64,000 bases of DNA from Armatimonadota bacterium (GTDB lineage: Bacteria; Armatimonadota; Fimbriimonadia; Fimbriimonadales; Fimbriimonadaceae): positions 102,511-166,510 of the forward strand of contig JACRPN010000005.1 in the NCBI GenBank assembly GCA_016223145.1, read 5' to 3'. The notes beneath the pieces are model-generated. The model did no database searches. It was given only the letters and a program-made list of their open reading frames with translations, and was not told the origin of the DNA. Position 1 is the first letter of the stretch. Every line of letters begins with the position of its first letter. A program made the translations under genes and the position numbers. This document shows positions 1 to 64,000 of the stretch, piece by piece.

Positions 1-1
1 C

Positions 2-964
<963 letters not shown>

Positions 965-977
965 CCATCAAACAGAA

Positions 978-1019
978 ACGCCCTCCCTTTGCTTCAGCGA
1001 GGGAGGGCGTTCTTCTTTG
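978..1019 (+). terminator. Rho-independent terminator after the EF-G-like gene
   Basis: An 11-bp perfect stem (ACGCCCTCCCT at 978-988 with AGGGAGGGCGT at 1000-1010) and an 11-base loop are followed by TCTTCTTT. It begins about 14 bases after the EF-G-like stop codon. Confidence 0.85.
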
Positions 1020-1129
1020 AGGCCGGGGGTGGCACGGGCTACTCGTTTCCAACGTACTCATTAGCAACTCCCCGGGACCCCAGAAACCCAGTGCACGTGC
1101 AGCGCGTAGCTCGTGCCGGCGAAGGCCTC

Positions 1130-1357
1130 TCAGCCCTGTCGTCGACGCACAGTGGCCCTTAGGGTCGCAAGGAACCCAAGGAAGCATCCCACGGCAATGA
1201 CGATGCCCCAGCCACGATTCCAGAGGTTGTCTGCTCGGACCACGCTAAATCTGCCGATGTAGGTGTCAGGCTTCCAGGCCATGAGGATTCCGATGACGCA
1301 ACCCATGAGGGTCATGACGGCAAGATAGACGCCGTACCCAGGGGTTTCTTGATGCAC
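1130..1357 (-). CDS. Small two-helix membrane protein, function unknown
   Basis: A 75-residue reading frame starts at a GTG. It encodes two hydrophobic segments (about residues 11-28 and 50-65) separated by a polar stretch, and ends in a basic tail (RATVRRRQG), as in small inner-membrane proteins. It lies 9 bases downstream of the next minus-strand gene (1367-1750), so the two could be one transcript. No strong Shine-Dalgarno is visible before the GTG; an internal ATG at residue 15 is an alternative start. I do not recognise a family. Support comes from the hydrophobic pattern and the gene spacing only. Confidence 0.45.
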   Translation of the reverse strand: MHQETPGYGVYLAVMTLMGCVIGILMAWKPDTYIGRFSVVRADNLWNRGWGIVIAVGCFLGFLATLRATVRRRQG

Positions 1358-1366
1358 GGGAGATGC

Positions 1367-1750
1367 CTAAGCCACAGCCATCGCCGGCATCGGCGCTCGC
1401 CTCGAAACCTCGATCGAGGGCCCATCCGGATCCACCCATCGCAGCTTCATCCGCCAAGGGTCGACTTCTTCGAGCCTGAGAACCCAAGGCTGATCGTCCT
1501 TGGCTTCCAGAACGATATAGGAGTGCCCTTCGATGGCCACGATCGTGTAGCGCCCTTCGAGGTTCATGCCCGAGTCCATGAAGCGGAAGTGAAAGCCACC
1601 GTCGGAGTCAAAGCGCATTTCGGAGTGCGACTGCTCGGGCAGCACGCCCCACTTCCCGGTCAGTGCACGGCGCAACGGCGCATAGGTCCTGTTCCATAGA
1701 GTCTTGTATCGATCGCGCTCATTCAAGATGACGGACATCAATTCGTTCAT
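1367..1750 (-). CDS. Hypothetical small beta-rich protein with a G-x-W motif
   Basis: 127 residues. I chose the ATG at 1750 because GGAGAAG lies about 5 bases before it; the frame is open much further upstream, but that part has no protein-like composition. After a helical start comes LTGKWGVL, then alternating short strands (FHFRFMDSG, LEGRYTIVAIEG, YIVLEAKDD, WRMKLRWVDPDG). A G-x-W near the start followed by beta strands is the pattern of small lipocalin-like or lipoprotein domains. Similar layouts occur here at 9107-9529, 18698-19210 and 24913-25293. No signal peptide is evident. Function unknown. Confidence 0.6.
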   Translation of the reverse strand: MNELMSVILNERDRYKTLWNRTYAPLRRALTGKWGVLPEQSHSEMRFDSDGGFHFRFMDSGMNLEGRYTIVAIEGHSYIVLEAKDDQPWVLRLEEVDPWRMKLRWVDPDGPSIEVSRRAPMPAMAVA

Positions 1751-2233
1751 GGCCTTCTCCAGTTTGTTCAATGGTTGAAACGCTTCTGCGATCCAAAAAC
1801 TCACAGGGGCGGGTCCTTGGTCCCAATCTTTGTTTCCGCTCCTAAGCAGGAACTCATGGCCTCCAAGGTCGAGTACGCGCTGGCCGTCCAGTCTGGCACG
1901 CCGCCTGGAACCAGACCTAAGAGAACTGCCGGCTTTCGCCAAGCCTTCTGGATCATCGGGCTTTCTGGCACGGGTCTTGAATCCCCTCATTTCCGTACCA
2001 GTTCCCTCCCCAAAAAGACAGAACGACACTTTCATGGATCCTGTCCATGAATTTAGGCTCCGAAGGCAACTTCGGGGCCACTTTTTTTGCCTTGTCCTTC
2101 TGAAGAGGCGTCGGAATCTGAAGGCGCTCAGCAGGCCAAGAATCCTGACATAAACTTCCACTATAGCCCCGGGCAAGTATCTCTTCTTTATTGAAAGGTA
2201 TCTTCTACCCGTGAATCAAGGAGGCGGCGTGCT
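1751..2233. other. Gene-poor stretch upstream of pntAA
   Basis: Overlapping open frames exist on both strands, but none has convincing protein composition or a ribosome binding site. The only signals I can point to are the Shine-Dalgarno of the minus-strand gene at its left edge and the AAGGAGG of pntAA at 2218-2224 at its right edge. TTGAAA at 2191-2196 could be a -35 element, but no matching -10 is clear. Confidence 0.5.
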
Positions 2234-3370
2234 TTGATAGTAGGCGTGCCGATGGAGCTTTCAGCCGAAGAAGCCCGAGTCGCTCTGACTCCGGACAGCT
2301 GCAAGGCTCTCATCGATAAAGGCTTTAAGATCATCGTTCAATCTGGCGCCGGCGTAAGGGCCGGTTTCTTCGATCCCCTTTACGAAAGTGTAGGCGCCCA
2401 AGTCGTTCCCGACGCGAAGTCCGTTTTCGACGGCGCGGATCTGGTAGCGAAGGTTCTCCCACCCACCCCGGCTGAGGTCAAGGGACTGAAGCCCGGCTCG
2501 ATGGTGCTGAGCTTTCTCTACGCGGGTTCAAACAAAGAAACGGTCCAAGCGTTGGCATCTGGGAAGGTCACCTGCTTCGCCATGGAGCTCATTCCTCGCA
2601 TCACGCGCGCCCAAAGCATGGACGCGCTGAGTTCGATGAGCACCATCGCGGGCTACAAGGCGGTTCTCAAGGCCGCCGATGCCTTGCCCAAGTTCTTCCC
2701 CATGTTTATGACGGCGGCGGGCACCCTTCCCCCGGCCAAAGCCATCGTGCTTGGCGCGGGCGTTGCGGGCCTTCAGGCCATCGCTACCTGCAAGCGCCTG
2801 GGCGCCATCGTCGAAGCGTTCGACGTGCGACCGGCGGTCAAGGAGCAGGTCGAGAGTCTTGGCGCCCGCTTCGTTTCGATGCCTGAAGTCACGGCGGAGG
2901 GCGAGGGCGGTTACGCCAAGGAACTAAGCCAGGACCAACATGCCAAGGAACTCGAGGTCATTGGGCAGAGGCTCGCCAAAAACGACATCTGCATCACGAC
3001 AGCCCTGATCCCAGGGCGGGCGGCCCCGGTGCTCATCACAAAGGACATGCTCAAGAACATGGCTCACGGGTCGGTCATCGTGGACCTTGCCGCGGTCGCA
3101 GGTGGCAACTGCGAGGCAACGGTTCCCGGCAAGACGGTGGTCGTGGACGGTGTGACCATCATGGGCCCGCTGGACCTGCTCTCGGAGATGGCGCCGGACG
3201 CCAGCAAGATGTACGGACGCAACATCCTCGAGTTTCTGGTCAATCTGGCCCCAGGAGGCGAGCTGAATCTGAACATGGAAGACGAAATCATTAGCGGCAC
3301 GATCGCCATCCACGATGGAGCGATCACGCACGAATCCGTCAAGAAGGCGGTCGGGGAGGTGGCGGCATGA
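2234..3370 (+). CDS. pntAA: NAD(P) transhydrogenase subunit alpha part 1 (PntAA)
   Basis: 378 residues form the soluble NAD(H)-binding domain I of proton-translocating transhydrogenase, which couples hydride transfer from NADH to NADP+ to proton re-entry. It has the family N-terminus (VGVPMELSAEEARVALTP), the RITRAQSMDALSSMSTIAG region (122-140) and a Rossmann motif GAGVAG at 174-179, with an acidic residue at strand end (FDVRP, 196-200). The TTG start at 2234 is chosen because AAGGAGG sits 9 bases upstream. Its stop overlaps the next start as ATGA. The alpha subunit is split in two genes (pntAA/pntAB), as in Rhodospirillum and many other bacteria, unlike the fused E. coli form. Confidence 0.95.
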   Translation: MIVGVPMELSAEEARVALTPDSCKALIDKGFKIIVQSGAGVRAGFFDPLYESVGAQVVPDAKSVFDGADLVAKVLPPTPAEVKGLKPGSMVLSFLYAGSNKETVQALASGKVTCFAMELIPRITRAQSMDALSSMSTIAGYKAVLKAADALPKFFPMFMTAAGTLPPAKAIVLGAGVAGLQAIATCKRLGAIVEAFDVRPAVKEQVESLGARFVSMPEVTAEGEGGYAKELSQDQHAKELEVIGQRLAKNDICITTALIPGRAAPVLITKDMLKNMAHGSVIVDLAAVAGGNCEATVPGKTVVVDGVTIMGPLDLLSEMAPDASKMYGRNILEFLVNLAPGGELNLNMEDEIISGTIAIHDGAITHESVKKAVGEVAA

Positions 3371-3701
3371 GCGCCTCCCTGCTCGCTTCCGTCAGCGAGG
3401 GCGCCGGTGTCTGGCCGCTGATCGCGGTGGTCACGGTCTTCATCCTCGCGATCTTCGTCGGCCTAGAGGTCATCTCCAAGGTGCCCCAGGTACTCCACAC
3501 GCCGCTGATGTCCGCGACGAACGCCATCCACGGGGTCATCCTCGTTGGCGCGCTTCTCATCCTGGCAAAGGCGGAATCCACGCTGATGCTTGTCATCGGC
3601 ACGGTCGCCGTGTTCTTCGGAACCATGAACGTCGTTGGAGGCTACGTGGTCACCGACCGCATGCTTGAGATGTTCAAGCCGCGCAAGAAGGAAGGTGGGA
3701 A

Positions 3702-3705
<4 letters not shown>
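3367..3705 (+). CDS. pntAB: NAD(P) transhydrogenase subunit alpha part 2 (PntAB)
   Basis: 112 residues, with three hydrophobic segments (about 17-35, 48-65 and 73-95), matching the small membrane subunit that carries part of the proton channel of transhydrogenase. It overlaps pntAA by four bases (ATGA) and pntB by four bases (ATGA), so the three genes are a tightly coupled operon. The middle segment (VLHTPLMSATNAIHGVIL) is the typical PntAB signature around the conserved SATNAIHG. Confidence 0.93.
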
Positions 3706-5108
<1,403 letters not shown>

Positions 5109-5129
5109 GGCCAACAGGCGTGGAAGCCA

Positions 5130-5169
5130 AATAGGACCTATACGACTTTTACGTCTTATAGGTCCTATT
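5130..5169. terminator. Inverted repeat between convergent pntB and hspR
   Basis: A 13-bp perfect inverted repeat (AATAGGACCTATA at 5130-5142, TATAGGTCCTATT at 5157-5169) with a 14-base loop lies between two converging genes. It is AT-rich at both ends, so it could terminate transcription from either side. Confidence 0.7.
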
Positions 5170-5185
5170 CTTCTGGAAGAGAAGA

Positions 5186-5587
5186 CTACAGTTCGATCTT
5201 CCTTATCCGAATTTGCGGGACCGGCAAGATCGTCCCGTCCTTCTTCAGCGGCGTATTCGACTTCCCCACCATTTCCTGCAGGAACCGCTCGGTTTCCCGG
5301 ACGTAGTCCTGCACCTGCTTCTCGAAGTCCGCTCGCTGGTCCTCGATCTGGTCCAACAGCTTGATGATGATCTCGACCCCGGCCAGATTCACGCCCATGC
5401 CCTGAGTCAGCCTTTGAATACGCCGGACGCGCTCGATGTCGCCCTCGCTATAGAGCCGATTTTTGGCAGCCACACGCGAGGGCACCACCAGTCCGAGCCG
5501 CTCATACTGCCTCAAGGTCTGGGGGTGGACGCCGCAGAGCTGGGCCGCGACACCAATCATGTAAACGGGATGGTCCTGCGCTCTCAT
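5186..5587 (-). CDS. hspR: MerR-family heat-shock repressor HspR
   Basis: 133 residues: an N-terminal MerR-type winged helix ([49 protein letters not shown]) followed by a coiled-coil region (about 75-110). [12 protein letters not shown] is typical of HspR. The start overlaps the stop of the dnaJ-type gene by four bases, so both are one operon; this linkage (dnaJ/cbpA-hspR) is the classical one in Actinobacteria and Deinococcus. HspR represses chaperone genes by binding HAIR sites with DnaK as co-repressor; candidate HAIR sites lie before the partner gene at 6580-6623. Autoregulation is inferred. Confidence 0.9.
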
Positions 5588-6579
5588 CGCTCTGCCTTTG
5601 CCTCCGTGAGCCTGGCGATCTGCTCAAGCAGCCGCTTCTCTTCGGCACCAAGCGACTTGGGCACCGTGATCTTCACCCGAGCCATCAGGTCGCTTCGGCC
5701 TCCAGCCATTCGCGCGATTCCCTGGCCCGCCAAGCGAAAGCTCTGGCCCGACTGAGTGCCCGCCGGGATCCTCATTTTGAGCGGCTTTCGGAGCGTGGGA
5801 ACCTTGATCTCTCCGCCAAGCGCAGCTACGGGATAGGGCACATTGACGTCGACCTCCAAGTGGTCGCCGACGACCTGAAACTCGGGGTGCTTGGCCCATT
5901 GAATGACAACGTAAAGATCGCCGGCCCGCCCGCGCAGACCGCTCGAGCCCATGCCCGCAATCCTTAGCTTCTTGCCCTCCTGAATGCCCGCGGGCACCGT
6001 GACAACCACTTCGCGCTGCTTCGGAAGCGTGGTCACACGGCCATCCGGAGTCTGGACCGCGTCCATCGTCTGGTAGACCAGCTTCCGCTTCGTGCCCGAA
6101 TCGATTTCCTCGAGGCTGACCTCTATGGTCTTCTCAAGATCGCGGGGCTGAGCGGTCTTCATCTCCTCGCGGTGACGCGCCGCCGCCTGAGGGTCCTCGA
6201 CCCCATAAGTGTAGGTCCTGGCCCCTCGAGCGCCACCCATCCCACCAAAGATCTGTTGGAAGATGGACTCGAAGTCGCCCCCTCCGCCGCCGACGAACTC
6301 GAAGTCTTGGAACCCTCCGGCGGTCCCGGCGCCTGGAATGCCGCCGAACTTCTGCGCGGTCTCCCAGTGATCGCCATACTGGTCGTAAAGCTTGCGCTTG
6401 TCCGCGTCGCCCACTACGTCGTAGGCCTCTTGCACCTCCTTGAACCGGTTTTCTGCGGCCTTGTCGTTGGGGTTCACGTCCGGGTGGTACTTGCGAGCGA
6501 GCTTGCGATAGGCGCTCTTGATGGTCTTTTCGTCCGCCTTTCGGTCCACCCCGAGCACGTGATAATAGTCCTTGGCCAT
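5584..6579 (-). CDS. cbpA: DnaJ-family co-chaperone, CbpA type
   Basis: 331 residues. The J domain is at 1-70 with the HPD tripeptide at 32-34. A Gly/Phe-rich linker follows ([20 protein letters not shown], about 78-110), then two C-terminal substrate-binding domains (about 145-320). The cysteine-rich zinc finger of true DnaJ is absent, so this is the CbpA-like class. It stimulates DnaK ATPase and delivers substrates. It is the first gene of an operon with hspR (4-base overlap). Two 21-bp HAIR-like sequences cover the region right before its ATG, so it is probably heat-inducible by release of HspR. Confidence 0.92.
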
Positions 6580-6623
6580 CTTAAGTCCCTAACGCTAAAG
6601 TACCTAACTCTATAACGCTCAAG
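6580..6623 (-). promoter_or_regulatory. Tandem HAIR-like HspR operator
   Basis: Read on the minus strand, two 21-bp units are separated by 2 bases. The distal one (6603-6623) is CTTGAGC-N7-AGTTAGG and the proximal one (6580-6600) is CTTTAGC-N7-ACTTAAG. The published HAIR consensus is CTTGAGT-N7-ACTCAAG. The proximal unit matches 5 of 7 in the left arm and 6 of 7 in the right; the distal matches 6 of 7 in the left arm. The proximal unit abuts the cbpA start codon, so a bound repressor would cover the translation start region. Confidence 0.65.
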
Positions 6624-6726
6624 TAGGCCCTTTGGTTTCGGGGCCCCAAGACATCCTGGGCCGGGCAATGCCGAGACTCAAGCGCACACGGTCAAGAACA
6701 GGTACTGGAATACCGAAAATCCTGGT

Positions 6727-7587
6727 GTGGAATTGGATGTCATTGCGCTTAAGATCGCGAGAAACGAGAACCTGCCCGCCCTAAAAACCATCTTGACGCA
6801 GGTGCTTGCCCTAACCGACAACCCGGACGCCTCGTGGCGCGACCTCGAAAAGCTGATCCAACAGGACCCCGCTATCTCGGCCAAACTCCTGAGAGCCGCC
6901 AATTCACCCTATTACGGTGGCCACAGCGTCGCGTCGGTGGCCCGAGCCGTGACCGTGCTTGGGTTCGACGTGGTCCGCAACCTCATCATTGCCCTTTCCT
7001 ACCAGCAGATGGTGGGAACATCCAGCCGATCGGCGTCTTTCGACAAGATGGCCTATTGGCGCCACTGCGTGGCGACGGCGACGGCAGCCAGGATCGTCGG
7101 CAAGCTGAAGATGCCCTCCAATGCCGAGGAGCTTTACGGCTGGGGCCTCATGCACGATATCGGTCTGCTCGTCCTTGAAAGGCATGCGCTCGTCGAGCTT
7201 GAATCGGCCTGCAAGGCAGCCAAGGCCAACGCATCCTCGATCGATGTGGAACTCAAGGCGGTTCTCGGCTATGACCATTCCAGCGTGGGTGCGATGTTGG
7301 CCGAAAAGTGGAATCTGCCGTCGGGGATGAGGTCGGCGATCGAGTTCCATCTCGAACCCGAGAGAGATACCAAGCACATGGAGACCACCATCGTTGTGTC
7401 TATCGCCGATCAGATCGCCCGGCGCATTGGCTACAACATGCTCGGGGTCAAGGAGGACATCGAGATTAGCACGCAGTATCTTGCGGCCCTCGACCTTGCC
7501 GAGGACCAGCTCGATGTGATCGAGCAGGTCGTGCTCTCAGAGGTTCAGAAAGCTGAGGCGGGTTTCGAGCAACGAGCGGCTGCATGA
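6727..7587 (+). CDS. HDOD domain protein
   Basis: About 286 residues. The HDOD fold spans roughly residues 15-210, with LIQQDPAISAKLLRAANSPY and ARAVTVLGFDVVRNLI, the normal family signatures. Helices around WGLMHDIGLLVLERH, LGYDHSSVGAMLAEKWNLP and IVVSIADQIARRIGYN correspond to the degenerate HD region. HDOD proteins are non-catalytic signalling modules, often in motility, DNA repair or stress control; no partner domain is fused here, so the role cannot be narrowed. The start is GTG at 6727 without a clear Shine-Dalgarno. It begins just upstream of tnaA on the same strand (23-base gap). Confidence 0.85.
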   Translation: MELDVIALKIARNENLPALKTILTQVLALTDNPDASWRDLEKLIQQDPAISAKLLRAANSPYYGGHSVASVARAVTVLGFDVVRNLIIALSYQQMVGTSSRSASFDKMAYWRHCVATATAARIVGKLKMPSNAEELYGWGLMHDIGLLVLERHALVELESACKAAKANASSIDVELKAVLGYDHSSVGAMLAEKWNLPSGMRSAIEFHLEPERDTKHMETTIVVSIADQIARRIGYNMLGVKEDIEISTQYLAALDLAEDQLDVIEQVVLSEVQKAEAGFEQRAAA

Positions 7588-7610
7588 ACCGAGTACGCTG
7601 ACGAGCGGCC

Positions 7611-9059
7611 ATGCACGAGATCATTGAGCCGTTTCGCATCAAGGTCGTCGAGCCCATCCGTTTCACGCGGCGGGAAGAGCGCGAGGAGATCCTTCGAAGC
7701 GCCCGCTTCAACCCGTTTCTGATCGACGCGGAGGACGTGCTGATCGACCTCCTTACGGACAGCGGCACGAGCGCGATGAGCAGCCAGCAATGGGCGGCGA
7801 TTATGGTCGGCGATGAGAGCTACGCGGGTTCAAAGAGCTTCCTCAGGTTTCGCGACAAGGTTCAAGAGATCTTTGGGTTCAAGCACGTCATCCCGGTCCA
7901 CCAGGGCAGGGCGGCCGAAAAGATCCTGATGAACCTGGTCGGGGGCAAGGGCAATCGCATCCCAAGCAACAACCACTTTGACACGACGCGCGCCAACGTC
8001 GAGTATTCAGGGGCCGAAGCCGTGGACTTGGTCACAGACGAGGCAAAGGACATCGACTCGCAATACCCCTTCAAGGGAAACCTCGATCCCGGAAAGCTGA
8101 AGGCGTTTCTTGAGTCCAATAGCGGCCATGTCCCCCTGGGGATGCTGACCGTGACCAACAACACGGGCGGCGGCCAGCCCGTGTCAATGGCCAACATTCG
8201 AGAGGTCTCGGCGCTCTACAGAAAACACGGCGTCCCCTTCTTCATCGATGCCTGCCGGTTCGCGGAGAACGCTTGGTTCATCAAAAAGCGCGAACCCGGA
8301 TACGAGAACAAGTCGGCCCGTGAGATCGCCCAGGAGATGTTCTCCTATGCCGATGGCGCGACGATGAGCCTCAAGAAGGATGGGTTCGGCAACATCGGCG
8401 GCTTCCTGGCCCTCAACGACGACACGCTCGCCGACGAGGCGCGCAACCTGCTCATCCTTGTCGAGGGCTTTCCCACCTACGGAGGAATGGCGGGGCGCGA
8501 CATGGAGGCGCTCGCCGTGGGACTCGACGAGACCCTCGAAGAGCGGTATCTGGAGTACCGCGTCCGGACCGTTCAGTATATGGCCGACCACCTCCTGGAA
8601 AACGGCATCAGCGTCATCCAGCCGCCTGGGGGCCACGCGGTCTATGTGGATGCCAAGCGCTTTTATCCTCAGATTCCGGCCGAGCACTTCCCCGCCTGGG
8701 CCTTCACCTGCCAGCTCTACTTGACGGGAGGAGTGCGCGCGGTCGAGATCGGCTCAGTCATGTTTGGCCGACACCTACCAGAAGGGACTCCCCTTCCTTG
8801 CATGGCCTCTGGGATGGATGAGGGAGGGGCAGACGGAGAGAGATCGGGGATCGCTCCGCCCGGCGGCCTGGAAGTCCCTGCCGAAAAGGAGCTGGTGCGA
8901 CTTGCGCTGCCGCGGCGTGTCTACACGCAAGCCCACGTGAATTACGTCTGCGAGGTCATCGCCGAAATGCACCGGAACCGGGACACGGTTAAGGGCTACC
9001 GCTTCCTGAAGCAAGCGCCATTTCTCCGGCACTTCACGGCTGAGATGGCACCGCTCTAG
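7611..9059 (+). CDS. tnaA: Tryptophanase (L-tryptophan indole-lyase)
   Basis: 482 residues of the PLP-dependent beta-eliminating lyase family. EPFRIKVVEP at the N-terminus, LTDSGTSAMS (48-57) and the PLP lysine in SLKKDG (Lys256) are all present. Two specificity positions favour tryptophanase over tyrosine phenol-lyase: VRAVEIGS (375-382) has Ile where TPL has its substrate-binding Arg, and the C-terminus has RHFTA (473-477) where TPL has RFFTA. NIGGFL after the lysine is more TPL-like, so assay would be needed. A Gly-rich segment of about 26 residues (398-424) is extra relative to E. coli TnaA. No tnaC leader or tnaB permease is nearby. trpE lies 490 bases downstream. Confidence 0.85.
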   Translation: MHEIIEPFRIKVVEPIRFTRREEREEILRSARFNPFLIDAEDVLIDLLTDSGTSAMSSQQWAAIMVGDESYAGSKSFLRFRDKVQEIFGFKHVIPVHQGRAAEKILMNLVGGKGNRIPSNNHFDTTRANVEYSGAEAVDLVTDEAKDIDSQYPFKGNLDPGKLKAFLESNSGHVPLGMLTVTNNTGGGQPVSMANIREVSALYRKHGVPFFIDACRFAENAWFIKKREPGYENKSAREIAQEMFSYADGATMSLKKDGFGNIGGFLALNDDTLADEARNLLILVEGFPTYGGMAGRDMEALAVGLDETLEERYLEYRVRTVQYMADHLLENGISVIQPPGGHAVYVDAKRFYPQIPAEHFPAWAFTCQLYLTGGVRAVEIGSVMFGRHLPEGTPLPCMASGMDEGGADGERSGIAPPGGLEVPAEKELVRLALPRRVYTQAHVNYVCEVIAEMHRNRDTVKGYRFLKQAPFLRHFTAEMAPL

Positions 9060-9093
9060 TCCCGGTATCCAGATGGGCAGCACCTAAGCTGGC

Positions 9094-9099
9094 TATACT
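9094..9099 (+). promoter_or_regulatory. -10 hexamer for leaderless lipoprotein gene
   Basis: TATACT ends 7 bases before the ATG at 9107. Transcription would start at or within a base or two of the start codon. The spacer GGAGCCT also contains GGAG, so a leadered alternative is possible. Confidence 0.5.
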
Positions 9100-9106
9100 G
9101 GAGCCT

Positions 9107-9529
9107 ATGAAGCTTCAATGGCTGTTGGCGATCGTCTTGGCTCTGGCCGTCTCGGTGGGCTGCAAGGGCAAACCTTCTTTGGTGGGAGACTGGACGGGGA
9201 GCATCACCGTTCAAACGATGCAAGTCGGAATGGACTTCCATTTCGACAAAGACGGAACCGTCAAGCTCACCCAGGACGTGATGGGCAGAAAGTCCGCGCA
9301 GATGGGCAACTACAAGGAGTCGGAGAAGTCCTTCACCTTCACGGCGACCTCCATGGAGGCCCCTGATCTGCCCAAGGCGATGGTGGACAAGGTCAACGAA
9401 GGCCTCAAGAAAGACCCGAAGACGGTCACGTTCGACATCGTCTGGAAGGACGAGAACAGCGTCGAGATCAGCCAGCGTGAGGCCACACCGCCACTGGACC
9501 AGAAGATCGCCCTCAAGAGAAAGAGCTGA
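9107..9529 (+). CDS. Small lipoprotein with G-x-W motif
   Basis: 140 residues. A lipoprotein signal peptide is clear: a basic start (MKLQW), a hydrophobic core and lipobox SVGC with the acylated Cys at 19. The mature part begins with LVGDWTGSI and continues as alternating strands (VGMDFHFDKDGTVKLTQ, MGNYKESEKSFTFTA, VTFDIVWKDENSVEIS), the pattern of small lipocalin-like beta barrels. It resembles the protein at 24913-25293 in layout and length. Function unknown; expected in the envelope. It sits between tnaA and trpE on the same strand but has its own -10 element. Confidence 0.8.
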   Translation: MKLQWLLAIVLALAVSVGCKGKPSLVGDWTGSITVQTMQVGMDFHFDKDGTVKLTQDVMGRKSAQMGNYKESEKSFTFTATSMEAPDLPKAMVDKVNEGLKKDPKTVTFDIVWKDENSVEISQREATPPLDQKIALKRKS

Positions 9530-9550
9530 GAGCGACGCCGGATTCTGACC

Positions 9551-11035
9551 ATGCAGCAGCCTTCGAAAGAGGACTTCTTAAGGGCGACGTCTGGTGGCAT
9601 GCGGATGCCGGTTTGGCGTGACGTCCTTGCGGACGTCGAAACCCCGCTCAGCGCCTATTGGAAGCTGGCCAGCGACGAGACATACAGCTTTCTGCTCGAA
9701 TCGGTGACGGGCGGCGAGAACCTGGCCCGCTACAGCATCCTTGGCGCACGGCCACGGGTCGTCCTGCGAACCAAGGACCGCAAATACAGGCGTATCTCGC
9801 GCTCCGAAGAACAGCACGGCGATCTACCAGAGGGCAAAGATCCTCTTTCCTTGCTCGAACAAGAGCTTTGCCCGGGCACTTCAGACGGCGCCGGTGTGGT
9901 GTCGGTCCCCGGCATGCCCAAGTTTGTCGGCGGCGCCGTGGGGCTCATCGGCTACGACCTGGTCCGCTTCCTGGAGCGTCTGCCTGATCTGCAGACCGAC
10001 GACCTGAACCTGGATGACATGGCGATGATGCTAACCGAGTCCATCGTCGTCTTCGACCACGCCAAGAACGTTATCCGGGTGATCGTGCTCGCCGAAGGGA
10101 CGGCAGAAGGCTACGAGGCGGCCTGCGCCGAGATCGAGAGGGTCCTGGCTCGGCTCAGGCGGCCCATGCCCGACCTTCCCGGCAAGATCAGCGCTCAGCA
10201 CCCCCCAACAAGCAATCAGACCCGCGAGGAGTTCGAGGAGAAGGTCCGAACCGCGATAGGCTTCATGCAGCGCGGCGACGGGATCCAGGTCGTGCTCTCG
10301 CAACGCTTCCAGACCCCCTGCGCCAGCCATCCGGTTTCCGTGTATCGCGCGCTTCGCAGCCTCAACCCCTCGCCCTACATGTTCGTCTTGAGGATGGGTG
10401 ATTTCGATCTCGTGGGAGCTTCGCCCGAACTGCTGTTCGGGCTTTCAGGCGACACCGCGCGCGTGAGGCCGATTGCGGGCACCCGCTGGAGGGGAGCAAC
10501 GCCCGATGAAGACCTCGCTCTTGAGAAGGAGCTTTTGGCCGATGAAAAGGAGCGAGCAGAACATATCATGCTTGTCGACCTTTCGCGAAACGACCTCGGC
10601 AGGGTCTCCGAATTTGGCTCCGTTAGGGTCAACGACCTCATGGTGGTCGAGCGCTATAGCCACGTGATGCACATCGTCAGCGACGTGACGGGAACGCTCA
10701 CGAGGAACCGCAGCGCCTTCGATCTGATCCGGTCGGCGTTCCCCCACGGGACCGTTTCCGGTGCCCCTAAGGTGATGGCGATGCAGATCATCGAGGAACT
10801 CGAACCCACCCGTCGTGGGTGCTATGCGGGGGGCGTCGGCTACATCGGCGCGAACGGCGACATGGATATGGCGATCGCCATCAGGACGATCCTGATGAAG
10901 GGCGGCAACGCCTACGTGCAATCCGGAGCGGGTGTCGTATTCGATTCGGTGCCTGAACGCGAGTACGACGAAACGGTAAACAAAGCCAAAGCCGCCCTGA
11001 AGGCCCTCGAAATCGCGGGCAGCGGCGATGTGTGA
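9551..11035 (+). CDS. trpE: Anthranilate synthase component I
   Basis: 494 residues. The N-terminal domain carries LLES at 48-51, the feedback-inhibition element for tryptophan. The C-terminal chorismate-binding domain has IQVVLSQRF, PSPYMFVL, the GTRWRGATPDEDLALEKELL region, VDLSRNDLGRV, YSHVMHIVSDVTG, FPHGTVSGAPKVMAMQII and AGGVGYIGANGDMDMAI. It makes anthranilate from chorismate using ammonia supplied by TrpG. trpG and the other trp genes are not in the window. The following methyltransferase frame may overlap it by four bases. Finding a tryptophan-degrading enzyme just upstream is odd. Confidence 0.95.
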   Translation: MQQPSKEDFLRATSGGMRMPVWRDVLADVETPLSAYWKLASDETYSFLLESVTGGENLARYSILGARPRVVLRTKDRKYRRISRSEEQHGDLPEGKDPLSLLEQELCPGTSDGAGVVSVPGMPKFVGGAVGLIGYDLVRFLERLPDLQTDDLNLDDMAMMLTESIVVFDHAKNVIRVIVLAEGTAEGYEAACAEIERVLARLRRPMPDLPGKISAQHPPTSNQTREEFEEKVRTAIGFMQRGDGIQVVLSQRFQTPCASHPVSVYRALRSLNPSPYMFVLRMGDFDLVGASPELLFGLSGDTARVRPIAGTRWRGATPDEDLALEKELLADEKERAEHIMLVDLSRNDLGRVSEFGSVRVNDLMVVERYSHVMHIVSDVTGTLTRNRSAFDLIRSAFPHGTVSGAPKVMAMQIIEELEPTRRGCYAGGVGYIGANGDMDMAIAIRTILMKGGNAYVQSGAGVVFDSVPEREYDETVNKAKAALKALEIAGSGDV

Positions 11036-11055
11036 GGGAGGGAGCCACAGGCATC

Positions 11056-11979
11056 ATGACGGGCCATAGGCTGATCGAAGGATGCAGGGTGTGTGGTTCC
11101 AGAAACGTCCGATTTCTTTGCGAGACGCTCACACCGAGGGTTCTCGAAGGGAGGATCAGACACTATCGCTGCGGCGTTTGCGGAAGCACCTATGTGGGTA
11201 CAGCAGCTAGCCCGCAGGAACTCGCCTCCGCCTACGCCGCACGAGACCGTGGCGCGTATTACGATGAGACTTGCGCCCAGGCCGAGAGGAAGATGGCCAG
11301 GGTCGTCCAAGACCTGGCGGCTCGACAACTCACTGAGAGGGCCCTCATCGATGTCGGCACAGGAAACGCCCTGCTCCCTCGGCGGCTCATTGAGGCAGGG
11401 TTCACCAGTGTCAGCGCGCACGAGGTCGTTGGTCCTGAAGTTGCCATGCCTCCTGGGCTGGCAAAGCTGTATCGCGATTTCGACGGATCCTCCGTCGAAG
11501 ACGCCTGTATGGAGGTTGTCACGCTAATCGATGTTCTTGAGCACAGTGCCGCACCGAGAGAAATGCTCTCAATGGCCCACCGTATCTTGAAGCCCGGCGG
11601 AATTCTCTACATCCACGCACCTGTCGCGACTCGATTGGACCGAATCGCCTTCCCTCTGCATCGAATTCCCGGCCTCAAGCGCCTCGCCCGAGCATGGCAG
11701 CGGAGCAGGACTTCAGTGTTTCACCTGTCGAACTTCTCGGTGGCAGCGCTACGGCAGTTGCTGGCCGAAACGGGATTCGCCATTCTGGAGTGCAAAACGA
11801 TCAACGAGCTATCGTGGCCCATCGAGCGCTACGTTAGGGTCTATCTTGCTGACCCCACGGGCTCTTCACCAAAGGTCACCAAGCTCATAGCAACGATTCT
11901 CGCTCCGGTGTTCACAAGCTCACTGCTCAACAGCAACAAGGCCGTGATCACCGCAGAACGCGTTCCTGGGCCTCCATAG
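11056..11979 (+). CDS. Class I SAM-dependent methyltransferase with N-terminal zinc-ribbon-like motif
   Basis: About 307 residues from the ATG at 11056; the frame is also open to a GTG at 11032 that overlaps the trpE stop. The N-terminus has two CxxC pairs (CRVCGS and CGVCGS) about 30 residues apart, a typical zinc knuckle of sugar- or lipid-modifying methyltransferases. The SAM site follows: motif I ALIDVGTGNALLPRRLIEAG and acidic motif VVTLIDVLEHSAAP. ILKPGGILYIHAP is the post-II motif of the Methyltransf_23 group. A membrane-proximal C-terminal region follows. The substrate is not evident. It converges on the kinase gene at 11948, overlapping its end. Confidence 0.8.
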   Translation: MTGHRLIEGCRVCGSRNVRFLCETLTPRVLEGRIRHYRCGVCGSTYVGTAASPQELASAYAARDRGAYYDETCAQAERKMARVVQDLAARQLTERALIDVGTGNALLPRRLIEAGFTSVSAHEVVGPEVAMPPGLAKLYRDFDGSSVEDACMEVVTLIDVLEHSAAPREMLSMAHRILKPGGILYIHAPVATRLDRIAFPLHRIPGLKRLARAWQRSRTSVFHLSNFSVAALRQLLAETGFAILECKTINELSWPIERYVRVYLADPTGSSPKVTKLIATILAPVFTSSLLNSNKAVITAERVPGPP

Positions 11980-13039
11980 ACGCAACCAACTTGAACTGCA
12001 CCCGTGCCCGGTCCAGGTTCTGGCCCTCGCGATGGATCCGGAAATATTGGTCTCCGTTCAGATGGTCCGTGAGAAACCGGCACCCGATCATCAGCGTGAT
12101 CATCTTGCCAAAGTCGAATAGCGTCTCGCGCTCAAAAGCCTTCAAATGAGAGGCTCCCTCTAAGAACCCTTCAGCGAGCGCCCGGTAAAGCGCCGCATCC
12201 ACCTCGACCTTCTCAAGGTCCGTCTCGTCTTCGTCGGTTGGGCTTGTCGCCGTCCGCGCCAGGTCCCCAAAATCATAGCCCGCCAGACCAGGCATCACCG
12301 TGTCGAGGTCGAGCACGCAGACCGCCCGATCCGAGGCCACATCGAAGAGCAGGTTGTTGATCTTGGTGTCGTTGTGGGTAATCCGCTCAGGCAATCTGCC
12401 TTCGTGGAGCCACTGCAACGGCTGTCGCAACACGCCCTCCCTCGCTGAAAGGAACGCGATCTCGGGGCCGCAAGCCGGAACTCGGCCTGCTGGGTCGGCT
12501 GCAAGCACCTTCTCAAACGCTTCGAACCGCATGCCCCCATCGTGGAACCGGGGAATGGTGTCAAAGAGCCTTGGGCCAGGAAGGTCCGACAAGAGAAGCT
12601 GGAAGTGCCCAAAGGCCCTGCCCGCTTCGCGGGCCTGGGCGGGAGATTGGACCCGGTCGAAAGAACGCGCACCCACCACAAAGGTGAGGCTGCGCCAAAA
12701 ACCGCCCTCAAGATCGTATGCGAACGGCCTTCCGTCCGTCGCCGGAACCACCCTTGGCACACCCAGTTCGGGGATTGATGTCCCTGAGTCTGGGCCCCCG
12801 CCCCTACCAATGTGCTCGGTGACCCGCACGATGTTGTCCATCATTTCCTCTGGCCGAACAAACACCAGGGTGTTGATGCGCTGGTGGATGACTCGTGTGA
12901 TGCCGCCAGGCGAGACGTACGTGGCCAGGAACGTGTCGTTGATGTGGCCGCTACCATAGCGCTCGAACGTAATCGGCGCTTCCGAAAGCCCAAATAGGCG
13001 GGCGATCTCCCCAGGATCGGGATGAAACTCTATTCCCAC
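11948..13039 (-). CDS. Sugar kinase of the aminoglycoside phosphotransferase fold (NahK-like)
   Basis: 363 residues from a GTG at 13039; the frame is open further upstream but then runs inside the preceding gene. The N-lobe has FERYGSGHINDTFLAT, with the Gly-rich nucleotide loop. The catalytic loop is ITHNDTKINNLLFD and the metal motif is VLDLDTVMPGLAGYDFGD. THNDTKINN closely resembles N-acetylhexosamine 1-kinase (NahK) of Bifidobacterium and related kinases. The gene overlaps the nucleotidyltransferase by about 10 bases, so the pair probably makes a sugar-1-phosphate and then an NDP-sugar. Substrate identity is inference. Confidence 0.8.
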   Translation of the reverse strand: MGIEFHPDPGEIARLFGLSEAPITFERYGSGHINDTFLATYVSPGGITRVIHQRINTLVFVRPEEMMDNIVRVTEHIGRGGGPDSGTSIPELGVPRVVPATDGRPFAYDLEGGFWRSLTFVVGARSFDRVQSPAQAREAGRAFGHFQLLLSDLPGPRLFDTIPRFHDGGMRFEAFEKVLAADPAGRVPACGPEIAFLSAREGVLRQPLQWLHEGRLPERITHNDTKINNLLFDVASDRAVCVLDLDTVMPGLAGYDFGDLARTATSPTDEDETDLEKVEVDAALYRALAEGFLEGASHLKAFERETLFDFGKMITLMIGCRFLTDHLNGDQYFRIHREGQNLDRARVQFKLVASMEAQERVLR

Positions 13040-13947
13040 AGCCTCTCCGGATAGGCGCCTCCAGCGATCAGTAACTGGACTCCTTGAACGACAGAGGGTT
13101 TGTCCTCCCGATAGGTCACCCCAAACCACTGGCTCTCGGCGCGAAGCACCCTAACTCGGGCGGAGCCCTCATCGATGGCTGACTTGATGGCGCTCGGAAT
13201 ATAGAACTCCGACTTCTCAGAGCCGATGCTGGCGCTCAGGAAATCGGAAAAGTACTTGCGGAACCTCTCAAAACACGTCGGGTCAAAGCCCCAGAAATTC
13301 ATCGAAACGGCCTCGTCCCCGGTCAAGTGATGGGCCTTGCCGGCATCATCCATGTAACGGCCCCCCAAGCCCTCTCGTTCGATCTTGGTGACCTCCTCGA
13401 TGTGGGTCAGATAGCCACTTTCGTCCACCCTGCAGAGGCCCCGAGCGACGGAGCCATGCTCGGAGAGCGTGTTCCGGAGGGTAAATCCCACCATCGCATA
13501 GTCCGGTGAGCCGGAGGCAAAGTGCCCGGCAAGAGCTTGAAACGCCCCTCGCCCATAGAAGTCATCCGCGTTGATCGCCGCAAATTGCCCGTGAATCTGA
13601 TTTTCGGCAGCGAGGATGGCGTGCGTCGTGCCCCAGGGCTTGGTGCGGCCCTCCGGCAGCACGAATCCGGGAGGAAGCTGATTCAGCTCCTGAAAAGCGT
13701 AGTCGACGTCCAGTTTGGACTCAAACCGACTCCCGACCGCCTCCCGAAAATCGGCCTCGATCGAATGCCGGATCACGAAGACGACCCGCCCAAAACCCGA
13801 ACGCAGGGCATCGTAGACGGAGTAATCCAGGAGCGTCTCGCCGGAAGGTCCAACCGGGTCGATCTGCTTAAGGCCGCCGTATCGGCTGCCCATTCCGGCG
13901 GCAAGGACGAGGAGCGTGGGTTTGGGTTGGGCCATGGACCCGTCCAT
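13030..13947 (-). CDS. Sugar nucleotidyltransferase (NTP transferase family)
   Basis: 305 residues. The nucleotide-binding signature LAAGMGSRYGGLKQ is at 15-28; it differs from RmlA/GalU (GxGTRLxPxT) and belongs to the subgroup with GMGSRYGG. Further motifs are TLLDYSVYDALRSG, KPWGTTHAILAAE and the metal aspartates in AINADDFYG. SMNFWGFDPTCFE and SEFYIPSAI occur in the C-terminal half. Its stop overlaps the kinase start, so the two are an operon. The predicted product is an NDP-activated sugar. An ATG at residue 5 is an alternative start; neither has a strong Shine-Dalgarno. Confidence 0.82.
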   Translation of the reverse strand: MDGSMAQPKPTLLVLAAGMGSRYGGLKQIDPVGPSGETLLDYSVYDALRSGFGRVVFVIRHSIEADFREAVGSRFESKLDVDYAFQELNQLPPGFVLPEGRTKPWGTTHAILAAENQIHGQFAAINADDFYGRGAFQALAGHFASGSPDYAMVGFTLRNTLSEHGSVARGLCRVDESGYLTHIEEVTKIEREGLGGRYMDDAGKAHHLTGDEAVSMNFWGFDPTCFERFRKYFSDFLSASIGSEKSEFYIPSAIKSAIDEGSARVRVLRAESQWFGVTYREDKPSVVQGVQLLIAGGAYPERLWE

Positions 13948-13978
13948 TTTGGCTCATGCCGGCCCCAAGACACCAAGA

Positions 13979-14011
13979 AGCCCCCGCCTCCCACCAAGGA
14001 AACGGGGGCCA
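13979..14011 (-). terminator. Probable terminator after the first M43 protease gene
   Basis: The stem GCCCCCG (13980-13986) pairs with CGGGGGC (14003-14009) across a 16-base loop, 13 bases after the stop of the minus-strand gene ending at 14025. The downstream tract on the minus strand is CTTCTTGG, only modestly T-rich. Confidence 0.5.
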
Positions 14012-14024
14012 CTTCAATTGGACC

Positions 14025-14873
14025 TTACTTGCCCATTCGGTAGGTCGTCCATTGGGCATCCATCCGGGTGTCCTGGCCGGCCGAAAACTCGAACATACAA
14101 GCGTCATCGGAGTAATCCATGAAGTTATGGATCGGGTCCAGACCTGGCCACTTCCGCCCTGTACAAGAGTCTCGTCCCTCCGGGCAACCGTACGCGGGCG
14201 ACCTCTCAGCCGGCGTATCGGACACAAAGTCGTTGTTCCTAGAGCAGCCGCCCTGGAACGTGTGGTAGAGCCCCATCCAGTGGCCCACTTCATGGGTCCC
14301 CGTGTCGCCGAGGTTGTACGGCGCCGCGGTTCCTCCCGGAACCGAGGAATAGAGGATTACCACTCCGTCATTGGTCGGGTTCCCAGCATACGAAGACGGG
14401 AACGTCGCCCAGCCGAGCAGACCTCCCCCCATGTTGTTCGAATAGATGTTCAGGTCGTCTGCAGAGCCCTGGCGAAGCGCGGACTTCATCTGGGTCTCAC
14501 ACGTGCCGCCGCTGCAGGTGTACCAAGAGCTGTTGTTGGTGTCGCTCACACCGGCAAGCTGGAACTGGAAGTTCGGCCCATAGGCGGCGTTGAGCACCGC
14601 AATTTGGTCGTTAACCTGCTGCGAAGTGACAACTCCGCCATTGCCGCTGGAGTCGTGAATGCGATGCCAATAGACGTTGATGGTCGTCACGGCTTGCGGG
14701 TTGATTGGAGCGCTGTAGAGTTCGGCCTCGACGCGCACCATCTCCCGGAAGCTGAGGTCCTTGGTGGAACAGCGAATCTTTTGCGATCCCGCGGCGTTGG
14801 CGACATAGCCCAAGACGCTCCATGCGCCAAGGGTGCAAAGCAACGTCGCTTTCATCAAGTTCGATACATACAT
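14025..14873 (-). CDS. Secreted M43-type (pappalysin-like) zinc metalloprotease, copy 1
   Basis: 282 residues from the ATG at 14873, chosen because GGAGGG lies about 11 bases upstream, as in its paralogue. A signal peptide covers about residues 1-28. The zinc site is [11 protein letters not shown] (194-204), the HExxHxxGxxH metzincin motif, and the Met-turn is [22 protein letters not shown] and [20 protein letters not shown] are M43B-like features. Two more cysteine-containing segments ([16 protein letters not shown]) suggest disulphides. The closest relative in the window is the next gene upstream (15126-15989), so this is a tandem duplication. It probably degrades extracellular protein. Confidence 0.88.
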
Positions 14874-14929
14874 AGCGTTCAAATCCCTCCGTAGGGCGCC
14901 GAAACATCGGCGGTCCGGCGCATCAAGTC

Positions 14930-14957
14930 ATTATAGTGACGATTCTCGCGAACCCAA
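14930..14957 (-). promoter_or_regulatory. Promoter of M43 protease copy 1
   Basis: On the minus strand, TATAAT (14930-14935) is preceded at 16 bases by TTGGGT (14952-14957). It lies about 55 bases before the start codon, leaving a normal leader with a Shine-Dalgarno. Confidence 0.5.
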
Positions 14958-15071
14958 AGACTTTTTTGTATGGAATGAAACCGGTTCTCAATCTGGCCCG
15001 GCTACATGGCTGAATCAATCACTACCGGACTGGACGCCCACCACCATGGGTTTGGCCACAGCCCAGAATGC

Positions 15072-15111
15072 CCACTCACTCTTGGCGCTTGATAGCGCCA
15101 AGAGTGAGTGG
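15072..15111. terminator. Perfect 18-bp hairpin after M43 protease copy 2
   Basis: Arms CCACTCACTCTTGGCGCT (15072-15089) and AGCGCCAAGAGTGAGTGG (15094-15111) are perfectly complementary around a 4-base loop. The hairpin lies 15 bases beyond the minus-strand stop at 15126. There is no U-tract, so it may stabilise the mRNA 3' end or act with Rho instead of as a simple terminator. Confidence 0.6.
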
Positions 15112-15125
15112 ATAGATGCGAATGG

Positions 15126-15989
15126 CTACTTGCCCTCGCGGTAGGTCGTGTACATGGAGTCCATCCGCGAATCCTGCCCGGCCGAGAACTCATTCTTACA
15201 CGAGTCGTCGGTATAGTCCATGAAGTTGTAGATGGGGTCAAGCCCCGGAAACCTGGTCCCGGCACAAGAATCGCGACCCGTCGGGCATCCGAAGGCAGGG
15301 GATTTCTCTGCTGGGGTATCGGCGACCGAATCATTGTTCTTTGTGCAGCCACCCTGAAACGTGTGATAGAGGCCCATCCAATGCCCGATCTCGTGGGTCG
15401 CAGTGTCACCCAGGTTGTACGGGGCTGCAGTCCCACCAGGCAGTGACGAAAAGAGGACGACCACGCCGTCGAGTTTTGGCTTTCTCCTGTAATCCGACGG
15501 GAAGGTCGCCCAGCCGAGAAGGCCTTGACCCATGTTATTCGTGTAGATGTTAAGGTCGTCCGCAGTTCCTTGTCGCAAAGCGTTCTTCATTTGGGTCTCG
15601 GCGCTGGTGCCTGGGCCGGCCGTATACCATTCGGGATTGGTGGTTCGATCCACCGAAACCAGCTGGAAATCCCATCCCCAAGGCGCGTAAGCGGCGTCGA
15701 GGACGCTGATCTGTGCAGCAATCTGGCTGTCGGGGATGTCCCCGTTCGCAATGCCCGATCCGTTGTTGATCACGTGCCAATAGACAGGGATTGTGCCGCC
15801 GGTAGCTTGGATCCCTTCGTGAGAGATGAGCTGGGCTTCGATGAACACATGCTCTTGAACCGAGAGTTCCCGGGTTCCGCAGTGCTTGGGGCTGAACTTG
15901 GGTCCCGAGGCAAATGCCACGTAGCCCAAGGTGGCCAACGCGGCCGAAGATACGAAGAACATTCCTTTGGTCATCAAGGAAAACTGCAT
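15126..15989 (-). CDS. Secreted M43-type zinc metalloprotease, copy 2
   Basis: 287 residues from the ATG at 15989, supported by AGGAGG 10 bases upstream. A signal peptide spans about residues 1-28 ([20 protein letters not shown] and following). The zinc site is [11 protein letters not shown] (199-209) and the Met-turn [10 protein letters not shown]. It shares [24 protein letters not shown] and the whole C-terminal third nearly word for word with copy 1 at 14025-14873. Both have similar promoter and Shine-Dalgarno layouts, so the duplication seems to have included the control region. Secreted endopeptidase activity is inferred from the family. Confidence 0.88.
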
Positions 15990-16051
15990 GAGAATAGCGC
16001 CTCCTAACGTCCGCTTCGTACTACTAGTCTGAGCACGAAGCAACTCCTGTA

Positions 16052-16080
16052 ATTATAGAGTCAGTTCATCCCAATTCCAA
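16052..16080 (-). promoter_or_regulatory. Promoter of M43 protease copy 2
   Basis: On the minus strand, TTGGAA (16075-16080) and TATAAT (16052-16057) are separated by exactly 17 bases, a good sigma-70-type promoter, about 60 bases before the start codon. Confidence 0.65.
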
Positions 16081-16149
16081 GACGAGAATTGCTGGATTCA
16101 CCAATGACACCGCAGGTTCGCGACGTTTGCAGGAAACCGATTGGAAGGA

Positions 16150-16155
16150 TAGACT
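16150..16155 (+). promoter_or_regulatory. -10 hexamer for leaderless beta-helix gene
   Basis: TAGACT ends 6 bases before the ATG at 16162; no Shine-Dalgarno is present in between. Confidence 0.5.
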
Positions 16156-16161
16156 GCAACC

Positions 16162-17397
16162 ATGGTAGCTCTCCTCTTTGCCGGGGCTCTAGTCACTCAG
16201 GGCCTGTCTGTTCTGGACTTTGGTGCGAAAGGGGACGGCCTCGTCGATTGCACCCCTTCTTTCCAGAGGGCTCTCGATGCAGCCGCAAAGGCGGGCCAAG
16301 TTGTCTTCGCACCCCGGGGGAAGTACCTTTTTAGGGGCCACCTCAACGTGCCCGCCGGCGTGACCCTGAAAGGAGTATGGGAGTCGGTGCCAGCGCACAA
16401 CGGCGTTCGCGACAAGGGACTTCCCCTCCCTACCGATGACGGAACGACCTTCCTCATCACTGAGGGAGCAGGCAGTGAAGACGGACCGGCTTTCCTTACC
16501 TTGAACACCAACAGCACCCTGAAAGGAGTGGTCCTCTACTATCCCAGTCAGGACCCAGCCGCTGAGCCCAGACCGTATCCCTATGCCGTCGCCATGCGCG
16601 GCAAGAACCCTGCGGTGCTCGACGTCGAGCTCCTAAACCCCTACAACGGAATCGACGCCAGCCAGAACGAGCGGCATCTGATCCGGAATGTCCAGGGCCA
16701 GCCTCTCAGGCGCGGCGTATACGTCGATTCGATCTATGACATCGGGCGCATCGAAAACGTGCATTTCAACCCCTGGTGGAGCATGCAGCCGAAGCTGTTC
16801 CAATGGCAGATGGCCAATGGCGAGGCGTTCGTGTTCGGACGGACCGACTGGCAGTACGTCCTAAACACGTTCTGCTTCGGCTACAAGGTCGGCTACCGAT
16901 TCATCGAGAGCAAGAACGGCGTCTGCAACGGCAATTTCCTGGGGATCGGCGCGGACGATTGCTGGACCGCCATCCAGATTGATCAGAGCGCGCCGATGGG
17001 GCTCTTGATCACCAACGGCGAGTTCGTGAGCTTCCACGGACCGGACCCCACAATGGTCTCTGTGGGCCCCAATCACTCCGGGAGCGTCCGCTTCAGCAAT
17101 TGTGCGTTTTGGGGTCCCTGCAACCAGATCGCTCGGATCGAAGGCGCCGGGACCGTGGGCTTTGGCGACTGCACCTTCGTGCAGTGGGACGTCAAGAACG
17201 CGGGACTGCCCGCGATCCGGGCGGACTCCGGGACACTTCTGGTCCGCGGCTGCGAATTTCGCGAATCCAAGAAGCAGATTGTGCTTGGGCCCGGCGTCAC
17301 ACGCGCGGTGGTCACCGACAACGTCGTGAAGGGCCCCCTTCGCCTGCAGAACAATGCCAAGGGCACGGTGGTCTTGAGTGGGAATGTCGGGGGCTGA
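16162..17397 (+). CDS. Secreted right-handed beta-helix protein (pectate lyase 3-like)
   Basis: 411 residues. A short hydrophobic N-terminus (MVALLFAGALVTQG) looks like a signal peptide. VLDFGAKGDGLVDCTPSFQRA followed by KAGQVVFAPRGKYLF and HLNVPAGVTLKGV is the classical opening of Pectate_lyase_3/GH28-type beta-helix proteins. The rest has the repeated short strands and Asn/Gly turns of a parallel helix (FSNCAFWG, FGDCTFVQ, VRGCEFRES, VVTDNVVKG). No GH28 catalytic Asp pair is obvious, so it may be a lyase, an epimerase-like or a binding protein. It is divergent from M43 copy 2. Confidence 0.75.
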   Translation: MVALLFAGALVTQGLSVLDFGAKGDGLVDCTPSFQRALDAAAKAGQVVFAPRGKYLFRGHLNVPAGVTLKGVWESVPAHNGVRDKGLPLPTDDGTTFLITEGAGSEDGPAFLTLNTNSTLKGVVLYYPSQDPAAEPRPYPYAVAMRGKNPAVLDVELLNPYNGIDASQNERHLIRNVQGQPLRRGVYVDSIYDIGRIENVHFNPWWSMQPKLFQWQMANGEAFVFGRTDWQYVLNTFCFGYKVGYRFIESKNGVCNGNFLGIGADDCWTAIQIDQSAPMGLLITNGEFVSFHGPDPTMVSVGPNHSGSVRFSNCAFWGPCNQIARIEGAGTVGFGDCTFVQWDVKNAGLPAIRADSGTLLVRGCEFRESKKQIVLGPGVTRAVVTDNVVKGPLRLQNNAKGTVVLSGNVGG

Positions 17398-17439
17398 TCG
17401 GGGCGATGGATCTCTGAACTGCGATCGCATTCGGCGGCG

Positions 17440-18645
17440 TCACACCTTGCTCAAGGCTCTCTTTTCCGCGACACGTCGGAACCCCTCGATGGCCTTCTCC
17501 AGTTTGGGATCGTCAATGTCGGCATGGAACACGAGCCTCAGGCGGTCTGGCGCCGGCGGGAGCGCCAACACTCCGACATCCTTTAGGTCGCTCATCCAAG
17601 CAGGGCCGTCGTCGACATAAACCAGCACCATGTTGGTCTGCACCCGCTCCCAATCGACTTTGACTCCGGGCAACTCGCTCAGGGCCTGGGCCATCGCACG
17701 CGCGCGGCGGTGATCGTCGGCCAGGCGGTCGATCATCTTGGTGAGGCTGACAATCCCACAGGCCGCCAGAATGCCGGCCTGCCGCATCGCACCGCCCACC
17801 CTCTTGCGCCACTGTCGCGCTCGGGCAATGAACTCCGATGGGCCGCAAAGCACCGAGCCAACTGGCGAACTCAACCCCTTTGACAGGCAGATGCTGACGG
17901 AATCGACATAGGAGCAGATCTCGCGGGCCATGGCGCAGGGACCGAGGTCGCAGGTCCGAGGTCCGGGGTCGGAAGGAACAAGACCGGAATCCCTTCGCCT
18001 CTCGCCTCTCGCCTCTCGCCCGATGGCTTCTCCATTGTGTCCTTCGCCCTTCGCCCCTCGCCCTTCGCTGATCCCCACCGCCGCATTGAAGAGCCTCGCG
18101 CCATCCAAGTGCACTGGAATCCCGTGCCGATCCGCAACCGCGCGATAGGCTCTCATCGCCGAAAGCGGAAGGATCGTGCCCCCGGCCCTGTTGTGTGTGT
18201 TCTCAAGGCAAATGAGCTTTACGCCAGGCGTGTGGATCGAGCGCTTGGTGATGTGCCGCTCGACGTCCTCCGGGTCCATGACCCCAAGCTTGGAAGGGAG
18301 GGTCCATGTGAGGACCTGCCCAAGTACCGCCGGGCCGCCGCACTCATAGTAGAGCATGTGCGCTTCCTCTTCAAAGAGCACCGCGTCTCCGCGCTCGGTC
18401 CAGCTTGGGACGGCGATTTGGTTGCTCATCGTGCCGCTGGGCACATAGACGGCGGCTTCCTTGCCGGTTCGCTCACAGGCGATCCTCTCGAGTTCGAGCA
18501 CCGTCGGCTCATCGCCAAGAACATCGTCGCCGAGGGCGGCTTTCATGATCGCCTCGTACATCTCGGGCGTCGGCCGCGTGACGGTGTCGGACCGCAGGTC
18601 GACGATGTCTTTCTGGGCTTCGGGTACGTTGAACTCGGTAGCCAT
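17440..18645 (-). CDS. ltaE: Threonine aldolase (low specificity), carrying an in-frame repeat insertion
   Basis: 401 residues of the fold-type I PLP family; the usual length is about 340-350. DLRSDTVTRPTPEM (16-29), GDDVLGDEPTV (39-49), ENTHNRAGG (148-156), HLDGARLFNAAVGIS (179-193) and the PLP lysine in SICLSKGL (Lys256) are present. It cleaves threonine/allo-threonine to glycine and acetaldehyde. Between NAAVGIS and MAREICSYVDS lies a stretch of about 46 residues (194-239) rich in Gly, Arg and Glu, encoded by intergenic-type repeat sequence. Related enzymes run straight across this site. The frame is preserved, so the enzyme may still fold with an exposed loop. Confidence 0.88.
   Translation of the reverse strand: MATEFNVPEAQKDIVDLRSDTVTRPTPEMYEAIMKAALGDDVLGDEPTVLELERIACERTGKEAAVYVPSGTMSNQIAVPSWTERGDAVLFEEEAHMLYYECGGPAVLGQVLTWTLPSKLGVMDPEDVERHITKRSIHTPGVKLICLENTHNRAGGTILPLSAMRAYRAVADRHGIPVHLDGARLFNAAVGISEGRGAKGEGHNGEAIGREARGERRRDSGLVPSDPGPRTCDLGPCAMAREICSYVDSVSICLSKGLSSPVGSVLCGPSEFIARARQWRKRVGGAMRQAGILAACGIVSLTKMIDRLADDHRRARAMAQALSELPGVKVDWERVQTNMVLVYVDDGPAWMSDLKDVGVLALPPAPDRLRLVFHADIDDPKLEKAIEGFRRVAEKRALSKV
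17929..18066. repeat. Repeat modules inserted in frame in ltaE
   Basis: About 138 bases inside the aldolase gene consist of short iterated motifs: CTCGCCT units (17998-18018), TTCGCCC units (18041-18066), and a GGTCCGAGGTCCGGGGTC-type stretch (17952-17974). The TTCGCCC unit also makes up intergenic repeat tracts in the nuo operon (59170-59188, 59855-59945). It encodes aldolase residues 194-239. Confidence 0.75.
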
Positions 18646-18655
18646 GGTTTGGATT

Positions 18656-18661
18656 ATTATG
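18656..18661 (-). promoter_or_regulatory. Possible -10 element of ltaE
   Basis: On the minus strand CATAAT ends 10 bases before the ATG at 18645. This would leave a leader of only about 3 bases. Confidence 0.35.
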
Positions 18662-18697
18662 GGCTACACGCAGGTCGGGCAAAGCCCGGGCTGCCGA

Positions 18698-19210
18698 TCA
18701 ACGGTCCGGTGTGCGCGCAAACGACTCAAAGCTAACCCAATCTTCGATTTGATTCCTCCGACCGCCTCCAAAGGCAATGGCACGTTCCAGTGCGCCGGCC
18801 GGCACCAAATAGAGTTCCCTTCCATTTCGCCTCAAGTAGAGGCCCTGGTAGGGATCGCCGCAATACTCTTCGATGGGTTTGTTCAGCAAGAGCATCTTCC
18901 CAACAATCGTTGCCGTTCGGTTCAGGCGCCAGCGATCCATACATCCTCTCGTTTCAAGGGAAACGCGAATGTGATGGTCAGGCTCGACCGTGATCGTCAG
19001 GCTGCTTGACGTTAGTCCTCCGTGGGAACGCCAGCGGCCGACCACGTCCTTAGGCCGAAAGGCCACGGCTCCCTCGGGAGCCATATAACTGGATGGAGGC
19101 TTCCAAGAGCTCAATCGCTCTTCGCACATCATGGACGAAAACTGGATTTGTTCCACCAAGGGAGCGAAAATGACCAGCCGAAATCCAAATGCGATGGCGT
19201 TTGTGATCAT
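18698..19210 (-). CDS. Hypothetical protein with G-x-W motif
   Basis: 170 residues from an ATG preceded by GAGG at 6 bases. The N-terminus (MITNAIAFGFRLVIFAPLVE) is hydrophobic and may be a weak signal or anchor. The middle has KDVVGRWRSHG, then strands LTITVEPDHHIRVSLET, DRWRLNRTATIVG and GLYLRRNGRELYLVPAG. The G-x-W opening and strand alternation recall the small proteins at 9107, 24913 and 1367. No family recognised. It is 29 bases downstream of the secreted protein gene (19239-20453) on the same strand and could be co-transcribed. Confidence 0.6.
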   Translation of the reverse strand: MITNAIAFGFRLVIFAPLVEQIQFSSMMCEERLSSWKPPSSYMAPEGAVAFRPKDVVGRWRSHGGLTSSSLTITVEPDHHIRVSLETRGCMDRWRLNRTATIVGKMLLLNKPIEEYCGDPYQGLYLRRNGRELYLVPAGALERAIAFGGGRRNQIEDWVSFESFARTPDR

Positions 19211-19238
19211 GTTAAGCCTCGTCGTCCATTGCGGGCCG

Positions 19239-20453
19239 TTATCGGTTGAACTCTACCTTGAACAGCCCCCCATCTCCCGCTTCCAAGTGAACCTTGGCGT
19301 TGAACTTCTCGCCTGTCTTCACTGCCGGAATCGCGTCTCCTCCCGCAGCAGGCACCAGCGTAAAGCCATTCCTCAAGAACTCCGGGAACACGCTGACATT
19401 CAGAGTCCTGACCTTGAAGACGTCGGGGTTGACCAGATACACGTAAAGCCCGCCCTCGCCGAAGAACACCGAGTCCAGCCCGTCCGAGCAGGTGTTCCGG
19501 GCCCCCTCGGCTTCAAGCTCCTCGAGCACCGGCGCGATCTTGCGTATCTGTGCCGTGAGCCTGCCCACCTCATCCCAGAGCGCGCGGGGTTGATACTTCC
19601 CGTCCACCAGGCCGCCCATTTCGATTCCCTTCTTGGGGTCGAGCCATTCGGTCTGATACAAGAACCAAAAGATCCCTTTGCAGCCTGCGGCGAGCGCAGT
19701 ATGCGTCATCCGCCGTAGCTCCGCAGGCGTCGGATACCGCAGGCTTCCGGTAATCGCGTGGCATTGAATAACCGCCCAAGCGTCCGCCGTGTAGAAGCCG
19801 GCGCCGGCTGCCGCTTTGAACGCCACGTCCTCGAAGCGCTTGAGAGCCTTCTCATCGCCGACGGGAGTGTTGACACCCAACGGGTAGCAATCAAAAGCGA
19901 CCACATCGCTGTGGGTCTCGCTGAGGAACTTCGTAACGTGGTCGGCTTCGATAATGCAAGTGAACGGAGGCATCTTCGGGTTGAAGCGCTTTAGTTCACG
20001 GGCTACGGCGGCGTAGGTCGGCATCACCTCCTTCCATGGCTCATCGAGGAGTTGAACCCGCGCTAGAGCGGGGTGGTTTTGAATCGGCTTGAGGCGCTCT
20101 TCAAAGGCGGCTCGCAGGGCGTCAGTTTTTGGCGTGCCTCCCTTGCGAACTGCCTCACCGATCGGCCCCCCTTCATGTCCAAGCTCCAAGATGAGCTTGA
20201 TGCCGGCCTTCTGCGCCGAATCCAGGAGTGAGCTGAAATGGTCAGGGGTCGTGTTCGGCGCCACGGCGATGTTGCACCCGTGGGCTGCTATGTCCTTGAA
20301 GTTCGCCAGATAGAGCGGCTCGGCCTGCTTAGGGTCGATCGGGATTAAATTGTGCCTGAACTCCCCGGCGCCGCCCTCGTACCAAACGCCCAGGGGAAAG
20401 TCATCGGACGCGGTCAACGAGGCCGCAAGCAGGAGCAATGAACTCAACAACAT
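19239..20453 (-). CDS. Secreted TIM-barrel glycoside hydrolase-like protein
   Basis: 404 residues from the ATG at 20453, where a signal peptide begins (MLLSSLLLLAASLTASDDFP). FPLGVWYEGGAGEFRHNLIP, ANFKDIAAHGCNIAVAPNTT and KAGIKLILELGHEGG are strand/helix alternations of a (beta/alpha)8 barrel. LARVQLLDEPWKEV and VVAFDCYPLG look like GH-A-type strand ends (a putative acid in LLDEP). The last 90 residues (VYLVNPDVFKVRTLNVSVF onward) form a beta-sandwich. A barrel plus C-terminal beta domain is typical of clan GH-A enzymes, but the exact family is not clear. Upstream in-frame codons lack protein character. Confidence 0.65.
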   Translation of the reverse strand: MLLSSLLLLAASLTASDDFPLGVWYEGGAGEFRHNLIPIDPKQAEPLYLANFKDIAAHGCNIAVAPNTTPDHFSSLLDSAQKAGIKLILELGHEGGPIGEAVRKGGTPKTDALRAAFEERLKPIQNHPALARVQLLDEPWKEVMPTYAAVARELKRFNPKMPPFTCIIEADHVTKFLSETHSDVVAFDCYPLGVNTPVGDEKALKRFEDVAFKAAAGAGFYTADAWAVIQCHAITGSLRYPTPAELRRMTHTALAAGCKGIFWFLYQTEWLDPKKGIEMGGLVDGKYQPRALWDEVGRLTAQIRKIAPVLEELEAEGARNTCSDGLDSVFFGEGGLYVYLVNPDVFKVRTLNVSVFPEFLRNGFTLVPAAGGDAIPAVKTGEKFNAKVHLEAGDGGLFKVEFNR

Positions 20454-20663
20454 ACCGCCCTTAGGTTTCTCTGCTGAGTGCGCCGGGTCCTTCAGGCCGG
20501 CACTTCGCAGCACCCCCGCGCGGTTGGCAACTCCACAACTCGATAGCCGCCCTTCGAGATCCAAGGGGATGTTAGGTGAAAGCGAATTGCAATGCTCTGG
20601 ATTTTGGCGTCACCAAAGACCCCAAGGCCTGAAAGGCCGCCCTATCGCCTTTCCCAGCCTCCC

Positions 20664-21266
20664 TCAGTACTTGACGTTGCAGCCGTACGCCTGCGTCCTA
20701 GGAGTCGAAACCGCCTTGCCTGCCTTCACTTCGGCCCACGCCCTGCGAAGGTAGTTCTCCGACTTCAAAATCGCCTCACCGGACGCCGACGGATCGTTGT
20801 CGATCGCGCCGTTATAGAGCATCTCACCTTTGGGCGAGATCAGCACGATCTGCGGTGTCGCGGTGGCTTTGTAGGCCCTGCCCACTGTTCCGGCCGAGTC
20901 CAACAGGATGTTGCTCGGAGCCCCACCAAACCGCTTCATCGTGTCGAAAGCATTGTCGGCCGTCACGTGGCCCTGCTTTCCGGGCGCCGAGGAGCAAATG
21001 GAGAGCCAAACGACGCCCTGATCGATGAACTCTTTCTGGAGCTTGGGGATGTTGCCGCTTCGGTAATGCTTCCCCACTACCGGACAGCCGTAATTCCACC
21101 ACTCCAGCACCACATACTTCCCCTTGAAGTCCCCCAAGGAGACCGGTTTGCTGGCGGCTGAATCGAGTTTGAAGTCGGGAGCAGCCGTAGGCCCAGCTTG
21201 CCCCGCGATGGCGAAAGCGCTCACCAGCGCGGCGCCTGCAAACAGTGCGATCAAGATTCGTTTCAT
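20664..21266 (-). CDS. Secreted redoxin (AhpC/TlpA-like)
   Basis: 200 residues with a signal peptide (MKRILIALFAGAALVSAFAI). APDFKLDSAASKPVSLGDFKG is the standard redoxin start. The active-site region reads LEWWNYGCPVVGKHY, a single-Cys variant (CPxVxKHY) found in a thioredoxin-like family of Planctomycetes, Bacteroidetes and relatives. TPQIVLISPKGEMLYNGAID is the cis-Pro/beta-strand segment. A second Cys (YGCNVKY) is at the extreme C-terminus. It is probably a periplasmic thiol oxidoreductase or peroxidase. It follows the DsbD-domain gene on the same strand, which could supply electrons. Confidence 0.8.
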   Translation of the reverse strand: MKRILIALFAGAALVSAFAIAGQAGPTAAPDFKLDSAASKPVSLGDFKGKYVVLEWWNYGCPVVGKHYRSGNIPKLQKEFIDQGVVWLSICSSAPGKQGHVTADNAFDTMKRFGGAPSNILLDSAGTVGRAYKATATPQIVLISPKGEMLYNGAIDNDPSASGEAILKSENYLRRAWAEVKAGKAVSTPRTQAYGCNVKY

Positions 21267-21300
21267 CCTAGGTCACCCCAATGGTCTGGGATCTCAATCC

Positions 21301-22155
21301 CTACTTGCTTGCATCAACGATGTACGAAGTCTCTTTGTTCTGAGAATCCCACACAACAAGAACGCCGCCAACTTGGCCGCTTCTTTTGTTGCGGTCGACC
21401 GGCGTCATCCGAATCTCGACGATCGAGCCGCTCTTGCTGTTGCGGAATCCGATGTCTTGCTTGCTCTCAAGCTCAAATTGGTCCGAGACCCGTGGAAAGA
21501 AGTACGCGCTTGAAGGCGGATAAGGGACCGGGACCTCTCCGACTACTGTGGCCCGCCCGCTCACCCACCAACACTTGAACGCATTCACTTTAATGCTTGC
21601 CGGATACCGGGTCCAGTCGATCCTTACCTTTGGACCCTTGCCCTTGCCGCGGAGAGCCGCTTGCACCGGTAGGGTGGCCTTCGAGGAGCCCAGAACACAC
21701 GCCTCCTTACAGGCCATCCAATCCACCTTCACCCCGAAGACTCCTTTGGCTGCAGAGCGCTGACCTGGGGGGAACGCCACCTTGGCGAGGAAGGCGACCC
21801 TTCCCTCGTACCCGAAGTTGACGATGCCTCCGTCCTCAAAGACCTTGGGTGTGGGCCACCAAGTCGATACGATCTCGTAGCCATTTGGCGTTGACCACTC
21901 CAGCTTGGTGGCGATCCCCGATGCGCCCGGGTTCTCCCAGTAAACGTGCCATCCGGGGTCAACGTCAAGCTGCGCCGCAAGCCAGAGTGACCTGGCGTTT
22001 GCGGGTCCCTCCACGGCCGAGAGCGATAGCTTGGCGTGTCCCTGAACCGGTGAACTCGCGCCGTTGGCCCGGAGACAAGCAAGCAGAATCAAACCGGCAG
22101 AGCAAAGCCCCATAACCCTAATGACGTCTGAGGCGCCGTTGCGGACACCGGTCAC
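21301..22155 (-). CDS. DsbD N-terminal domain (DsbC-Pfam) protein
   Basis: 284 residues. A hydrophobic segment (about 12-26, GLCSAGLILLACL) acts as signal or anchor. The following domain has WHVYWENPGASGIATKLEW, STWWPTPKVFEDGGIVNFGY and VDWMACKEACVLG, the hallmark of the immunoglobulin-like N-terminal domain of DsbD/ScsB, with the redox pair in CKEAC. The membrane and thioredoxin domains of DsbD are missing, so this is a stand-alone module. It overlaps the M16 peptidase gene by four bases (ATGA). It probably passes electrons to periplasmic thiol proteins such as the redoxin downstream; this is inference. Confidence 0.78.
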   Translation of the reverse strand: MTGVRNGASDVIRVMGLCSAGLILLACLRANGASSPVQGHAKLSLSAVEGPANARSLWLAAQLDVDPGWHVYWENPGASGIATKLEWSTPNGYEIVSTWWPTPKVFEDGGIVNFGYEGRVAFLAKVAFPPGQRSAAKGVFGVKVDWMACKEACVLGSSKATLPVQAALRGKGKGPKVRIDWTRYPASIKVNAFKCWWVSGRATVVGEVPVPYPPSSAYFFPRVSDQFELESKQDIGFRNSKSGSIVEIRMTPVDRNKRSGQVGGVLVVWDSQNKETSYIVDASK

Positions 22156-24521
22156 CTTTTGCCGGCTGGCACGTAGAGCCAGGACGCCCGGTCCACAAAC
22201 TGCAGTGCCGCATCCTTCAGGTCCTCAAGGCGGACCATCTTGGCGCGGGCAGCCAGCTTGCTCCAGTCGAACGACTGGCCGGCCATCGCCCTCCAAAACA
22301 GACTCGAAAAGTCTCGGTCCGTGGGCTCCTCTCCAAGCGGCCCAGTTCCCGTCAAGTAAACGGGCTCGGGCCAGGATCCCTGGTCGTAAGTCGCAGAAAG
22401 GAGGGCGAGCGCCGTCTTGAGCGTGGCGTCACTCCAGCGGCCGATGTCTGCTCTCAGTGCATCGCGAATCGCCTTCTCGTCCTCGCGACGGATCTGGGAA
22501 GACGTTGCGCACAGCCTGGGCCGAAACCCAAACGCCGTGGGCGTGAGAAAAGCTTCCTGTCGATAGCTCCAGCCGTTGGCCTCCCGAAGGACCCTATAGA
22601 CCGCGCCTGATTTCCCGATCCCAAGCGCCGAAATCATCAGGAGCCGAGTTGCGAGCGCGCCGTCCCAGTAGGGAAATTCGGGTCCGCGAAGCTCGAATGA
22701 TGCCGCACCAAATCCCGTATCCATGGGCAAGAACCGGTTGACTGCCGGGCCGGGCAGACGTGTGCCAGGTAGCTCCGGTGCCCAGCTGGCCAGCTTCTGA
22801 TCCCAGCGCCTGCGAGCTTCGGGGCCGTCCACCTGGCCCGAAAACACCACGCGCACCCTCTCCGGTCGAAATGCCGCTCGATAGAGTGCCTCGACCTGGC
22901 GCTGCTCCACCCCGCCCAGGTCCAGGACCTCGGGGTTCAGCGACGCCAGCCAGGGTGCCTGAAGTGCCTCTTGGATTGCGCGCGCTTTCGCCAAGTTGGC
23001 CTCACCGAAGCCGGGGCTCTGGACCATCGACCCCAGAAGCGCGATGGCCGTGGCGAGGTTTCCGGGGGGAAAGACAAGCCTAACCCGAATGTGGCTCGAC
23101 AGGACCTCCACAAGGGGCGGCTCTCCGGTCTGACTCGCGAAGCTGCGCAGCTTCGCCTCGGAATATGCCCCGTTTTCGAGCAAGAGACACCGTCCGAGGA
23201 GGGTGGCGACGGCAGGGTCCGTCTGCCCGAGCCCCGCCAGCGGGATCAAAGCCTGCACCACGAGGTGCTCGGCATTGGGGTCCTGGCGAATCTCGATCGG
23301 CAGGCCAATCGGCATGGCTTGCGTCGAACCCCTGTCGACATCGATCAGCGGCAATCCCTTTGCCCGCGTCCTTGGCGAAGCTGCGCCCTGGATCGTGCAA
23401 GCAGTCTCGACCCCCAATGAGGCGACCCCTTTGTCGAAATCGGCTTGGGTCATATCCTCCAGGTTCTCGAGCATCGTTTCGAGCCGCGCGCCAGGGGCTT
23501 GAGTGAGGCAATAGGCGCGCCAGAAGAGACCCTGCTCCGAGTCTGCCAGCCTGGTCTTCAGCCACCGCCTCGCCAGGTTCTTCCCCTCGCCGAACGTGGG
23601 CCGCTCCGCGTCATTCCAGTGCACCGCCGTGCTTCGATTCTTGCCGACGAGCACGACGCCATTACGAATGGTGGGTGTGTAGGTCACATAGGCGCCCTCG
23701 TTCTTCGCCGCAAGCGCGAGCGCAGCCGCGAGGACCCAAACCGTTCGGGGCTCGGACATCGAGGGCACCCCAACCGCCAACCCGGAGCCGGTCAGTTCCG
23801 AGCTTTCAACCCGCGCACCTTTCATGGGCGAGGAACGAAGCTGCCAGGGAGTCGGCCCCATTTCAGGAATCTCCGAGAACGCCTTTGCCACTTGGTTGGA
23901 GGTCGTTTCAGGGTCGACCGGACCCGAGACGGCCACAACCATGTGGCGGGATCGCAGAAGGCTCCTCTGCAGAGTTGAAAGAGATTGGGGAGTTGCCGCC
24001 ACAAGAGCTGAGGCCGTGCCGTTAGGGTCGCACCCGTTTGCCCCATACACGGCCTGCCAAGCTAATCTGCTCATCGTGCGGCTGTCGGGCTCCAGCAGCA
24101 CCTCCTCGCCCACGATCCGCGCCTCACGCTTCACTTCCTGCAAGTCAAAGCTTCGTGGCTTCAGGAGGCTCTTTAGAGCCTGAATCTGTTTGGAAAAGGA
24201 TTCTCTCGGACCCGTGATCGAGAATTCGGTCGCGTCGCGCAAGGTTTGGGCGGACAGGATCATGCCTTCGGCTTCCAACGCCGCATCGAGCTTTCCGTCG
24301 GCGCCTTTCGCCCAAAGATGCTCGAGCAAGTGCCGGTGCCCCTGGGTGGCCAAGGTCTCCTCAGCGCCACGGCTGGCAATCATCAGCCGTGAGGTGACCC
24401 GCCTGGCCTCCGGTAGTCGCTGGACCATCACAAAGATGCCGTTCGGCAGCTCGGACGTCAGTCGAGACGACGACTGGCCGAGCGCACAACCGAGAAGAAG
24501 AAGGCACGTAAGAGCGGGCAT
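22152..24521 (-). CDS. M16-family (pitrilysin-like) zinc metallopeptidase, two-lobe
   Basis: 789 residues with a signal peptide (MPALTCLLLLGCALG; possible lipobox LLGC). The first M16 domain has the inverted zinc motif HLLEH (64-68), and the third ligand is expected in VGEEVLLEP (about 138-145). Further M16_C-like domains follow (MVVAVSGPVDPE near 195; RVRVVFSGQVDGP near 560). The second half lacks the HxxEH motif, as in the inactive partner lobe. It is translationally coupled to the DsbD-domain gene. Likely a periplasmic or surface peptidase. Its own start is not preceded by a strong Shine-Dalgarno. Confidence 0.82.
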   Translation of the reverse strand: MPALTCLLLLGCALGQSSSRLTSELPNGIFVMVQRLPEARRVTSRLMIASRGAEETLATQGHRHLLEHLWAKGADGKLDAALEAEGMILSAQTLRDATEFSITGPRESFSKQIQALKSLLKPRSFDLQEVKREARIVGEEVLLEPDSRTMSRLAWQAVYGANGCDPNGTASALVAATPQSLSTLQRSLLRSRHMVVAVSGPVDPETTSNQVAKAFSEIPEMGPTPWQLRSSPMKGARVESSELTGSGLAVGVPSMSEPRTVWVLAAALALAAKNEGAYVTYTPTIRNGVVLVGKNRSTAVHWNDAERPTFGEGKNLARRWLKTRLADSEQGLFWRAYCLTQAPGARLETMLENLEDMTQADFDKGVASLGVETACTIQGAASPRTRAKGLPLIDVDRGSTQAMPIGLPIEIRQDPNAEHLVVQALIPLAGLGQTDPAVATLLGRCLLLENGAYSEAKLRSFASQTGEPPLVEVLSSHIRVRLVFPPGNLATAIALLGSMVQSPGFGEANLAKARAIQEALQAPWLASLNPEVLDLGGVEQRQVEALYRAAFRPERVRVVFSGQVDGPEARRRWDQKLASWAPELPGTRLPGPAVNRFLPMDTGFGAASFELRGPEFPYWDGALATRLLMISALGIGKSGAVYRVLREANGWSYRQEAFLTPTAFGFRPRLCATSSQIRREDEKAIRDALRADIGRWSDATLKTALALLSATYDQGSWPEPVYLTGTGPLGEEPTDRDFSSLFWRAMAGQSFDWSKLAARAKMVRLEDLKDAALQFVDRASWLYVPAGKR

Positions 24522-24553
24522 GGTCCTAACGCCTTGCGGCGAAGGTCAGACGA

Positions 24554-24877
24554 TCAGCCAACCTTCAGGAGTTCGACCTCGAAGACGAGCGTCGTGTCCG
24601 GCGGGATAACATTGCCCGCGCCGCGAGAGCCATATCCCAGCTCGCTGGGAATCACCAGCTTGCGCTTTCCGCCGACCTTCATGCCCGCAACCCCCTGGTC
24701 CCAGCCCTTGATCACTCGGCCAGCTCCGAGCGGAAAGCTGAAAGGACCCCTGCCGACGCTGGAGTCAAACGTGCGTCCATCCTCAAACGTGCCGGTGTAA
24801 TGAACGGTGACGGTCTTGCCGGTCTCGGCGAGGTCGCCATCGCCCACGGCGAGGTCTTCGATCACAAGGTCAGCCAT
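24554..24877 (-). CDS. FKBP-type peptidyl-prolyl isomerase
   Basis: 107 residues, a minimal single-domain [57 protein letters not shown] and [14 protein letters not shown] are diagnostic and include the active-site Tyr, Asp, Phe, Val-Ile and Trp positions. There is no signal peptide, so it should be cytoplasmic, where it catalyses Pro isomerisation during folding. The gene has a -10 element placed for a leaderless transcript. Confidence 0.95.
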
Positions 24878-24884
24878 GGCGCGG

Positions 24885-24890
24885 ATTATG
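24885..24890 (-). promoter_or_regulatory. -10 hexamer for leaderless FKBP gene
   Basis: On the minus strand CATAAT ends 7 bases before the ATG at 24877. No Shine-Dalgarno lies between. Confidence 0.55.
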
Positions 24891-24912
24891 GCAGGTGGAG
24901 GCTTGGGCGGGC

Positions 24913-25293
24913 CTATTGCTTGACGAAGGTCGCCCCACGGATGAGGAAGGACTTCCCATCCTCCGAAAGCTCGGCAGTTTCGGGCTTCATCTGCTGTTCG
25001 GTGATGGCTGTGCCGTCCAGTTTCTCGAAATTCAGGGTCACCTTCTTTCCGTTCACCGAGTAACTCCCCTCCATTTGCCCCGACTTTCCCGCGCCGAAGC
25101 CGCTCAACTTGAACTTGCCGTCGTCGCCAAAGACGATGTTGGCGTCGAGGCTTTCTCCCTTCCCCATGGTCTTCGCGGCCGTCGCCAGCGCCTCGGGAAC
25201 CTGAAGCTTCCAGGTGCCCGCCACCGGGTTGGAAGAGCAGCCGGCGAGAGCGAGGGCAAGGAGCAGCAAAACGAGAGGAGCGACTCGGGCCAT
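24913..25293 (-). CDS. Small lipoprotein with G-x-W motif
   Basis: 126 residues from the ATG at 25293, which begins a lipoprotein signal ([20 protein letters not shown]; lipobox LAGC, acylated Cys19). The mature protein starts with [17 protein letters not shown] and then shows strands [34 protein letters not shown] and [13 protein letters not shown]. It parallels the lipoprotein at 9107-9529. Function unknown. A -10 TACAAT sits 7 bases before the start, which supports this start over the longer open frame. Confidence 0.78.
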
Positions 25294-25300
25294 GCGCAGA

Positions 25301-25306
25301 ATTGTA
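25301..25306 (-). promoter_or_regulatory. -10 hexamer for leaderless lipoprotein gene
   Basis: On the minus strand TACAAT ends 7 bases before the ATG at 25293. No Shine-Dalgarno lies between. Confidence 0.55.
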
Positions 25307-25402
25307 CTGGCTTCTAAAGCCAGTGAGAGTCTCCCTAGCGCGAACAAGGCTCCCTCATTGTGCGTGAAGCGCCTCCGCCTCTTCGCTCTTCGCCCTAACC
25401 AC

Positions 25403-26176
25403 CTAAAACTGATCCGTCATAAACATTGCAGGCGGCGACTCGCGCCCGATTCCCATCAGGCAAGTTCCAGTCGGGCTCACATCGGCCGGCACCCCAAGGC
25501 GCTCCGTCATCGAGCCCAAGCCGCACCACGACTCCCCGGGCCTACAAGGCCATTCAGGCAGACCGGCGTCGCACACCGCCTCCCGGACCACATGGCCGTC
25601 CACACAGAAATAGCCGCCCGGCGCGCGCTGGCACACCCTCAGGTTCCAGCGCCAGTACTCCCAGCGCTTGTCGTCGCGCCGCAGACGGTTCGGATCCTGG
25701 AGCGACCAGGCGTCGTAGAGGCCTCGCACGTCATCATAGCCGAGCAGCGATTCCGAGCCGTCGCTGTGCGTCGCGGGCAAGGGCCCCCGCACGACCTCAT
25801 CCAGGACTCCAAAACCGACCCTCTCGTAGAGTTCGATCTGGTTCGCAAAGAGAAAAAGGGCGCGCTCACCGGCAGCGCGTGAAGCCCGGACCACCTCACG
25901 AAGCAGCCGCTCCGCGTGCCCCTGCCTTCTAGCCTCCGGCCGAGTCGCCACTCCGGCGATGCCCACCGCTCCGCCCCAACCGAAGCTGAGCGGAACCGTC
26001 GTCAGGATCGTCTCCAGCTTCCCGGAATCAAAGAGCCCCCACTTGCGCCTCAAATCAAAGAGCGGCTCGGCGAAAAACACGCCGCGCGCTCGGTCGATAT
26101 CGAGTTCGAAAACCCCGCAAAGAAGCGAAAGGAACTTTTCCGCTTCACTGGGCAAGATGGGCCTCGTCTCAATCAC
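25403..26176 (-). CDS. GNAT-family N-acetyltransferase (Eis-like)
   Basis: 257 residues. The acetyl-CoA site is in GIAGVATRPEARRQGHAERLL (about 71-91), with the Q/RxxGxA loop, followed by ALFLFANQIELYERVGFG. The first GNAT domain is complete; the C-terminal part (YWRWNLRV, GGYFCVDGHVV) is a second, degenerate lobe as in Eis-type tandem GNATs, though shorter. It overlaps cdaR by four bases, making it the third gene of the cdaA-cdaR unit. Substrate unknown. Confidence 0.75.
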   Translation of the reverse strand: MIETRPILPSEAEKFLSLLCGVFELDIDRARGVFFAEPLFDLRRKWGLFDSGKLETILTTVPLSFGWGGAVGIAGVATRPEARRQGHAERLLREVVRASRAAGERALFLFANQIELYERVGFGVLDEVVRGPLPATHSDGSESLLGYDDVRGLYDAWSLQDPNRLRRDDKRWEYWRWNLRVCQRAPGGYFCVDGHVVREAVCDAGLPEWPCRPGESWCGLGSMTERLGVPADVSPTGTCLMGIGRESPPAMFMTDQF

Positions 26177-27144
26177 GGCGGTCCCGAGGGATTCATTGAT
26201 GGAGGCTCGGCGACGGGCTCCACGGTGACGCGAACCGTGATCTTGGCCACACCGGATGTTTTGATTCCAGGTGGAAGCTGGAGTTCCACCGGCAGAACGG
26301 TGCTCGCCTGAATGGACGAAAGGTTGATCGCAGCGGTACTGACCAGGAACAGGCCCGACAGGAGCTTCCGCTCACCGCGCACGGCAACCTGATTTGGGGT
26401 GACCTCAACCTTTGAGAGGCGCAGACCCGCGGGGAGGGTCCCAATAAACTTGGGGCTCACCATGACGCTCTTGGTCGGCACGCTTGCGCTGAAGGCCGGA
26501 ATGACCGAGACCACTCCCGGCGACGGCAAGACCGTTGACAGCACTTTTCCGTTCTTGTCGATGACCGACACGGGGAGCCGCTGTGTGTTGCCGATCTCCG
26601 CCTTTGAAAGGTCGAGGAGCACCCGCACCCTGCTCACGCGGGCCAGGTCCTCGGGCGTGCCTTCTAGGTCTACGGAGCTTGGCATAACCGCCGAGGCGTC
26701 ATACCGCAGCCCATTGGGTGATTCGCCAAACTCGGCAACCTCGACTTGCTTGGCTACCACGACGGTCCGCGCAAGGGTGACGTCCACGGCTCTTAGCGAG
26801 GTTCGCTCCAGGCGCTCCAGGTTTCCTAGGAGCTCAAACCGAACCGGATAGGAGTGGGTCCCCTCTTCTGCCCCGCGCATGTCGATCCAGGCAAAGCTAT
26901 TCTTGAGGTCTCGGTCCGTGATTCCGTCCAACTCCTCCTTGGTGCCCCGAAACGCCACGCGCAAAGACGACGGAAACTTCGTGGCGACGAATCCCTCAGG
27001 CGGCTCCGGTGCGTCGATGCGAAGGTCCTTCTCCATGGGCAATTTCTTGTGCTGGATGTTGACGGCATAGAGCCACGTCGCGACGCCCAGGATGAGCGAG
27101 ACGATGGCGAGGGGGACGTCCACCTTACCCTGCCTTTTCTGCAT
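26173..27144 (-). CDS. cdaR: YbbR-domain protein, CdaA regulator (CdaR)
   Basis: 323 residues. One N-terminal transmembrane helix (about 9-28, VPLAIVSLILGVATWLYAV) is followed by a periplasmic part with repeated YbbR domains; each repeat has a G-x-x-x-V-x-V pattern such as VTLARTVVVAKQVEVAEFGE and VSPKFIGTLPAGLRLSKVEV. CdaR proteins bind and modulate the membrane diadenylate cyclase CdaA. The start lies 20 bases inside the 3' end of cdaA. The last gene of the unit is a GNAT (4-base overlap). There is no glmM beside it, unlike in Firmicutes. Confidence 0.88.
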   Translation of the reverse strand: MQKRQGKVDVPLAIVSLILGVATWLYAVNIQHKKLPMEKDLRIDAPEPPEGFVATKFPSSLRVAFRGTKEELDGITDRDLKNSFAWIDMRGAEEGTHSYPVRFELLGNLERLERTSLRAVDVTLARTVVVAKQVEVAEFGESPNGLRYDASAVMPSSVDLEGTPEDLARVSRVRVLLDLSKAEIGNTQRLPVSVIDKNGKVLSTVLPSPGVVSVIPAFSASVPTKSVMVSPKFIGTLPAGLRLSKVEVTPNQVAVRGERKLLSGLFLVSTAAINLSSIQASTVLPVELQLPPGIKTSGVAKITVRVTVEPVAEPPSMNPSGPP

Positions 27145-27934
27145 GGCTTTCCCTCCTTGACCTCAACTTTAGGCCTGGCTTGCGCGCCGACTTCACGGTG
27201 CCGAGCAGGATCGAACGCAGCTGCTCCGCAGAAACCACGCGGATGCTTCCGCCTTCGGCGTAGCTGATGGTGCCCCGCTCCTCGCTCACGACCACCGCTG
27301 AGCAATCCACGACTTCCGAAATCCCAACTGCCGCTCGGTGCCGCATGTGCATCGACTTCGAAAGGCTCTGATTCTCGCTGAAAGGGAGCCTGCAGGCCGC
27401 CGCAACGACCCGGTCTCCGCGGATGATGGCCGCGCCGTCGTGCAGAGGGCTTCCATCAAAGAAGATGGACTCCAGCAGCGGCGCGGTCACCTTGGCGTCG
27501 AGGGTCAGGCCGTTGTCGATGGTGTCCGCCAGCGGCGCCCCTCGCTCGATGACGATCAGGGCGCCGGTGCGCTGCTCGGAAAGGGAGGTTGCGGCCTCGA
27601 CGATCGAGTCCACAATGCTGGCGAAGCCGGCGTTCTCGTAGGCGGCCAACCGGGGTCCCCATAGCCCCACTTTGCCGAACACTTCAAGAGCCTTGCGAAG
27701 CTCCGGCAGCAGCAAAATGACGATCGCCACGGGCGCAAGCAGCAGGGCTCGATCCAGGACCACTTCGAGGGCATACAGCTTGAACACCTTGCTGAGAAGC
27801 AGAATGGACAGAACGAAGAACGCTCCCACTACCATCTGCCAGGCTCTCGGCCCCCGGACCAGCACCAAGATCCGGTAGTTCAGGAACGAAACCAATAGAA
27901 TATCGACGATGCTCGCGAAGGTCTCGGAGTTCAT
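27125..27934 (-). CDS. cdaA: Diadenylate cyclase CdaA (c-di-AMP synthase)
   Basis: 269 residues from the ATG at 27934; the longer open frame upstream is not protein-like. Three membrane segments (about 8-25, 33-50 and 60-77) are followed by the DAC domain. The catalytic motifs are both intact: DGA at 166-168 (SPLHDGAAII) and RHR at 198-200 (MRHRAAVG). It converts two ATP to c-di-AMP, a messenger for potassium, osmolyte and envelope control. It is followed by cdaR with a 20-base overlap, and it is divergent from pheA. Confidence 0.94.
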   Translation of the reverse strand: MNSETFASIVDILLVSFLNYRILVLVRGPRAWQMVVGAFFVLSILLLSKVFKLYALEVVLDRALLLAPVAIVILLLPELRKALEVFGKVGLWGPRLAAYENAGFASIVDSIVEAATSLSEQRTGALIVIERGAPLADTIDNGLTLDAKVTAPLLESIFFDGSPLHDGAAIIRGDRVVAAACRLPFSENQSLSKSMHMRHRAAVGISEVVDCSAVVVSEERGTISYAEGGSIRVVSAEQLRSILLGTVKSARKPGLKLRSRRESHAEKAG

Positions 27935-28067
27935 CGCTCGAAGGTCAAGTAATGGGCGAAGGATTTCGTTCAAAGGGACCTGATTCGATTCTAACTCAAG
28001 GCAGCCTCTTGGCGTTGGGCGAAAGACCTTGCCACAATGCAGGAAGCCGTATGCTCGGGCGAAAACT

Positions 28068-29174
28068 ATGGACGACTCAACACCCAGGCCGTTGGAGGAG
28101 ATCCGACATGATATCGACGCAATCGACGACCGACTCGTTGCGCTGCTGAACGAGCGCGCCTCTTTAGCCCAGGAGGTCGGCCGCTGGAAGCAGAAGGGAC
28201 AGAAGCCGTTCTTCACTCCCGAACGCGAGCGGCAGATCTTCCAGAGCCTGAAGGAGCGCAACCTCGGCCCGCTGCGCCACACGCAGCTCGAAAGCATCTT
28301 TCGCGAGATCGTCAGCGCCGCCCGAGCCGCAGAGAAGGTGCCTTCCGTTGCCTATTGGGGCCCAGCCGGCACGTTTACCCACATGGCGGGCCTGCAGACC
28401 TTTGGCAGCTCCAGCGAGCTCGTGCCCATCGAATCGATCGAGGACGTCTTCTACGCAGTTGATCAAGACAAGGCGGACTATGGCGTTCTTCCTATCGAGA
28501 ACTCCATCGCCGGCGTCGTACCCCAGACCCTCGACATGTTCCCGCAGACTAACGTGAAAATCTGCGCAGAGACCTACGTCCCGATCCACCACCATCTGGT
28601 GTCGCTGGCCGAGAGGTTCGAGGATATCAAGGTCGTCTATGCGGGGCCCCAGCCGGCGGGACAGTGCAAACGATGGCTCAGATCCAACCTTCCCGCAGCG
28701 CAGGTGATCGAAGTCGTGCCGACCGCCGCCGCGGCCGCCAAAGCGCTGGAAGACCCCACAAGCGCGGCCATCGCGAACAAACTCGGCGCCGAAACCGTCG
28801 GAATTCCGGTGTTGGCTGAGCACATCGAGGACAATCCTTCAAATCGGACCCGCTTCATCGTGATCGGCTTCAACGAACCCACAAAGACCGGCGCCGACAA
28901 AACGAGCTTGATGTTCAGCCTAAGGAACCGTCCTGGCGAACTCTACACCGCCCTCGGCGCGTTCGTAAAGCATGGTGTCAACCTGATGATGATCGAGTCC
29001 CGCCCAGCCCAGCGCGCCGCGTTCGAATACATCTTCTATGCCGACTGCGTGGGCCACCGGACCGACGTGAACCTACAAGACGCCATCGCACTGCTCAAGG
29101 GCCACGCCCTGGAAACCGTCGTATTGGGCAGCTACCCTGCCGCGGAGGGCACCGTCTTTGGTTCGGTATCCTAA
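28068..29174 (+). CDS. pheA: Chorismate mutase-prephenate dehydratase (P-protein)
   Basis: 368 residues from the ATG at 28068. Residues about 6-88 form an AroQ-type chorismate mutase (IRHDIDAIDDRLVALLNERA, VGRWKQKG, QLESIFREIVSA). About 95-275 form the prephenate dehydratase (VAYWGPAGTFTHMAG, ADYGVLPIENSIAGVV, NRTRFIVIG with the catalytic TRF). About 285-360 form the ACT domain with the Phe-binding ESRP motif (LMMIESRPAQ). The enzyme commits chorismate to phenylalanine and is expected to be feedback-inhibited by it. TATGCT lies 12 bases before the ATG, so a very short leader is possible. Confidence 0.95.
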   Translation: MDDSTPRPLEEIRHDIDAIDDRLVALLNERASLAQEVGRWKQKGQKPFFTPERERQIFQSLKERNLGPLRHTQLESIFREIVSAARAAEKVPSVAYWGPAGTFTHMAGLQTFGSSSELVPIESIEDVFYAVDQDKADYGVLPIENSIAGVVPQTLDMFPQTNVKICAETYVPIHHHLVSLAERFEDIKVVYAGPQPAGQCKRWLRSNLPAAQVIEVVPTAAAAAKALEDPTSAAIANKLGAETVGIPVLAEHIEDNPSNRTRFIVIGFNEPTKTGADKTSLMFSLRNRPGELYTALGAFVKHGVNLMMIESRPAQRAAFEYIFYADCVGHRTDVNLQDAIALLKGHALETVVLGSYPAAEGTVFGSVS

Positions 29175-29240
29175 GAAGATGCAAGGTCGCCGCCGCCTCG
29201 GGGTTGAGCCATCTCAGAGGCGCTGCCCGGAAGCAGTCTT

Positions 29241-29290
29241 GCCAGGCCCAACGGGCCGAGCTGTTGCAGCGAAGGGTGGAGCCCTGGAAC
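29241..29290. repeat. Degenerate REP-like fragment
   Basis: GCCAGGCCCAACGGGCCGAG and the following GCGAAGGG resemble the left half of the 88-bp REP units at 35816 and 35984 (AGGCCCAACGGGCCGG then GCGAAGGG). It lies between pheA and a small membrane protein gene. Confidence 0.5.
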
Positions 29291-29368
29291 CTTGCGCCGG
29301 TTTGGATCCGAGCCAAGACGAGGCAACACGACGATCTTTGAAAAGCGCAAAAGTGAGGCCGCACAACC

Positions 29369-29722
29369 TTGGCTAAGCGGGAGCTGCGTTCCGACTGGCT
29401 TGGGTCCCTGATCGGGCTCTTGGTGTTCTTTGCCGGCATCGGGCTGCTTGCAGTGACCTTCGAGCTGGCCTATTCCCTGTTCTCAGTGCCTCCCGCTGTG
29501 GCGCTTGCCGACCACAAGGCCAAGGCCGTAGACCTCTACCGCGCCGGCGAATCGCTGGCAACGATCGCCACCAAGGTGCTGCTGCTCCTGGTTATGTGCA
29601 TGGTCGGCTCAGTGGTGGCCAACCGGGGGATTCGCCTCTACGTCAGTTGCCGAGTTCCTGCGCCGCCCAAAGAAACTCCACCCGACAAGGCAGAGGATGC
29701 GCCCACAGTCCGCGTGGCGTAG
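29369..29722 (+). CDS. Small membrane protein, function unknown
   Basis: 117 residues from a TTG start. Two hydrophobic helices (about 11-37, WLGSLIGLLVFFAGIGLLAV; and 66-82, TKVLLLLVMCMVGSVVA) are separated by a polar loop. The C-terminal tail is Pro- and Lys-rich. A helical hairpin of this sort is common in uncharacterised inner-membrane proteins. No clear Shine-Dalgarno precedes the TTG. Support is the clean membrane topology in this frame only. Confidence 0.5.
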   Translation: MAKRELRSDWLGSLIGLLVFFAGIGLLAVTFELAYSLFSVPPAVALADHKAKAVDLYRAGESLATIATKVLLLLVMCMVGSVVANRGIRLYVSCRVPAPPKETPPDKAEDAPTVRVA

Positions 29723-29750
29723 CGCACTATTCTCGAGATAGTCGTGCAGC

Positions 29751-29805
29751 CACCTTCCCCCAAGAGGGGGAGGTCGGTGAGCTCTGGCGAACCGGGAGAG
29801 GGGGC
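29751..29805. repeat. SPELTDL-type palindromic repeat, intergenic copy
   Basis: CCCCCAAGAGGGGGAGGTCG, then GTGAGCTCTGGCGAACCGGG. It is the same element that sits inside the Xer gene at 50021-50083 and near 39879-39933. The first half forms a CCCCC/GGGGG hairpin. The rest of 29723-29971 holds short ATGATG/CATC-type repeats and no gene. Confidence 0.75.
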
Positions 29806-29971
29806 AGAATTCGCGAAGACGATTGGCTGATGAAATGATGAGCGGACCCTCATCGAATTGGATGTGCCAGCCCATAATGACCCTGCAGAGCGGGTTTTGA
29901 TCCCATTATCGCATCATCTCTTCATCCCTTCACTGCCAGAGCGAGACCGAAAGAAGCGCCTACACGCCTCG

Positions 29972-31384
29972 CTATCCCTTCCAGGGCGCGGACACCGCGT
30001 TCCCGATTCCCTTCTCGGCCATCAGCTTTTCGATGTCCGCGACCTTCCTCGGGCAGCCCGCCGACATATTTAGAGGTCCGGCCTCGGTGACCAGAATGTC
30101 GTCCTCGATGCGCACACCGATGTTCCACCACTTCTTGTCGCATGGGCTCCCGGCCTTGATGTAGATGCCGGGTTCCACGGTGAGCGCCGCGCCTGCTGCC
30201 AGGGTCTGCGGCGCCGGGTCGTGTACGTCCAGCCCAATCCCGTGTCCAAACCCGTGCATGTAGTAGCGTCCCAGCTCACTCGCATTCTTGATGACCCCTA
30301 TCTTGATCAAGCCGTCTGCCAACACAGCGCTGATCGCTTGGCCGATCTGGCCCATCGTTGCGCCCACCTTGCACATCCCAATGCCCTTGTCTTGCGCCGC
30401 GAGCACGATCTCATAGATCGCCCTCTGTTCGGGCGAGAACTTGCCGTTCACCGGGTAGGTTCGCGTGACGTCGGCTGAGTAGTTGTAGTATTCGCCTGCC
30501 GAATCGGTGAGGAACAGTTCCCCGGCCTTCATCTGGCGGCGGTTCGCCTCGTAATGCAGGATCGTTGCGTTGGCCTCGGAACCGCAGATTGAGGGATACC
30601 CCGTGTAGTCGCAGCCCTGTGACTTGAAGATGAACTCCTGGACCGCGGCGATCTGGTACTCCCACATGCCCGGGCTCATGCTCCGCATGGCCTCCGTGTG
30701 GGCTTGCGCCGAGATGGCGCTGGCCTTCTTGAGCAGTTCGATCTCCCAAGCCGATTTGACCTGCCGGTAGCGTCGCAATGTGGAGGTTCCGTTTAGGCCT
30801 GCCGAAAAACCTGCACCCGACCGCCAGGTTTGGTAGGACTGGACCATTTGGCCCAGCGGATCGCGTGGGCTGGCGTCGGCAGGTACCTGCCCGTTCGTCA
30901 GTTTCTTCGAAGTGGCCGCGGCGGCCGCTTTCGCGAGAACCGTAGCGAAGTCCGTGTTAGGCGCGGCCGCTTCAATACCGAGGATAGCCGTTGAACCCGA
31001 GACCCCCATGCGGTAGCCCAGCCAGGTCTCAGACATCGCGTCTGCAAGGTTGACGAAGATCACTTCCCTGACCCGCCGCCCGTTGAAATCAAACCCATCC
31101 GGCACCAGGATGAGCGCGGCATCGGGCTCCTCGAACCCCGTCAAATAGAGGAAGTTGGAGTCTCCCCTAAACAGAAAGTCCACGTCGTTGTTGCGGTTTC
31201 GTGTGGGGTTCGTGAAGAACACCCCGATCGATCCCGGGCCCATTTCCGCCATCAGCCGGTCGCGTCGCGCCTTCGTTTCGGCAGGACGGTATCGGGAAGG
31301 CTCAAAGACCGGGTATTTGCCCCCCTGCGGCATTGCCGAGGAGAACAAGGCGAGAATGAGAAGAAAGGTCAGTCTGGCGCGCAT
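29972..31384 (-). CDS. Secreted Xaa-Pro aminopeptidase (M24B)
   Basis: 470 residues from the ATG at 31384, where a signal peptide begins (MRARLTFLLILALFSSAMPQ). An aminopeptidase P N-terminal domain (FLFRGDSNFLYLTGFEEPDA) precedes the pita-bread M24 domain. Metal ligands are in DSAGEYYNYSADVTRTYPV (two Asp), HGFGHGIGLDVHDP (His), LTVEPGIYI (Glu) and VRIEDDILVT (Glu). It removes N-terminal residues before proline. A signal peptide on an M24B enzyme suggests peptide use in the periplasm or outside. Open codons upstream of the ATG look non-coding. Confidence 0.92.
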   Translation of the reverse strand: MRARLTFLLILALFSSAMPQGGKYPVFEPSRYRPAETKARRDRLMAEMGPGSIGVFFTNPTRNRNNDVDFLFRGDSNFLYLTGFEEPDAALILVPDGFDFNGRRVREVIFVNLADAMSETWLGYRMGVSGSTAILGIEAAAPNTDFATVLAKAAAAATSKKLTNGQVPADASPRDPLGQMVQSYQTWRSGAGFSAGLNGTSTLRRYRQVKSAWEIELLKKASAISAQAHTEAMRSMSPGMWEYQIAAVQEFIFKSQGCDYTGYPSICGSEANATILHYEANRRQMKAGELFLTDSAGEYYNYSADVTRTYPVNGKFSPEQRAIYEIVLAAQDKGIGMCKVGATMGQIGQAISAVLADGLIKIGVIKNASELGRYYMHGFGHGIGLDVHDPAPQTLAAGAALTVEPGIYIKAGSPCDKKWWNIGVRIEDDILVTEAGPLNMSAGCPRKVADIEKLMAEKGIGNAVSAPWKG

Positions 31385-31580
31385 GGTTTGGCTATTCTGC
31401 TCCAAAGTGTGAATGCAGAAACCGTAGGGCCATGCCGCGCGTCGAAACACCTTACACTTTCGGGCAAAGGCGCATTGAAGCATCGACGCGGGCGATGGCT
31501 GGTTCCTCCAACTTGGGAGGATACGATGCCATGGCCCGTTCTCGTTCCTGAAAGTGGCAACGACGAACAAGGAGAAAACC

Positions 31581-32135
31581 ATGGGATACGGATGGGAAGG
31601 CAAGCTAACAAAGCTTGTGCCGCTGGACAAAGAGAAGCACTTCGACAACTGCGTGGCCTGGATGAACAACCCGGAGGTCACCGCATGGCTGCTCGTCGGC
31701 GACTTCCCTTTGACCAAATTGGCGGAGGCTGAGTGGTTCGACGCGCGCTCCAGGTTCAGCGATACCGAGATTATCTTCGCCATCGAGACCCTCGACGGGG
31801 AGCACATCGGCACTTCCGGCGTGCATGGCATCGACTATCGCAACGGGGTCGCGGTCACAGGTTCCCTCATCGGGCGCACGGACCTCTGGGGAAAGGGCTA
31901 CGGCACCGATGCGGCGATCGTCCGGGCGCGTTGGGCCTTTGAAGTGGCCGGCCTTCGAAGGCTGTTCTCCGCGGTCATCGACGGCAACGAACGCTCTCTC
32001 GGTATGCAGAGAAAGGCCGGATACGAAGTTTGCGGGCGCCTGCCGCAGAAGCTCTGGAAGCGCGGCGCATTTCGGGATGAAATAATGACGACCCTGTCTC
32101 GCGAGAGATTCTGGGAGCTCCACGGGACAGGGTAG
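31581..32135 (+). CDS. GNAT acetyltransferase, RimJ/RimL type
   Basis: 184 residues from the ATG at 31581, preceded by AAGGAG at 6 bases. The fold follows the RimL pattern: VPLDKEKHFDNCVAWMNNPE at the start, FAIETLDGEHIGTSGVHGID in the central strands, TGSLIGRTDLWGKGYGTDAA (acetyl-CoA site, WGKGYG) and FSAVIDGNERSLGMQRKAGY (typical NxxSxxxxxKxGF motif). The substrate could be a ribosomal protein, an amino acid or an antibiotic. It is upstream of nusA but with its own ending. Confidence 0.82.
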   Translation: MGYGWEGKLTKLVPLDKEKHFDNCVAWMNNPEVTAWLLVGDFPLTKLAEAEWFDARSRFSDTEIIFAIETLDGEHIGTSGVHGIDYRNGVAVTGSLIGRTDLWGKGYGTDAAIVRARWAFEVAGLRRLFSAVIDGNERSLGMQRKAGYEVCGRLPQKLWKRGAFRDEIMTTLSRERFWELHGTG

Positions 32136-32297
32136 GGACATAGGGACTGGTGGGCCCATAGCCGTAGCACTGATGCTAATTGGGCTCTACCGCCAGCCGT
32201 GACTTTCGGCCTTGCATCCTGCCACCCGATTGGCCACGCTCTATGTCCCTCGGCCCCTCCTCGGGCTTCGCGTCCCTTCCGGTCCCAGACCCCGCTA

Positions 32298-32306
32298 TGC
32301 TATAAT
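32298..32306 (+). promoter_or_regulatory. Extended -10 promoter of the nusA-ylxR-infB operon
   Basis: TGC-TATAAT (TG at 32298-32299, TATAAT at 32301-32306) is an extended -10 element. No TTGACA-like -35 is visible at 17 bases. The transcript would start near 32313, about 110 bases before nusA. Confidence 0.65.
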
Positions 32307-32320
32307 CCCATTAACAACGT

Positions 32321-32365
32321 GGTGAGCCCAAAGAGGTCCCCGAACGGGCCTCTTTTTTTTCACCG
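32321..32365 (+). terminator. Intrinsic terminator in the nusA leader (attenuator candidate)
   Basis: AAAGAGG (32330-32336) pairs with CCTCTTT; inner CCC pairs with GGG around a CGAA-type loop; eight T follow (32353-32360). The outer GGTGA (32321-32325) can pair with TCACC (32360-32364). It stands between the promoter and the nusA start codon, so the operon must read through it. Confidence 0.75.
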
Positions 32366-32425
32366 ACAGCTAGCAAACGGCGCGCTGTTGAAAGGTGAAC
32401 ACGTAGACAGGAGTGGAGAACAGCG

Positions 32426-33490
32426 ATGGACATCATGGAGCAGCTGAAGCAAATCGCACAGGAGCGCGAAATCCCCTATCAGGAGCTGCTCCACGAAATC
32501 GAGGAGGCCCTTGCCGTCGCCTACAAGAAGTATGTGGGCGCGGTCGGCGAGGTGGCCGTGCACATCGATCCTGAAAAAGGGTGGAAGTGCGTCCTTGAGA
32601 AAGAGGTCGTGGGCATCGTAGCCGACCCCTCTATCCAGATGACCGTGACCGACGCCCGCAAGAAGAAGGAGGACGCCGAGGTCGGCGACTTCATCCCCGT
32701 CGAGGTCGACCCGAACCGGTTTGGCCGTATCGCCGCCTCCACCTTCAAGCAGGTACTGAGCCAGAAGCTCCGGGAAGCAGAGATCCGGCAGGTCAACGAC
32801 GTCTTTCAGGAGAAGATCGGCGACCTGGTTGCCGGGACCGTGGTTCGCAAGGACGACCATGCGGTTTACGTGCAGGTCAACAAGATCGAGACCGAGCTTC
32901 CGCGCCGCGAGATGGTGCCCACCGAGCCGTACCGCATCAACGACCGCATCCGGGTGTATGTGCTTCGCGTGGATGATAGCCAGAGAAGGCTTCGAGTCAT
33001 CGTCAGCCGCACTCACCCCAACCTTCTTCGCAAGCTGTTCGAACTGGAAGTGCCCGAGATCGCCACGGGCGTGGTGCAGATCAAGGCCGTCGCCCGTGAA
33101 CCCGGCCAGCGCAGCAAAATCGCCGTGATCAGCACGGACGAGCGCGTGGACGCCCAGGGTTCCTGCATCGGGCCACGCGGCGCCAGGGTTCAGGCGATCG
33201 CCGAGGAACTTTACGATGAGAAGATCGACATCGTGCTCCACAGCGACGACGCAAAGACCTACATCACGAACGCGCTCAGCCCCGCGAAGGTAAACGCGCT
33301 CAAGCTCGATGAAGACGAGCGCAGCGCCTATGCCGTCGTGCCCGACAACCAGCTTTCGCTGGCCATCGGCAAGGGAGGCCAAAACGTGCGGCTAGCCGCC
33401 AGGCTCACGGAGTGGAAGATCGACATCCGAAGTGAGGCGCAGGCCGCCTCAGAATCCAAGGAGCGGCCGCAAGGAGCGACAAGCGCATAG
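32426..33490 (+). CDS. nusA: Transcription termination/antitermination factor NusA
   Basis: 354 residues: N-terminal RNA polymerase-binding domain (MEQLKQIAQEREIPYQELLH, EEALAVAYKKYVG; 1-125), S1 domain (LVAGTVVRKDDHAVYVQV; about 130-200), KH1 (about 205-280) and KH2 (LSLAIGKGGQNVRLAARLTE; about 300-335). The C-terminal acidic repeats of E. coli NusA are absent, as in most bacteria. AGGAG-type sequence precedes the ATG. rimP, the usual first gene of this operon, is missing here; a GNAT is upstream instead. ylxR and infB follow with overlaps. The upstream terminator suggests feedback by NusA itself. Confidence 0.96.
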   Translation: MDIMEQLKQIAQEREIPYQELLHEIEEALAVAYKKYVGAVGEVAVHIDPEKGWKCVLEKEVVGIVADPSIQMTVTDARKKKEDAEVGDFIPVEVDPNRFGRIAASTFKQVLSQKLREAEIRQVNDVFQEKIGDLVAGTVVRKDDHAVYVQVNKIETELPRREMVPTEPYRINDRIRVYVLRVDDSQRRLRVIVSRTHPNLLRKLFELEVPEIATGVVQIKAVAREPGQRSKIAVISTDERVDAQGSCIGPRGARVQAIAEELYDEKIDIVLHSDDAKTYITNALSPAKVNALKLDEDERSAYAVVPDNQLSLAIGKGGQNVRLAARLTEWKIDIRSEAQAASESKERPQGATSA

Positions 33491-33749
33491 CGCCCGCCCT
33501 ATCCGATCCTGCATCGTCTGTAGGCGTCGCGCACCCCAAGCGGAACTACTCCGGGTGGGCACGAAGAAGGACGGCACGATCGGGATTTGGGAGCCAGGAA
33601 CGGCAGGCAGAAGCGGTTACGTCTGCGCTGCCGAGGCGTGTATCGGCGGCATTTCAGAGCGTGGAAGGCTCCCCCGCGCGCTCAGACGAACCCTCGAACC
33701 AACCGAGATTGAAGCTATCAAACGGGAATTACGATGCCAACTGAGGTAA
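33432..33749 (+). CDS. ylxR: YlxR family RNA-binding protein (DUF448)
   Basis: 105 residues from a GTG inside the 3' end of nusA (59-base overlap). The family signature RSCIVCRRRAPQAELLRV is followed by GRSGYVCAAEACIGGISERG and LPRALRR. YlxR is a small RNA-binding protein conserved between nusA and infB; in some species it binds nucleoid or RNase P RNA. The first roughly 22 residues are poorly conserved and basic, so a slightly later start cannot be excluded. Its 3' end overlaps infB by 16 bases. Confidence 0.88.
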   Translation: MRRRPPQNPRSGRKERQAHSARPIRSCIVCRRRAPQAELLRVGTKKDGTIGIWEPGTAGRSGYVCAAEACIGGISERGRLPRALRRTLEPTEIEAIKRELRCQLR

Positions 33750-35692
33750 GACAGCAAGGAATGACACTCGCGATCGGAGAACTGGCAAAGGAATATGGCC
33801 TCAAAACGGGCCAAGCGGCCGGCGTTCTCGCCGACCTTGGCATTGCGCTCGATGGCGCCAACTTCGAGGCGGACAACGATGAGGTCGCCCTGATTCGGGA
33901 GAGCCTGAAGGACCTGGACAAGGCTTCGCCGATCGTGCTGCACCCCAACATCACGCCCCGCGACGTCGCCACCGCCCTGGACCTTCCGCAGCCCGAAATC
34001 CAGAAGACCCTCATGATGAAGATGAAGGTCATGGCCACCTTGACGACGACCCTCAAGCCTGAGGTCGCCGAGCAGCTCGTGCAGAACTTCGGCCTGACGG
34101 TCCGCTGGGCCGACGCTGCGAAACCCAAACCCAAGCCCGCTCCCGCGGCTGTGACCCAGGTTCGCAAGGCCACCGAGGGCGCGCAGCCGAGGCCGCCCGT
34201 GGTCACCATCATGGGCCACGTCGACCACGGCAAGACAAGCCTTCTCGACTACATCCGCAAGGCAAACGTCGCAGGCAAAGAGCACGGCGGGATCACCCAG
34301 CATATCGGCGCTTACCAGGTCCAGCTTCCCGAGGGCAAAATCACATTCCTCGACACGCCCGGCCACGCGGCCTTCACCGAAATGCGCGCCCGAGGAGCCC
34401 AGGTCACCGATATCGCGATCCTCGTCGTGGCGGCAGACGACGGCATCATGCCTCAGACCAAAGAGGCCATCAACCACATCCAAAACGCCAACGTGCCGAT
34501 GATCGTGGCGATCAACAAGATTGACATGCCGGCGGCGAACGTGGACAAGGTCAAGCTGCAGCTCACCGAGCACAACGTGATCCTCGAGGACTTTGGCGGC
34601 CAGGTCATCGGCTGCCCGGTCTCCGCCATTACGGGCGAGGGCGTTCCGCAACTGCTTGAGATGATCGTCCTTCAGGCAGGCGTGATGAACCTCAAAGCCG
34701 ACCCCAGAGGAGAGCTCTCAGGCACCGTCGTCGAGGCCAAGCTCGACAAGGGCCGCGGCCCCGTAGCCACCATTCTCGTTCAGAACGGGACGTTGAGAGT
34801 GGGAGACGCCGTGGTTGTCGGGTCCACCTTCGGCAAGATCAAGGCCATGCTGGATTATCAGCTCTCTGCGATCGCTGAGGCCGGTCCTTCGGTTCCAGTC
34901 GAGATCCTCGGCCTCTCTGACGTGCCGCAAGCGGGAGACAAGCTCGAATTCGCCGAGGAGGAAAGGCTCGCGCGGGAGATCGCGGAATCGCGGGCCGCCC
35001 AGAACCGGCTCGACTCGCTGGCAGGGCCAAACCGAGGCATGTCGCTCGCAGACCTCAAGAAGAAGCTCGAAGGCGAGGAAGAGCAAAAGGTCCTGAACCT
35101 TATCGTCAAGGCAGACGTCCAGGGCTCCGTCGAAGCGGTGCGCGGCCTGGTCGCCAAGCTCGAGCATCCAGAGATCGAAGTGCGCCTGATCCATTACGGC
35201 GTGGGAACCATCACTGAGAGCGACATCTTGCTGGCCCATGCAGCGAACGCCATCGTCGTCGGCTTCAACATCAAGCCCGAACCGGGCGCAAAGATCGAGG
35301 CCGAGCGGCGAAAGGTCGAGATTCGAACGTACCGCATCATCTACGAGCTCATCGAGGACATCGAAGCCGCGATCCTCGGGCGCCTGGAGCCCAAATTCGA
35401 GGAGCAGTATCAAGGCAGGGTGGAAGTCCGCGCCGTGTTCAACCTATCCCGCTTTGGAAAGGTCGCCGGCTGCCATGTGGTGGACGGCAAGGTCATGCGC
35501 AACAGCAAGTGCCGCGTCACGCGCGGGACTGAAGTCGTCTACGAGGGCAAGATCGCGAGCCTGAAGCACGTGAAAGAGGACGTTCGGGAAGCCACGGTCG
35601 GGTTCGACTGCGGCATCAAGTTCGACGGCTGGGAAGACTTCAAGGAAGGCGACGGCATCGAGGCCTTCGAAGTGGTTCAAGTGAACTGGTAG
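33734..35692 (+). CDS. infB: Translation initiation factor IF-2
   Basis: 652 residues, compact for the family because the N-terminal linker is short. An IF2_N domain ([20 protein letters not shown]) is followed by a second N-terminal repeat and the GTPase domain with G1 [10 protein letters not shown]2 [13 protein letters not shown]3 DTPGHAAF and G4 NKID. Domain II, domain III and C1/C2 follow (for example [39 protein letters not shown]). It positions initiator tRNA on the 30S subunit. An ATG at residue 10 is an alternative start. rbfA, often next, is absent; the downstream region is a REP/RAYT element. Confidence 0.97.
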
Positions 35693-35815
35693 GGCGTTGC
35701 CTCCAAGGGCTGTCTTTTTCGAGTTGTTCCTCTGTTTGGACTCCAATTGCCGACTGTAACGGCCAAAAAGAATCTGCGTCGTGGACCCTCCTGGCGCATC
35801 GTGCGCTTGCTTCGG

Positions 35816-35903
35816 TCAGGCCCAACGGGCCGGCCGAACTTAGCGAAGGGCACCGCCCTGGTAGGCGGCGCCCAAATGATCCGAGCCCTGAAGGGGCGGC
35901 CTA
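35816..35903. repeat. REP unit type 1, copy 1 (88 bp)
   Basis: It starts TCAGGCCCAACGGGCCGGCC and ends GAGCCCTGAAGGGGCGGCCT plus A. It differs from the next copy (35984-36071) at one base. It contains several inverted repeats (GGCCCAACGGGCC; GGGCACCGCCC). Between the infB stop and this unit (35693-35815) I see no gene. Confidence 0.9.
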
Positions 35904-35983
35904 TGACTTCGCCGAATTCGCTTGCTATCGGCTATTCGCTTGCGCCCGGCAATTCGGGTTGCCTGCGCCAAGGACCATCTGGA

Positions 35984-36071
35984 TCAGGCCCAACGGGCCG
36001 GCCGAACTTAGCGAAGGGCACCGCCCTGGTAGGCAGCGCCCAAATGATCCGAGCCCTGAAGGGGCGGCCTA
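35984..36071. repeat. REP unit type 1, copy 2 (88 bp), left boundary of RAYT element
   Basis: Direct repeat of 35816-35903, offset by 168 bases. It lies 16 bases before the RAYT start codon; an inverted, diverged copy follows the gene at 36541-36626. Such an arrangement marks a REP-associated tyrosine transposase locus. Confidence 0.9.
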
Positions 36072-36087
36072 GATGGGATAATTGGCC

Positions 36088-36534
36088 GTGCCCCAATCGC
36101 TCTCCAGGGTTCTGGTCCACATGGTCTTCAGTACGAAAGACCGAGCCCCAGTCCTTTCAACCGTGATTCGGTCCGAACTCCACTCCTATCTCGGTGGCGT
36201 CCTCAAAAATCACGGATGCATCCCCATCCAGGTTGGAGGTGTCGAGGACCACGTTCACCTGTTGTTCGGCCTCTCACGAACCATCAGTCTGGCAGCTGCC
36301 GCCGAACTCCTGAAAACAAGTTCTTCACGATGGATCAAGTCAAAAGGACTATCCGGTTTCGCTTGGCAAGCAGGCTATGCCGTGTTCTCGGTAGGGATGA
36401 GTGAGACGGACCGAGTTCAAGCATACGTTCTTAACCAAGAGGAGCACCATCTTAGGCGCTCCTTTCAGGATGAACTCCGGGCTCTGCTGCGCGAGTCAGG
36501 GGTGGAACCCGATGAGCGGTATCTGTGGGATTAG
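36088..36534 (+). mobile_element. REP-associated tyrosine transposase (RAYT, IS200-like Y1)
   Basis: 148 residues from the GTG at 36088 (MPQSLSRVLVH; a TTG two codons earlier is an alternative). The first strand carries RVLVHMVFSTKDR, the HUH-type motif is VEDHVHLLFGLSR, and the catalytic Tyr lies in VQAYVLNQEEHHLRRSFQ. The C-terminus VEPDERYLWD is the family ending. RAYTs nick and join single-stranded REP hairpins by a 5'-phosphotyrosine. All parts are intact. The gene is bracketed by REP unit 1 copies in inverted orientation, so it is likely the enzyme that spread this REP. Confidence 0.9.
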
Positions 36535-36540
36535 CCGATC

Positions 36541-36626
36541 TAGGTCGCCCCTTCAGGGCTCGTTCGTCCCGCACCATTCCCCAGGGCGCTGCCCTTAGCT
36601 CAGTTAGGTCGGCCCTTCGAGCCTAA
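36541..36626. repeat. REP unit type 1, inverted diverged copy, right boundary
   Basis: TAGGTCGCCCCTTCAGGGCT is the reverse complement of the end of the units at 35816 and 35984, and TTAGGTCGGCCCTTCGAGCC matches their start with several changes. The rest of the roughly 300-base gap to 36843 has no gene that I can support. Confidence 0.8.
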
Positions 36627-36830
36627 CCCGGGCGCTCGGTCGTGAGACCACCCTCGTTCGGCTCGTTGAAAGATGGGGCCCGGCCACCTGCTCAGGTTGT
36701 CCGGTTGACCAATTGAACTCCCAGAACACTATCGTGTGAAACACCGTAGGCCTCGGCGTGCAATGCTGTCAAGTACATACGTCCTCATTTTCCAGAAGTG
36801 GCTAGAGATTCCGAGGAATCCGAGGACAGG

Positions 36831-36836
36831 TAATCT
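36831..36836 (+). promoter_or_regulatory. -10 hexamer for leaderless M32 carboxypeptidase gene
   Basis: TAATCT ends 7 bases before the ATG at 36844. No Shine-Dalgarno lies between. Confidence 0.5.
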
Positions 36837-36843
36837 CCGCCGT

Positions 36844-38349
36844 ATGAGCACCCAGACCTCTTCGCCGGCCATCGAGAAGCTGAAAGCCCGGCTTTACGAC
36901 GTCAACGCCCTGCGTGAAGCCTGCAACATCATGGAGTGGGATCAGCAGGTGAACATGCCGCGCGGCGGCGCGTTGGCCCGCGCGGAGCACCTCGGCATCC
37001 TCTCTCGCATGACGCACGAGACCTTCACCAGCGACGAGACCATCCGCTTGGCCGAGGCCGCAGCCAAGGACGCCGAACCCGGTTCTGACGACGCGGCGGT
37101 GGTCCGCGTCGTCAAGCGCGACCTCGATCTCGCCACAAAAATCCCGGCCTCGCTGGTCGAGGAAAAGTCCAAAGCCGCCGCCGAGGGCCACGAGAAATGG
37201 GTCGTAGCCCGCCAGAACAACGACTTCAAGGCGTTCCTTCCCTGCCTCGAGCACATGTTCTCCATCGCGCGACAAGAAGCAGAGTTCCTTGGCTACAAGG
37301 ACCACATCTACGACGCCCTGCTCGACCAATACGAAGAGGGCGCCACCGCCGCTGACGTGCGCGCGATGTTCGGCGCAGTCAAAGACCGTCAGGTGGACCT
37401 CGTCCGGCGTATCCAAGCCTCGGGCAATCAGCCGGACGACTCACGGCTTTACGGCGATTGGCCAGAAGACAAGCAGAAGGCCTTCACCGAAAACCTCGTG
37501 CAGAAGATCGGCTTCAGCTTCGAGCGCGGCCGCCAGGACACCGCGCCGCACCCGTTCTGCACCAGCTTCTCGGTCGGCGACGTGCGCCTGACCACGCGCT
37601 GGAAGCCCTACGTGGGCTCGGCGATCTTTGGCTCGCTCCACGAGGCGGGCCACGGGATGTATGAACAGGGCCAGAACCCCGCATGGGACCGCTCCCCCCT
37701 TTGTGGCGGCGTGTCATTGGGGCTGCACGAGAGCCAATCCCGAACCTGGGAGAACATCGTGGGCCGGAGCAAGGCGTTCTGGAAGCGGTTTCTGCCCGAC
37801 CTGCAGACCACCTTCCCTCAGCTTTCGGATATCGGCGTAGACGACTGGTACCGGATGATCAACAAGGTCAGCCCGAGCTTCATCCGCGTTGAGGCCGACG
37901 AGGTCACCTACAACCTGCACATCCTGGCGCGCTTTGAGATCGAGTGCGACGTGCTGACGGGCGCGCTGCCGATCAGGGACCTGCCCGAAGCCTGGAACGC
38001 CAAGTACAAGCAGTATCTGGGGGTGACCCCGGAGACCGACACCGTCGGCTGCCTGCAGGACGTCCATTGGTCGGGCGGCATGATCGGGTACTTCCCGACC
38101 TACTCGATGGGCAACCTGCTGAGCTATCAGATCTGGAACGTGCTCGAAAAGGACCTTGGCGACACTTCCGCTCTGATGGAGAAGGGCGAATTCGCTCCGA
38201 TCCTGGGTTGGCTGCAGGAGAAGATCTATCGGCAGGGCAAATACTACTCGCCAAAGGAACTGGTCATGCGCGTGACCGGCAAACCGATGGGCGCCGAGGA
38301 TTACGTAACGGGCCTAACCAAGAAGTATGAGGAGATTTACGGCCTGTAA
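36844..38349 (+). CDS. Thermostable carboxypeptidase 1 type (M32, Taq)
   Basis: 501 residues, the normal M32 length. The zinc motif HEAGH is in GSLHEAGHGMYEQG; other M32 signatures are TAPHPFCTSF, LGLHESQSRTWEN (metal Glu) and VGCLQDVHWSGGMIGYFPTY. MEWDQQVNMPRGGALARAEH is the typical N-terminal block. It removes C-terminal amino acids with broad specificity and is cytoplasmic. The start is chosen at 36844, where protein-like sequence begins and a -10 element stands 7 bases before. The sugar isomerase-like gene follows after 65 bases. Confidence 0.94.
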   Translation: MSTQTSSPAIEKLKARLYDVNALREACNIMEWDQQVNMPRGGALARAEHLGILSRMTHETFTSDETIRLAEAAAKDAEPGSDDAAVVRVVKRDLDLATKIPASLVEEKSKAAAEGHEKWVVARQNNDFKAFLPCLEHMFSIARQEAEFLGYKDHIYDALLDQYEEGATAADVRAMFGAVKDRQVDLVRRIQASGNQPDDSRLYGDWPEDKQKAFTENLVQKIGFSFERGRQDTAPHPFCTSFSVGDVRLTTRWKPYVGSAIFGSLHEAGHGMYEQGQNPAWDRSPLCGGVSLGLHESQSRTWENIVGRSKAFWKRFLPDLQTTFPQLSDIGVDDWYRMINKVSPSFIRVEADEVTYNLHILARFEIECDVLTGALPIRDLPEAWNAKYKQYLGVTPETDTVGCLQDVHWSGGMIGYFPTYSMGNLLSYQIWNVLEKDLGDTSALMEKGEFAPILGWLQEKIYRQGKYYSPKELVMRVTGKPMGAEDYVTGLTKKYEEIYGL

Positions 38350-38414
38350 CGTAGGCGTGCGGAACTGAAGGGCCGCGCCCTTGCGCGGCCAATCAGCGAG
38401 GGGGCGAAGCGGGT

Positions 38415-39836
38415 ATGGGCAAGGTCAAGGTCGGGCTGTTCGGCATCGGACTGAACACCTATTGGGACCAGTTCGCGGGCCTGCACAAGAGGCTCCAGGG
38501 CTACCAACAAGAGGTCCGAACCAAGCTGGAAGCCTGTGGGGCTCAGGTGGTGGACGCCGGCCTCGTGGATTCCCCCTCAAAGGCCTCGCCGGCAGCCGAT
38601 CTCTTTCGACGGGAGGGCGTGGAGGCGTTGTTCCTCTTCGTCTCGACCTATGCCCTTTCCTCGACGGTTTTGCCGGTGGTTCAAAGGGCCAAGGTGCCGG
38701 TCATTGTGCTCAACCTCCAGCCTGTTGCGGCGATCGACTACGAAGCCTTCAACGCGCTGGGTGACCGGGGCCTCATGACCGGCGAGTGGCTGGCGCACTG
38801 CCAGGCTTGCTGCGTGCCTGAGATTGCTTCAGTGTTCAACCGGACTGGCATCCCGTATCACCTGGTCACCGGCTATCTCCATGAGGAGAGCGCCTGGAGG
38901 GAAATCGGCGAGTGGATTGCAGCGATTCGGGCCGCGAAGGCACTTCAGGACACCCGGGTTGGGGTCCTGGGGCACTACTATTGCGGCATGCTGGACGTCT
39001 ACAGCGACCTGACGGCCCTCTCGGGGACCTTTGGCTGCCATTTCGAACTGCTGGAGATGTGCGAGCTGAAGGCGCTTCGCGATCTGGCCACGGAAGCGCA
39101 TGTGCTCAGCAAGGTCGAGGAGTTACGCAGGACGTTCGAGGTCTCGCCGGACTGTTCCGCGATGGAGCTGGAGCGGGCAGCCAAGACTTCGTGCGCTTTG
39201 GACGCGCTCGTCGAACGCCATGAGCTCCGGGCGATGGCCTACTACTATGAGGGCCAGCCGGGGAACGAATACGAGGACATCGTTACGTCGTCGATCCCCG
39301 GATACACGCTCTTGACCGGACGGCGCGTGCCCTCTGCAGGAGAATGTGAGGTCAAGAACGCCTTGGCCATGAAGGTCCTGGACAGCTTGGGCTGCGGTGG
39401 CTCGTTCTCCGAGTTCTACTTGATGGACTTCGAGGACGACGTGGTGCTGCTCGGGCACGACGGCCCTGCGCACTTCGCCATCGCCGAGGGCAAGGTTCGG
39501 CTCGTTCCCCTGCCCGTCTACCACGGCAAACCGGGCACGGGGCTGTCGATCCAGATGAGCGTAAAGAACGGTCCCGTGACGTTGCTTTCGGTGGTCCAGG
39601 GACCGGGCGGCGAGACTTCCCTGCTTGTGGCTGAAGGGGAATCGGTTCCCGGCCCGGTCCTCCAGATCGGCAACACCAATAGCCGTTATCGCTTCTCGAT
39701 CGGAGCAAAGGAGTTCGTCAACCGCTGGGCAATCGCCGGCCCGGCGCACCATTGCGCAATCGGGGTCGGCCACATGGCTGGAACCCTCGAAAAGCTCGCG
39801 AAGCTTCTTGGAATCGGGTTCAGTCGGGTCTGTTAG
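38415..39836 (+). CDS. L-fucose/L-arabinose isomerase-like protein
   Basis: 473 residues. The N-terminal part (VKVGLFGIGLNTYWDQFAGL; EALFLFVSTYALSSTVLPVV) and middle domain (LGHYYCGMLDVYSDLTALSG) follow the FucI/AraA superfamily. The C-terminal domain has GNTNSRYRF and GPAHHCAIGVGHMAGTLEKL, matching the AraA-like ending with a catalytic His. It probably isomerises an aldose/ketose, but several lineages of this superfamily have unknown substrates. Two sugar ABC permease genes converge on it from the other side of a 100-base repeat tract. Confidence 0.75.
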   Translation: MGKVKVGLFGIGLNTYWDQFAGLHKRLQGYQQEVRTKLEACGAQVVDAGLVDSPSKASPAADLFRREGVEALFLFVSTYALSSTVLPVVQRAKVPVIVLNLQPVAAIDYEAFNALGDRGLMTGEWLAHCQACCVPEIASVFNRTGIPYHLVTGYLHEESAWREIGEWIAAIRAAKALQDTRVGVLGHYYCGMLDVYSDLTALSGTFGCHFELLEMCELKALRDLATEAHVLSKVEELRRTFEVSPDCSAMELERAAKTSCALDALVERHELRAMAYYYEGQPGNEYEDIVTSSIPGYTLLTGRRVPSAGECEVKNALAMKVLDSLGCGGSFSEFYLMDFEDDVVLLGHDGPAHFAIAEGKVRLVPLPVYHGKPGTGLSIQMSVKNGPVTLLSVVQGPGGETSLLVAEGESVPGPVLQIGNTNSRYRFSIGAKEFVNRWAIAGPAHHCAIGVGHMAGTLEKLAKLLGIGFSRVC

Positions 39837-39843
39837 GCGTCCC

Positions 39844-39933
39844 GTCGCGCATCGCCCTTCGCTCATCGCTGCCATCTTCCCCCTCACCCGTTTCGCTGCG
39901 CTCAACGACCTCTCCCCAAAGGGGCGAGGTGGG
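39844..39933. repeat. Composite repeat tract between convergent genes
   Basis: The left part (39844-39870) is CGCGCATCGCCCTTCGCTCA-like, the same units as in the nuo operon spacers. The right part (39879-39933) is an inverted copy of the SPELTDL element, with CGACCTCTCCCCAAAGGGGC and GAGGTGGG. It fills the whole gap between the isomerase-like gene and the permease gene. Confidence 0.7.
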
Positions 39934-39939
39934 AATAGC

Positions 39940-40770
39940 TCAGGCCTTGAAGGCGCCGCTGGTGACGCCCGCCATGAACGGCTTGGTGGCATACAGGAAC
40001 AGCACGAGCAACGGCAGGCTCGCGAGCACATACGCCGCGAACATCGTCGCGTGGTTGGCGGCGACCGTGCTCTGGCCCATCAGGAACAAGCCAGAAGACA
40101 CGACGTGGTACTTGGCGTCCGAGTTCGTGATGAACGGCCAGAGGAAGTTGTTCCAGGTGCCAAGCACGTTCACAATGGCGACAACCGAGAGGATCGGCTT
40201 GGAGAGGGGCAGCACCAGGTTCCAATAAAGCTTCCAGTGCCCCGCGCCGTCCATCCGCGCCGATTCGAACAGTTCACCGGGAAGGCCATCGAAAAACCCC
40301 TTGAACAGGAAGATCGCGAAGATCTGGCCCCCTGCCATATAAGGGAGGATGAGCACCCAATGGGAGTTGAGCAGGCCCAGCTTTTTGACCCAAAGGAAGC
40401 TGGGAACCAGAGTCAGCACGCCGGGGATCATCATGAAGCTGAGAATCGCAAGGAAAAGGATCGCCTTCCCCTTGAACTGGCACTTGGAGAAGGCGTAGGC
40501 CGAGACGGTGCTCACGGCAAGCACGCCGAAAACCGTCGCCAGGCACACCAGAATCGTATTGAGCGTGTAGGGCCGGAGCACCTCCCAGGCATAGGCGTAA
40601 CCATCGAAGAGTTGGCCAAGTGCCCGCCGCGGCAACCCGAAGTAGGCGTGGTTCATCTCGGAGTTCGAGCGAAGGGAGTTGTTGAGCACGAACACGAACG
40701 GCAGAAGCGTCATCGTGAGGATCGCGATGAGACCCAGGTGAAGGCCGACTTCGGTTCTCCTTCGTCTCAC
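39940..40770 (-). CDS. Carbohydrate ABC transporter permease (MalG/UgpE type)
   Basis: 276 residues with six predicted membrane helices. The EAA loop that docks the ATPase reads ELFESARMDGAGHWKLYWNL, followed by VLPLSKPILSVVAIV. LNNSLRSNSEMNHAYFGLP is the usual region after helix 1. It is the second of two overlapping permease genes (4 bases). No solute-binding protein or ATPase is adjacent, so partners must be elsewhere. The 3' end reaches a repeat tract. Confidence 0.92.
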   Translation of the reverse strand: MRRRRTEVGLHLGLIAILTMTLLPFVFVLNNSLRSNSEMNHAYFGLPRRALGQLFDGYAYAWEVLRPYTLNTILVCLATVFGVLAVSTVSAYAFSKCQFKGKAILFLAILSFMMIPGVLTLVPSFLWVKKLGLLNSHWVLILPYMAGGQIFAIFLFKGFFDGLPGELFESARMDGAGHWKLYWNLVLPLSKPILSVVAIVNVLGTWNNFLWPFITNSDAKYHVVSSGLFLMGQSTVAANHATMFAAYVLASLPLLVLFLYATKPFMAGVTSGAFKA

Positions 40771-41663
40771 CTTGCTTCCCTCCTCAGGTCCTCTGAACTG
40801 CGGAAATACCGCAGGTTGACCACCGTAAGGCCCAAGATCAGCAAAAAGAGAAAGACCCCGATCGCGCAGGCGTAGCCCATTCGCTGGAAGCTAAAGGCGT
40901 TCATATACATCCAGAGCCCGGGCACCATCGTTTTGAAGCCCGGGCCGCCCTTGGTCAGGATGAACATCCCTTCAAAGCCCTGGACCGCGCCGATGACCGT
41001 AAGGATCGTGAGCAGCTTGATCTGCGAAAGCACAAGCGGAACGTCGATGCGCAGGAACTTCCCGATCCCCTTTGCACCGTCGAGCTCCGCGGCCTCGTGG
41101 ACGCTGTCCGGGATCCCCGCCAGGCCCGCGTAATAGATGAGGATGTTGATTCCACCGGCAAAGGGAAACCCGATAAACGCTGCGGCCCAGAGGGCGATAT
41201 TCGGTTCGCTCAGCCATCCACGGGTGAGCGATTCCGCGCCGAAAAGGCGAAGAAACTCGTTGATCAGGCCCGTATCGCCATAGATCATGTCCTTCCAGAT
41301 CATGATTCCCGCCACTCCGGGCACCACCACCGGCAGAAGAAAAAGAACGCGGTAGAGGTGCCTCGCCCGCTCGGAGCGCAGGGAGAAGATGAGCTTGGCG
41401 ACGATCAGCGGCGCCGTGGAGACCGTCACCAGCCCGAAGAGCATGAGAAACAGCAGGTTGGCGAAGCTCTGCCAGAGGGTGGGGTCGTGAAGGTACTCGA
41501 TGTAGTTGGCGATACCGATGAACTTGGCCTCGCCGCCGACCTCGTAGTCGTAGAACGAGGTCGAGAACGCCCAAAGGAATGGCACGAGGCTGAACACCGC
41601 CAGCAGGCCAAAGGTCGGCAGCAGCATGGCGTAGGGCGCGACGCTTGCCTTCCCGGTCCTCAT
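40767..41663 (-). CDS. Carbohydrate ABC transporter permease (MalF/UgpA type)
   Basis: 298 residues with six predicted helices. The EAA motif is VHEAAELDGAKGIGKFLRID, then VPLVLSQI. YAMLLPTFGLLAVFSLVPFL is the first helix. With the gene downstream it should form the membrane channel of an oligosaccharide or sugar-alcohol importer. Neighbouring genes (isomerase-like protein, and further on GH29, URO-D-like protein and aldehyde dehydrogenase) suggest plant or host glycan use, but the substrate is not deducible. It has a -10 TACACT 7 bases before the start. Confidence 0.92.
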   Translation of the reverse strand: MRTGKASVAPYAMLLPTFGLLAVFSLVPFLWAFSTSFYDYEVGGEAKFIGIANYIEYLHDPTLWQSFANLLFLMLFGLVTVSTAPLIVAKLIFSLRSERARHLYRVLFLLPVVVPGVAGIMIWKDMIYGDTGLINEFLRLFGAESLTRGWLSEPNIALWAAAFIGFPFAGGINILIYYAGLAGIPDSVHEAAELDGAKGIGKFLRIDVPLVLSQIKLLTILTVIGAVQGFEGMFILTKGGPGFKTMVPGLWMYMNAFSFQRMGYACAIGVFLFLLILGLTVVNLRYFRSSEDLRREAR

Positions 41664-41670
41664 GGCGAGG

Positions 41671-41676
41671 AGTGTA
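41671..41676 (-). promoter_or_regulatory. -10 hexamer for leaderless permease gene
   Basis: On the minus strand TACACT ends 7 bases before the ATG at 41663. No Shine-Dalgarno lies between. Confidence 0.5.
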
Positions 41677-41812
41677 CATCGCCGCGCACCGTCGGCACGG
41701 CGTCAACCTGAAACTTGTCGTCCTCTTGCCCAGGGGGCAGAAGCGAATGGGCTTTGAGATTCCGGCGGGCCACCCAGGGTGAGTCGCTCAGAGTGCAGTT
41801 CATTGGGTGACT

Positions 41813-41828
41813 CCACGCTTCAGCGTGG
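41813..41828. repeat. Short palindrome
   Basis: CCACGCTTCAGCGTGG has 7-bp arms and a 2-base loop. It resembles small GC-rich REP cores and stands alone upstream of the 21-bp repeat tract. Confidence 0.6.
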
Positions 41829-41892
41829 TGTGCCCGCATGTTGCCGCTCCAGGGGAAGTCGAGACAGTCCCAACAGCCTCTGCCAGTACCGT

Positions 41893-42046
41893 TCTTCCGC
41901 CTGGAAATGCGGCGTTTCCATCTGCCAAACCCCCATTCCCATCTGGATGAACCGCTCCGGCAGATCCAGGAGCCGCGTTTCCGCGTGGCGAATCGTCATT
42001 TCCGGAGGGAACTGGGCCATTTCCAGGCTGGAAAGGCGATTTCCCG
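41893..42046. repeat. Degenerate 21-bp tandem repeat tract
   Basis: On the minus strand, units begin with a GGAAAT/GGAAAC core at about 21-base spacing: CCTGGAAATGGCCCAGTTCC, TCCGGAAATGACGATTCGCC, CGCGGAAACGCGGCTCC, GATGGGAATGGGGGTTTGGC, GATGGAAACGCCGCATTTCC, GGCGGAAGAACGG. One interval is longer. Several units contain inverted TTTCC. It lies directly upstream of the broken gene that starts at 42063. No protein in the 400-base gap 41664-42062 is convincing. Confidence 0.6.
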
Positions 42047-42062
42047 AAGGAGAAACAAGCAG

Positions 42063-42194
42063 ATGCCCACTTGGCTACCCGATCGCGAAGCTGAACGACT
42101 GACCTGGCTGCCACAATTCGCCCTCAAGATCAACGTGTATGTCGGCACGGCGGGCATCGTCGCCGGCGACGTGGCCAAGGTGAACGGCGCCTAA
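42063..42194 (+). pseudogene. N-terminal fragment of a disrupted gene
   Basis: An ATG preceded by AAGGAG opens a 43-codon frame reading MPTWLPDREAERLTWLPQFA and on to KVNGA, then a stop. The WLPxREAxxxxWLxxFAxKI pattern is a recognisable start of a family of small uncharacterised proteins (from memory). The frame ends 15 bases before the left REP of the RAYT element. A plausible C-terminal partner lies beyond that element at 42663-42878. Confidence 0.5.
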
Positions 42195-42198
42195 GGGG

Positions 42199-42618
42199 GT
42201 GCCCAGAAAGCCCCGTAGGGGCGGCTTCCCCGACCGCAAAGAAGAGCTGCATAAGTACATCTCAGGGATCGTGAGAAACCAGGGTCAGAAGCTCATCGCG
42301 ATCCACTGCATGCCCGACCATGCCCACATTCTCATCGGTCTCAAGCCCAGCAAGTGCCTATCCGACCTTGTTCGGGAGATCAAGACGGGATCGTCCAACC
42401 ACATCAACGAGAATCGGTGGGTCCGGGAGCACTTTTCTTGGCAGGAGGGGTTTGGAGCGTTTTCCTATGCCCATGCAGACCTGGGAAACGTCGTGCGGTA
42501 TATCGAGAATCAGGAGGAGCATCACAAGAAACGGAGCTTCCGTGATGAGTTTCTGGCGTGCCTGAAGGAGTTTGAGATGACGTATGAAGAGCGGTATCTC
42601 TTTGAGGAGCCGATTTGA
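42199..42618 (+). mobile_element. RAYT (IS200-like Y1 transposase), 5'-truncated
   Basis: 139 residues if the GTG at 42199 is used. From DRKEELHKYISGIVRNQGQK the sequence follows the IS200-like family closely: PDHAHILIGLKPSKCLSDLV (HUH site), WQEGFGAFSYAHADLGNVV, catalytic Tyr in RYIENQEEHHKKRSF, and EMTYEERYLFE at the end. The family's first roughly 20 residues (a beta strand of the type TYTQLYIHIVFAVKGRQ) are missing. Their place is taken by codons of the left REP (MPRKPRRGGFP). It is therefore probably inactive on its own or defective. Confidence 0.8.
42210..42225. repeat. REP type 2, left copy
   Basis: GCCCCGTAGGGGCGGC forms a 5-bp hairpin with a GTA loop. It is an exact inverted copy of 42623-42638. 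Confidence 0.85.
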
Positions 42619-42622
42619 ACAT

Positions 42623-42638
42623 GCCGCCCCTACGGGGC
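42623..42638. repeat. REP type 2, right copy
   Basis: GCCGCCCCTACGGGGC is the exact reverse complement of 42210-42225. It starts 5 bases after the RAYT stop codon. The two define an element of about 430 bases. Confidence 0.85.
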
Positions 42639-42662
42639 AGCGGGAGTAGAATGGCGGCTATG

Positions 42663-42878
42663 GAGGTTTCGTCCGATCAGGTGATCATCTCGAGCCATAG
42701 GGCCGCAGAAGTCACTTGGACCCTGCTTGCGACGGACCGCTTCTCGCCCTATCCAGATGCTCGTGCGCCGCTGGTCGCGGGCCAGCCGGAAGTTCGGCGG
42801 TACCGGATTAGGTATCTGGATGGCGACGACCCGGTGGGCAATTACTCGGCCGTGGCGAGCGTGACGACGGTGCCGTAG
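42663..42878 (+). pseudogene. C-terminal fragment of a disrupted gene
   Basis: About 72 codons read VSSDQVIISSHRAAEVTWTL, LLATDRFSPYPDARAPLVAG, QPEVRRYRIRYLDGDDPVGN and YSAVASVTTVP, with a fibronectin-like strand pattern. This is the usual C-terminal domain of the same small-protein family as the 42063 fragment (from memory). The middle of the protein is gone. The most economical reading is one gene split by, and partly lost around, the RAYT element. Confidence 0.5.
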
Positions 42879-42883
42879 GGGGG

Positions 42884-43321
42884 CTAGAAGAGATCTGCTT
42901 TGCCAGTCCAACTACGAACGACAGCCATCGGGTCTGACCACCAAGCATCTTGGTCCAAGTCGGATACCGCTATTGGTCCGCCGCCTGTTGACTTGCCCTC
43001 CTCGTTGAGAACGACGCCGCAGACGATCCTGTCGCCAAAGAAGTCTTGCAGGAAATCCACAATCGCGCTAGCCTGTCCCTCATCAGTGCCGTGCAAGAAT
43101 GCGGGAAAGTCGCACATGTAGCCGTTGTACCAATAGAGGCTCGGCTCACCATTGCACTTAAGCACAAGATCTTATTCGACGCGCGGATTAGCTGAGGGCC
43201 AAGTGACCCAGAGTTCGCCTTCCACAACCGAAAAGCGCTTCTCTATGCCGGGGAAGGCCAACGAGAGCCGATTTGCGATCGTCGCACTCAGGCTTGAGAG
43301 ATGCGAAATGTTGGTGCCCAT
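42884..43321 (-). pseudogene. Small protein gene with one in-frame stop
   Basis: One frame runs from an ATG at 43321 to the TAG at 42884 with a single TAA at 43172-43174. Before it: MGTNISHLSSLSATIANRLS and then VVEGELWVTWPSANPRVE (49 codons). After it: DLVLKCNGEPSLYWYNGYMC and on to VVRSWTGKADLF. The two halves read as one globular protein of about 145 residues. Restart at a GTG (43165) could still give the 93-residue second part. I do not recognise the family. A sequencing error is possible. Confidence 0.6.
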
Positions 43322-43471
43322 CCTGCGGTCAATCTACCACTTGGGCGAATCGACTCACCTTCTGTCCTAGCTCACATACCCATCCACTCCCGGCCCGGGG
43401 CGACGGAATCAGCGACCTCACCCGGCCGCCGGCGCGCCATGCGCGGCGAGCAACTCCACCTGCCCGGCGGG

Positions 43472-43477
43472 TACACC
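43472..43477 (+). promoter_or_regulatory. Possible -10 element of the aldehyde dehydrogenase gene
   Basis: TACACC ends 6 bases before the ATG at 43484. The last base deviates from TAnnnT, so support is weaker than for the other sites. Confidence 0.3.
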
Positions 43478-43483
43478 TAGCCC

Positions 43484-45097
43484 ATGTCTTTGGCCGATGG
43501 CGTCCTCTCACAACTGATACCCAACCTCCCCGCTCACCTGGGCAACGACCTGAAGGTCTATTCCCCGATTGATGGCTCGCTGCTCGCCACGCTGAGGCTG
43601 GACACCGCCGAAGAGATCGAAACCAAGATCCAGCGGGCTACCCAGGCCTTTGAAACCTGGCGAGACGTCCCTGCCCCGGTCCGAGGCGAACTGGTTAGGA
43701 TCTTCGGCCAAAAGCTCCGCGACAAGAAGGAGCTTCTGGGGCGGCTGGTGACCCTCGAGAACGGCAAAGTCCTTAGCGAAGGGCTCGGCGAAGTGCAGGA
43801 GATGATCGACATCTGCGATTTCGCTGTGGGGCTCTCGCGCCAGCTTCATGGGCTCACCATCGCCAGCGAGCGCCCGAGCCACGTGATGCAGGAGAATTGG
43901 CTCCCGCTCGGTCCCGTGGGCGTGATCAGTGCGTTCAATTTCCCCGTCGCGGTGTGGGCCTGGAACGCGGCGCTCGCGTGGGTCTGTGGCGACCCGGTCC
44001 TCTGGAAGCCCAGCGACAAGACCCCGCTCTGCGCGCTGGCCTGCCAGGCAATCTTCGAGGAGGCGCTAAGTGAATTTACGATTGACGATTTACGATTGAC
44101 GAACGTTGCGGGCGGCCTGAGCCAGATCCTGATGGGGGGCCGCGCGACTGCGGGGAAGGCCCTTGTGGAAGACCCGAGGATCCCCCTCGTGAGCGCGACC
44201 GGCAGCACCGCCATGGGCCGCGCAATCGCGGGAACGATCGCTCAGCGGTTCGGCCGGACGATCCTGGAGCTCGGTGGCAACAACGCCATCATCGTCACCC
44301 CGACCGCCGACCTTGGCGTGGCGCTCCCGAGCATCGCCTTTGGAGCGGTGGGAACCTGTGGGCAGCGGTGTACCAGCACCCGCAGGCTGATCGTCCACGA
44401 GAGTATCGTGGACGAGGTCTGGGCCAAGCTGAAGTCGGCTTACGCCAGCATCACGGCAGGCAAGATCGGCGATCCCCTCGACCCGAACACCTTGGTTGGT
44501 CCGCTCATCGACGGCAAGTCGTTTGACGATATGCAGTACGCGCTCGAAGAGGCGAGGAAGGATGCGCTGGAGGTGTTTGGTGGGGAGCGAGTTTCGCTGA
44601 ATGGTGCTCGGGTGGCCAGGTATTCAGGCGATCTGGCGCAAACTCCGACTGAACCTGAACACCCATCACCTGAACACCTGAACACCAGCTCTGACGCCTA
44701 CTACGTCGCACCGGCGCTTGCCCGCATGCCCAGGCAAACCGCCATCGTCGAGCACGAGACTTTTGCGCCAATCCTCTTTGTCCTGAGCTACCGCACCTTC
44801 GACGAGGCCTGCGAGATGCAGAACGCGGTGCCCCAGGGCCTGAGTTCGGCGATCATGACCGGCGACGTGCGCGAGGCGGAGCTTTTCAAGCGGCGCTCAG
44901 ATTGTGGCATCGCCAACGTGAACATCGGCACGAGCGGCGCTGAGATCGGCGGGGCCTTCGGAGGCGAAAAGGAGACGGGAGGCGGAAGAGAATCCGGTTC
45001 CGACTCTTGGAAGCAGTACATGCGCCGCCAAACGAGCACGACGTATTACGGCTATGAGCGCCCGGCCCTGGCGCAAGGCGTTCAGTTCGACCTATAG
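43484..45097 (+). CDS. Aldehyde dehydrogenase, ALDH7/aminoadipate-semialdehyde type
   Basis: 537 residues; the family is usually about 500. The NAD site and catalytic core are intact: VGVISAFNFPVAVWAWNAAL, GDPVLWKPSDKTPL, TILELGGNNAIIV (Glu) and GTCGQRCTSTRRL (catalytic Cys). The ending NIGTSGAEIGGAFGGEKETG with SGSDSWKQYMRRQT is specific to the antiquitin (ALDH7A1) branch. Two unusual segments are encoded by repeats: SEFTIDDLRL after residue 195, and about 30 residues before DAYYVAPAL. It oxidises a semialdehyde, probably in lysine or related catabolism. Confidence 0.88.
   Translation: MSLADGVLSQLIPNLPAHLGNDLKVYSPIDGSLLATLRLDTAEEIETKIQRATQAFETWRDVPAPVRGELVRIFGQKLRDKKELLGRLVTLENGKVLSEGLGEVQEMIDICDFAVGLSRQLHGLTIASERPSHVMQENWLPLGPVGVISAFNFPVAVWAWNAALAWVCGDPVLWKPSDKTPLCALACQAIFEEALSEFTIDDLRLTNVAGGLSQILMGGRATAGKALVEDPRIPLVSATGSTAMGRAIAGTIAQRFGRTILELGGNNAIIVTPTADLGVALPSIAFGAVGTCGQRCTSTRRLIVHESIVDEVWAKLKSAYASITAGKIGDPLDPNTLVGPLIDGKSFDDMQYALEEARKDALEVFGGERVSLNGARVARYSGDLAQTPTEPEHPSPEHLNTSSDAYYVAPALARMPRQTAIVEHETFAPILFVLSYRTFDEACEMQNAVPQGLSSAIMTGDVREAELFKRRSDCGIANVNIGTSGAEIGGAFGGEKETGGGRESGSDSWKQYMRRQTSTTYYGYERPALAQGVQFDL
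44073..44103. repeat. Repeat module in frame in ALDH, site 1
   Basis: Two copies of ATTTACGATTGACG in tandem, reading SEFTIDDLRL in the protein. Base composition is clearly poorer in GC than the flanking gene. Confidence 0.75.
44654..44688. repeat. Repeat module in frame in ALDH, site 2
   Basis: CCTGAACACCCATCACCTGA then ACACCTGAACACCAG: three near-copies of CCTGAACACC, translated within TPTEPEHPSPEHLNTSS. Related dehydrogenases have a short loop here. Confidence 0.7.
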
Positions 45098-45119
45098 AAG
45101 GGGCCTCACCGCACCCCGC

Positions 45120-45206
45120 TGCGCAGGCGCCGCGCCTGTGGTGCTCGGCAAAGGGAGCCCAGGCATCCATGCCTGGACCCCGGCCCGCGGACATCCTTGT
45201 CCGCGG
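45120..45206. repeat. Cluster of small palindromes between ALDH and URO-D-like genes
   Basis: Three hairpins in a row: GCGCAGGCGCCGCGCCTGTG (about 45121-45140), CCAGGCATCCATGCCTGG (45159-45176) and CCGCGGACATCCTTGTCCGC plus GG (45185-45206, 9-bp arms). They fill the gap between the two genes and resemble REP-type units, with no transposase next to them. Confidence 0.65.
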
Positions 45207-45215
45207 ATTCAGCGG

Positions 45216-45221
45216 TAGCAT
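45216..45221 (+). promoter_or_regulatory. -10 hexamer for leaderless URO-D-like gene
   Basis: TAGCAT ends 6 bases before the ATG at 45228. No Shine-Dalgarno lies between. Confidence 0.45.
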
Positions 45222-45227
45222 GACGGT

Positions 45228-46265
45228 ATGGATCTTTCGCTTGGCCCACCAGCGAATTCCCCACGAGCCAAGGTCCACTCTATCCTGAGCCGAACCAACA
45301 AGGGCGCCTGCGGCTACTGGACCGGCAACCCCCATCCCGACACCGTCCCGATCTACCTGAAGCAACTCGGTCTCAAAGACACCGAGGCGCTCTACAGCCA
45401 CTTCGGCGACGACGCCCGCTGGATCCCTGCCGATTCCGGTTACCGCCATCCCGAAGGCAAGCCCCCCTTCGACTTCTATGGCGGCGGCGAGCGGGTCACG
45501 CTCAACCACCCCGGCATCTTCGCCGATTGCGAGGATGTCAGCCTCGTACACGCCCACTCATGGCCCGATCCGGCCCACTTCGACTTCTCCGAGGTCCTTG
45601 CAAGAATTCGGCAGCACCAAAACAAGGGCGTCTGGACGGGAATGTGGGCGCCCTTTTTCCACGACGTCGCCGAGTTCTTCGGCATGGACAACTACTTCCT
45701 CGGCATGTACTCGAACGCCGCTGTCGTAGATGCGGTCACCGAGCACGTCGTGGACCACTACGTCGCCGCCAACGAGATCTTCTTCGAGCAACTTGGCGAT
45801 GCCGCCGACACCTACTTCTTCGGCAACGACTTCGGCACGCAGCGCGGGCTCATCCTTTCACCCGAACTGTTCGAGCGCTTCGTCCTGCCCAGCATGAATC
45901 GGCTGATCGGCGTGGCGAAGAAACACGGCAAGAAAGTGCTCCTTCACTCCTGCGGCTCGATTCGGGGCGTCATTCCCAAACTCATCGAGGCGGGGGTAGA
46001 CGGCCTTCACCCGCTGCAGGCCCTCGCCGAAGGCATGAGCGCACAGGATTTGGCCCGCGAATACGGAAGTGACCTGGCGTTTGTGGGTGGCGTCGACACC
46101 CAAGACCTCTTGGTCAACGGCACGCCGGCACAGGTGCGCGATGAGGTCCTTCGTCTGCGCGAGGTGTTTGGTCCCAATTACGTGGTCAGCCCCAGCCACG
46201 AGGCCCTGCTCCCGAACGTACCCATCGAGAACGTCGAGGCAATGGCGGTAGCCGCACGCGAGTGA
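45228..46265 (+). CDS. Uroporphyrinogen decarboxylase-fold protein
   Basis: 345 residues with the URO-D/MtaA barrel pattern: GNPHPDTVPIYLKQLG, GMWAPFFHDVAEFFGMDNYF, FGNDFGTQRGLILSPELFER, FVLPSMNRLIGVAKKHGKKV, LLHSCGSIRGVIPKLIEAGV and LAFVGGVDTQDLLVNGTPAQV. The HSCG motif (His/Cys) is that of zinc-dependent corrinoid or thiol methyltransferase relatives, not of true HemE, which lacks it. In Planctomycetes and Armatimonadota such genes cluster with sugar catabolism. The neighbour on the other strand is an alpha-L-fucosidase. Actual reaction unknown. Confidence 0.82.
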   Translation: MDLSLGPPANSPRAKVHSILSRTNKGACGYWTGNPHPDTVPIYLKQLGLKDTEALYSHFGDDARWIPADSGYRHPEGKPPFDFYGGGERVTLNHPGIFADCEDVSLVHAHSWPDPAHFDFSEVLARIRQHQNKGVWTGMWAPFFHDVAEFFGMDNYFLGMYSNAAVVDAVTEHVVDHYVAANEIFFEQLGDAADTYFFGNDFGTQRGLILSPELFERFVLPSMNRLIGVAKKHGKKVLLHSCGSIRGVIPKLIEAGVDGLHPLQALAEGMSAQDLAREYGSDLAFVGGVDTQDLLVNGTPAQVRDEVLRLREVFGPNYVVSPSHEALLPNVPIENVEAMAVAARE

Positions 46266-46272
46266 GGCCGGC

Positions 46273-47514
46273 CTACCCCAACTTCGCCACCCGAACCACC
46301 GTATTCGTCCCGTACGGGTACCCGGTCGCATGGAGCGTCAACCTATCCCCGCTCTGGTCGAACTGCAATGCCTCCCCGCTGTCCATCCACTTGGCATCTT
46401 TCACTGTCCCTTCGACTCCTGTAAACACCCGCGGCCCAGGACCGCGATGAGGAACGCCCTCAACCTGCGTGTTTCCGGTAGGCGTTAGGTCCGTCACGAA
46501 TAGGTAGCGGACGCCCTCATGGTCCAGCCCAAAGTCGTTCCCCTCACCTTCAATCCCGCAGGGCCGCCCACCGTACATCACGCCCTCGCGCCCGCCGTGA
46601 AGCTCCAGCCAATCGCCCACTTTTTCAAGGGCCGCGCGCTCATAGGTCGGCAACGCCCCTTCCGCCGTCGGCCCGATGTTCATGAGCAGATTCGCCCCCG
46701 CGCGCCGGGAGAAACACAGCTCCTCGATCACGTGCGCGGGAGAAAGCAGGTTGTAATCGTGCCCGGCGATGCCCCAATGAAAATCGAACGTGTGGCACAT
46801 CTCGCCTGCGATCCACTTCGGCGCGCCCGAGCGGTCCAGGGGCCTTGGCCGTCCGCGCTCGAAAGTCACGCTGTCGATCTCCGGATGCCCGGTCTGGCCC
46901 ATCGCGCCGGTGCCCGTGTTGTTGATGATGATCGCCTCGGGCTGGTGCTTGCGAATCACGGCATAGAGCTGCTCCTCCTGCCAATCGGCTTCCGGTTTCG
47001 ACCAGTTCCCGTCGAACCATAGCCCCCCGATCGGGCCGTACTGCGTGCAGAGCACCTCAACACTGTCGCGCAAGTACTGGAGATAGCCGCCCCAGTCCGA
47101 CTCGAAACGGGGCTCATTCCAGTCGAGCGTGGTGTGATAGAGCATCGGAACAATCCCCTCAGCACGGCAACCCTGGATGTAGTCTTGGATCAGATCGCGC
47201 CCGCAGGGGGTCCGCGTCACATCCAACTTGGAGAGCCCCTTAGTGTCATAGAGGCTGAATCCCTCGTGGTGCCGTGAGGTCAGGGTGATGTAGTTCATCC
47301 CAAAGCGTTTAGCCGCCCTCGCCAGTTCGCGCCCGCTGAAGTCCTTCGCCGTGAAGGTGTCCATCCGCTTGAGGTATTCGGCGCTCGGGATCTTCTCCAT
47401 GTGCTGCACCCACTCGCCCCGACCCAGCTGGGAATAGAGCCCGAAGTGGAGAAAGAGGCCAAAGCCAAGCTGCTCGAAGGCCGCTACGCGGGAGAGGGGA
47501 GTCGGTGCGCTCAT
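46273..47514 (-). CDS. Alpha-L-fucosidase (GH29)
   Basis: 413 residues from the ATG at 47514 (an earlier ATG at 47532 overlaps the GNAT stop by four bases and is equally possible). GH29 signatures: LGFGLFLHFGLYSQLGRGEW, YITLTSRHHEGFSLYDTKGL, VPMLYHTTLDWNEP and the nucleophile Asp in GGLWFDGNWSK. ANLLMNIGPTAEGALP is the conserved block after the catalytic core. No signal peptide is visible, so it probably acts on imported oligosaccharides. The general acid is not conserved enough in this family to point out. Confidence 0.92.
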   Translation of the reverse strand: MSAPTPLSRVAAFEQLGFGLFLHFGLYSQLGRGEWVQHMEKIPSAEYLKRMDTFTAKDFSGRELARAAKRFGMNYITLTSRHHEGFSLYDTKGLSKLDVTRTPCGRDLIQDYIQGCRAEGIVPMLYHTTLDWNEPRFESDWGGYLQYLRDSVEVLCTQYGPIGGLWFDGNWSKPEADWQEEQLYAVIRKHQPEAIIINNTGTGAMGQTGHPEIDSVTFERGRPRPLDRSGAPKWIAGEMCHTFDFHWGIAGHDYNLLSPAHVIEELCFSRRAGANLLMNIGPTAEGALPTYERAALEKVGDWLELHGGREGVMYGGRPCGIEGEGNDFGLDHEGVRYLFVTDLTPTGNTQVEGVPHRGPGPRVFTGVEGTVKDAKWMDSGEALQFDQSGDRLTLHATGYPYGTNTVVRVAKLG

Positions 47515-47528
47515 GGGCTGATTGAACC

Positions 47529-48017
47529 TCAACGCCGGCGAAGCATGATCAGGGAGGAGCCATCCCCTCCCACCGTCTCAAATTCAAAGCGCTCATAGAG
47601 CCGCACAGCGGGATTGTTCTTGGAGACGCTCAGTGAGATCCCGCCAAACCGCATGTCAGCTATGCCGAGGAGCTCCGCAAGCAGCTTGGAACCGATACCC
47701 CGGCCCCGAAATGCGGGCAAAAGCGAGAGCGACAGCTCGGGAATCTCATCCGACACCCAGCCGTATCCGCGAGCGTCCCCCTGCAGGGTGCGGAGCCACG
47801 CCGCCCCGATTGCACGGCCATTCCGAACCGCGAAAACCCCCAGGTCCCCGTCCGCACCCCAACCCATCCAGTATCTGGCGATCTCGGGCATATCGACGAA
47901 CTCGGGCGGAAAGGGCGCCGCGCCGGGCTCCACATACAGCGCCAAATAGCAGAACTCTCGCAAGAGGCCCTCGTCCTTGGCATCGATGGCCCGGAACTCG
48001 GTGAGAACGCTCCTCAT
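47529..48017 (-). CDS. GNAT-family acetyltransferase
   Basis: 162 residues. LGVFAVRNGRAIGAAWLRTL, the acetyl-CoA loop LLPAFRGRGIGSKLLAELLG (about 103-122) and ISLSVSKNNPAVRLYERFEF complete the GNAT core. It sits between the phosphohexomutase and the fucosidase on the same strand with gaps of only a few bases, so the three may be one operon. Substrate unknown. Confidence 0.85.
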   Translation of the reverse strand: MRSVLTEFRAIDAKDEGLLREFCYLALYVEPGAAPFPPEFVDMPEIARYWMGWGADGDLGVFAVRNGRAIGAAWLRTLQGDARGYGWVSDEIPELSLSLLPAFRGRGIGSKLLAELLGIADMRFGGISLSVSKNNPAVRLYERFEFETVGGDGSSLIMLRRR

Positions 48018-48022
48018 GGCCC

Positions 48023-49723
48023 TTATCTAAGCATCGAAAGCCCAAGCTGCAAGATGGCCTGGGCCGCCGCTTCATCAGGACCGTCGCCGACGACCCGCAG
48101 GAGCCCCGCCTCGGTCTTTGATCCCCGTATCCAAAGAAAGCCCTCTCGCTCGATGCCCTTGCCCTCATCCGTGGCGGCGGTCTCAAGCTGATATTCGCCG
48201 AGCCTGCGCCGTTCGCCACCATCGGCGGACTCCTTGACCAGCCTGACCTTCCAGCCGCACAGCTTGCCCTCGGGCCGCTCGGGGCCGACGTGCCGGGTGT
48301 ACGAATAGAGGAACTCGAAACCGGTCCAGTCCTTCGAGAGTTCTGAGGCAAAAGCGGATGGAAACTCCTGCTCAAGGCGGTCAATCATCGGCCACCACTC
48401 TTCTTGAACCTGCCCCTTCGCCGCCACGGTCCGCTGACGAGGGAGGTCGGCGATGAACCCCGATAGCCCAGGGCCCATGGATTCGTCGTGGGTCAGCGCC
48501 GACGAGATAATGCGTCGGAGCTCGGCGTCCGCGGAGGCCAGGATGGCGCCGGCGCCAACCAGCGACCCGTCGCGGCAGGTGGTGCCCGCGAAGATCGTGC
48601 CCCCGTTAGGACCCTCGACCCCAACCACAGCCCTGAGGCCCTGCCGCTCAAGGTCGCGCATTCGGGTGACCACATTGATCTCGCCGGTCTCCACCTCGTG
48701 CACCGAAGCCCCGAACGCCCGCGCGATCTGGTGCACCCGGTACGACGTCGCATCGCTCGCCACAACCGCCGCCGGCCGCGCATCCCCCGACCGTCGATGC
48801 ACCGCAAGCGCGATCGCCGTGTTGATCGCGGCGGCCGCCTGGGGCGACGGAATCTGCGCCTTTCCTTCCCCATCCACAAAGGTCAGGTTGCCGCGATCCG
48901 CATCGAAGTCGTAGGCGAGCCCAAATAGCGCTTCTTCGGCCTGCACCCGCTCGGCCAGGTCGTGCAATACGTGCTTGCCGTCGGCTCGCACCTGCTCCAC
49001 GTCCACGTCGTGAGCGGGCTTCCCCACTTCCTCATTCAAGACGATCGGTTCGACGCCCAGCGCCTCGAAGACGCGCCGGCAGACCACGGTCGCGGCCCCG
49101 CCGTTCGGGTCCAGCACCACCTTCGCGCCCTCCGTATTGGCGAAATAGGAATCCTGGACGAAGTCCACGTATTTCTGCACCGCGCTCTCGCGCTCGGCTT
49201 CGTTGACGCTTGGCGAGAACGAGGTCACCGCCGCCTGTGGCCTGAAAGCATTGGCCGCTCGGATCAGGCTGCCCATCTCACTCGCAGAGAGCAAGGCCCC
49301 CGGGGGCGCGGGGTCGAGCGCATGGGTCTCCACACCCGTGGCGTACTTCCAACCGTTGTCGTCCACTGGGTTGTGGCTGGCGGTCACCATCACCCCTCCG
49401 TGCGCCTCGAACACGCGCACCGAGTGCTGCCAGATGGGCGTCGTCACCACGCCCAGGTTGATCAGGTCCAGTTCGACGCCGAGGTCGCGAAAGGCGCTGG
49501 CCATTCCTGCCGCCTGCTCTCTTAGGAGCGCTTCGCCGGTAGGTCGAGGGTCGCGCGCCAACACCATGCGGGCGCGCTCGCTGGGGTTCGCCTGGAGCCT
49601 TGAAATGGCGTAGCAGTAGGCATGGCGAAAGGCGAAGACCGCGTCCTCGCGCTTGACGTTCGGTCCGGGACCGACCGTGGCGCGCACGCCGGAATAGGAC
49701 TGGAGCCAGCGGTCGGAAGACAT
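48023..49723 (-). CDS. Phosphoglucomutase/phosphomannomutase family protein
   Basis: 566 residues. The active-site serine loop is VMVTASHNP (TASHNP 114-119), the metal-binding loop is AYDFDADRGNLTF (a DxDxDR variant), and the sugar loop region reads VGVEGPNGGTIFAG. These three are in the right order for an alpha-D-phosphohexomutase. It interconverts hexose 1- and 6-phosphates for glycan or storage metabolism. The variant sugar loop (EGPNGG instead of GEQSG/GEMSG) makes the sugar uncertain. A -10 TAAACT lies 7 bases before the ATG. Confidence 0.9.
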   Translation of the reverse strand: MSSDRWLQSYSGVRATVGPGPNVKREDAVFAFRHAYCYAISRLQANPSERARMVLARDPRPTGEALLREQAAGMASAFRDLGVELDLINLGVVTTPIWQHSVRVFEAHGGVMVTASHNPVDDNGWKYATGVETHALDPAPPGALLSASEMGSLIRAANAFRPQAAVTSFSPSVNEAERESAVQKYVDFVQDSYFANTEGAKVVLDPNGGAATVVCRRVFEALGVEPIVLNEEVGKPAHDVDVEQVRADGKHVLHDLAERVQAEEALFGLAYDFDADRGNLTFVDGEGKAQIPSPQAAAAINTAIALAVHRRSGDARPAAVVASDATSYRVHQIARAFGASVHEVETGEINVVTRMRDLERQGLRAVVGVEGPNGGTIFAGTTCRDGSLVGAGAILASADAELRRIISSALTHDESMGPGLSGFIADLPRQRTVAAKGQVQEEWWPMIDRLEQEFPSAFASELSKDWTGFEFLYSYTRHVGPERPEGKLCGWKVRLVKESADGGERRRLGEYQLETAATDEGKGIEREGFLWIRGSKTEAGLLRVVGDGPDEAAAQAILQLGLSMLR

Positions 49724-49730
49724 GCATCGG

Positions 49731-49736
49731 AGTTTA
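49731..49736 (-). promoter_or_regulatory. -10 hexamer for leaderless phosphohexomutase gene
   Basis: On the minus strand TAAACT ends 7 bases before the ATG at 49723. It lies just inside the end of the Xer gene. Confidence 0.5.
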
Positions 49737-50666
49737 CTTGTGCTCGCTCGTTTTCGACCTCGGATGGGCCTTGGCCACGGCGTCCTTCAGCCTCTCGATG
49801 CTGATGTGCGTGTAGATCTGCGTCGTCGCGAGGTTCTCGTGGCCGAGGAGTTGCTGCACGGTCTTGAGGTCCGCGCCTCCGTCCAGCAGGTGCGTCGCGA
49901 AGCTGTGGCGCAGGGCGTGGGGCGACACGTCGGGGGGCAGACCGGCTGCTCGGGCAAGGCGATGGACGACGTTCTGGACGGTGCGCGTGGTCAGTCGGCG
50001 TCCCTGTGGGTTGGTGAAGAGGGGGCCACCTCGCCCCTTTGGGGAGAGGTCGGTGAGCTCCGGCGAACCGGGTGAGGGGCCACCGTTAGGACCTGCAACC
50101 ACCCGCTCCTCCGCGAGGTACGCCTCGATCGCGCGTGTGCACGAGACCCCAAAGAGAGCTATCCGCTCCTTGCTTCCCTTGCCTCGCACGCGAACGCAGC
50201 CCTCCCGAAGGTCGAGGTCAATGATGTTGACGCCGACCACCTCGCTCGCCCGAAGCCCCGCGCCATACATCAGCTCCAGCAGGGCCTGATCGCGCAAGGG
50301 AGTCTTGCGAAGGTTGGGCTGGTCCAGCAAAGCCGCAGCCTGCTGCTTGGAAAGCACCTTGGGTAGAGATCTTCGCCTGATCGGCGCGTCGAGCACTTCG
50401 GTGGGGTCGCTGGCCAGGTACCCCTGTGACCGGCAGAACCTCACAAACGAACGGAGGGAGGACAGCTTGCGCGCCCGGGTCACCGGCGTCGTGCCGTATT
50501 TCCGCAAGTAGGTGCTCAGGGATTGAGGTTGAAGGTCGAACCTGCCGTCCAGAACGCTGCTGAGTTGTGCGAGGTCCGCGCCGTAGGCACGGACCGTTTG
50601 CGCCGATCGCTTCGCGGCGATTGAATCGAGAAACTCCTGAATGACGGTGTCGAGCGAGGTGGGCAT
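49734..50666 (-). CDS. Tyrosine recombinase XerC/XerD, carrying an in-frame repeat insertion
   Basis: 310 residues from the ATG at 50666. The SAM-like N-domain spans 1-85 and the catalytic domain about 95-300. The catalytic set is complete: Arg in AGLRASEVVGV, Lys in VRGKGSKERIAL, HALRHSFATHLL (HxxR), LLGHENLATTQIYTH (His and Tyr). It probably resolves chromosome dimers at dif. About 25 residues (AGPNGGPSPGSPELTDLSPK and GRG) between EAYLAEERV and PLFTNPQGRR are encoded by a dispersed palindromic repeat; other Xer proteins have a shorter variable loop here. It sits upstream of the phosphohexomutase. Confidence 0.92.
   Translation of the reverse strand: MPTSLDTVIQEFLDSIAAKRSAQTVRAYGADLAQLSSVLDGRFDLQPQSLSTYLRKYGTTPVTRARKLSSLRSFVRFCRSQGYLASDPTEVLDAPIRRRSLPKVLSKQQAAALLDQPNLRKTPLRDQALLELMYGAGLRASEVVGVNIIDLDLREGCVRVRGKGSKERIALFGVSCTRAIEAYLAEERVVAGPNGGPSPGSPELTDLSPKGRGGPLFTNPQGRRLTTRTVQNVVHRLARAAGLPPDVSPHALRHSFATHLLDGGADLKTVQQLLGHENLATTQIYTHISIERLKDAVAKAHPRSKTSEHK
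50021..50083. repeat. SPELTDL-type palindromic repeat inside the Xer gene
   Basis: GGGGGCCACCTCGCCCCTTT, then GGGGAGAGGTCGGTGAGCTC, then CGGCGAACCGGGTGAGGGGC. The same element is intergenic at 29751-29805 and, inverted, at 39879-39933. The sequence is self-complementary in parts (GCCCCTTTGGGG; CCGGCGAACCGG). Confidence 0.85.
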
Positions 50667-50970
50667 GGTTTGTTGAGCGAATCGCTCACGGATGTAGAGA
50701 CGAATGTACCGGACGTGGATTTGCCGTGGACGCGAGCTTTCCTCAGCCATGGGCCCGTGAGGGAGCGCAGAGACGCTCCGTTCACCCTCTGGAACCCCTC
50801 CGGAGACTGCTCAAGACGTTATAGCCCTGGCGTCTCGCCTGGGTTGCTTAGGCTCACCGATTGGAGCCTCAGAGCACCAATCCGGCATTTCTCAGCCCTC
50901 CCCGTCTTCGACCCCTCCCTTTCGCGAAACAAGATGGCGCTTACCTTCGCGTGAGCACGCGCTGCGCGGG

Positions 50971-50976
50971 TATCTT
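50971..50976 (+). promoter_or_regulatory. -10 hexamer for leaderless DUF4127 gene
   Basis: TATCTT ends 7 bases before the ATG at 50984. No Shine-Dalgarno lies between. Confidence 0.5.
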
Positions 50977-50983
50977 GCGCCAG

Positions 50984-52579
50984 ATGAAACGGTGGATCGT
51001 CCTGGGGCTTGCCTTGCTTTCGGCAAGCGCCATTGGCGAGCGCATCCTCCTCATCCCACTCGACAGCCGGCCGGCGGCAGGCCAGTTTGCCCAAATGATC
51101 GGCAAAATGGCCGGTGTTAGGGTCGAGCTGCCTCCCGCGGAACTTCTGGGGCGTTTCACGACACCCGGGCAATCCGACGCCATCCTCGATTGGCTTCGCG
51201 ACCAGGACTATTCGGACGTGATCGCTACCGTCGTCAGCACCGACATGGTCGCCTATGGCGGGCTCATTGCGAGCCGCGTCAACGACGTGCCGCTCGAAAC
51301 GGCCACCAGGCGCATTTCCCGCCTCGCCATCATCCGACAGCGCCATCCAGACACCGCCTTCTACGGGTTCTCCTCGATCACGCGCCTCTGGCCGACTGCC
51401 ACCAAAGCCGCAGCAGCCTGGCGGCTGCAACTGGCCAAATACGAGGAGATGAAGGACCGCTATCGGAGGACGCTTTCTGAGGACGCCCGCCGTTCGATGG
51501 AGAACCTCCAGGCCAAGATCCCGCCGATCGAGATCCGTAACTACGAGGCCACCCGCGAGCGCAACCACCTGCTCCAGCGAACCCTGCTCGGTCTCGTAAG
51601 GGATAAGGTCCTCGATTACCTGGTGCTCGGACAGGACGACGCCCAGCCTTACGGGCCGCACGTTCCCGAGCAGCAGCAGCTTCGCACCCTCTGCCTACGC
51701 TACGCCATCAACCACAAGGTCTACCTTTGCGAGGGCATCGACCAGCACGCCAATGTGCTCACCAGCCGCGCCCTGCTCACCCACTACAATTGGGCGCCAA
51801 AGGTCCGAATCGTGTACTCAGACTCAAAGGGCGTGACCAAGGTCGCGAACTACGAATCCAAGATTGTCGCTCAGAGCCTGCAGGACCAGCTCTTCGCAAG
51901 TGGGGCGACCCCAGCGCCCGCGGGCACCGATTACGACTACTCGCTCTATCTGAACACGCCGGACCCCGACCCCGACGAGCGCCAGAAGTTCGTCACCGAG
52001 CTCCAGCAAGAGATCGATCAGGGCTTCCCCGTCGCGGTCGCCGACATCAATCTGGCTCGCGACGGCACCGCCGACCCCGTGCTTTTTTCAGCGCTCTGGG
52101 AAAAGACCCGAATTATGAAGCTGCTGGCCTATGCCGGATGGAACACCGCGGGCAACACGATGGGCACGGCGATCCCGGCGGCCAACGCCTATCTCTTGGC
52201 GCGTCGGCTGCGAAGCGACCCACAAGGCCGCGAAGTGGCGCAACGAGAGTTCCTGCTTCACCGCATCGTCAACGACTACGCTTATCACAAGTTCACGCGG
52301 CCGGAGGCCTATCGCATGATCGACAGCACCCTCCGTGCCAGCCGCGACGAGATCTACGATGCAGACTTCCAGCGGGTGCAAACCCTGGTGCAAACCAGCC
52401 TGACAAAGCACCTTCAGGAGTACTTCAAAACGCAGTTTCTTGGGAGGCGCTTCTTCGCTGGAACGAGCCAAGCGGAGATCACGGGCCTAGAGGACGTCCG
52501 CATATTCCTTCCTTGGCCGAGGGCGTTTGAGGTTCAGATTGAGTTCACCATGCGCACCGCGCCGGTCGGCGGCGGTTAG
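50984..52579 (+). CDS. DUF4127 family protein, secreted
   Basis: 531 residues from the ATG at 50984, where a signal peptide begins (MKRWIVLGLALLSASAIGER). The family blocks are all there: ILLIPLDSRPAAGQFAQMIG, LLGRFTTPGQSDAILDWLRD, STDMVAYGGLIASRVNDVPL, LGQDDAQPYGPHVPEQQQL and LAYAGWNTAGNTMGTAIPAA. The function of DUF4127 is not known to me; acidic and His-rich motifs (DDAQPYGPH) could bind metal. It is found in Firmicutes, Chloroflexi and Armatimonadota. Longer upstream open codons (from 50861) overlap the promoter region and are not protein-like. Confidence 0.85.
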   Translation: MKRWIVLGLALLSASAIGERILLIPLDSRPAAGQFAQMIGKMAGVRVELPPAELLGRFTTPGQSDAILDWLRDQDYSDVIATVVSTDMVAYGGLIASRVNDVPLETATRRISRLAIIRQRHPDTAFYGFSSITRLWPTATKAAAAWRLQLAKYEEMKDRYRRTLSEDARRSMENLQAKIPPIEIRNYEATRERNHLLQRTLLGLVRDKVLDYLVLGQDDAQPYGPHVPEQQQLRTLCLRYAINHKVYLCEGIDQHANVLTSRALLTHYNWAPKVRIVYSDSKGVTKVANYESKIVAQSLQDQLFASGATPAPAGTDYDYSLYLNTPDPDPDERQKFVTELQQEIDQGFPVAVADINLARDGTADPVLFSALWEKTRIMKLLAYAGWNTAGNTMGTAIPAANAYLLARRLRSDPQGREVAQREFLLHRIVNDYAYHKFTRPEAYRMIDSTLRASRDEIYDADFQRVQTLVQTSLTKHLQEYFKTQFLGRRFFAGTSQAEITGLEDVRIFLPWPRAFEVQIEFTMRTAPVGGG

Positions 52580-52969
52580 GGGCTTCCTTTGAGGGCTCGA
52601 TCTCGCCTCACTGCATAGGGTGCAAGAGGATGCGCGAGGGTGAATGAGGGTGAGAGGGAGAGGGGGCGCGGGCGAGTGAAGGGATGATGGGATGAGGAGT
52701 GGGACCCTCCCTTGGTTTTGCGAATCGAATCGGAGGCAAGTTTGGGGGTGAGAGGCAATGCACCCTTTGTGGCTCCGGCCGCCTTTGTGTCTTTGTGAGA
52801 GGTAACTATGGTCGCCCACACGGAACTGTTTTTCTTTGGGCAGGCTTGGCGGTTACCGTTCCCCTCATCCCATCATCCCATCATCCCTTCTCTAGATCCA
52901 GTCCCAAACAACGACAAAGGGCAGGTTCCTGAAAGCAGGAACCTGCCCTTTGTCCCTCGGTCCCTCCGT
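52580..52969. repeat. Repeat-filled intergenic region with ATCCCATC units
   Basis: No gene seen in 390 bases. GAAGGGATGATGGGATGAGG (52678-52697) and its inverted, expanded form CCTCATCCCATCATCCC (52863-52879) form a distant inverted repeat. GAGGGTGA-type repeats occupy 52637-52657. The right end is the 18-bp hairpin at 52914-52953. Confidence 0.6.
52914..52953. terminator. Perfect 18-bp hairpin after the large secreted protein gene
   Basis: Arms ACAAAGGGCAGGTTCCTG (52914-52931) and CAGGAACCTGCCCTTTGT (52936-52953) with a 4-base loop, 17 bases after the minus-strand stop at 52970. It has the same geometry (18-bp arms, 4-base loop, no long U-tract) as the hairpin at 15072-15111. Confidence 0.65.
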
Positions 52970-55258
52970 CTACCTATAGACCTTGAAAGCGGCCTGGTCG
53001 GTCGTGAACTCCCAAAGGGTGGTCACGTCCGAGAGATAGTCGATCAGGTCCACACGCGCGCGGAGCTTCAATGTCCCTGCCTGGATGAACCTGAGAAAAT
53101 TCGAGGTCAGCGTCACGGTCTTTGCGGTCTCTGAGAGCGGGGCGGCGCCTTGGAACACCTGCTCGAACTTGTTCAGATCCCAATCAAAGAAGAAGATCCG
53201 CATCAGCCGCCCGTCCACGTTCACCCTTGAAGTGAGCAGGAACTCCAGCTTCGTCGGGTTCGAAATCGGGGACGTGCAGTCCACACTCAAACGGACCGGA
53301 GGAATCAGGTCCGCGCCGGCCGAAACCTTCAACTTCATGCGGTTCGCATCCACCGCCGCCAGCGAAGCCAGGTCGCCAGAAATAAGGTTGCCAAGCTTTG
53401 AGAAGGCCGTGGGTGGCAACACCTTCGAAGGCCAGAGCACGTTCAGGTTCTGGCTCTTGACAACGCTCCTGAAGGTCGCCCGGATCGAGGATGAAGCGTC
53501 GCTGGCCACGTTGAGCGTCGTGATCGCAAAGGCCGCCGTGCTCGCGCCGGCAGGCACCGTAACCGTCGCTGGGACCGTCGCCGCCGCCGTGTTGGAACTG
53601 AAAAGCGCCACCACGTAGCCTCCCGGTGGGGCGTTGCCGCTCATATTCACATGCCCCGTCGTACCCGCGTTGCCGATTACGGTCGTCGCGTCGAGCGTCA
53701 CCGAGTTCAGCACCACGGGCGTGGTGACCGTCCAGCTTTGAATCTCGACGTTCCATCCTTGACTGCCGTCGCACACCATGGCGCAGCCCCAGAAGGTCGT
53801 GTCGTCGTTGGGATCTACCGTGACGGCGAAGTAGTCTCCCCATCGGTTGTTGGTGTTGTTGCCATAGACCGAGCCTGCCCCACTGGTCAGAAGGAAGGGC
53901 GTTCCCATCGTTCCGGCAGCGTCGGTGGTCTTCCGTCCAGTTGCCATCATGTCGGCCACGATGGACGAAGAGCACCTCGTGAACAGCATCGAGATGTCGT
54001 TGAACTCGTTCGTGAACACCGCCGGCATGATGTAGTGAACGCTGGTGCTCGCGTTCGCTACGTTGCCCGATTGCGCCAGCGTCGGCGACGAAGACGGGTA
54101 GTTGTTGGTGTTCACCTCGTACCAGCGGCTGCGGTACTGAGGGTTCGAATAGGTTCCCTGCGAAAACACGAGCTTCCCACCGCGCCAAACGGCAGTGAGG
54201 ATGCGCCCGTCGAGAGGATCGAGCCTATGCCCGCCGGCGCTCTGCGCGTATCCGGGCGGGTAGCCGTACGATGGCACGGAGAGGCTGGTCTTGGTGATCG
54301 TGGGAGTTCCCAGGATGTCCGTGAGAACGTGAATGCGCATCGACGACGTATTGATGTCGCTCGCCATGTAGATTCGGTCCGCATTCGGATCCATCATCTG
54401 GGCCGGCTGAACGCCGAAATTCGCGGTGTCGATCGTGAAGTAGCTCACGGTCGCGGCACCGCCGCTTAGCACGGAGCTCTTTCGCACCAGGATGTGCTCG
54501 ACGCCCAGGTAACCGGGGTCCGTGGAGGGACCGGTCAACTGGAACAGGTTGCCACACGAGAGGTAGCCATCCTTGTTGTAGCCGACACCCGGATAGTCGA
54601 GCCAGTAAGTCGAGGAGCTAAAGGAGACCCTTGCTTCAAGGCGATACGCGTACCACGTCCCGTTCGGATCGTTGTTGTCCGAGACCGCGAGCAGCAGCTT
54701 CGAGATCGACGAGCCAGTCTGCTCGAGCGCGACCACCACAAAGCGGTTCGCCAGCTTGTCGTAATAGCACTTCGGGTCAAAGACGAAAGAGCTGCCGGTC
54801 ACGCCCGTCGAAGCAAAAAAGGTCGTGAGGTCCTGCCTAAGCTGCTCGGTGCCGCCCTTAGTGTAAAGGCCGATATCCGTGTTGGTCGTGACCACAACGT
54901 GGTTCGGCCCAACGGCCAGCGTGGGGTCGGCGGGGACCCACCCGGTGAACGTGATCGAAGTCCATAGCGCGCCACGCCCCGACAGGCCGGCATAGTCCTC
55001 GACTTCACCGGCTTGGATCGAGTTCGAATCGGTGGATTCCAGACGCCATGGCGGCCGGAACCGGTTCCCGACGGGCCTTTCCATGGGTGCAAAGTTGCGA
55101 ACGATGGGAGGGAAGAACTGATAGGTGGAAAACCTGGACGCAGGCACCTTTTCCGTGCGCGTGACACGGAGCACCTCGTCGTCTTTGGTGGGACCGGCCA
55201 GGGCAAGCCCAACCGCACACGCCGACAGCAACGAAGTCAAAGAGAGTCTTAAGAGCAT
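52970..55258 (-). CDS. Large secreted protein with Ig-like and C-terminal beta-sandwich domains
   Basis: 762 residues from the ATG at 55258 (GAGG 6 bases upstream; signal peptide MLLRLSLTSLLSACAVGLAL). The region about 100-500 has a beta-propeller-like look: TLAVGPNHVVVTTNTDIGLY, FDPKCYYDKLANRFVVVALE, WLDYPGVGYNKDGYLSCGNL, RWGDYFAVTVDPNDDTTFWG. About 505-600 is an Ig-like domain (VVLNSVTLDATTVIGNAGTT and ATVPATVTVPAGASTAAFAI). The last 140 residues (ISGDLASLAAVDANRMKLKV onward) form a beta-sandwich seen in other secreted proteins of this group. Probably extracellular and surface-bound; ligand unknown. Divergent from nuoG. Confidence 0.8.
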   Translation of the reverse strand: MLLRLSLTSLLSACAVGLALAGPTKDDEVLRVTRTEKVPASRFSTYQFFPPIVRNFAPMERPVGNRFRPPWRLESTDSNSIQAGEVEDYAGLSGRGALWTSITFTGWVPADPTLAVGPNHVVVTTNTDIGLYTKGGTEQLRQDLTTFFASTGVTGSSFVFDPKCYYDKLANRFVVVALEQTGSSISKLLLAVSDNNDPNGTWYAYRLEARVSFSSSTYWLDYPGVGYNKDGYLSCGNLFQLTGPSTDPGYLGVEHILVRKSSVLSGGAATVSYFTIDTANFGVQPAQMMDPNADRIYMASDINTSSMRIHVLTDILGTPTITKTSLSVPSYGYPPGYAQSAGGHRLDPLDGRILTAVWRGGKLVFSQGTYSNPQYRSRWYEVNTNNYPSSSPTLAQSGNVANASTSVHYIMPAVFTNEFNDISMLFTRCSSSIVADMMATGRKTTDAAGTMGTPFLLTSGAGSVYGNNTNNRWGDYFAVTVDPNDDTTFWGCAMVCDGSQGWNVEIQSWTVTTPVVLNSVTLDATTVIGNAGTTGHVNMSGNAPPGGYVVALFSSNTAAATVPATVTVPAGASTAAFAITTLNVASDASSSIRATFRSVVKSQNLNVLWPSKVLPPTAFSKLGNLISGDLASLAAVDANRMKLKVSAGADLIPPVRLSVDCTSPISNPTKLEFLLTSRVNVDGRLMRIFFFDWDLNKFEQVFQGAAPLSETAKTVTLTSNFLRFIQAGTLKLRARVDLIDYLSDVTTLWEFTTDQAAFKVYR

Positions 55259-55561
55259 ACAGAACCTCAATTCAAATAAAGATAAGCATTTGGGGCGAAA
55301 CGAATACGCGCCCGTCGAGGGAGACCTTTCATTATGGACCGCAATTCTCCCAGCCCCCAAGAAGTCGCCAGGCAAAGACGCCGCGCCTCGTAGTTTTGCG
55401 GGGCGATCCGGGTGCGGCAAGCGTCCCATGGATTAGGGTAAATGTTGAGGCTGAGCGCGGCTCTGCTCGCGCGCTTGGTCCTTGTGGGGAATGGCCATCG
55501 AGCGATCGGTGGGGACCGGCGTGAGGGCGCCTCGCAAATAGATCGATCCCGGAACCTACTT
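55259..55561. other. Divergent control region between secreted protein gene and nuoG
   Basis: About 300 bases. Open codons continue upstream of nuoG to 55442 but look non-coding. AT-rich bases near 55265-55290 could hold the promoter of the minus-strand gene. I see no clear -35/-10 pair for nuoG. Confidence 0.4.
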
Positions 55562-57706
55562 ATGGCCGCCGTCGCTCAAGAAACCACCGTCAATCTCACG
55601 ATCAACGCCGTCGAAATTGCCGTTCCCAAGGGCGAGCTGATCGTCGAAGCCGTCAAGCGGCTGGGGCTTGAAATCCCCGTCTTCTGCTACCACCCCAGGA
55701 TGAAGCCGGTGGGCATGTGCCGAATGTGCCTGGTCGAAGTGGGTTTCAAGCAGCCGGACGGCTCGGTCCGCATGATGCCCAAGCCCCAAGCCGCCTGCAC
55801 TTTGCCGGCTTCCGAAGGGATGGTCGTCCTCACCGACAGCGAAGCCGTCCACCGCGACCGCAAGGGCGTCCTTGAGTTTCTGCTGATCAACCACCCGCTG
55901 GACTGCCCGGTTTGCGACCGTGGCGGCGAGTGTCCCCTCCAGAACAACACGATCTTTTATGGGCCGGGCACCAGCCGCTTCGTCGAAGCCAAGCGCAACG
56001 CGCACAAGGCGTACCCGCTCTCCGACTACGTGACCCTCGACCTCGAACGCTGCATCCAGTGCGGGCGCTGTGTGAGGTTCACCGAGGAGATATCCGGCGA
56101 CGGCGAGTTGGCCTTTCGCTTCCGTGGCGCTCAGATGCAGCCCTCGACCTTCGGGCTCAAGAACTTCGACTCCAAGTTCAGCGGCAACGTCATCGAGATT
56201 TGCCCCGTGGGCGCGCTGACCAATTCCAAGTACCGCTTCCGAGCCCGGCCCTGGGATCTGCAGACGTCGCCGGCGATCTGCACGCTCTGTTCCAACGGCT
56301 GCAACGTGTGGATGGACTGGCGGGTCGGGCAGATCATGCGCATCAACGGCCGCACCCATGAAGGCATCAACGAAGAGTGGACCTGCGACCTTGGCAAGTT
56401 TGGGCATGACCGGTTCAACGCAGACAGCCGGCCCACCCAAGTTCTGATTCGAAACAGCGACCACCTGGCGCCAAGCAACTGGGGACCCGCCTACAAAGAG
56501 ATCGAAGCCGCCTTTGCCAAAGGCGGCGCCAAGGTGGCGGCTTTGGCAGGCGGCATCCTCTCGAACGAGGATAGCTACCTCCTCCAGAAGCTCTTTCGCC
56601 AGACTTACATGAGTGCAAACCTGGACCACCGCTTCACAGCAACCTTGCAGAAGCCCGAAGATCGTCTGGAATCCAAGCTCGGCATCGCCCAGGTTCAGGA
56701 TTCCATTGCGAGCTTCGAGTCCAAGTGCGCAGTGTTGATCTTTGGCTCCTCCCTTGCCGACGAGGAGCCGATCCTCTTCCTCAGGGTCCGCAAAGCGTGG
56801 TTCAATAACGGCGCGAAGGTGATCGTTGCGGGTTCGCAAGCCACGGACGCCGACAGCTTTGCGCACCTGGTGCTGCGCTGCAAGCCGGGAACCGAATCGG
56901 CCCTCGCCAACGGTCTGCTTTCGGCGGCCATCGAGAGCGGCAATGCCAAGGTCCCCGATGCCACCAGGAAGGCGCTTGCCGAATTCACACCTGAAAGGGT
57001 AGAGGCTTTGACGGGGGTCTCCGCCGCGAGCCTCCGCGAAGCGGCCTCAATGATGGGCCCGGGCGCGGCCGTGGTGACAACCCACGGACTCTTCAACCTG
57101 GACAACGCGCAGGGGGCGCTCGAAATCCTTGGCGGGCTCGCGATGACGACGGGAGCCAGCTTCAACTGCTGTTCCCGCGAGGCCAACCACGAGGGTCTCG
57201 TATGGATGGGAGTGCTACCCGACAGGCTCCCCGGAGGCGCGGCTATCCCCACATCGGATCGGGGGCTGAACACCCACGAGATTCTCGATGCGGCGGCCTC
57301 GGGAAAGCTCAAAGCCCTGTGGCTGGCTGGGGTGGACCCGTTCAAGGCCCATCCGGACCGAAAGAAGGTCGAAAAGGCGCTTGAGAACGTGGACTTTCTG
57401 GTGGTGCAGGACTGCCTGGACAATGAAGCGATCCCCTATGCCTCGGTCGTGCTGCCGATGGCGGCCCCAGCCGAAACCGAGGGCAGCTATGTGAGCATGG
57501 AGCGCCGGGTGCAGGCATTCGGCCCGGTCCTGACACCCAAGGGAGATGCCAAACCTGCATGGAGGGTCTTCGCCGATCTTATACTGAGGGCCACGCCCCA
57601 GAGGCCGAGCTTCGATGCGCGGGAGATTCGGGCCGCCATCGCCGAAGAGGCTCCTGCGTTCGCCGCCGCGATCGACATCGCCGATGAGGGAGTGATGCTG
57701 GGATGA
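55562..57706 (+). CDS. nuoG: NADH-quinone oxidoreductase subunit G
   Basis: 714 residues from the ATG at 55562. Iron-sulphur ligands are in order: 2Fe-2S N1b (Cys42, 53, 56, 79), N5 with His111, Cys115, 118, 124 (HPLDCPVCDRGGECPLQ), N4 (Cys164, 167, 170 and Cys214 in EICPVGALTN), and Cys240, 243, 247 (ICTLCSNGC) for the extra N7-type cluster with a fourth Cys in WTCDLGKFG. A molybdopterin-oxidoreductase-like domain without cofactor follows. It is part of the peripheral arm of Complex I. nuoF is not upstream; the operon begins here. It overlaps nuoH by four bases. Confidence 0.95.
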   Translation: MAAVAQETTVNLTINAVEIAVPKGELIVEAVKRLGLEIPVFCYHPRMKPVGMCRMCLVEVGFKQPDGSVRMMPKPQAACTLPASEGMVVLTDSEAVHRDRKGVLEFLLINHPLDCPVCDRGGECPLQNNTIFYGPGTSRFVEAKRNAHKAYPLSDYVTLDLERCIQCGRCVRFTEEISGDGELAFRFRGAQMQPSTFGLKNFDSKFSGNVIEICPVGALTNSKYRFRARPWDLQTSPAICTLCSNGCNVWMDWRVGQIMRINGRTHEGINEEWTCDLGKFGHDRFNADSRPTQVLIRNSDHLAPSNWGPAYKEIEAAFAKGGAKVAALAGGILSNEDSYLLQKLFRQTYMSANLDHRFTATLQKPEDRLESKLGIAQVQDSIASFESKCAVLIFGSSLADEEPILFLRVRKAWFNNGAKVIVAGSQATDADSFAHLVLRCKPGTESALANGLLSAAIESGNAKVPDATRKALAEFTPERVEALTGVSAASLREAASMMGPGAAVVTTHGLFNLDNAQGALEILGGLAMTTGASFNCCSREANHEGLVWMGVLPDRLPGGAAIPTSDRGLNTHEILDAAASGKLKALWLAGVDPFKAHPDRKKVEKALENVDFLVVQDCLDNEAIPYASVVLPMAAPAETEGSYVSMERRVQAFGPVLTPKGDAKPAWRVFADLILRATPQRPSFDAREIRAAIAEEAPAFAAAIDIADEGVMLG

Positions 57707-59049
57707 TCGAAGCCATTTCCAACCTGGATCCGCTTCTGCAAGCCCTGATCCGGGCGCTGCTTTTCGTAGTTCCAACCTTGTTGATCGTTCCCGGCTTCAT
57801 CTGGTGGGAGCGAAGGCTGCTTTCCTGGATGCAGGACCGTTGGGGGCCGAACCGGGTGGCGACTTTTACTTTCGGCAAGAAGTTTCCCATGGCGGGCCTT
57901 CGCGGCAAAAAGCTGAAACTCTTCGGATTGCTTCAGCCCATCGCCGACGGCATCAAGCTCTTTACCAAAGAGGATTTCACCCCCAAGGCGGTGGACATCC
58001 TCATCTATTTCATCGCGCCTGCGGTCGCGCTCTTCCCCGCGTTCGCCCTGGGAGGCACCATCCCCTGGGGTCCCACTCATGACCACGCTTACATGGTCCT
58101 CACGCCCGTCGCCGACGTAAGCATCGGGGTGCTCTACGTGATGGCGGTGAGTTCGCTCGGAGTCTACGGCATCGTGCTTGGCGGCTACGCGGGCAACAAC
58201 AAGTACTCCCTGCTTGGTGGCTTACGCTCCAGCGCGCAACTCATCAGCTACGAGCTCGCGATGGGCATGGCGCTCGCGGCGATGGTCACCGCCACCGGCT
58301 CGCTCCGCATGACCGAAATGGTCAAGGCGCAAGAGGGGCCGCTGTGGGGGTTCATCCCGCAGCTTCAAAACTGGTTCATTCTCACGCCGTTCGGGTTCAT
58401 TGCGGCCATCATCTTTGGCATCTGCATGGTCGCCGAGACGAACCGTGCGCCGTTCGACCTGCCTGAAGCCGAAAACGAGCTGATCGCCGGCTATCACACC
58501 GAGTACAGCTCGATGAAGTTCGCGGTGTACTTCATGGGTGAATACGCGGCGATGTTCGTGTTCAGCCTAATGTTCGCCGCGGTGTTCCTGGGTGGTTACA
58601 ACCTTCTGCCGGTGAACTTCCATGAGCTGTCGGCCAGCGTGAGTCATGTTGCATTTCTGGCATGGCTCTCTCCCATTCTCGATTTCTTGGGAGAGATGAA
58701 TCCGACCCTGGCCCCCCTCTGGTTCATCGGCAAAGGCTTTTTCGGCATCACGATCTACATTTGGATTCGCGCGACCCTCCCAAGGCTGCGTTACGACCAG
58801 CTCATGAACCTGGGGTGGAAGGTGCTTCTGCCGGTGGGCCTCGCCAACTTCTTGATCGCGGCGCTCTGGACGATGGTCACCTCGACCCGGGACGTCAAGA
58901 CCGGCTGGCTGGCCTGGCTGGCCGCATTCGCCGGGTGTTTCATCCTCTATCACGGCCTCAAACGCGCGTTTGCGAAGAATTTGGAATCCAAATACGGCAA
59001 ACGGACGATTCGCCTGGTCGACCAGAAGCCCGGGGCGGTGGAAGGATGA
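57703..59049 (+). CDS. nuoH: NADH-quinone oxidoreductase subunit H
   Basis: 448 residues, longer than the usual 320-430. Eight to nine membrane helices carry FIWWERRLLSWMQDRWGPNR and the quinone-site loop. AETNRAPFDLPEAENELIAG and YHTEYSSMKFAVYFMGEYA are the diagnostic loops with conserved Glu/Asp. It links the quinone site to the proton pumps. A C-terminal helix (TRDVKTGWLAWLAAFAGCFI) and basic tail are extra. nuoI, which normally comes next, is not there; a repeat tract occupies the 156-base gap before nuoJ. Confidence 0.95.
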   Translation: MIEAISNLDPLLQALIRALLFVVPTLLIVPGFIWWERRLLSWMQDRWGPNRVATFTFGKKFPMAGLRGKKLKLFGLLQPIADGIKLFTKEDFTPKAVDILIYFIAPAVALFPAFALGGTIPWGPTHDHAYMVLTPVADVSIGVLYVMAVSSLGVYGIVLGGYAGNNKYSLLGGLRSSAQLISYELAMGMALAAMVTATGSLRMTEMVKAQEGPLWGFIPQLQNWFILTPFGFIAAIIFGICMVAETNRAPFDLPEAENELIAGYHTEYSSMKFAVYFMGEYAAMFVFSLMFAAVFLGGYNLLPVNFHELSASVSHVAFLAWLSPILDFLGEMNPTLAPLWFIGKGFFGITIYIWIRATLPRLRYDQLMNLGWKVLLPVGLANFLIAALWTMVTSTRDVKTGWLAWLAAFAGCFILYHGLKRAFAKNLESKYGKRTIRLVDQKPGAVEG

Positions 59050-59051
59050 GG

Positions 59052-59189
59052 CGATTGCGGATTGCGGATTTCGGATTGCGGATTTTGGGTCGCGATGGGC
59101 GATGCGCGATGCGCGATTGGGACCCGGCCATCCTAATGCCTAATGCCCTAATGCCTAATGCCTTAACGCCTCGCCCTTCGCCCTTCGCT
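59052..59189. repeat. Repeat tract between nuoH and nuoJ
   Basis: Four module types in order: GCGGATT units (59057-59084), GCGATGCGCGAT units (59091-59117), TAATGCC units (59133-59164), TTCGCCC units (59171-59188). No reading frame of note. The tract stops directly at the nuoJ Shine-Dalgarno (AGGAG at 59195-59199). nuoI would be expected here. Confidence 0.8.
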
Positions 59190-59205
59190 TCTCTAGGAGT
59201 TCCCA

Positions 59206-59721
59206 ATGCCCTTTGAGATGACCGGCCAAAACATGATGGCGCTACTGCTCGCGCTGATAGCCATGGCGAGCTCCGCCGGCGTCGTGCTTATCGGCAACGC
59301 CATTCGATCGGCGCTCTGCCTGGTCGCCAGCTTCTTCTGCCTCGCGTTCCTCTATTTCATCCTGAACGCCGAGCTTCTCGGCATCGTGCAAATCGTGGTC
59401 TACACCGGCGCGATCATGGTGCTGTTCTTGTTTGTGGTCATGCTGCTTGCCATTGGAGGGCCGGACGCCCTGACTGAATCGAGAGACCTGAAGCGGCTCT
59501 TGGCGGCGCCGTTCGGCGCGGCCCTGTTCGTGCTCGTGATGATGCAGGTGGTCCTACCGCTCCAGGCGGTCGCGGAAGTCGAGCCTTTAGCGAATGCCGG
59601 CACGCCCGAAGCGCTCGGCAAGGTGCTCTTCACCCAGTATTTCTGGCCCTTTGAAGTGGCGAGCATCCTGCTCCTGATCGGCATCGTCGGCTCCATCCTG
59701 CTGGCGAAGAGGAAGATATGA
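59206..59721 (+). CDS. nuoJ: NADH-quinone oxidoreductase subunit J
   Basis: 171 residues with five hydrophobic helices. ALCLVASFFCLAFLYFILNA, ELLGIVQIVVYTGAIMVLFL and FVVMLLAIGG are the conserved block of helices 2-3 (including the pi-bulge region). The start has AGGAG at 6 bases. The gene is isolated from both nuoH and nuoK by repeat tracts, while all other junctions in the operon overlap or are a few bases apart. Confidence 0.94.
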   Translation: MPFEMTGQNMMALLLALIAMASSAGVVLIGNAIRSALCLVASFFCLAFLYFILNAELLGIVQIVVYTGAIMVLFLFVVMLLAIGGPDALTESRDLKRLLAAPFGAALFVLVMMQVVLPLQAVAEVEPLANAGTPEALGKVLFTQYFWPFEVASILLLIGIVGSILLAKRKI

Positions 59722-60012
59722 GGGGAGAGGCATTAGGCGTTAGGGCATTGGGTGTTGGGTGTTGGGTGATGGGTAGTCAGGTGGACCCCGGTTCCCCATC
59801 GCGCATCGCGCATCGCACATCGCACTCTGGCATCAGGGCATTGACCCCGCCTTCGCCCTTCGCGCTTCGCCCTTCGCCTCCGAAGTCAGGCTTTGAGGCA
59901 TTAGGCATTAGGGGGACCGTATCCCCTTCGCCCTTCGCCCATCGCCCTTCGCGGAATGTAATCCGCACTTCGCGTTTCTCAATCCGCAATCCGCAATCGC
60001 CAATCCGCAATC
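59721..60012. repeat. Repeat tract between nuoJ and nuoK
   Basis: About 290 bases of short units: GCATTAGG/GGTGTTGGGTGTTGGG (59730-59770), ATCGCGCATCGCGCATCGCA (59798-59822), TTCGCCC (59853-59876, 59927-59950), GGCATTAGGCATTAGG (59897-59912) and AATCCGCAATCCGCAAT (59980-60012). The final unit runs into the nuoK Shine-Dalgarno CCGGAGG. No protein-like frame. Confidence 0.85.
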
Positions 60013-60025
60013 CGGAGGTCCTGCG

Positions 60026-60364
60026 TTGAGTCCCCTAGTCATCTACCTCGCTCTCGGCGCATGGATGTTCATGTGGGGTGTGATCGGCGTCGTTTCGCGC
60101 CGGAACCCCATCGTGATCTTCATGTGCATCGAGCTCATGCTGAACGCGGTGAACCTGACGTTCCTGGCGTTCGCCCGCTATCAGCCCTCGATGATGGCGA
60201 CTCAGGCCAACCAGGTTTCGGGCCATATGGCCGGCCAGATGATGGTCATCTTCGTGATGGCGGTCGCCGCCGCAGAAGTCGCGGTGGGCCTTGGCATCAT
60301 CATGGCGATCTTCAGGCTGCGCGACAGCGTGGACGTGGACGAAATGAACCTGCTGAGAGGATAG
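60026..60364 (+). CDS. nuoK: NADH-quinone oxidoreductase subunit K
   Basis: 112 residues with three helices. Conserved glutamates lie in [18 protein letters not shown] and [19 protein letters not shown]. The TTG start at 60026 is fixed by GGAGG 8 bases upstream. NuoK is an antiporter-like core subunit of the Complex I membrane arm (MrpC homologue). It is followed after 7 bases by nuoL. Confidence 0.95.
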
Positions 60365-60371
60365 GAAGAGA

Positions 60372-62588
60372 ATGGAGAACTTTTCGCTGATCTGGTTCGT
60401 GCTCTTCCTCCCGCTGGCGGGGTCGCTCTTTCAGGCGCTCTTCGGCGGACTGGTGTGCAAGATCCGCCCGAAAGACGGCAAGCAGATCATGGGCGCCATC
60501 GCGGTGCTCTCGATCGCCGGCGCGTTCGCCGTCGGCGCTTATCTGACCTACCAATTGGTCCAACTCCCCGCCGAACAACGCACGATCCAGCCCCAAGTGC
60601 TCTTCGATTGGATCGATCTGCTCGGGCTCAAGGTGCCGTTTGAGGTGCTGATCGACCCGCTCTCGATGACCATGGTGCTGGTCATCACCGGCATCGGCGC
60701 GCTGATCCACCTCTATGCCACCGGCTACATGGCCGAGGAGCGCGATTACACCCGGTTCTTCACCTACCTGAACCTGTTCATCAGCGCCATGCTCATCCTG
60801 GTGCTGGGCAACAACCTGCTCCTGATGTTCATCGGCTGGGAGGGTGTGGGCCTCTGCAGCTACCTGCTCATCGCCTTTTGGTATAAGGACATCAATAACG
60901 CCAAGTGCGGCAACAAGGCGTTCATCGTCAACCGCATAGGCGACTGGGGACTCACCCTGGGCATCTTCCTCCTGGCCTGCGCGATGACCGGCGAATTCGC
61001 CCACCGCGGCGAGGGCGCCGCGAGTGGACGCTGGCTCAGCTACGACGTGATCCTGAGCGCAGGCGAGCAAGTGCTCCGCAACCAACCCGGGCTCGCCACC
61101 ACGATCGCGCTGCTGCTCTTCGTCGGCGCGTGCGGCAAGTCGGCCCAGTTCCCGCTCTACTTCTGGCTGCCCGACGCCATGGCCGGCCCGACCCCCGTCT
61201 CGGCGCTCATCCACGCAGCTACGATGGTCACCGCCGGCGTGTTCCTGCTAAACCGCATGCAGTTCGTCTTTGTGATGGCGCCGGCCGCCATGGGCATTGT
61301 TGCGGTGGTTGGAGCGTTCACCGCCCTCTTCGCCGCGCTCATCGCCTTTGGTCAAACGGACATCAAGAAAGTGCTCGCCTATTCGACGGTGTCTCAACTC
61401 GGGTTCATGTTCGTGGCCTGCGGCGTCGGCGCGTTCTGGGCGGGCATGTTCCACGTCATTACGCACGCGTTCTTCAAGGCCCTGCTCTTCCTTGGCTCCG
61501 GCGCGGTGATCGCGGCGATGGCGCACGACCAGGACATGCGCCACTACGGAAACCTCGCCAAATACATCAAAATCACCTCGTTCACGATGATCGTCGGCTG
61601 GCTGGCGATCGCCGGTGTCTCGATCCCAGGCATCTTTGGCTTGGCGGGCTTCTATTCCAAGGAAGCGATCATCGGTTCGGCGATCCACCACTCCGAGGCG
61701 ACGTTCTTCGGAACTCCGGTTGCGCCCTACCTCGGCTGGGTGCTGCTGGCTGTGGCGGGTCTCACGGCGGCCTACATGACCCGCCTCATCTGGCTCACGT
61801 TCTTCAGTGGCGAAGAGCGCTGGCGGCAGTTGGCCCCTGCGCATGGCTCGCACGATCTGCACACGGCGCACGCGGCTCACGCCTCCCATTCGTCTGACAT
61901 GTCCGACCTGTCTGACTCGTCCGACAAGTACCACGGGAACAGCCACTCCCACGACGATCCTCACGGCTTTTTCTACACCGACGAGGAGGTTGCAGCCCGC
62001 GAACTCCATGAGCACCACCACGCGCTCGACGCCGAACACGTGCCCAAAGAGGTGTATCCCAGCATGTGGATCCCCCTTGTCGTGCTGGCGATCCTCTCCG
62101 TAGGTGGCGGCTACGTCCTGAACCCGATCCTCGAAGGATGGCTCTACGGTGGCGCGACGGGGGCCGAGCATGAGGGCTTCCCGAGCCACATGACGCTCGT
62201 TCTCATGTCCACCGTTGTGGCGCTCTCCGGCATCGTGTACGGCATCTTCGTCTACCGCAAGGGCCTTCCGAAGAAAGAGGGCGACGAGAAGGACTGGAGC
62301 CGGTTCCGCCGCTCCGCAGGCGCGCAGTTCGGCTATGACGGGCTGGTCATGGAGGCAGGAATTGACGGAGGCGGCGCCATCGCCAACTGGTTCTGGCGCT
62401 TCATCGACGCGACGGTCATCGACGGCTTCTACAACGCCACGGGTTGGCTCGCCTCGCAGGTGGGATATACGCTCAGGCTGATACAGACTGGCGCGGTTCG
62501 CGCCTACGCGCTGCTGATGCTCGTGGGCGCAGTCGCAATCCTCAGCTCGTTCTGGTACGCACTGCAGCAGATGGGAGGACCGAAGTGA
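60372..62588 (+). CDS. nuoL: NADH-quinone oxidoreductase subunit L
   Basis: 738 residues, about 120 longer than E. coli NuoL. The antiporter core is intact: LLLMFIGWEGVGLCSYLLIA (Glu), GACGKSAQFPLYFWLPDAMA (Lys), GPTPVSALIHAATMVTAGVF, VGAFTALFAALIAFGQTDIK, KVLAYSTVSQLGFMFVACGV. Between helices near the end lies a long His/Asp-rich hydrophilic loop (about residues 489-557; HGSHDLHTAHAAHASH, SSDMSDLSDSSD, HEHHHALDAEH). Part of it is encoded by a TCTGAC/TCCGAC repeat. The terminal amphipathic helix region is present. It overlaps nuoM by four bases. Confidence 0.95.
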   Translation: MENFSLIWFVLFLPLAGSLFQALFGGLVCKIRPKDGKQIMGAIAVLSIAGAFAVGAYLTYQLVQLPAEQRTIQPQVLFDWIDLLGLKVPFEVLIDPLSMTMVLVITGIGALIHLYATGYMAEERDYTRFFTYLNLFISAMLILVLGNNLLLMFIGWEGVGLCSYLLIAFWYKDINNAKCGNKAFIVNRIGDWGLTLGIFLLACAMTGEFAHRGEGAASGRWLSYDVILSAGEQVLRNQPGLATTIALLLFVGACGKSAQFPLYFWLPDAMAGPTPVSALIHAATMVTAGVFLLNRMQFVFVMAPAAMGIVAVVGAFTALFAALIAFGQTDIKKVLAYSTVSQLGFMFVACGVGAFWAGMFHVITHAFFKALLFLGSGAVIAAMAHDQDMRHYGNLAKYIKITSFTMIVGWLAIAGVSIPGIFGLAGFYSKEAIIGSAIHHSEATFFGTPVAPYLGWVLLAVAGLTAAYMTRLIWLTFFSGEERWRQLAPAHGSHDLHTAHAAHASHSSDMSDLSDSSDKYHGNSHSHDDPHGFFYTDEEVAARELHEHHHALDAEHVPKEVYPSMWIPLVVLAILSVGGGYVLNPILEGWLYGGATGAEHEGFPSHMTLVLMSTVVALSGIVYGIFVYRKGLPKKEGDEKDWSRFRRSAGAQFGYDGLVMEAGIDGGGAIANWFWRFIDATVIDGFYNATGWLASQVGYTLRLIQTGAVRAYALLMLVGAVAILSSFWYALQQMGGPK
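61891..61925. repeat. Repeat module in frame in nuoL
   Basis: TCTGACATGTCCGACCTGTC and TGACTCGTCCGAC: four near-copies of T(C)TGAC/TCCGAC about 9 bases apart, translated SSDMSDLSDSSD within the His-rich loop. Confidence 0.6.
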
Positions 62589-64000
62589 ACGAACCTAACG
62601 GATTTGGCATCCTCACATTGCTCACCTTCCTTCCCCTGATCGGCGCACTGATCATGATGGCGATGTCGGACAAGAACGCAAAGGCGCTCAAGTACTTTGC
62701 ACTGTTGGTCACGGCGGCAACGTTCGGCGTTTCGATCAAGGTCCTTCTCGAGTTCAAGGTCGGCAGCTTCCACTTCCAACTCACCGAGTTCGTCAAGTGG
62801 ATCGATTCGCTCGGCATCCACTACCGGATGGGCGTAGACGGCATCAGCATCTGGCTGGTGGTGCTCACCACCTTGCTCAGCTTCCTGTCGGTCTGGTTCA
62901 GCTTCTATGTGAGCAAGCGCGTGAAGCAGTACCTGATCGCCATGCTCATCCTCGAAACCGCCATGCTGGGCGTGTTTCTCTCGCTCGATCTGATCCTCTT
63001 CTACACGTTTTTCGAAGCGTCCCTCGTGCCCATGTGGCTGCTCATCAGCATCTGGGGCGGCGAGCGAAGGATCTACGCGGGCCTCAAGTTCTTCCTGTTC
63101 ACGTTCGCCGGCTCGATCTTCATGCTGATCGGCATGATCGCGCTCTACCTCTTGCAGCGCGACCACGCCGGCATCAACAGCTTCAGCCTGCTCGACATTC
63201 AGCAGAACGTGGCCAATGGCCGCATTTGGGCCGGGGCGCTTGCCATCCAGCCATGGATCTTCTGGTCGTTCGCGGTGGCCTTTTTGGTCAAGTGTCCAGC
63301 ATTCCCGTTCCACGTGTGGCTCCCCGATGCTCACGTCGAGGCCCCCACCGCCGGTTCGATCATCCTGGCCGGCGTGCTGCTGAAGATGGGTACCTACGGG
63401 TTCCTCCGGTTCGTGATCCCGCTCTTCCCCGACGTCCTGCCCCAAATGGTGCCCTACATCATGACCCTGGCGGTCATCGGCATCATCTATGGCGCGATCG
63501 TCTCTGCCGTCCAGCCGGACGTGAAGAAGCTGGTCGCCTACTCCTCGGTCTCCCACATGGGCTTTGTGTTGCTTGGCATCTTCTCGCTCACCCATTCGGG
63601 CATGATGGGTGGCTCGATGCAGCAGCTCAACCACGGCATCAGCACGGGTGCGCTCTTCCTTCTCGTTGGGCTCATCTATGAGCGGCGGCACACGCGCCTC
63701 TTCAGCGAGTTCGGCGGCCTAAAAGCCCAGATGCCGATCTATGCGGCGATCTTCCTGATCGTCATGCTCTCCAGTGTGGGACTCCCAGGCACCAACGGGT
63801 TCATCGGCGAAATCCTGGCAATGTACGGCGCCTTTGAAGCCTGCTTCTTCGGGCAGTTCGGCCTGAGCCTCCCCTACGCGGTGATCGCCGGCACGGGCGT
63901 GATCCTGGCTGCGGTCTACCTCCTCTGGATGTTCCAAAAGACCTTCTACGGCAGGGTGGAGAACCCCGCCAACAAGAAGCTCAAGGACATCAAGCCCTGG
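62585..64000 (+). CDS. nuoM: NADH-quinone oxidoreductase subunit M, partial (3' end outside window)
   Basis: The GTG start overlaps the nuoL stop (GTGA) and the frame stays open for 472 codons to the window edge. The antiporter-like core is clear: LFYTFFEASLVPMWLLISIW (conserved Glu), FLVKCPAFPFHVWLPDAHVE (Lys), APTAGSIILAGVLLKMGTYG, DVKKLVAYSSVSHMGFVLLG and GLPGTNGFIGEILAMYGAFE. It forms one of the proton-pumping modules of the Complex I membrane arm. nuoN would be expected just beyond the window. Confidence 0.95.
   Translation, partial: MNEPNGFGILTLLTFLPLIGALIMMAMSDKNAKALKYFALLVTAATFGVSIKVLLEFKVGSFHFQLTEFVKWIDSLGIHYRMGVDGISIWLVVLTTLLSFLSVWFSFYVSKRVKQYLIAMLILETAMLGVFLSLDLILFYTFFEASLVPMWLLISIWGGERRIYAGLKFFLFTFAGSIFMLIGMIALYLLQRDHAGINSFSLLDIQQNVANGRIWAGALAIQPWIFWSFAVAFLVKCPAFPFHVWLPDAHVEAPTAGSIILAGVLLKMGTYGFLRFVIPLFPDVLPQMVPYIMTLAVIGIIYGAIVSAVQPDVKKLVAYSSVSHMGFVLLGIFSLTHSGMMGGSMQQLNHGISTGALFLLVGLIYERRHTRLFSEFGGLKAQMPIYAAIFLIVMLSSVGLPGTNGFIGEILAMYGAFEACFFGQFGLSLPYAVIAGTGVILAAVYLLWMFQKTFYGRVENPANKKLKDIKPW

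What the first reader, a model, noticed from the sequence alone, without database searches (positions are those of the whole stretch)
59052..60012. A shared vocabulary of 7-14 bp repeat modules in and between genes
Units such as TTCGCCC, GCGGATT, GCGATGCGC, TAATGCC, GCATTAGG, AATCCGC and ATCCCATC are strung together in variable order in intergenic tracts (39844, 52678, 59052, 59721), and the TTCGCCC unit recurs inside ltaE (18041). Different modules side by side, each iterated two to five times, look like a mosaic grown by slippage or by an unknown copying process instead of one transposon.
Basis: partly seen in the sequence, partly recalled or inferred. Interest (0 to 1): 0.7.

Follow-up and report, generated by a model that had tools for sequence, protein, structure and literature searches.

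The report
Inserted convergent short-repeat tracts
This bacterium's chromosome is sprinkled with inserted tracts of 7-9 letter DNA words, G-rich running inward from the left and C-rich on the right, which have wedged between operon genes and even in frame inside enzyme genes; such repeats are known elsewhere, but this layout hints at an unidentified two-ended DNA-growth process.

Summary
In 1.26 Mb of this genome, tandem arrays of 7- and 8-base words (some 9) lie in spacers at about 110 per Mb, far above chance and almost only at those unit lengths. The words recur genome-wide, yet two tested ones are absent from both same-genus genomes; other array-bearing relatives use other words, and some relatives have none.

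(1) The tracts are insertions: the nuoJ-nuoK spacer is 307 bp here and mostly 10-56 bp in relatives; an ltaE-like gene, argS and gcvPB carry in-frame inserts made of the words. (2) They are convergent: G-rich arm left, C-rich arm right (24:2 array pairs here, 9:0 inside genes, 28:2 in loci from other phyla), mostly with different words on the two arms.

Plain slippage predicts neither. RT, Ku and PolX are absent here; RAYT-type genes are present but do not follow the arrays across relatives. Best guess: break repair in which both 3' ends grow by iterative copying of existing tracts and are then joined. That mechanism is inferred. Known relatives are cyanobacterial STRRs and the G-rich heptamers of Xanthomonas and Nostoc, where a similar orientation was reported.

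The parts
59053..59117 (+). G-rich left arm in the nuoH-nuoJ spacer: (GATTGCG)n then (GCGATGC)n, starting directly after the nuoH stop codon
59118..59131 (.). switch point between the arms (TGGGACCCGGCCAT)
59132..59190 (+). C-rich right arm: (CCTAATG)n then (TTCGCCC)n, up to the nuoJ ribosome-binding region
59722..59774 (+). first dyad of the nuoJ-nuoK spacer, G-rich arm: GGCATTAGG-type then (TTGGGTG)n
59797..59878 (+). first dyad, C-rich arm: (CATCGCG)n then (TTCGCCC)n
59896..59913 (+). second dyad, G-rich arm: (GGCATTA)n; followed by switch GGGGACCGTATCCCC
59924..60014 (+). second dyad, C-rich arm: (TTCGCCC)n then (AATCCGC)n
17929..18072 (+). in-frame tract inside the threonine-aldolase-like gene 17440-18645 (-): GGTCCGA-type arm left, TCGCCTC/TTCGCCC arm right; codes about 48 extra residues not in any solved aldolase
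44074..44102 (+). 7-bp array (ATTTACG/ATTGACG) inside the L-piperidine-6-carboxylate dehydrogenase gene 43484-45097
44653..44686 (+). 8-bp array (ACCTGAAC) inside the same gene
39841..39869 (+). short C-rich tract CATCGCG/TTCGCCC between genes
52678..52700 (+). degenerate G-rich 8-base words (GGGATGAT type), ending in GTGGGACCC
52860..52887 (+). C-rich 8-bp array (TCCCATCA) at the other end of the same convergent-gene spacer

Best explanation
Shown: the tracts are insertions built from a lineage-specific vocabulary of G-rich 7-9-base words. The unit is a convergent dyad: G-rich tandem words running inward from the left, a short switch sequence, then C-rich words (G-rich on the other strand) running inward from the right. 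Dyads sit in spacers of all gene orientations and, where the frame survives, inside genes. Inferred: each dyad records repair of a two-ended DNA break in which both 3' ends were lengthened before joining. A 3' end with a G-run anneals to a C-run of an existing tract elsewhere, copies one word, slips back or switches template, and repeats. This gives tandem growth with a period set by the spacing of C-runs, mosaics when the template changes, and a shared but drifting vocabulary. Joining the two G-rich tails leaves G-left/C-right with different words on the two sides. The enzyme would be an ordinary host polymerase. No function for the cell is required.
For: De novo insertion: nuoJ-nuoK distance 307 bp against mostly 10-56 bp in 28 relatives; extra residues in the ltaE-like gene coincide with the tract; 27 inserts of at least 10 aa in this genome against 12 in relatives over 206 gene pairs, many made of the words, in argS and gcvPB among others. 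Convergence: G arrays in the left and C arrays in the right half of spacers, p 4.5e-6; G-then-C against C-then-G pairs 24:2; inside single genes 9:0 at the loosest threshold; 28:2 in loci from other phyla. Arms usually carry different words and do not fold better than shuffles. Vocabulary lineage-specific. No RT, Ku or PolX.
Against: No break, intermediate or new insertion was observed. No close strain was available, so empty sites are known only from distant relatives at protein level. In relatives the pair counts are small (13:3 at the loosest threshold, about even at stricter ones), and two Verrucomicrobia genomes show no positional rule. About a third of the dyads here have related words on both arms, which an inverted-duplication process would also give (my count). 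Why the copied strand is always the G-rich one is not explained.
Confidence: 0.38

Rival explanations
1. Ordinary replication slippage (the published explanation for heptamer repeats): short seeds grow and shrink by polymerase slippage, with 7 nt favoured by the stretch that contacts the polymerase.
For: Arrays are tandem with mutated copies; unit length is nearly fixed; heptamers are the commonest long repeat in many genomes and slippage is the proposed cause.
Against: Does not explain why the same words recur at many loci, why they appear inside genes at positions where relatives have nothing, or why neighbouring arrays are G-then-C. Slippage probably still adjusts copy number.
Confidence: 0.17
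2. Selected regulatory elements: G-rich 3' trailers and C-rich 5' leaders kept for quadruplex, R-loop, Rho or translation effects.
For: Tracts abut stop and start codons; a similar placement was read as regulatory in Xanthomonas and Nostoc, where the consensus repeats form quadruplexes in vitro.
Against: The same G-then-C order holds inside genes on either strand, 9:0, where no leader or trailer exists. Words are lineage-specific and missing from sister genomes whose nuo operon is intact without them. Many words have only GG. No terminator signal; folding no better than shuffles.
Confidence: 0.15
3. A non-autonomous mobile element (MITE- or REP-like, moved by RAYT or another transposase) with repeat-rich arms.
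For: Dispersed insertion-like behaviour in spacers and genes; this genome has 12 Y1_Tnp matches; Methylobacter dyads in three loci share similar centres.
Against: Words, arm lengths and centres differ from dyad to dyad; shared non-periodic 18-mers belong to other dispersed elements; Y1_Tnp does not follow arrays and is absent from array-rich G014. Target duplications were not tested systematically.
Confidence: 0.12
4. Telomerase-like addition of repeats by a reverse transcriptase with an RNA template, as in DRT10.
For: Short G-rich words running inward from both sides look like fused repeat-capped ends; DRT10 makes tandem-repeat DNA from an RNA template.
Against: No RVT_1 match in this genome, 97% complete; the words are many, not one; RT presence does not significantly follow arrays.
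Confidence: 0.04
5. Assembly or binning artefact.
For: The genome is a 23-contig draft.
Against: Tracts lie on at least 12 contigs, keep reading frames in conserved genes and have counterparts in relatives and other phyla.
Confidence: 0.02

Closest known systems
G-rich heptamer repeats GGGAATC of Xanthomonas and GGGGA(T/C)T of Nostoc (PMC4692102)
   Same: Seven-base G-rich units at well over a hundred loci per genome, mostly between genes, within 50 bp of stops on the coding strand or of starts on the non-coding strand; 70-75 convergent pairs per Xanthomonas genome
   Different: There one word per genome; here a vocabulary of many words of 7, 8 and 9 bases strung together, mostly different words on the two arms, and in-frame insertion into conserved genes demonstrated against relatives
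STRR heptamer repeats of cyanobacteria and TAACTGA repeats of Beggiatoaceae (PMC4679880)
   Same: Intergenic tandem heptamers, sporadic among lineages, lineage-specific word, origin unexplained
   Different: TAACTGA is not G-rich and single-word; no convergent dyads described in what I read
Rickettsia palindromic elements
   Same: Short repeats inserted in frame inside conserved genes (family named from general knowledge; papers listed not read)
   Different: Those are conserved palindromes; these are tandem words without a conserved fold
REP/BIME sequences with RAYT
   Same: Short dispersed intergenic repeats; RAYT-type genes are present
   Different: No conserved palindrome, and arrays do not follow RAYT presence
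DRT10 and telomerase (PMC12632851)
   Same: Synthesis of short tandem repeats
   Different: Needs a reverse transcriptase and template RNA; no RT found here

Membership tests
G-rich heptamer LSSR / STRR class | tandem units of about 7 bases at many loci | tested here: met
   8- and 9-base units occur too
G-rich heptamer LSSR / STRR class | mostly intergenic | tested here: met
   103 of 142 strict arrays are non-coding although non-coding DNA is 14%
Xanthomonas-type G-rich heptamers | convergent placement relative to flanking genes | tested here: met
Xanthomonas-type G-rich heptamers | a single consensus word | tested here: not met
   101 words in 223 runs, in roughly ten families (families are my grouping)
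Xanthomonas-type G-rich heptamers | quadruplex formation | not testable with these tools
   some words have GGG, many only GG; needs spectroscopy
REP/BIME moved by RAYT | conserved palindromic sequence | tested here: not met
   four tracts fold no better than shuffles
REP/BIME moved by RAYT | presence follows a RAYT gene | tested here: not met
   Y1_Tnp is broader than RAYT
MITE | conserved terminal inverted repeats and target-site duplication | tested here: inconclusive
   no shared ends apparent in 26 listed array pairs; duplications not tested systematically
Telomerase/DRT10-like synthesis | reverse transcriptase gene | tested here: not met
   no RVT_1 match in the genome
Ku-dependent end joining | Ku gene | tested here: not met

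The most novel reading that the evidence does not exclude
A general, reverse-transcriptase-independent process in many bacterial phyla lengthens both 3' ends of a DNA break with short G-rich words copied from a lineage-specific stock and then joins them. It leaves convergent repeat dyads as scars, spreads the stock like a dialect, and remodels spacers and proteins.
Probability: 0.15. Interest if true: 0.9.

Novelty: new variant of a known kind. Interest (0 to 1): 0.62.

Why it matters
Why 7-base repeats dominate in so many bacteria has been left to a guess about polymerase contacts. The convergent order, seen here in spacers and inside genes and in loci from several phyla, together with clean in-frame insertion into enzymes such as arginyl-tRNA synthetase, says that the repeats arrive as two-sided units and do not simply grow at random seeds. 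That makes the mechanism testable by strain comparison and break-repair assays, and points to a source of new spacer and protein sequence.

Tried and rejected
RT, Ku, Y1_Tnp (RAYT) and PolX as drivers: absent here and/or not tracking the arrays; Y-family polymerase is present in nearly all genomes of the same family and so uninformative. Folded hairpin or terminator: not better than shuffles, no excess of terminator signals. Rfam: no match in the window. Module order between strains: no close strain is held; the two own words tested are absent from the same-genus genomes. Orientation in single relatives: too few pairs. The nuoH-nuoJ distance was not decisive, as relatives vary widely.

Full report
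Observation. In 463 kb, exact 7-mer recurrence at lags 7 and 8 is about 9 and 6 times expectation, and strict tandem runs are nearly confined to units of 7, 8, some 9, and multiples. In 1.26 Mb the catalogue gives 223 runs with G-strand words such as GGGCGAA, GGTCCGA, GGCGAGA, GCGCGAT, GGATTGC, GGTTTTCA/GGTGTTCA, GGGTGAGT, GGGACGAA, GGGGCATT/GGCATTA and GGGATGAA. Most read as a G-run followed by four to six mixed bases.

Insertion into spacers. NuoH, NuoJ and NuoK were located in relatives by tblastn. The nuoJ-nuoK distance is 307 bp here; in 28 relatives it is 10-56 bp except for values of 77, 108 and 217, and the 77 partly reflects an unaligned NuoK start. The extra DNA here is the tract. 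The nuoH-nuoJ distance (159 bp) is not decisive, because relatives vary. Co-directional spacers of 120-1200 bp make up 37% of pairs here and 8% in a 100-kb sample of the same-genus genome G001, which has no arrays in that sample.

Insertion into genes. The threonine-aldolase-like gene at 17440-18645 (-) aligns to solved aldolases in two blocks, query 13-191 and 240-394, against structure residues 12-190 and 195-352. The roughly 48 extra residues are encoded by the tract at 17929-18072. Over 206 gene pairs with relatives this genome has 27 inserts of at least 10 aa against 12 in the relatives, and many consist of the words. Affected genes include gcvPB (NF003346), argS (TIGR00456, above its cut-off although split into four stretches), L-piperidine-6-carboxylate dehydrogenase (NF050084, just above cut-off) and a molybdopterin oxidoreductase. 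Gene calls are from my own simple codon-usage caller, so borders are approximate.

Convergent dyads. In spacers, arrays G-rich on the + strand lie in the left half and C-rich ones in the right half (45/19 against 20/48, p 4.5e-6). The skew difference between halves holds for co-directional, convergent and divergent gene pairs, while coding segments show none. For arrays closer than 200 bp, G-then-C exceeds C-then-G 24 to 2. One exception has what reads as a tRNA gene between its arrays (my reading of the printed sequence), and the other is the border of two successive dyads in the nuoJ-nuoK tract. Inside single genes the count is 9 to 0 at the loosest threshold and 3 to 0 at the strictest, on either gene strand. 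Within a gene there is no stop or start codon to explain the order, which favours the way the tract is made over selection for gene-end signals. The two arms mostly carry different words (about two thirds of pairs by my count), and the single strands do not fold better than shuffles, so most are not hairpins copied from one arm.

Relatives. Two own patterns (GGGCGAAGGGCGAAGG and CAGGTNTTCAGGTNTTCAGG) are absent from both same-genus genomes; the first is found in 3 of 100 relatives, the second in none. A neutral pattern of GG every 7 bases shows that period-7 arrays exist in many relatives: G014 921 hits, G015 567, G090 274, G089 226, G000 180, G055 155, G094 135, G008 126, G019 106, and zero or one in many sisters. 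Words found de novo in G019, G014, G008 and G013 mostly differ from the own ones. So the process is sporadic and the vocabulary is local.

Other phyla. This choice has no built-in preference for orientation. Pairs closer than 200 bp are G-then-C 28 times and C-then-G twice. Some organisms contribute several pairs; by my count about 17 organisms show G-then-C and one shows only the reverse. Two Verrucomicrobia genomes with many GGGCGAA arrays show no positional rule, so the rule is not universal.

Literature. Heptamer repeats are a known class. In Xanthomonas and Nostoc, G-rich heptamers sit within 50 bp downstream of stops on the coding strand or upstream of starts on the non-coding strand, and two xanthomonads have 70 and 75 convergent pairs (PMC4692102). 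Slippage tied to the stretch contacted by the polymerase has been the proposed cause. I found no description of multi-word dyads or of demonstrated in-frame insertion, but most subscription papers could not be searched.

Enzymes and conclusion. This genome has no RVT_1, Ku or PolX match; Y1_Tnp is abundant (12 matches) but does not follow arrays; Y-family polymerases are nearly universal in the family. The most economical model left is break repair by general polymerases, with iterative copying of existing tracts onto both 3' ends. Insertion and convergence are shown; the break, the copying and the joining are inferred.

Noticed in passing
window 39879-39935; also inside genes, e.g. G000 C8:175885-176811 and C8:260733-261755: A different dispersed element (CCCTCACCCG..CTCACCGACCTCTCCCCAAAGGGGCGAGGTGG) that also inserts in frame into genes, giving peptides like GEVGERSEPGEG.
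   Followed up: partly
window 36103-36438 and 42235-42513: Two of the 12 Y1_Tnp (RAYT/IS200-type) matches of this genome lie in the window, the highest count listed among the relatives searched.
   Followed up: partly
window 52704-52740; 11 loci in 1.26 Mb for its core: A dispersed hairpin-like element (AACCCCTCCCTCAGTTTCGCTTCGCAAAACCAAGGGAGGGGCT type) that often lies at the centre of the dyads.
   Followed up: no
window 52918-52955: Perfect-looking inverted repeat CAAAGGGCAGGTTCCTGAAAGCAGGAACCTGCCCTTTG between converging genes.
   Followed up: no
G000 genes gcvPB, argS and others: A 9-base coding word (CTGTCCGAC type) gives SDLSDKSD-like peptides in several unrelated enzymes.
   Followed up: no
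L206, L263, L271: Methylobacter dyads GGCTAAA..TTCGCCC at three loci share a similar centre ending in AATGCAAGCTTTT, suggesting a dispersed family there.
   Followed up: no
L186, L282: In two Flavobacteriales loci the centre between the arms looks like an intrinsic terminator (stem followed by a T run).
   Followed up: no
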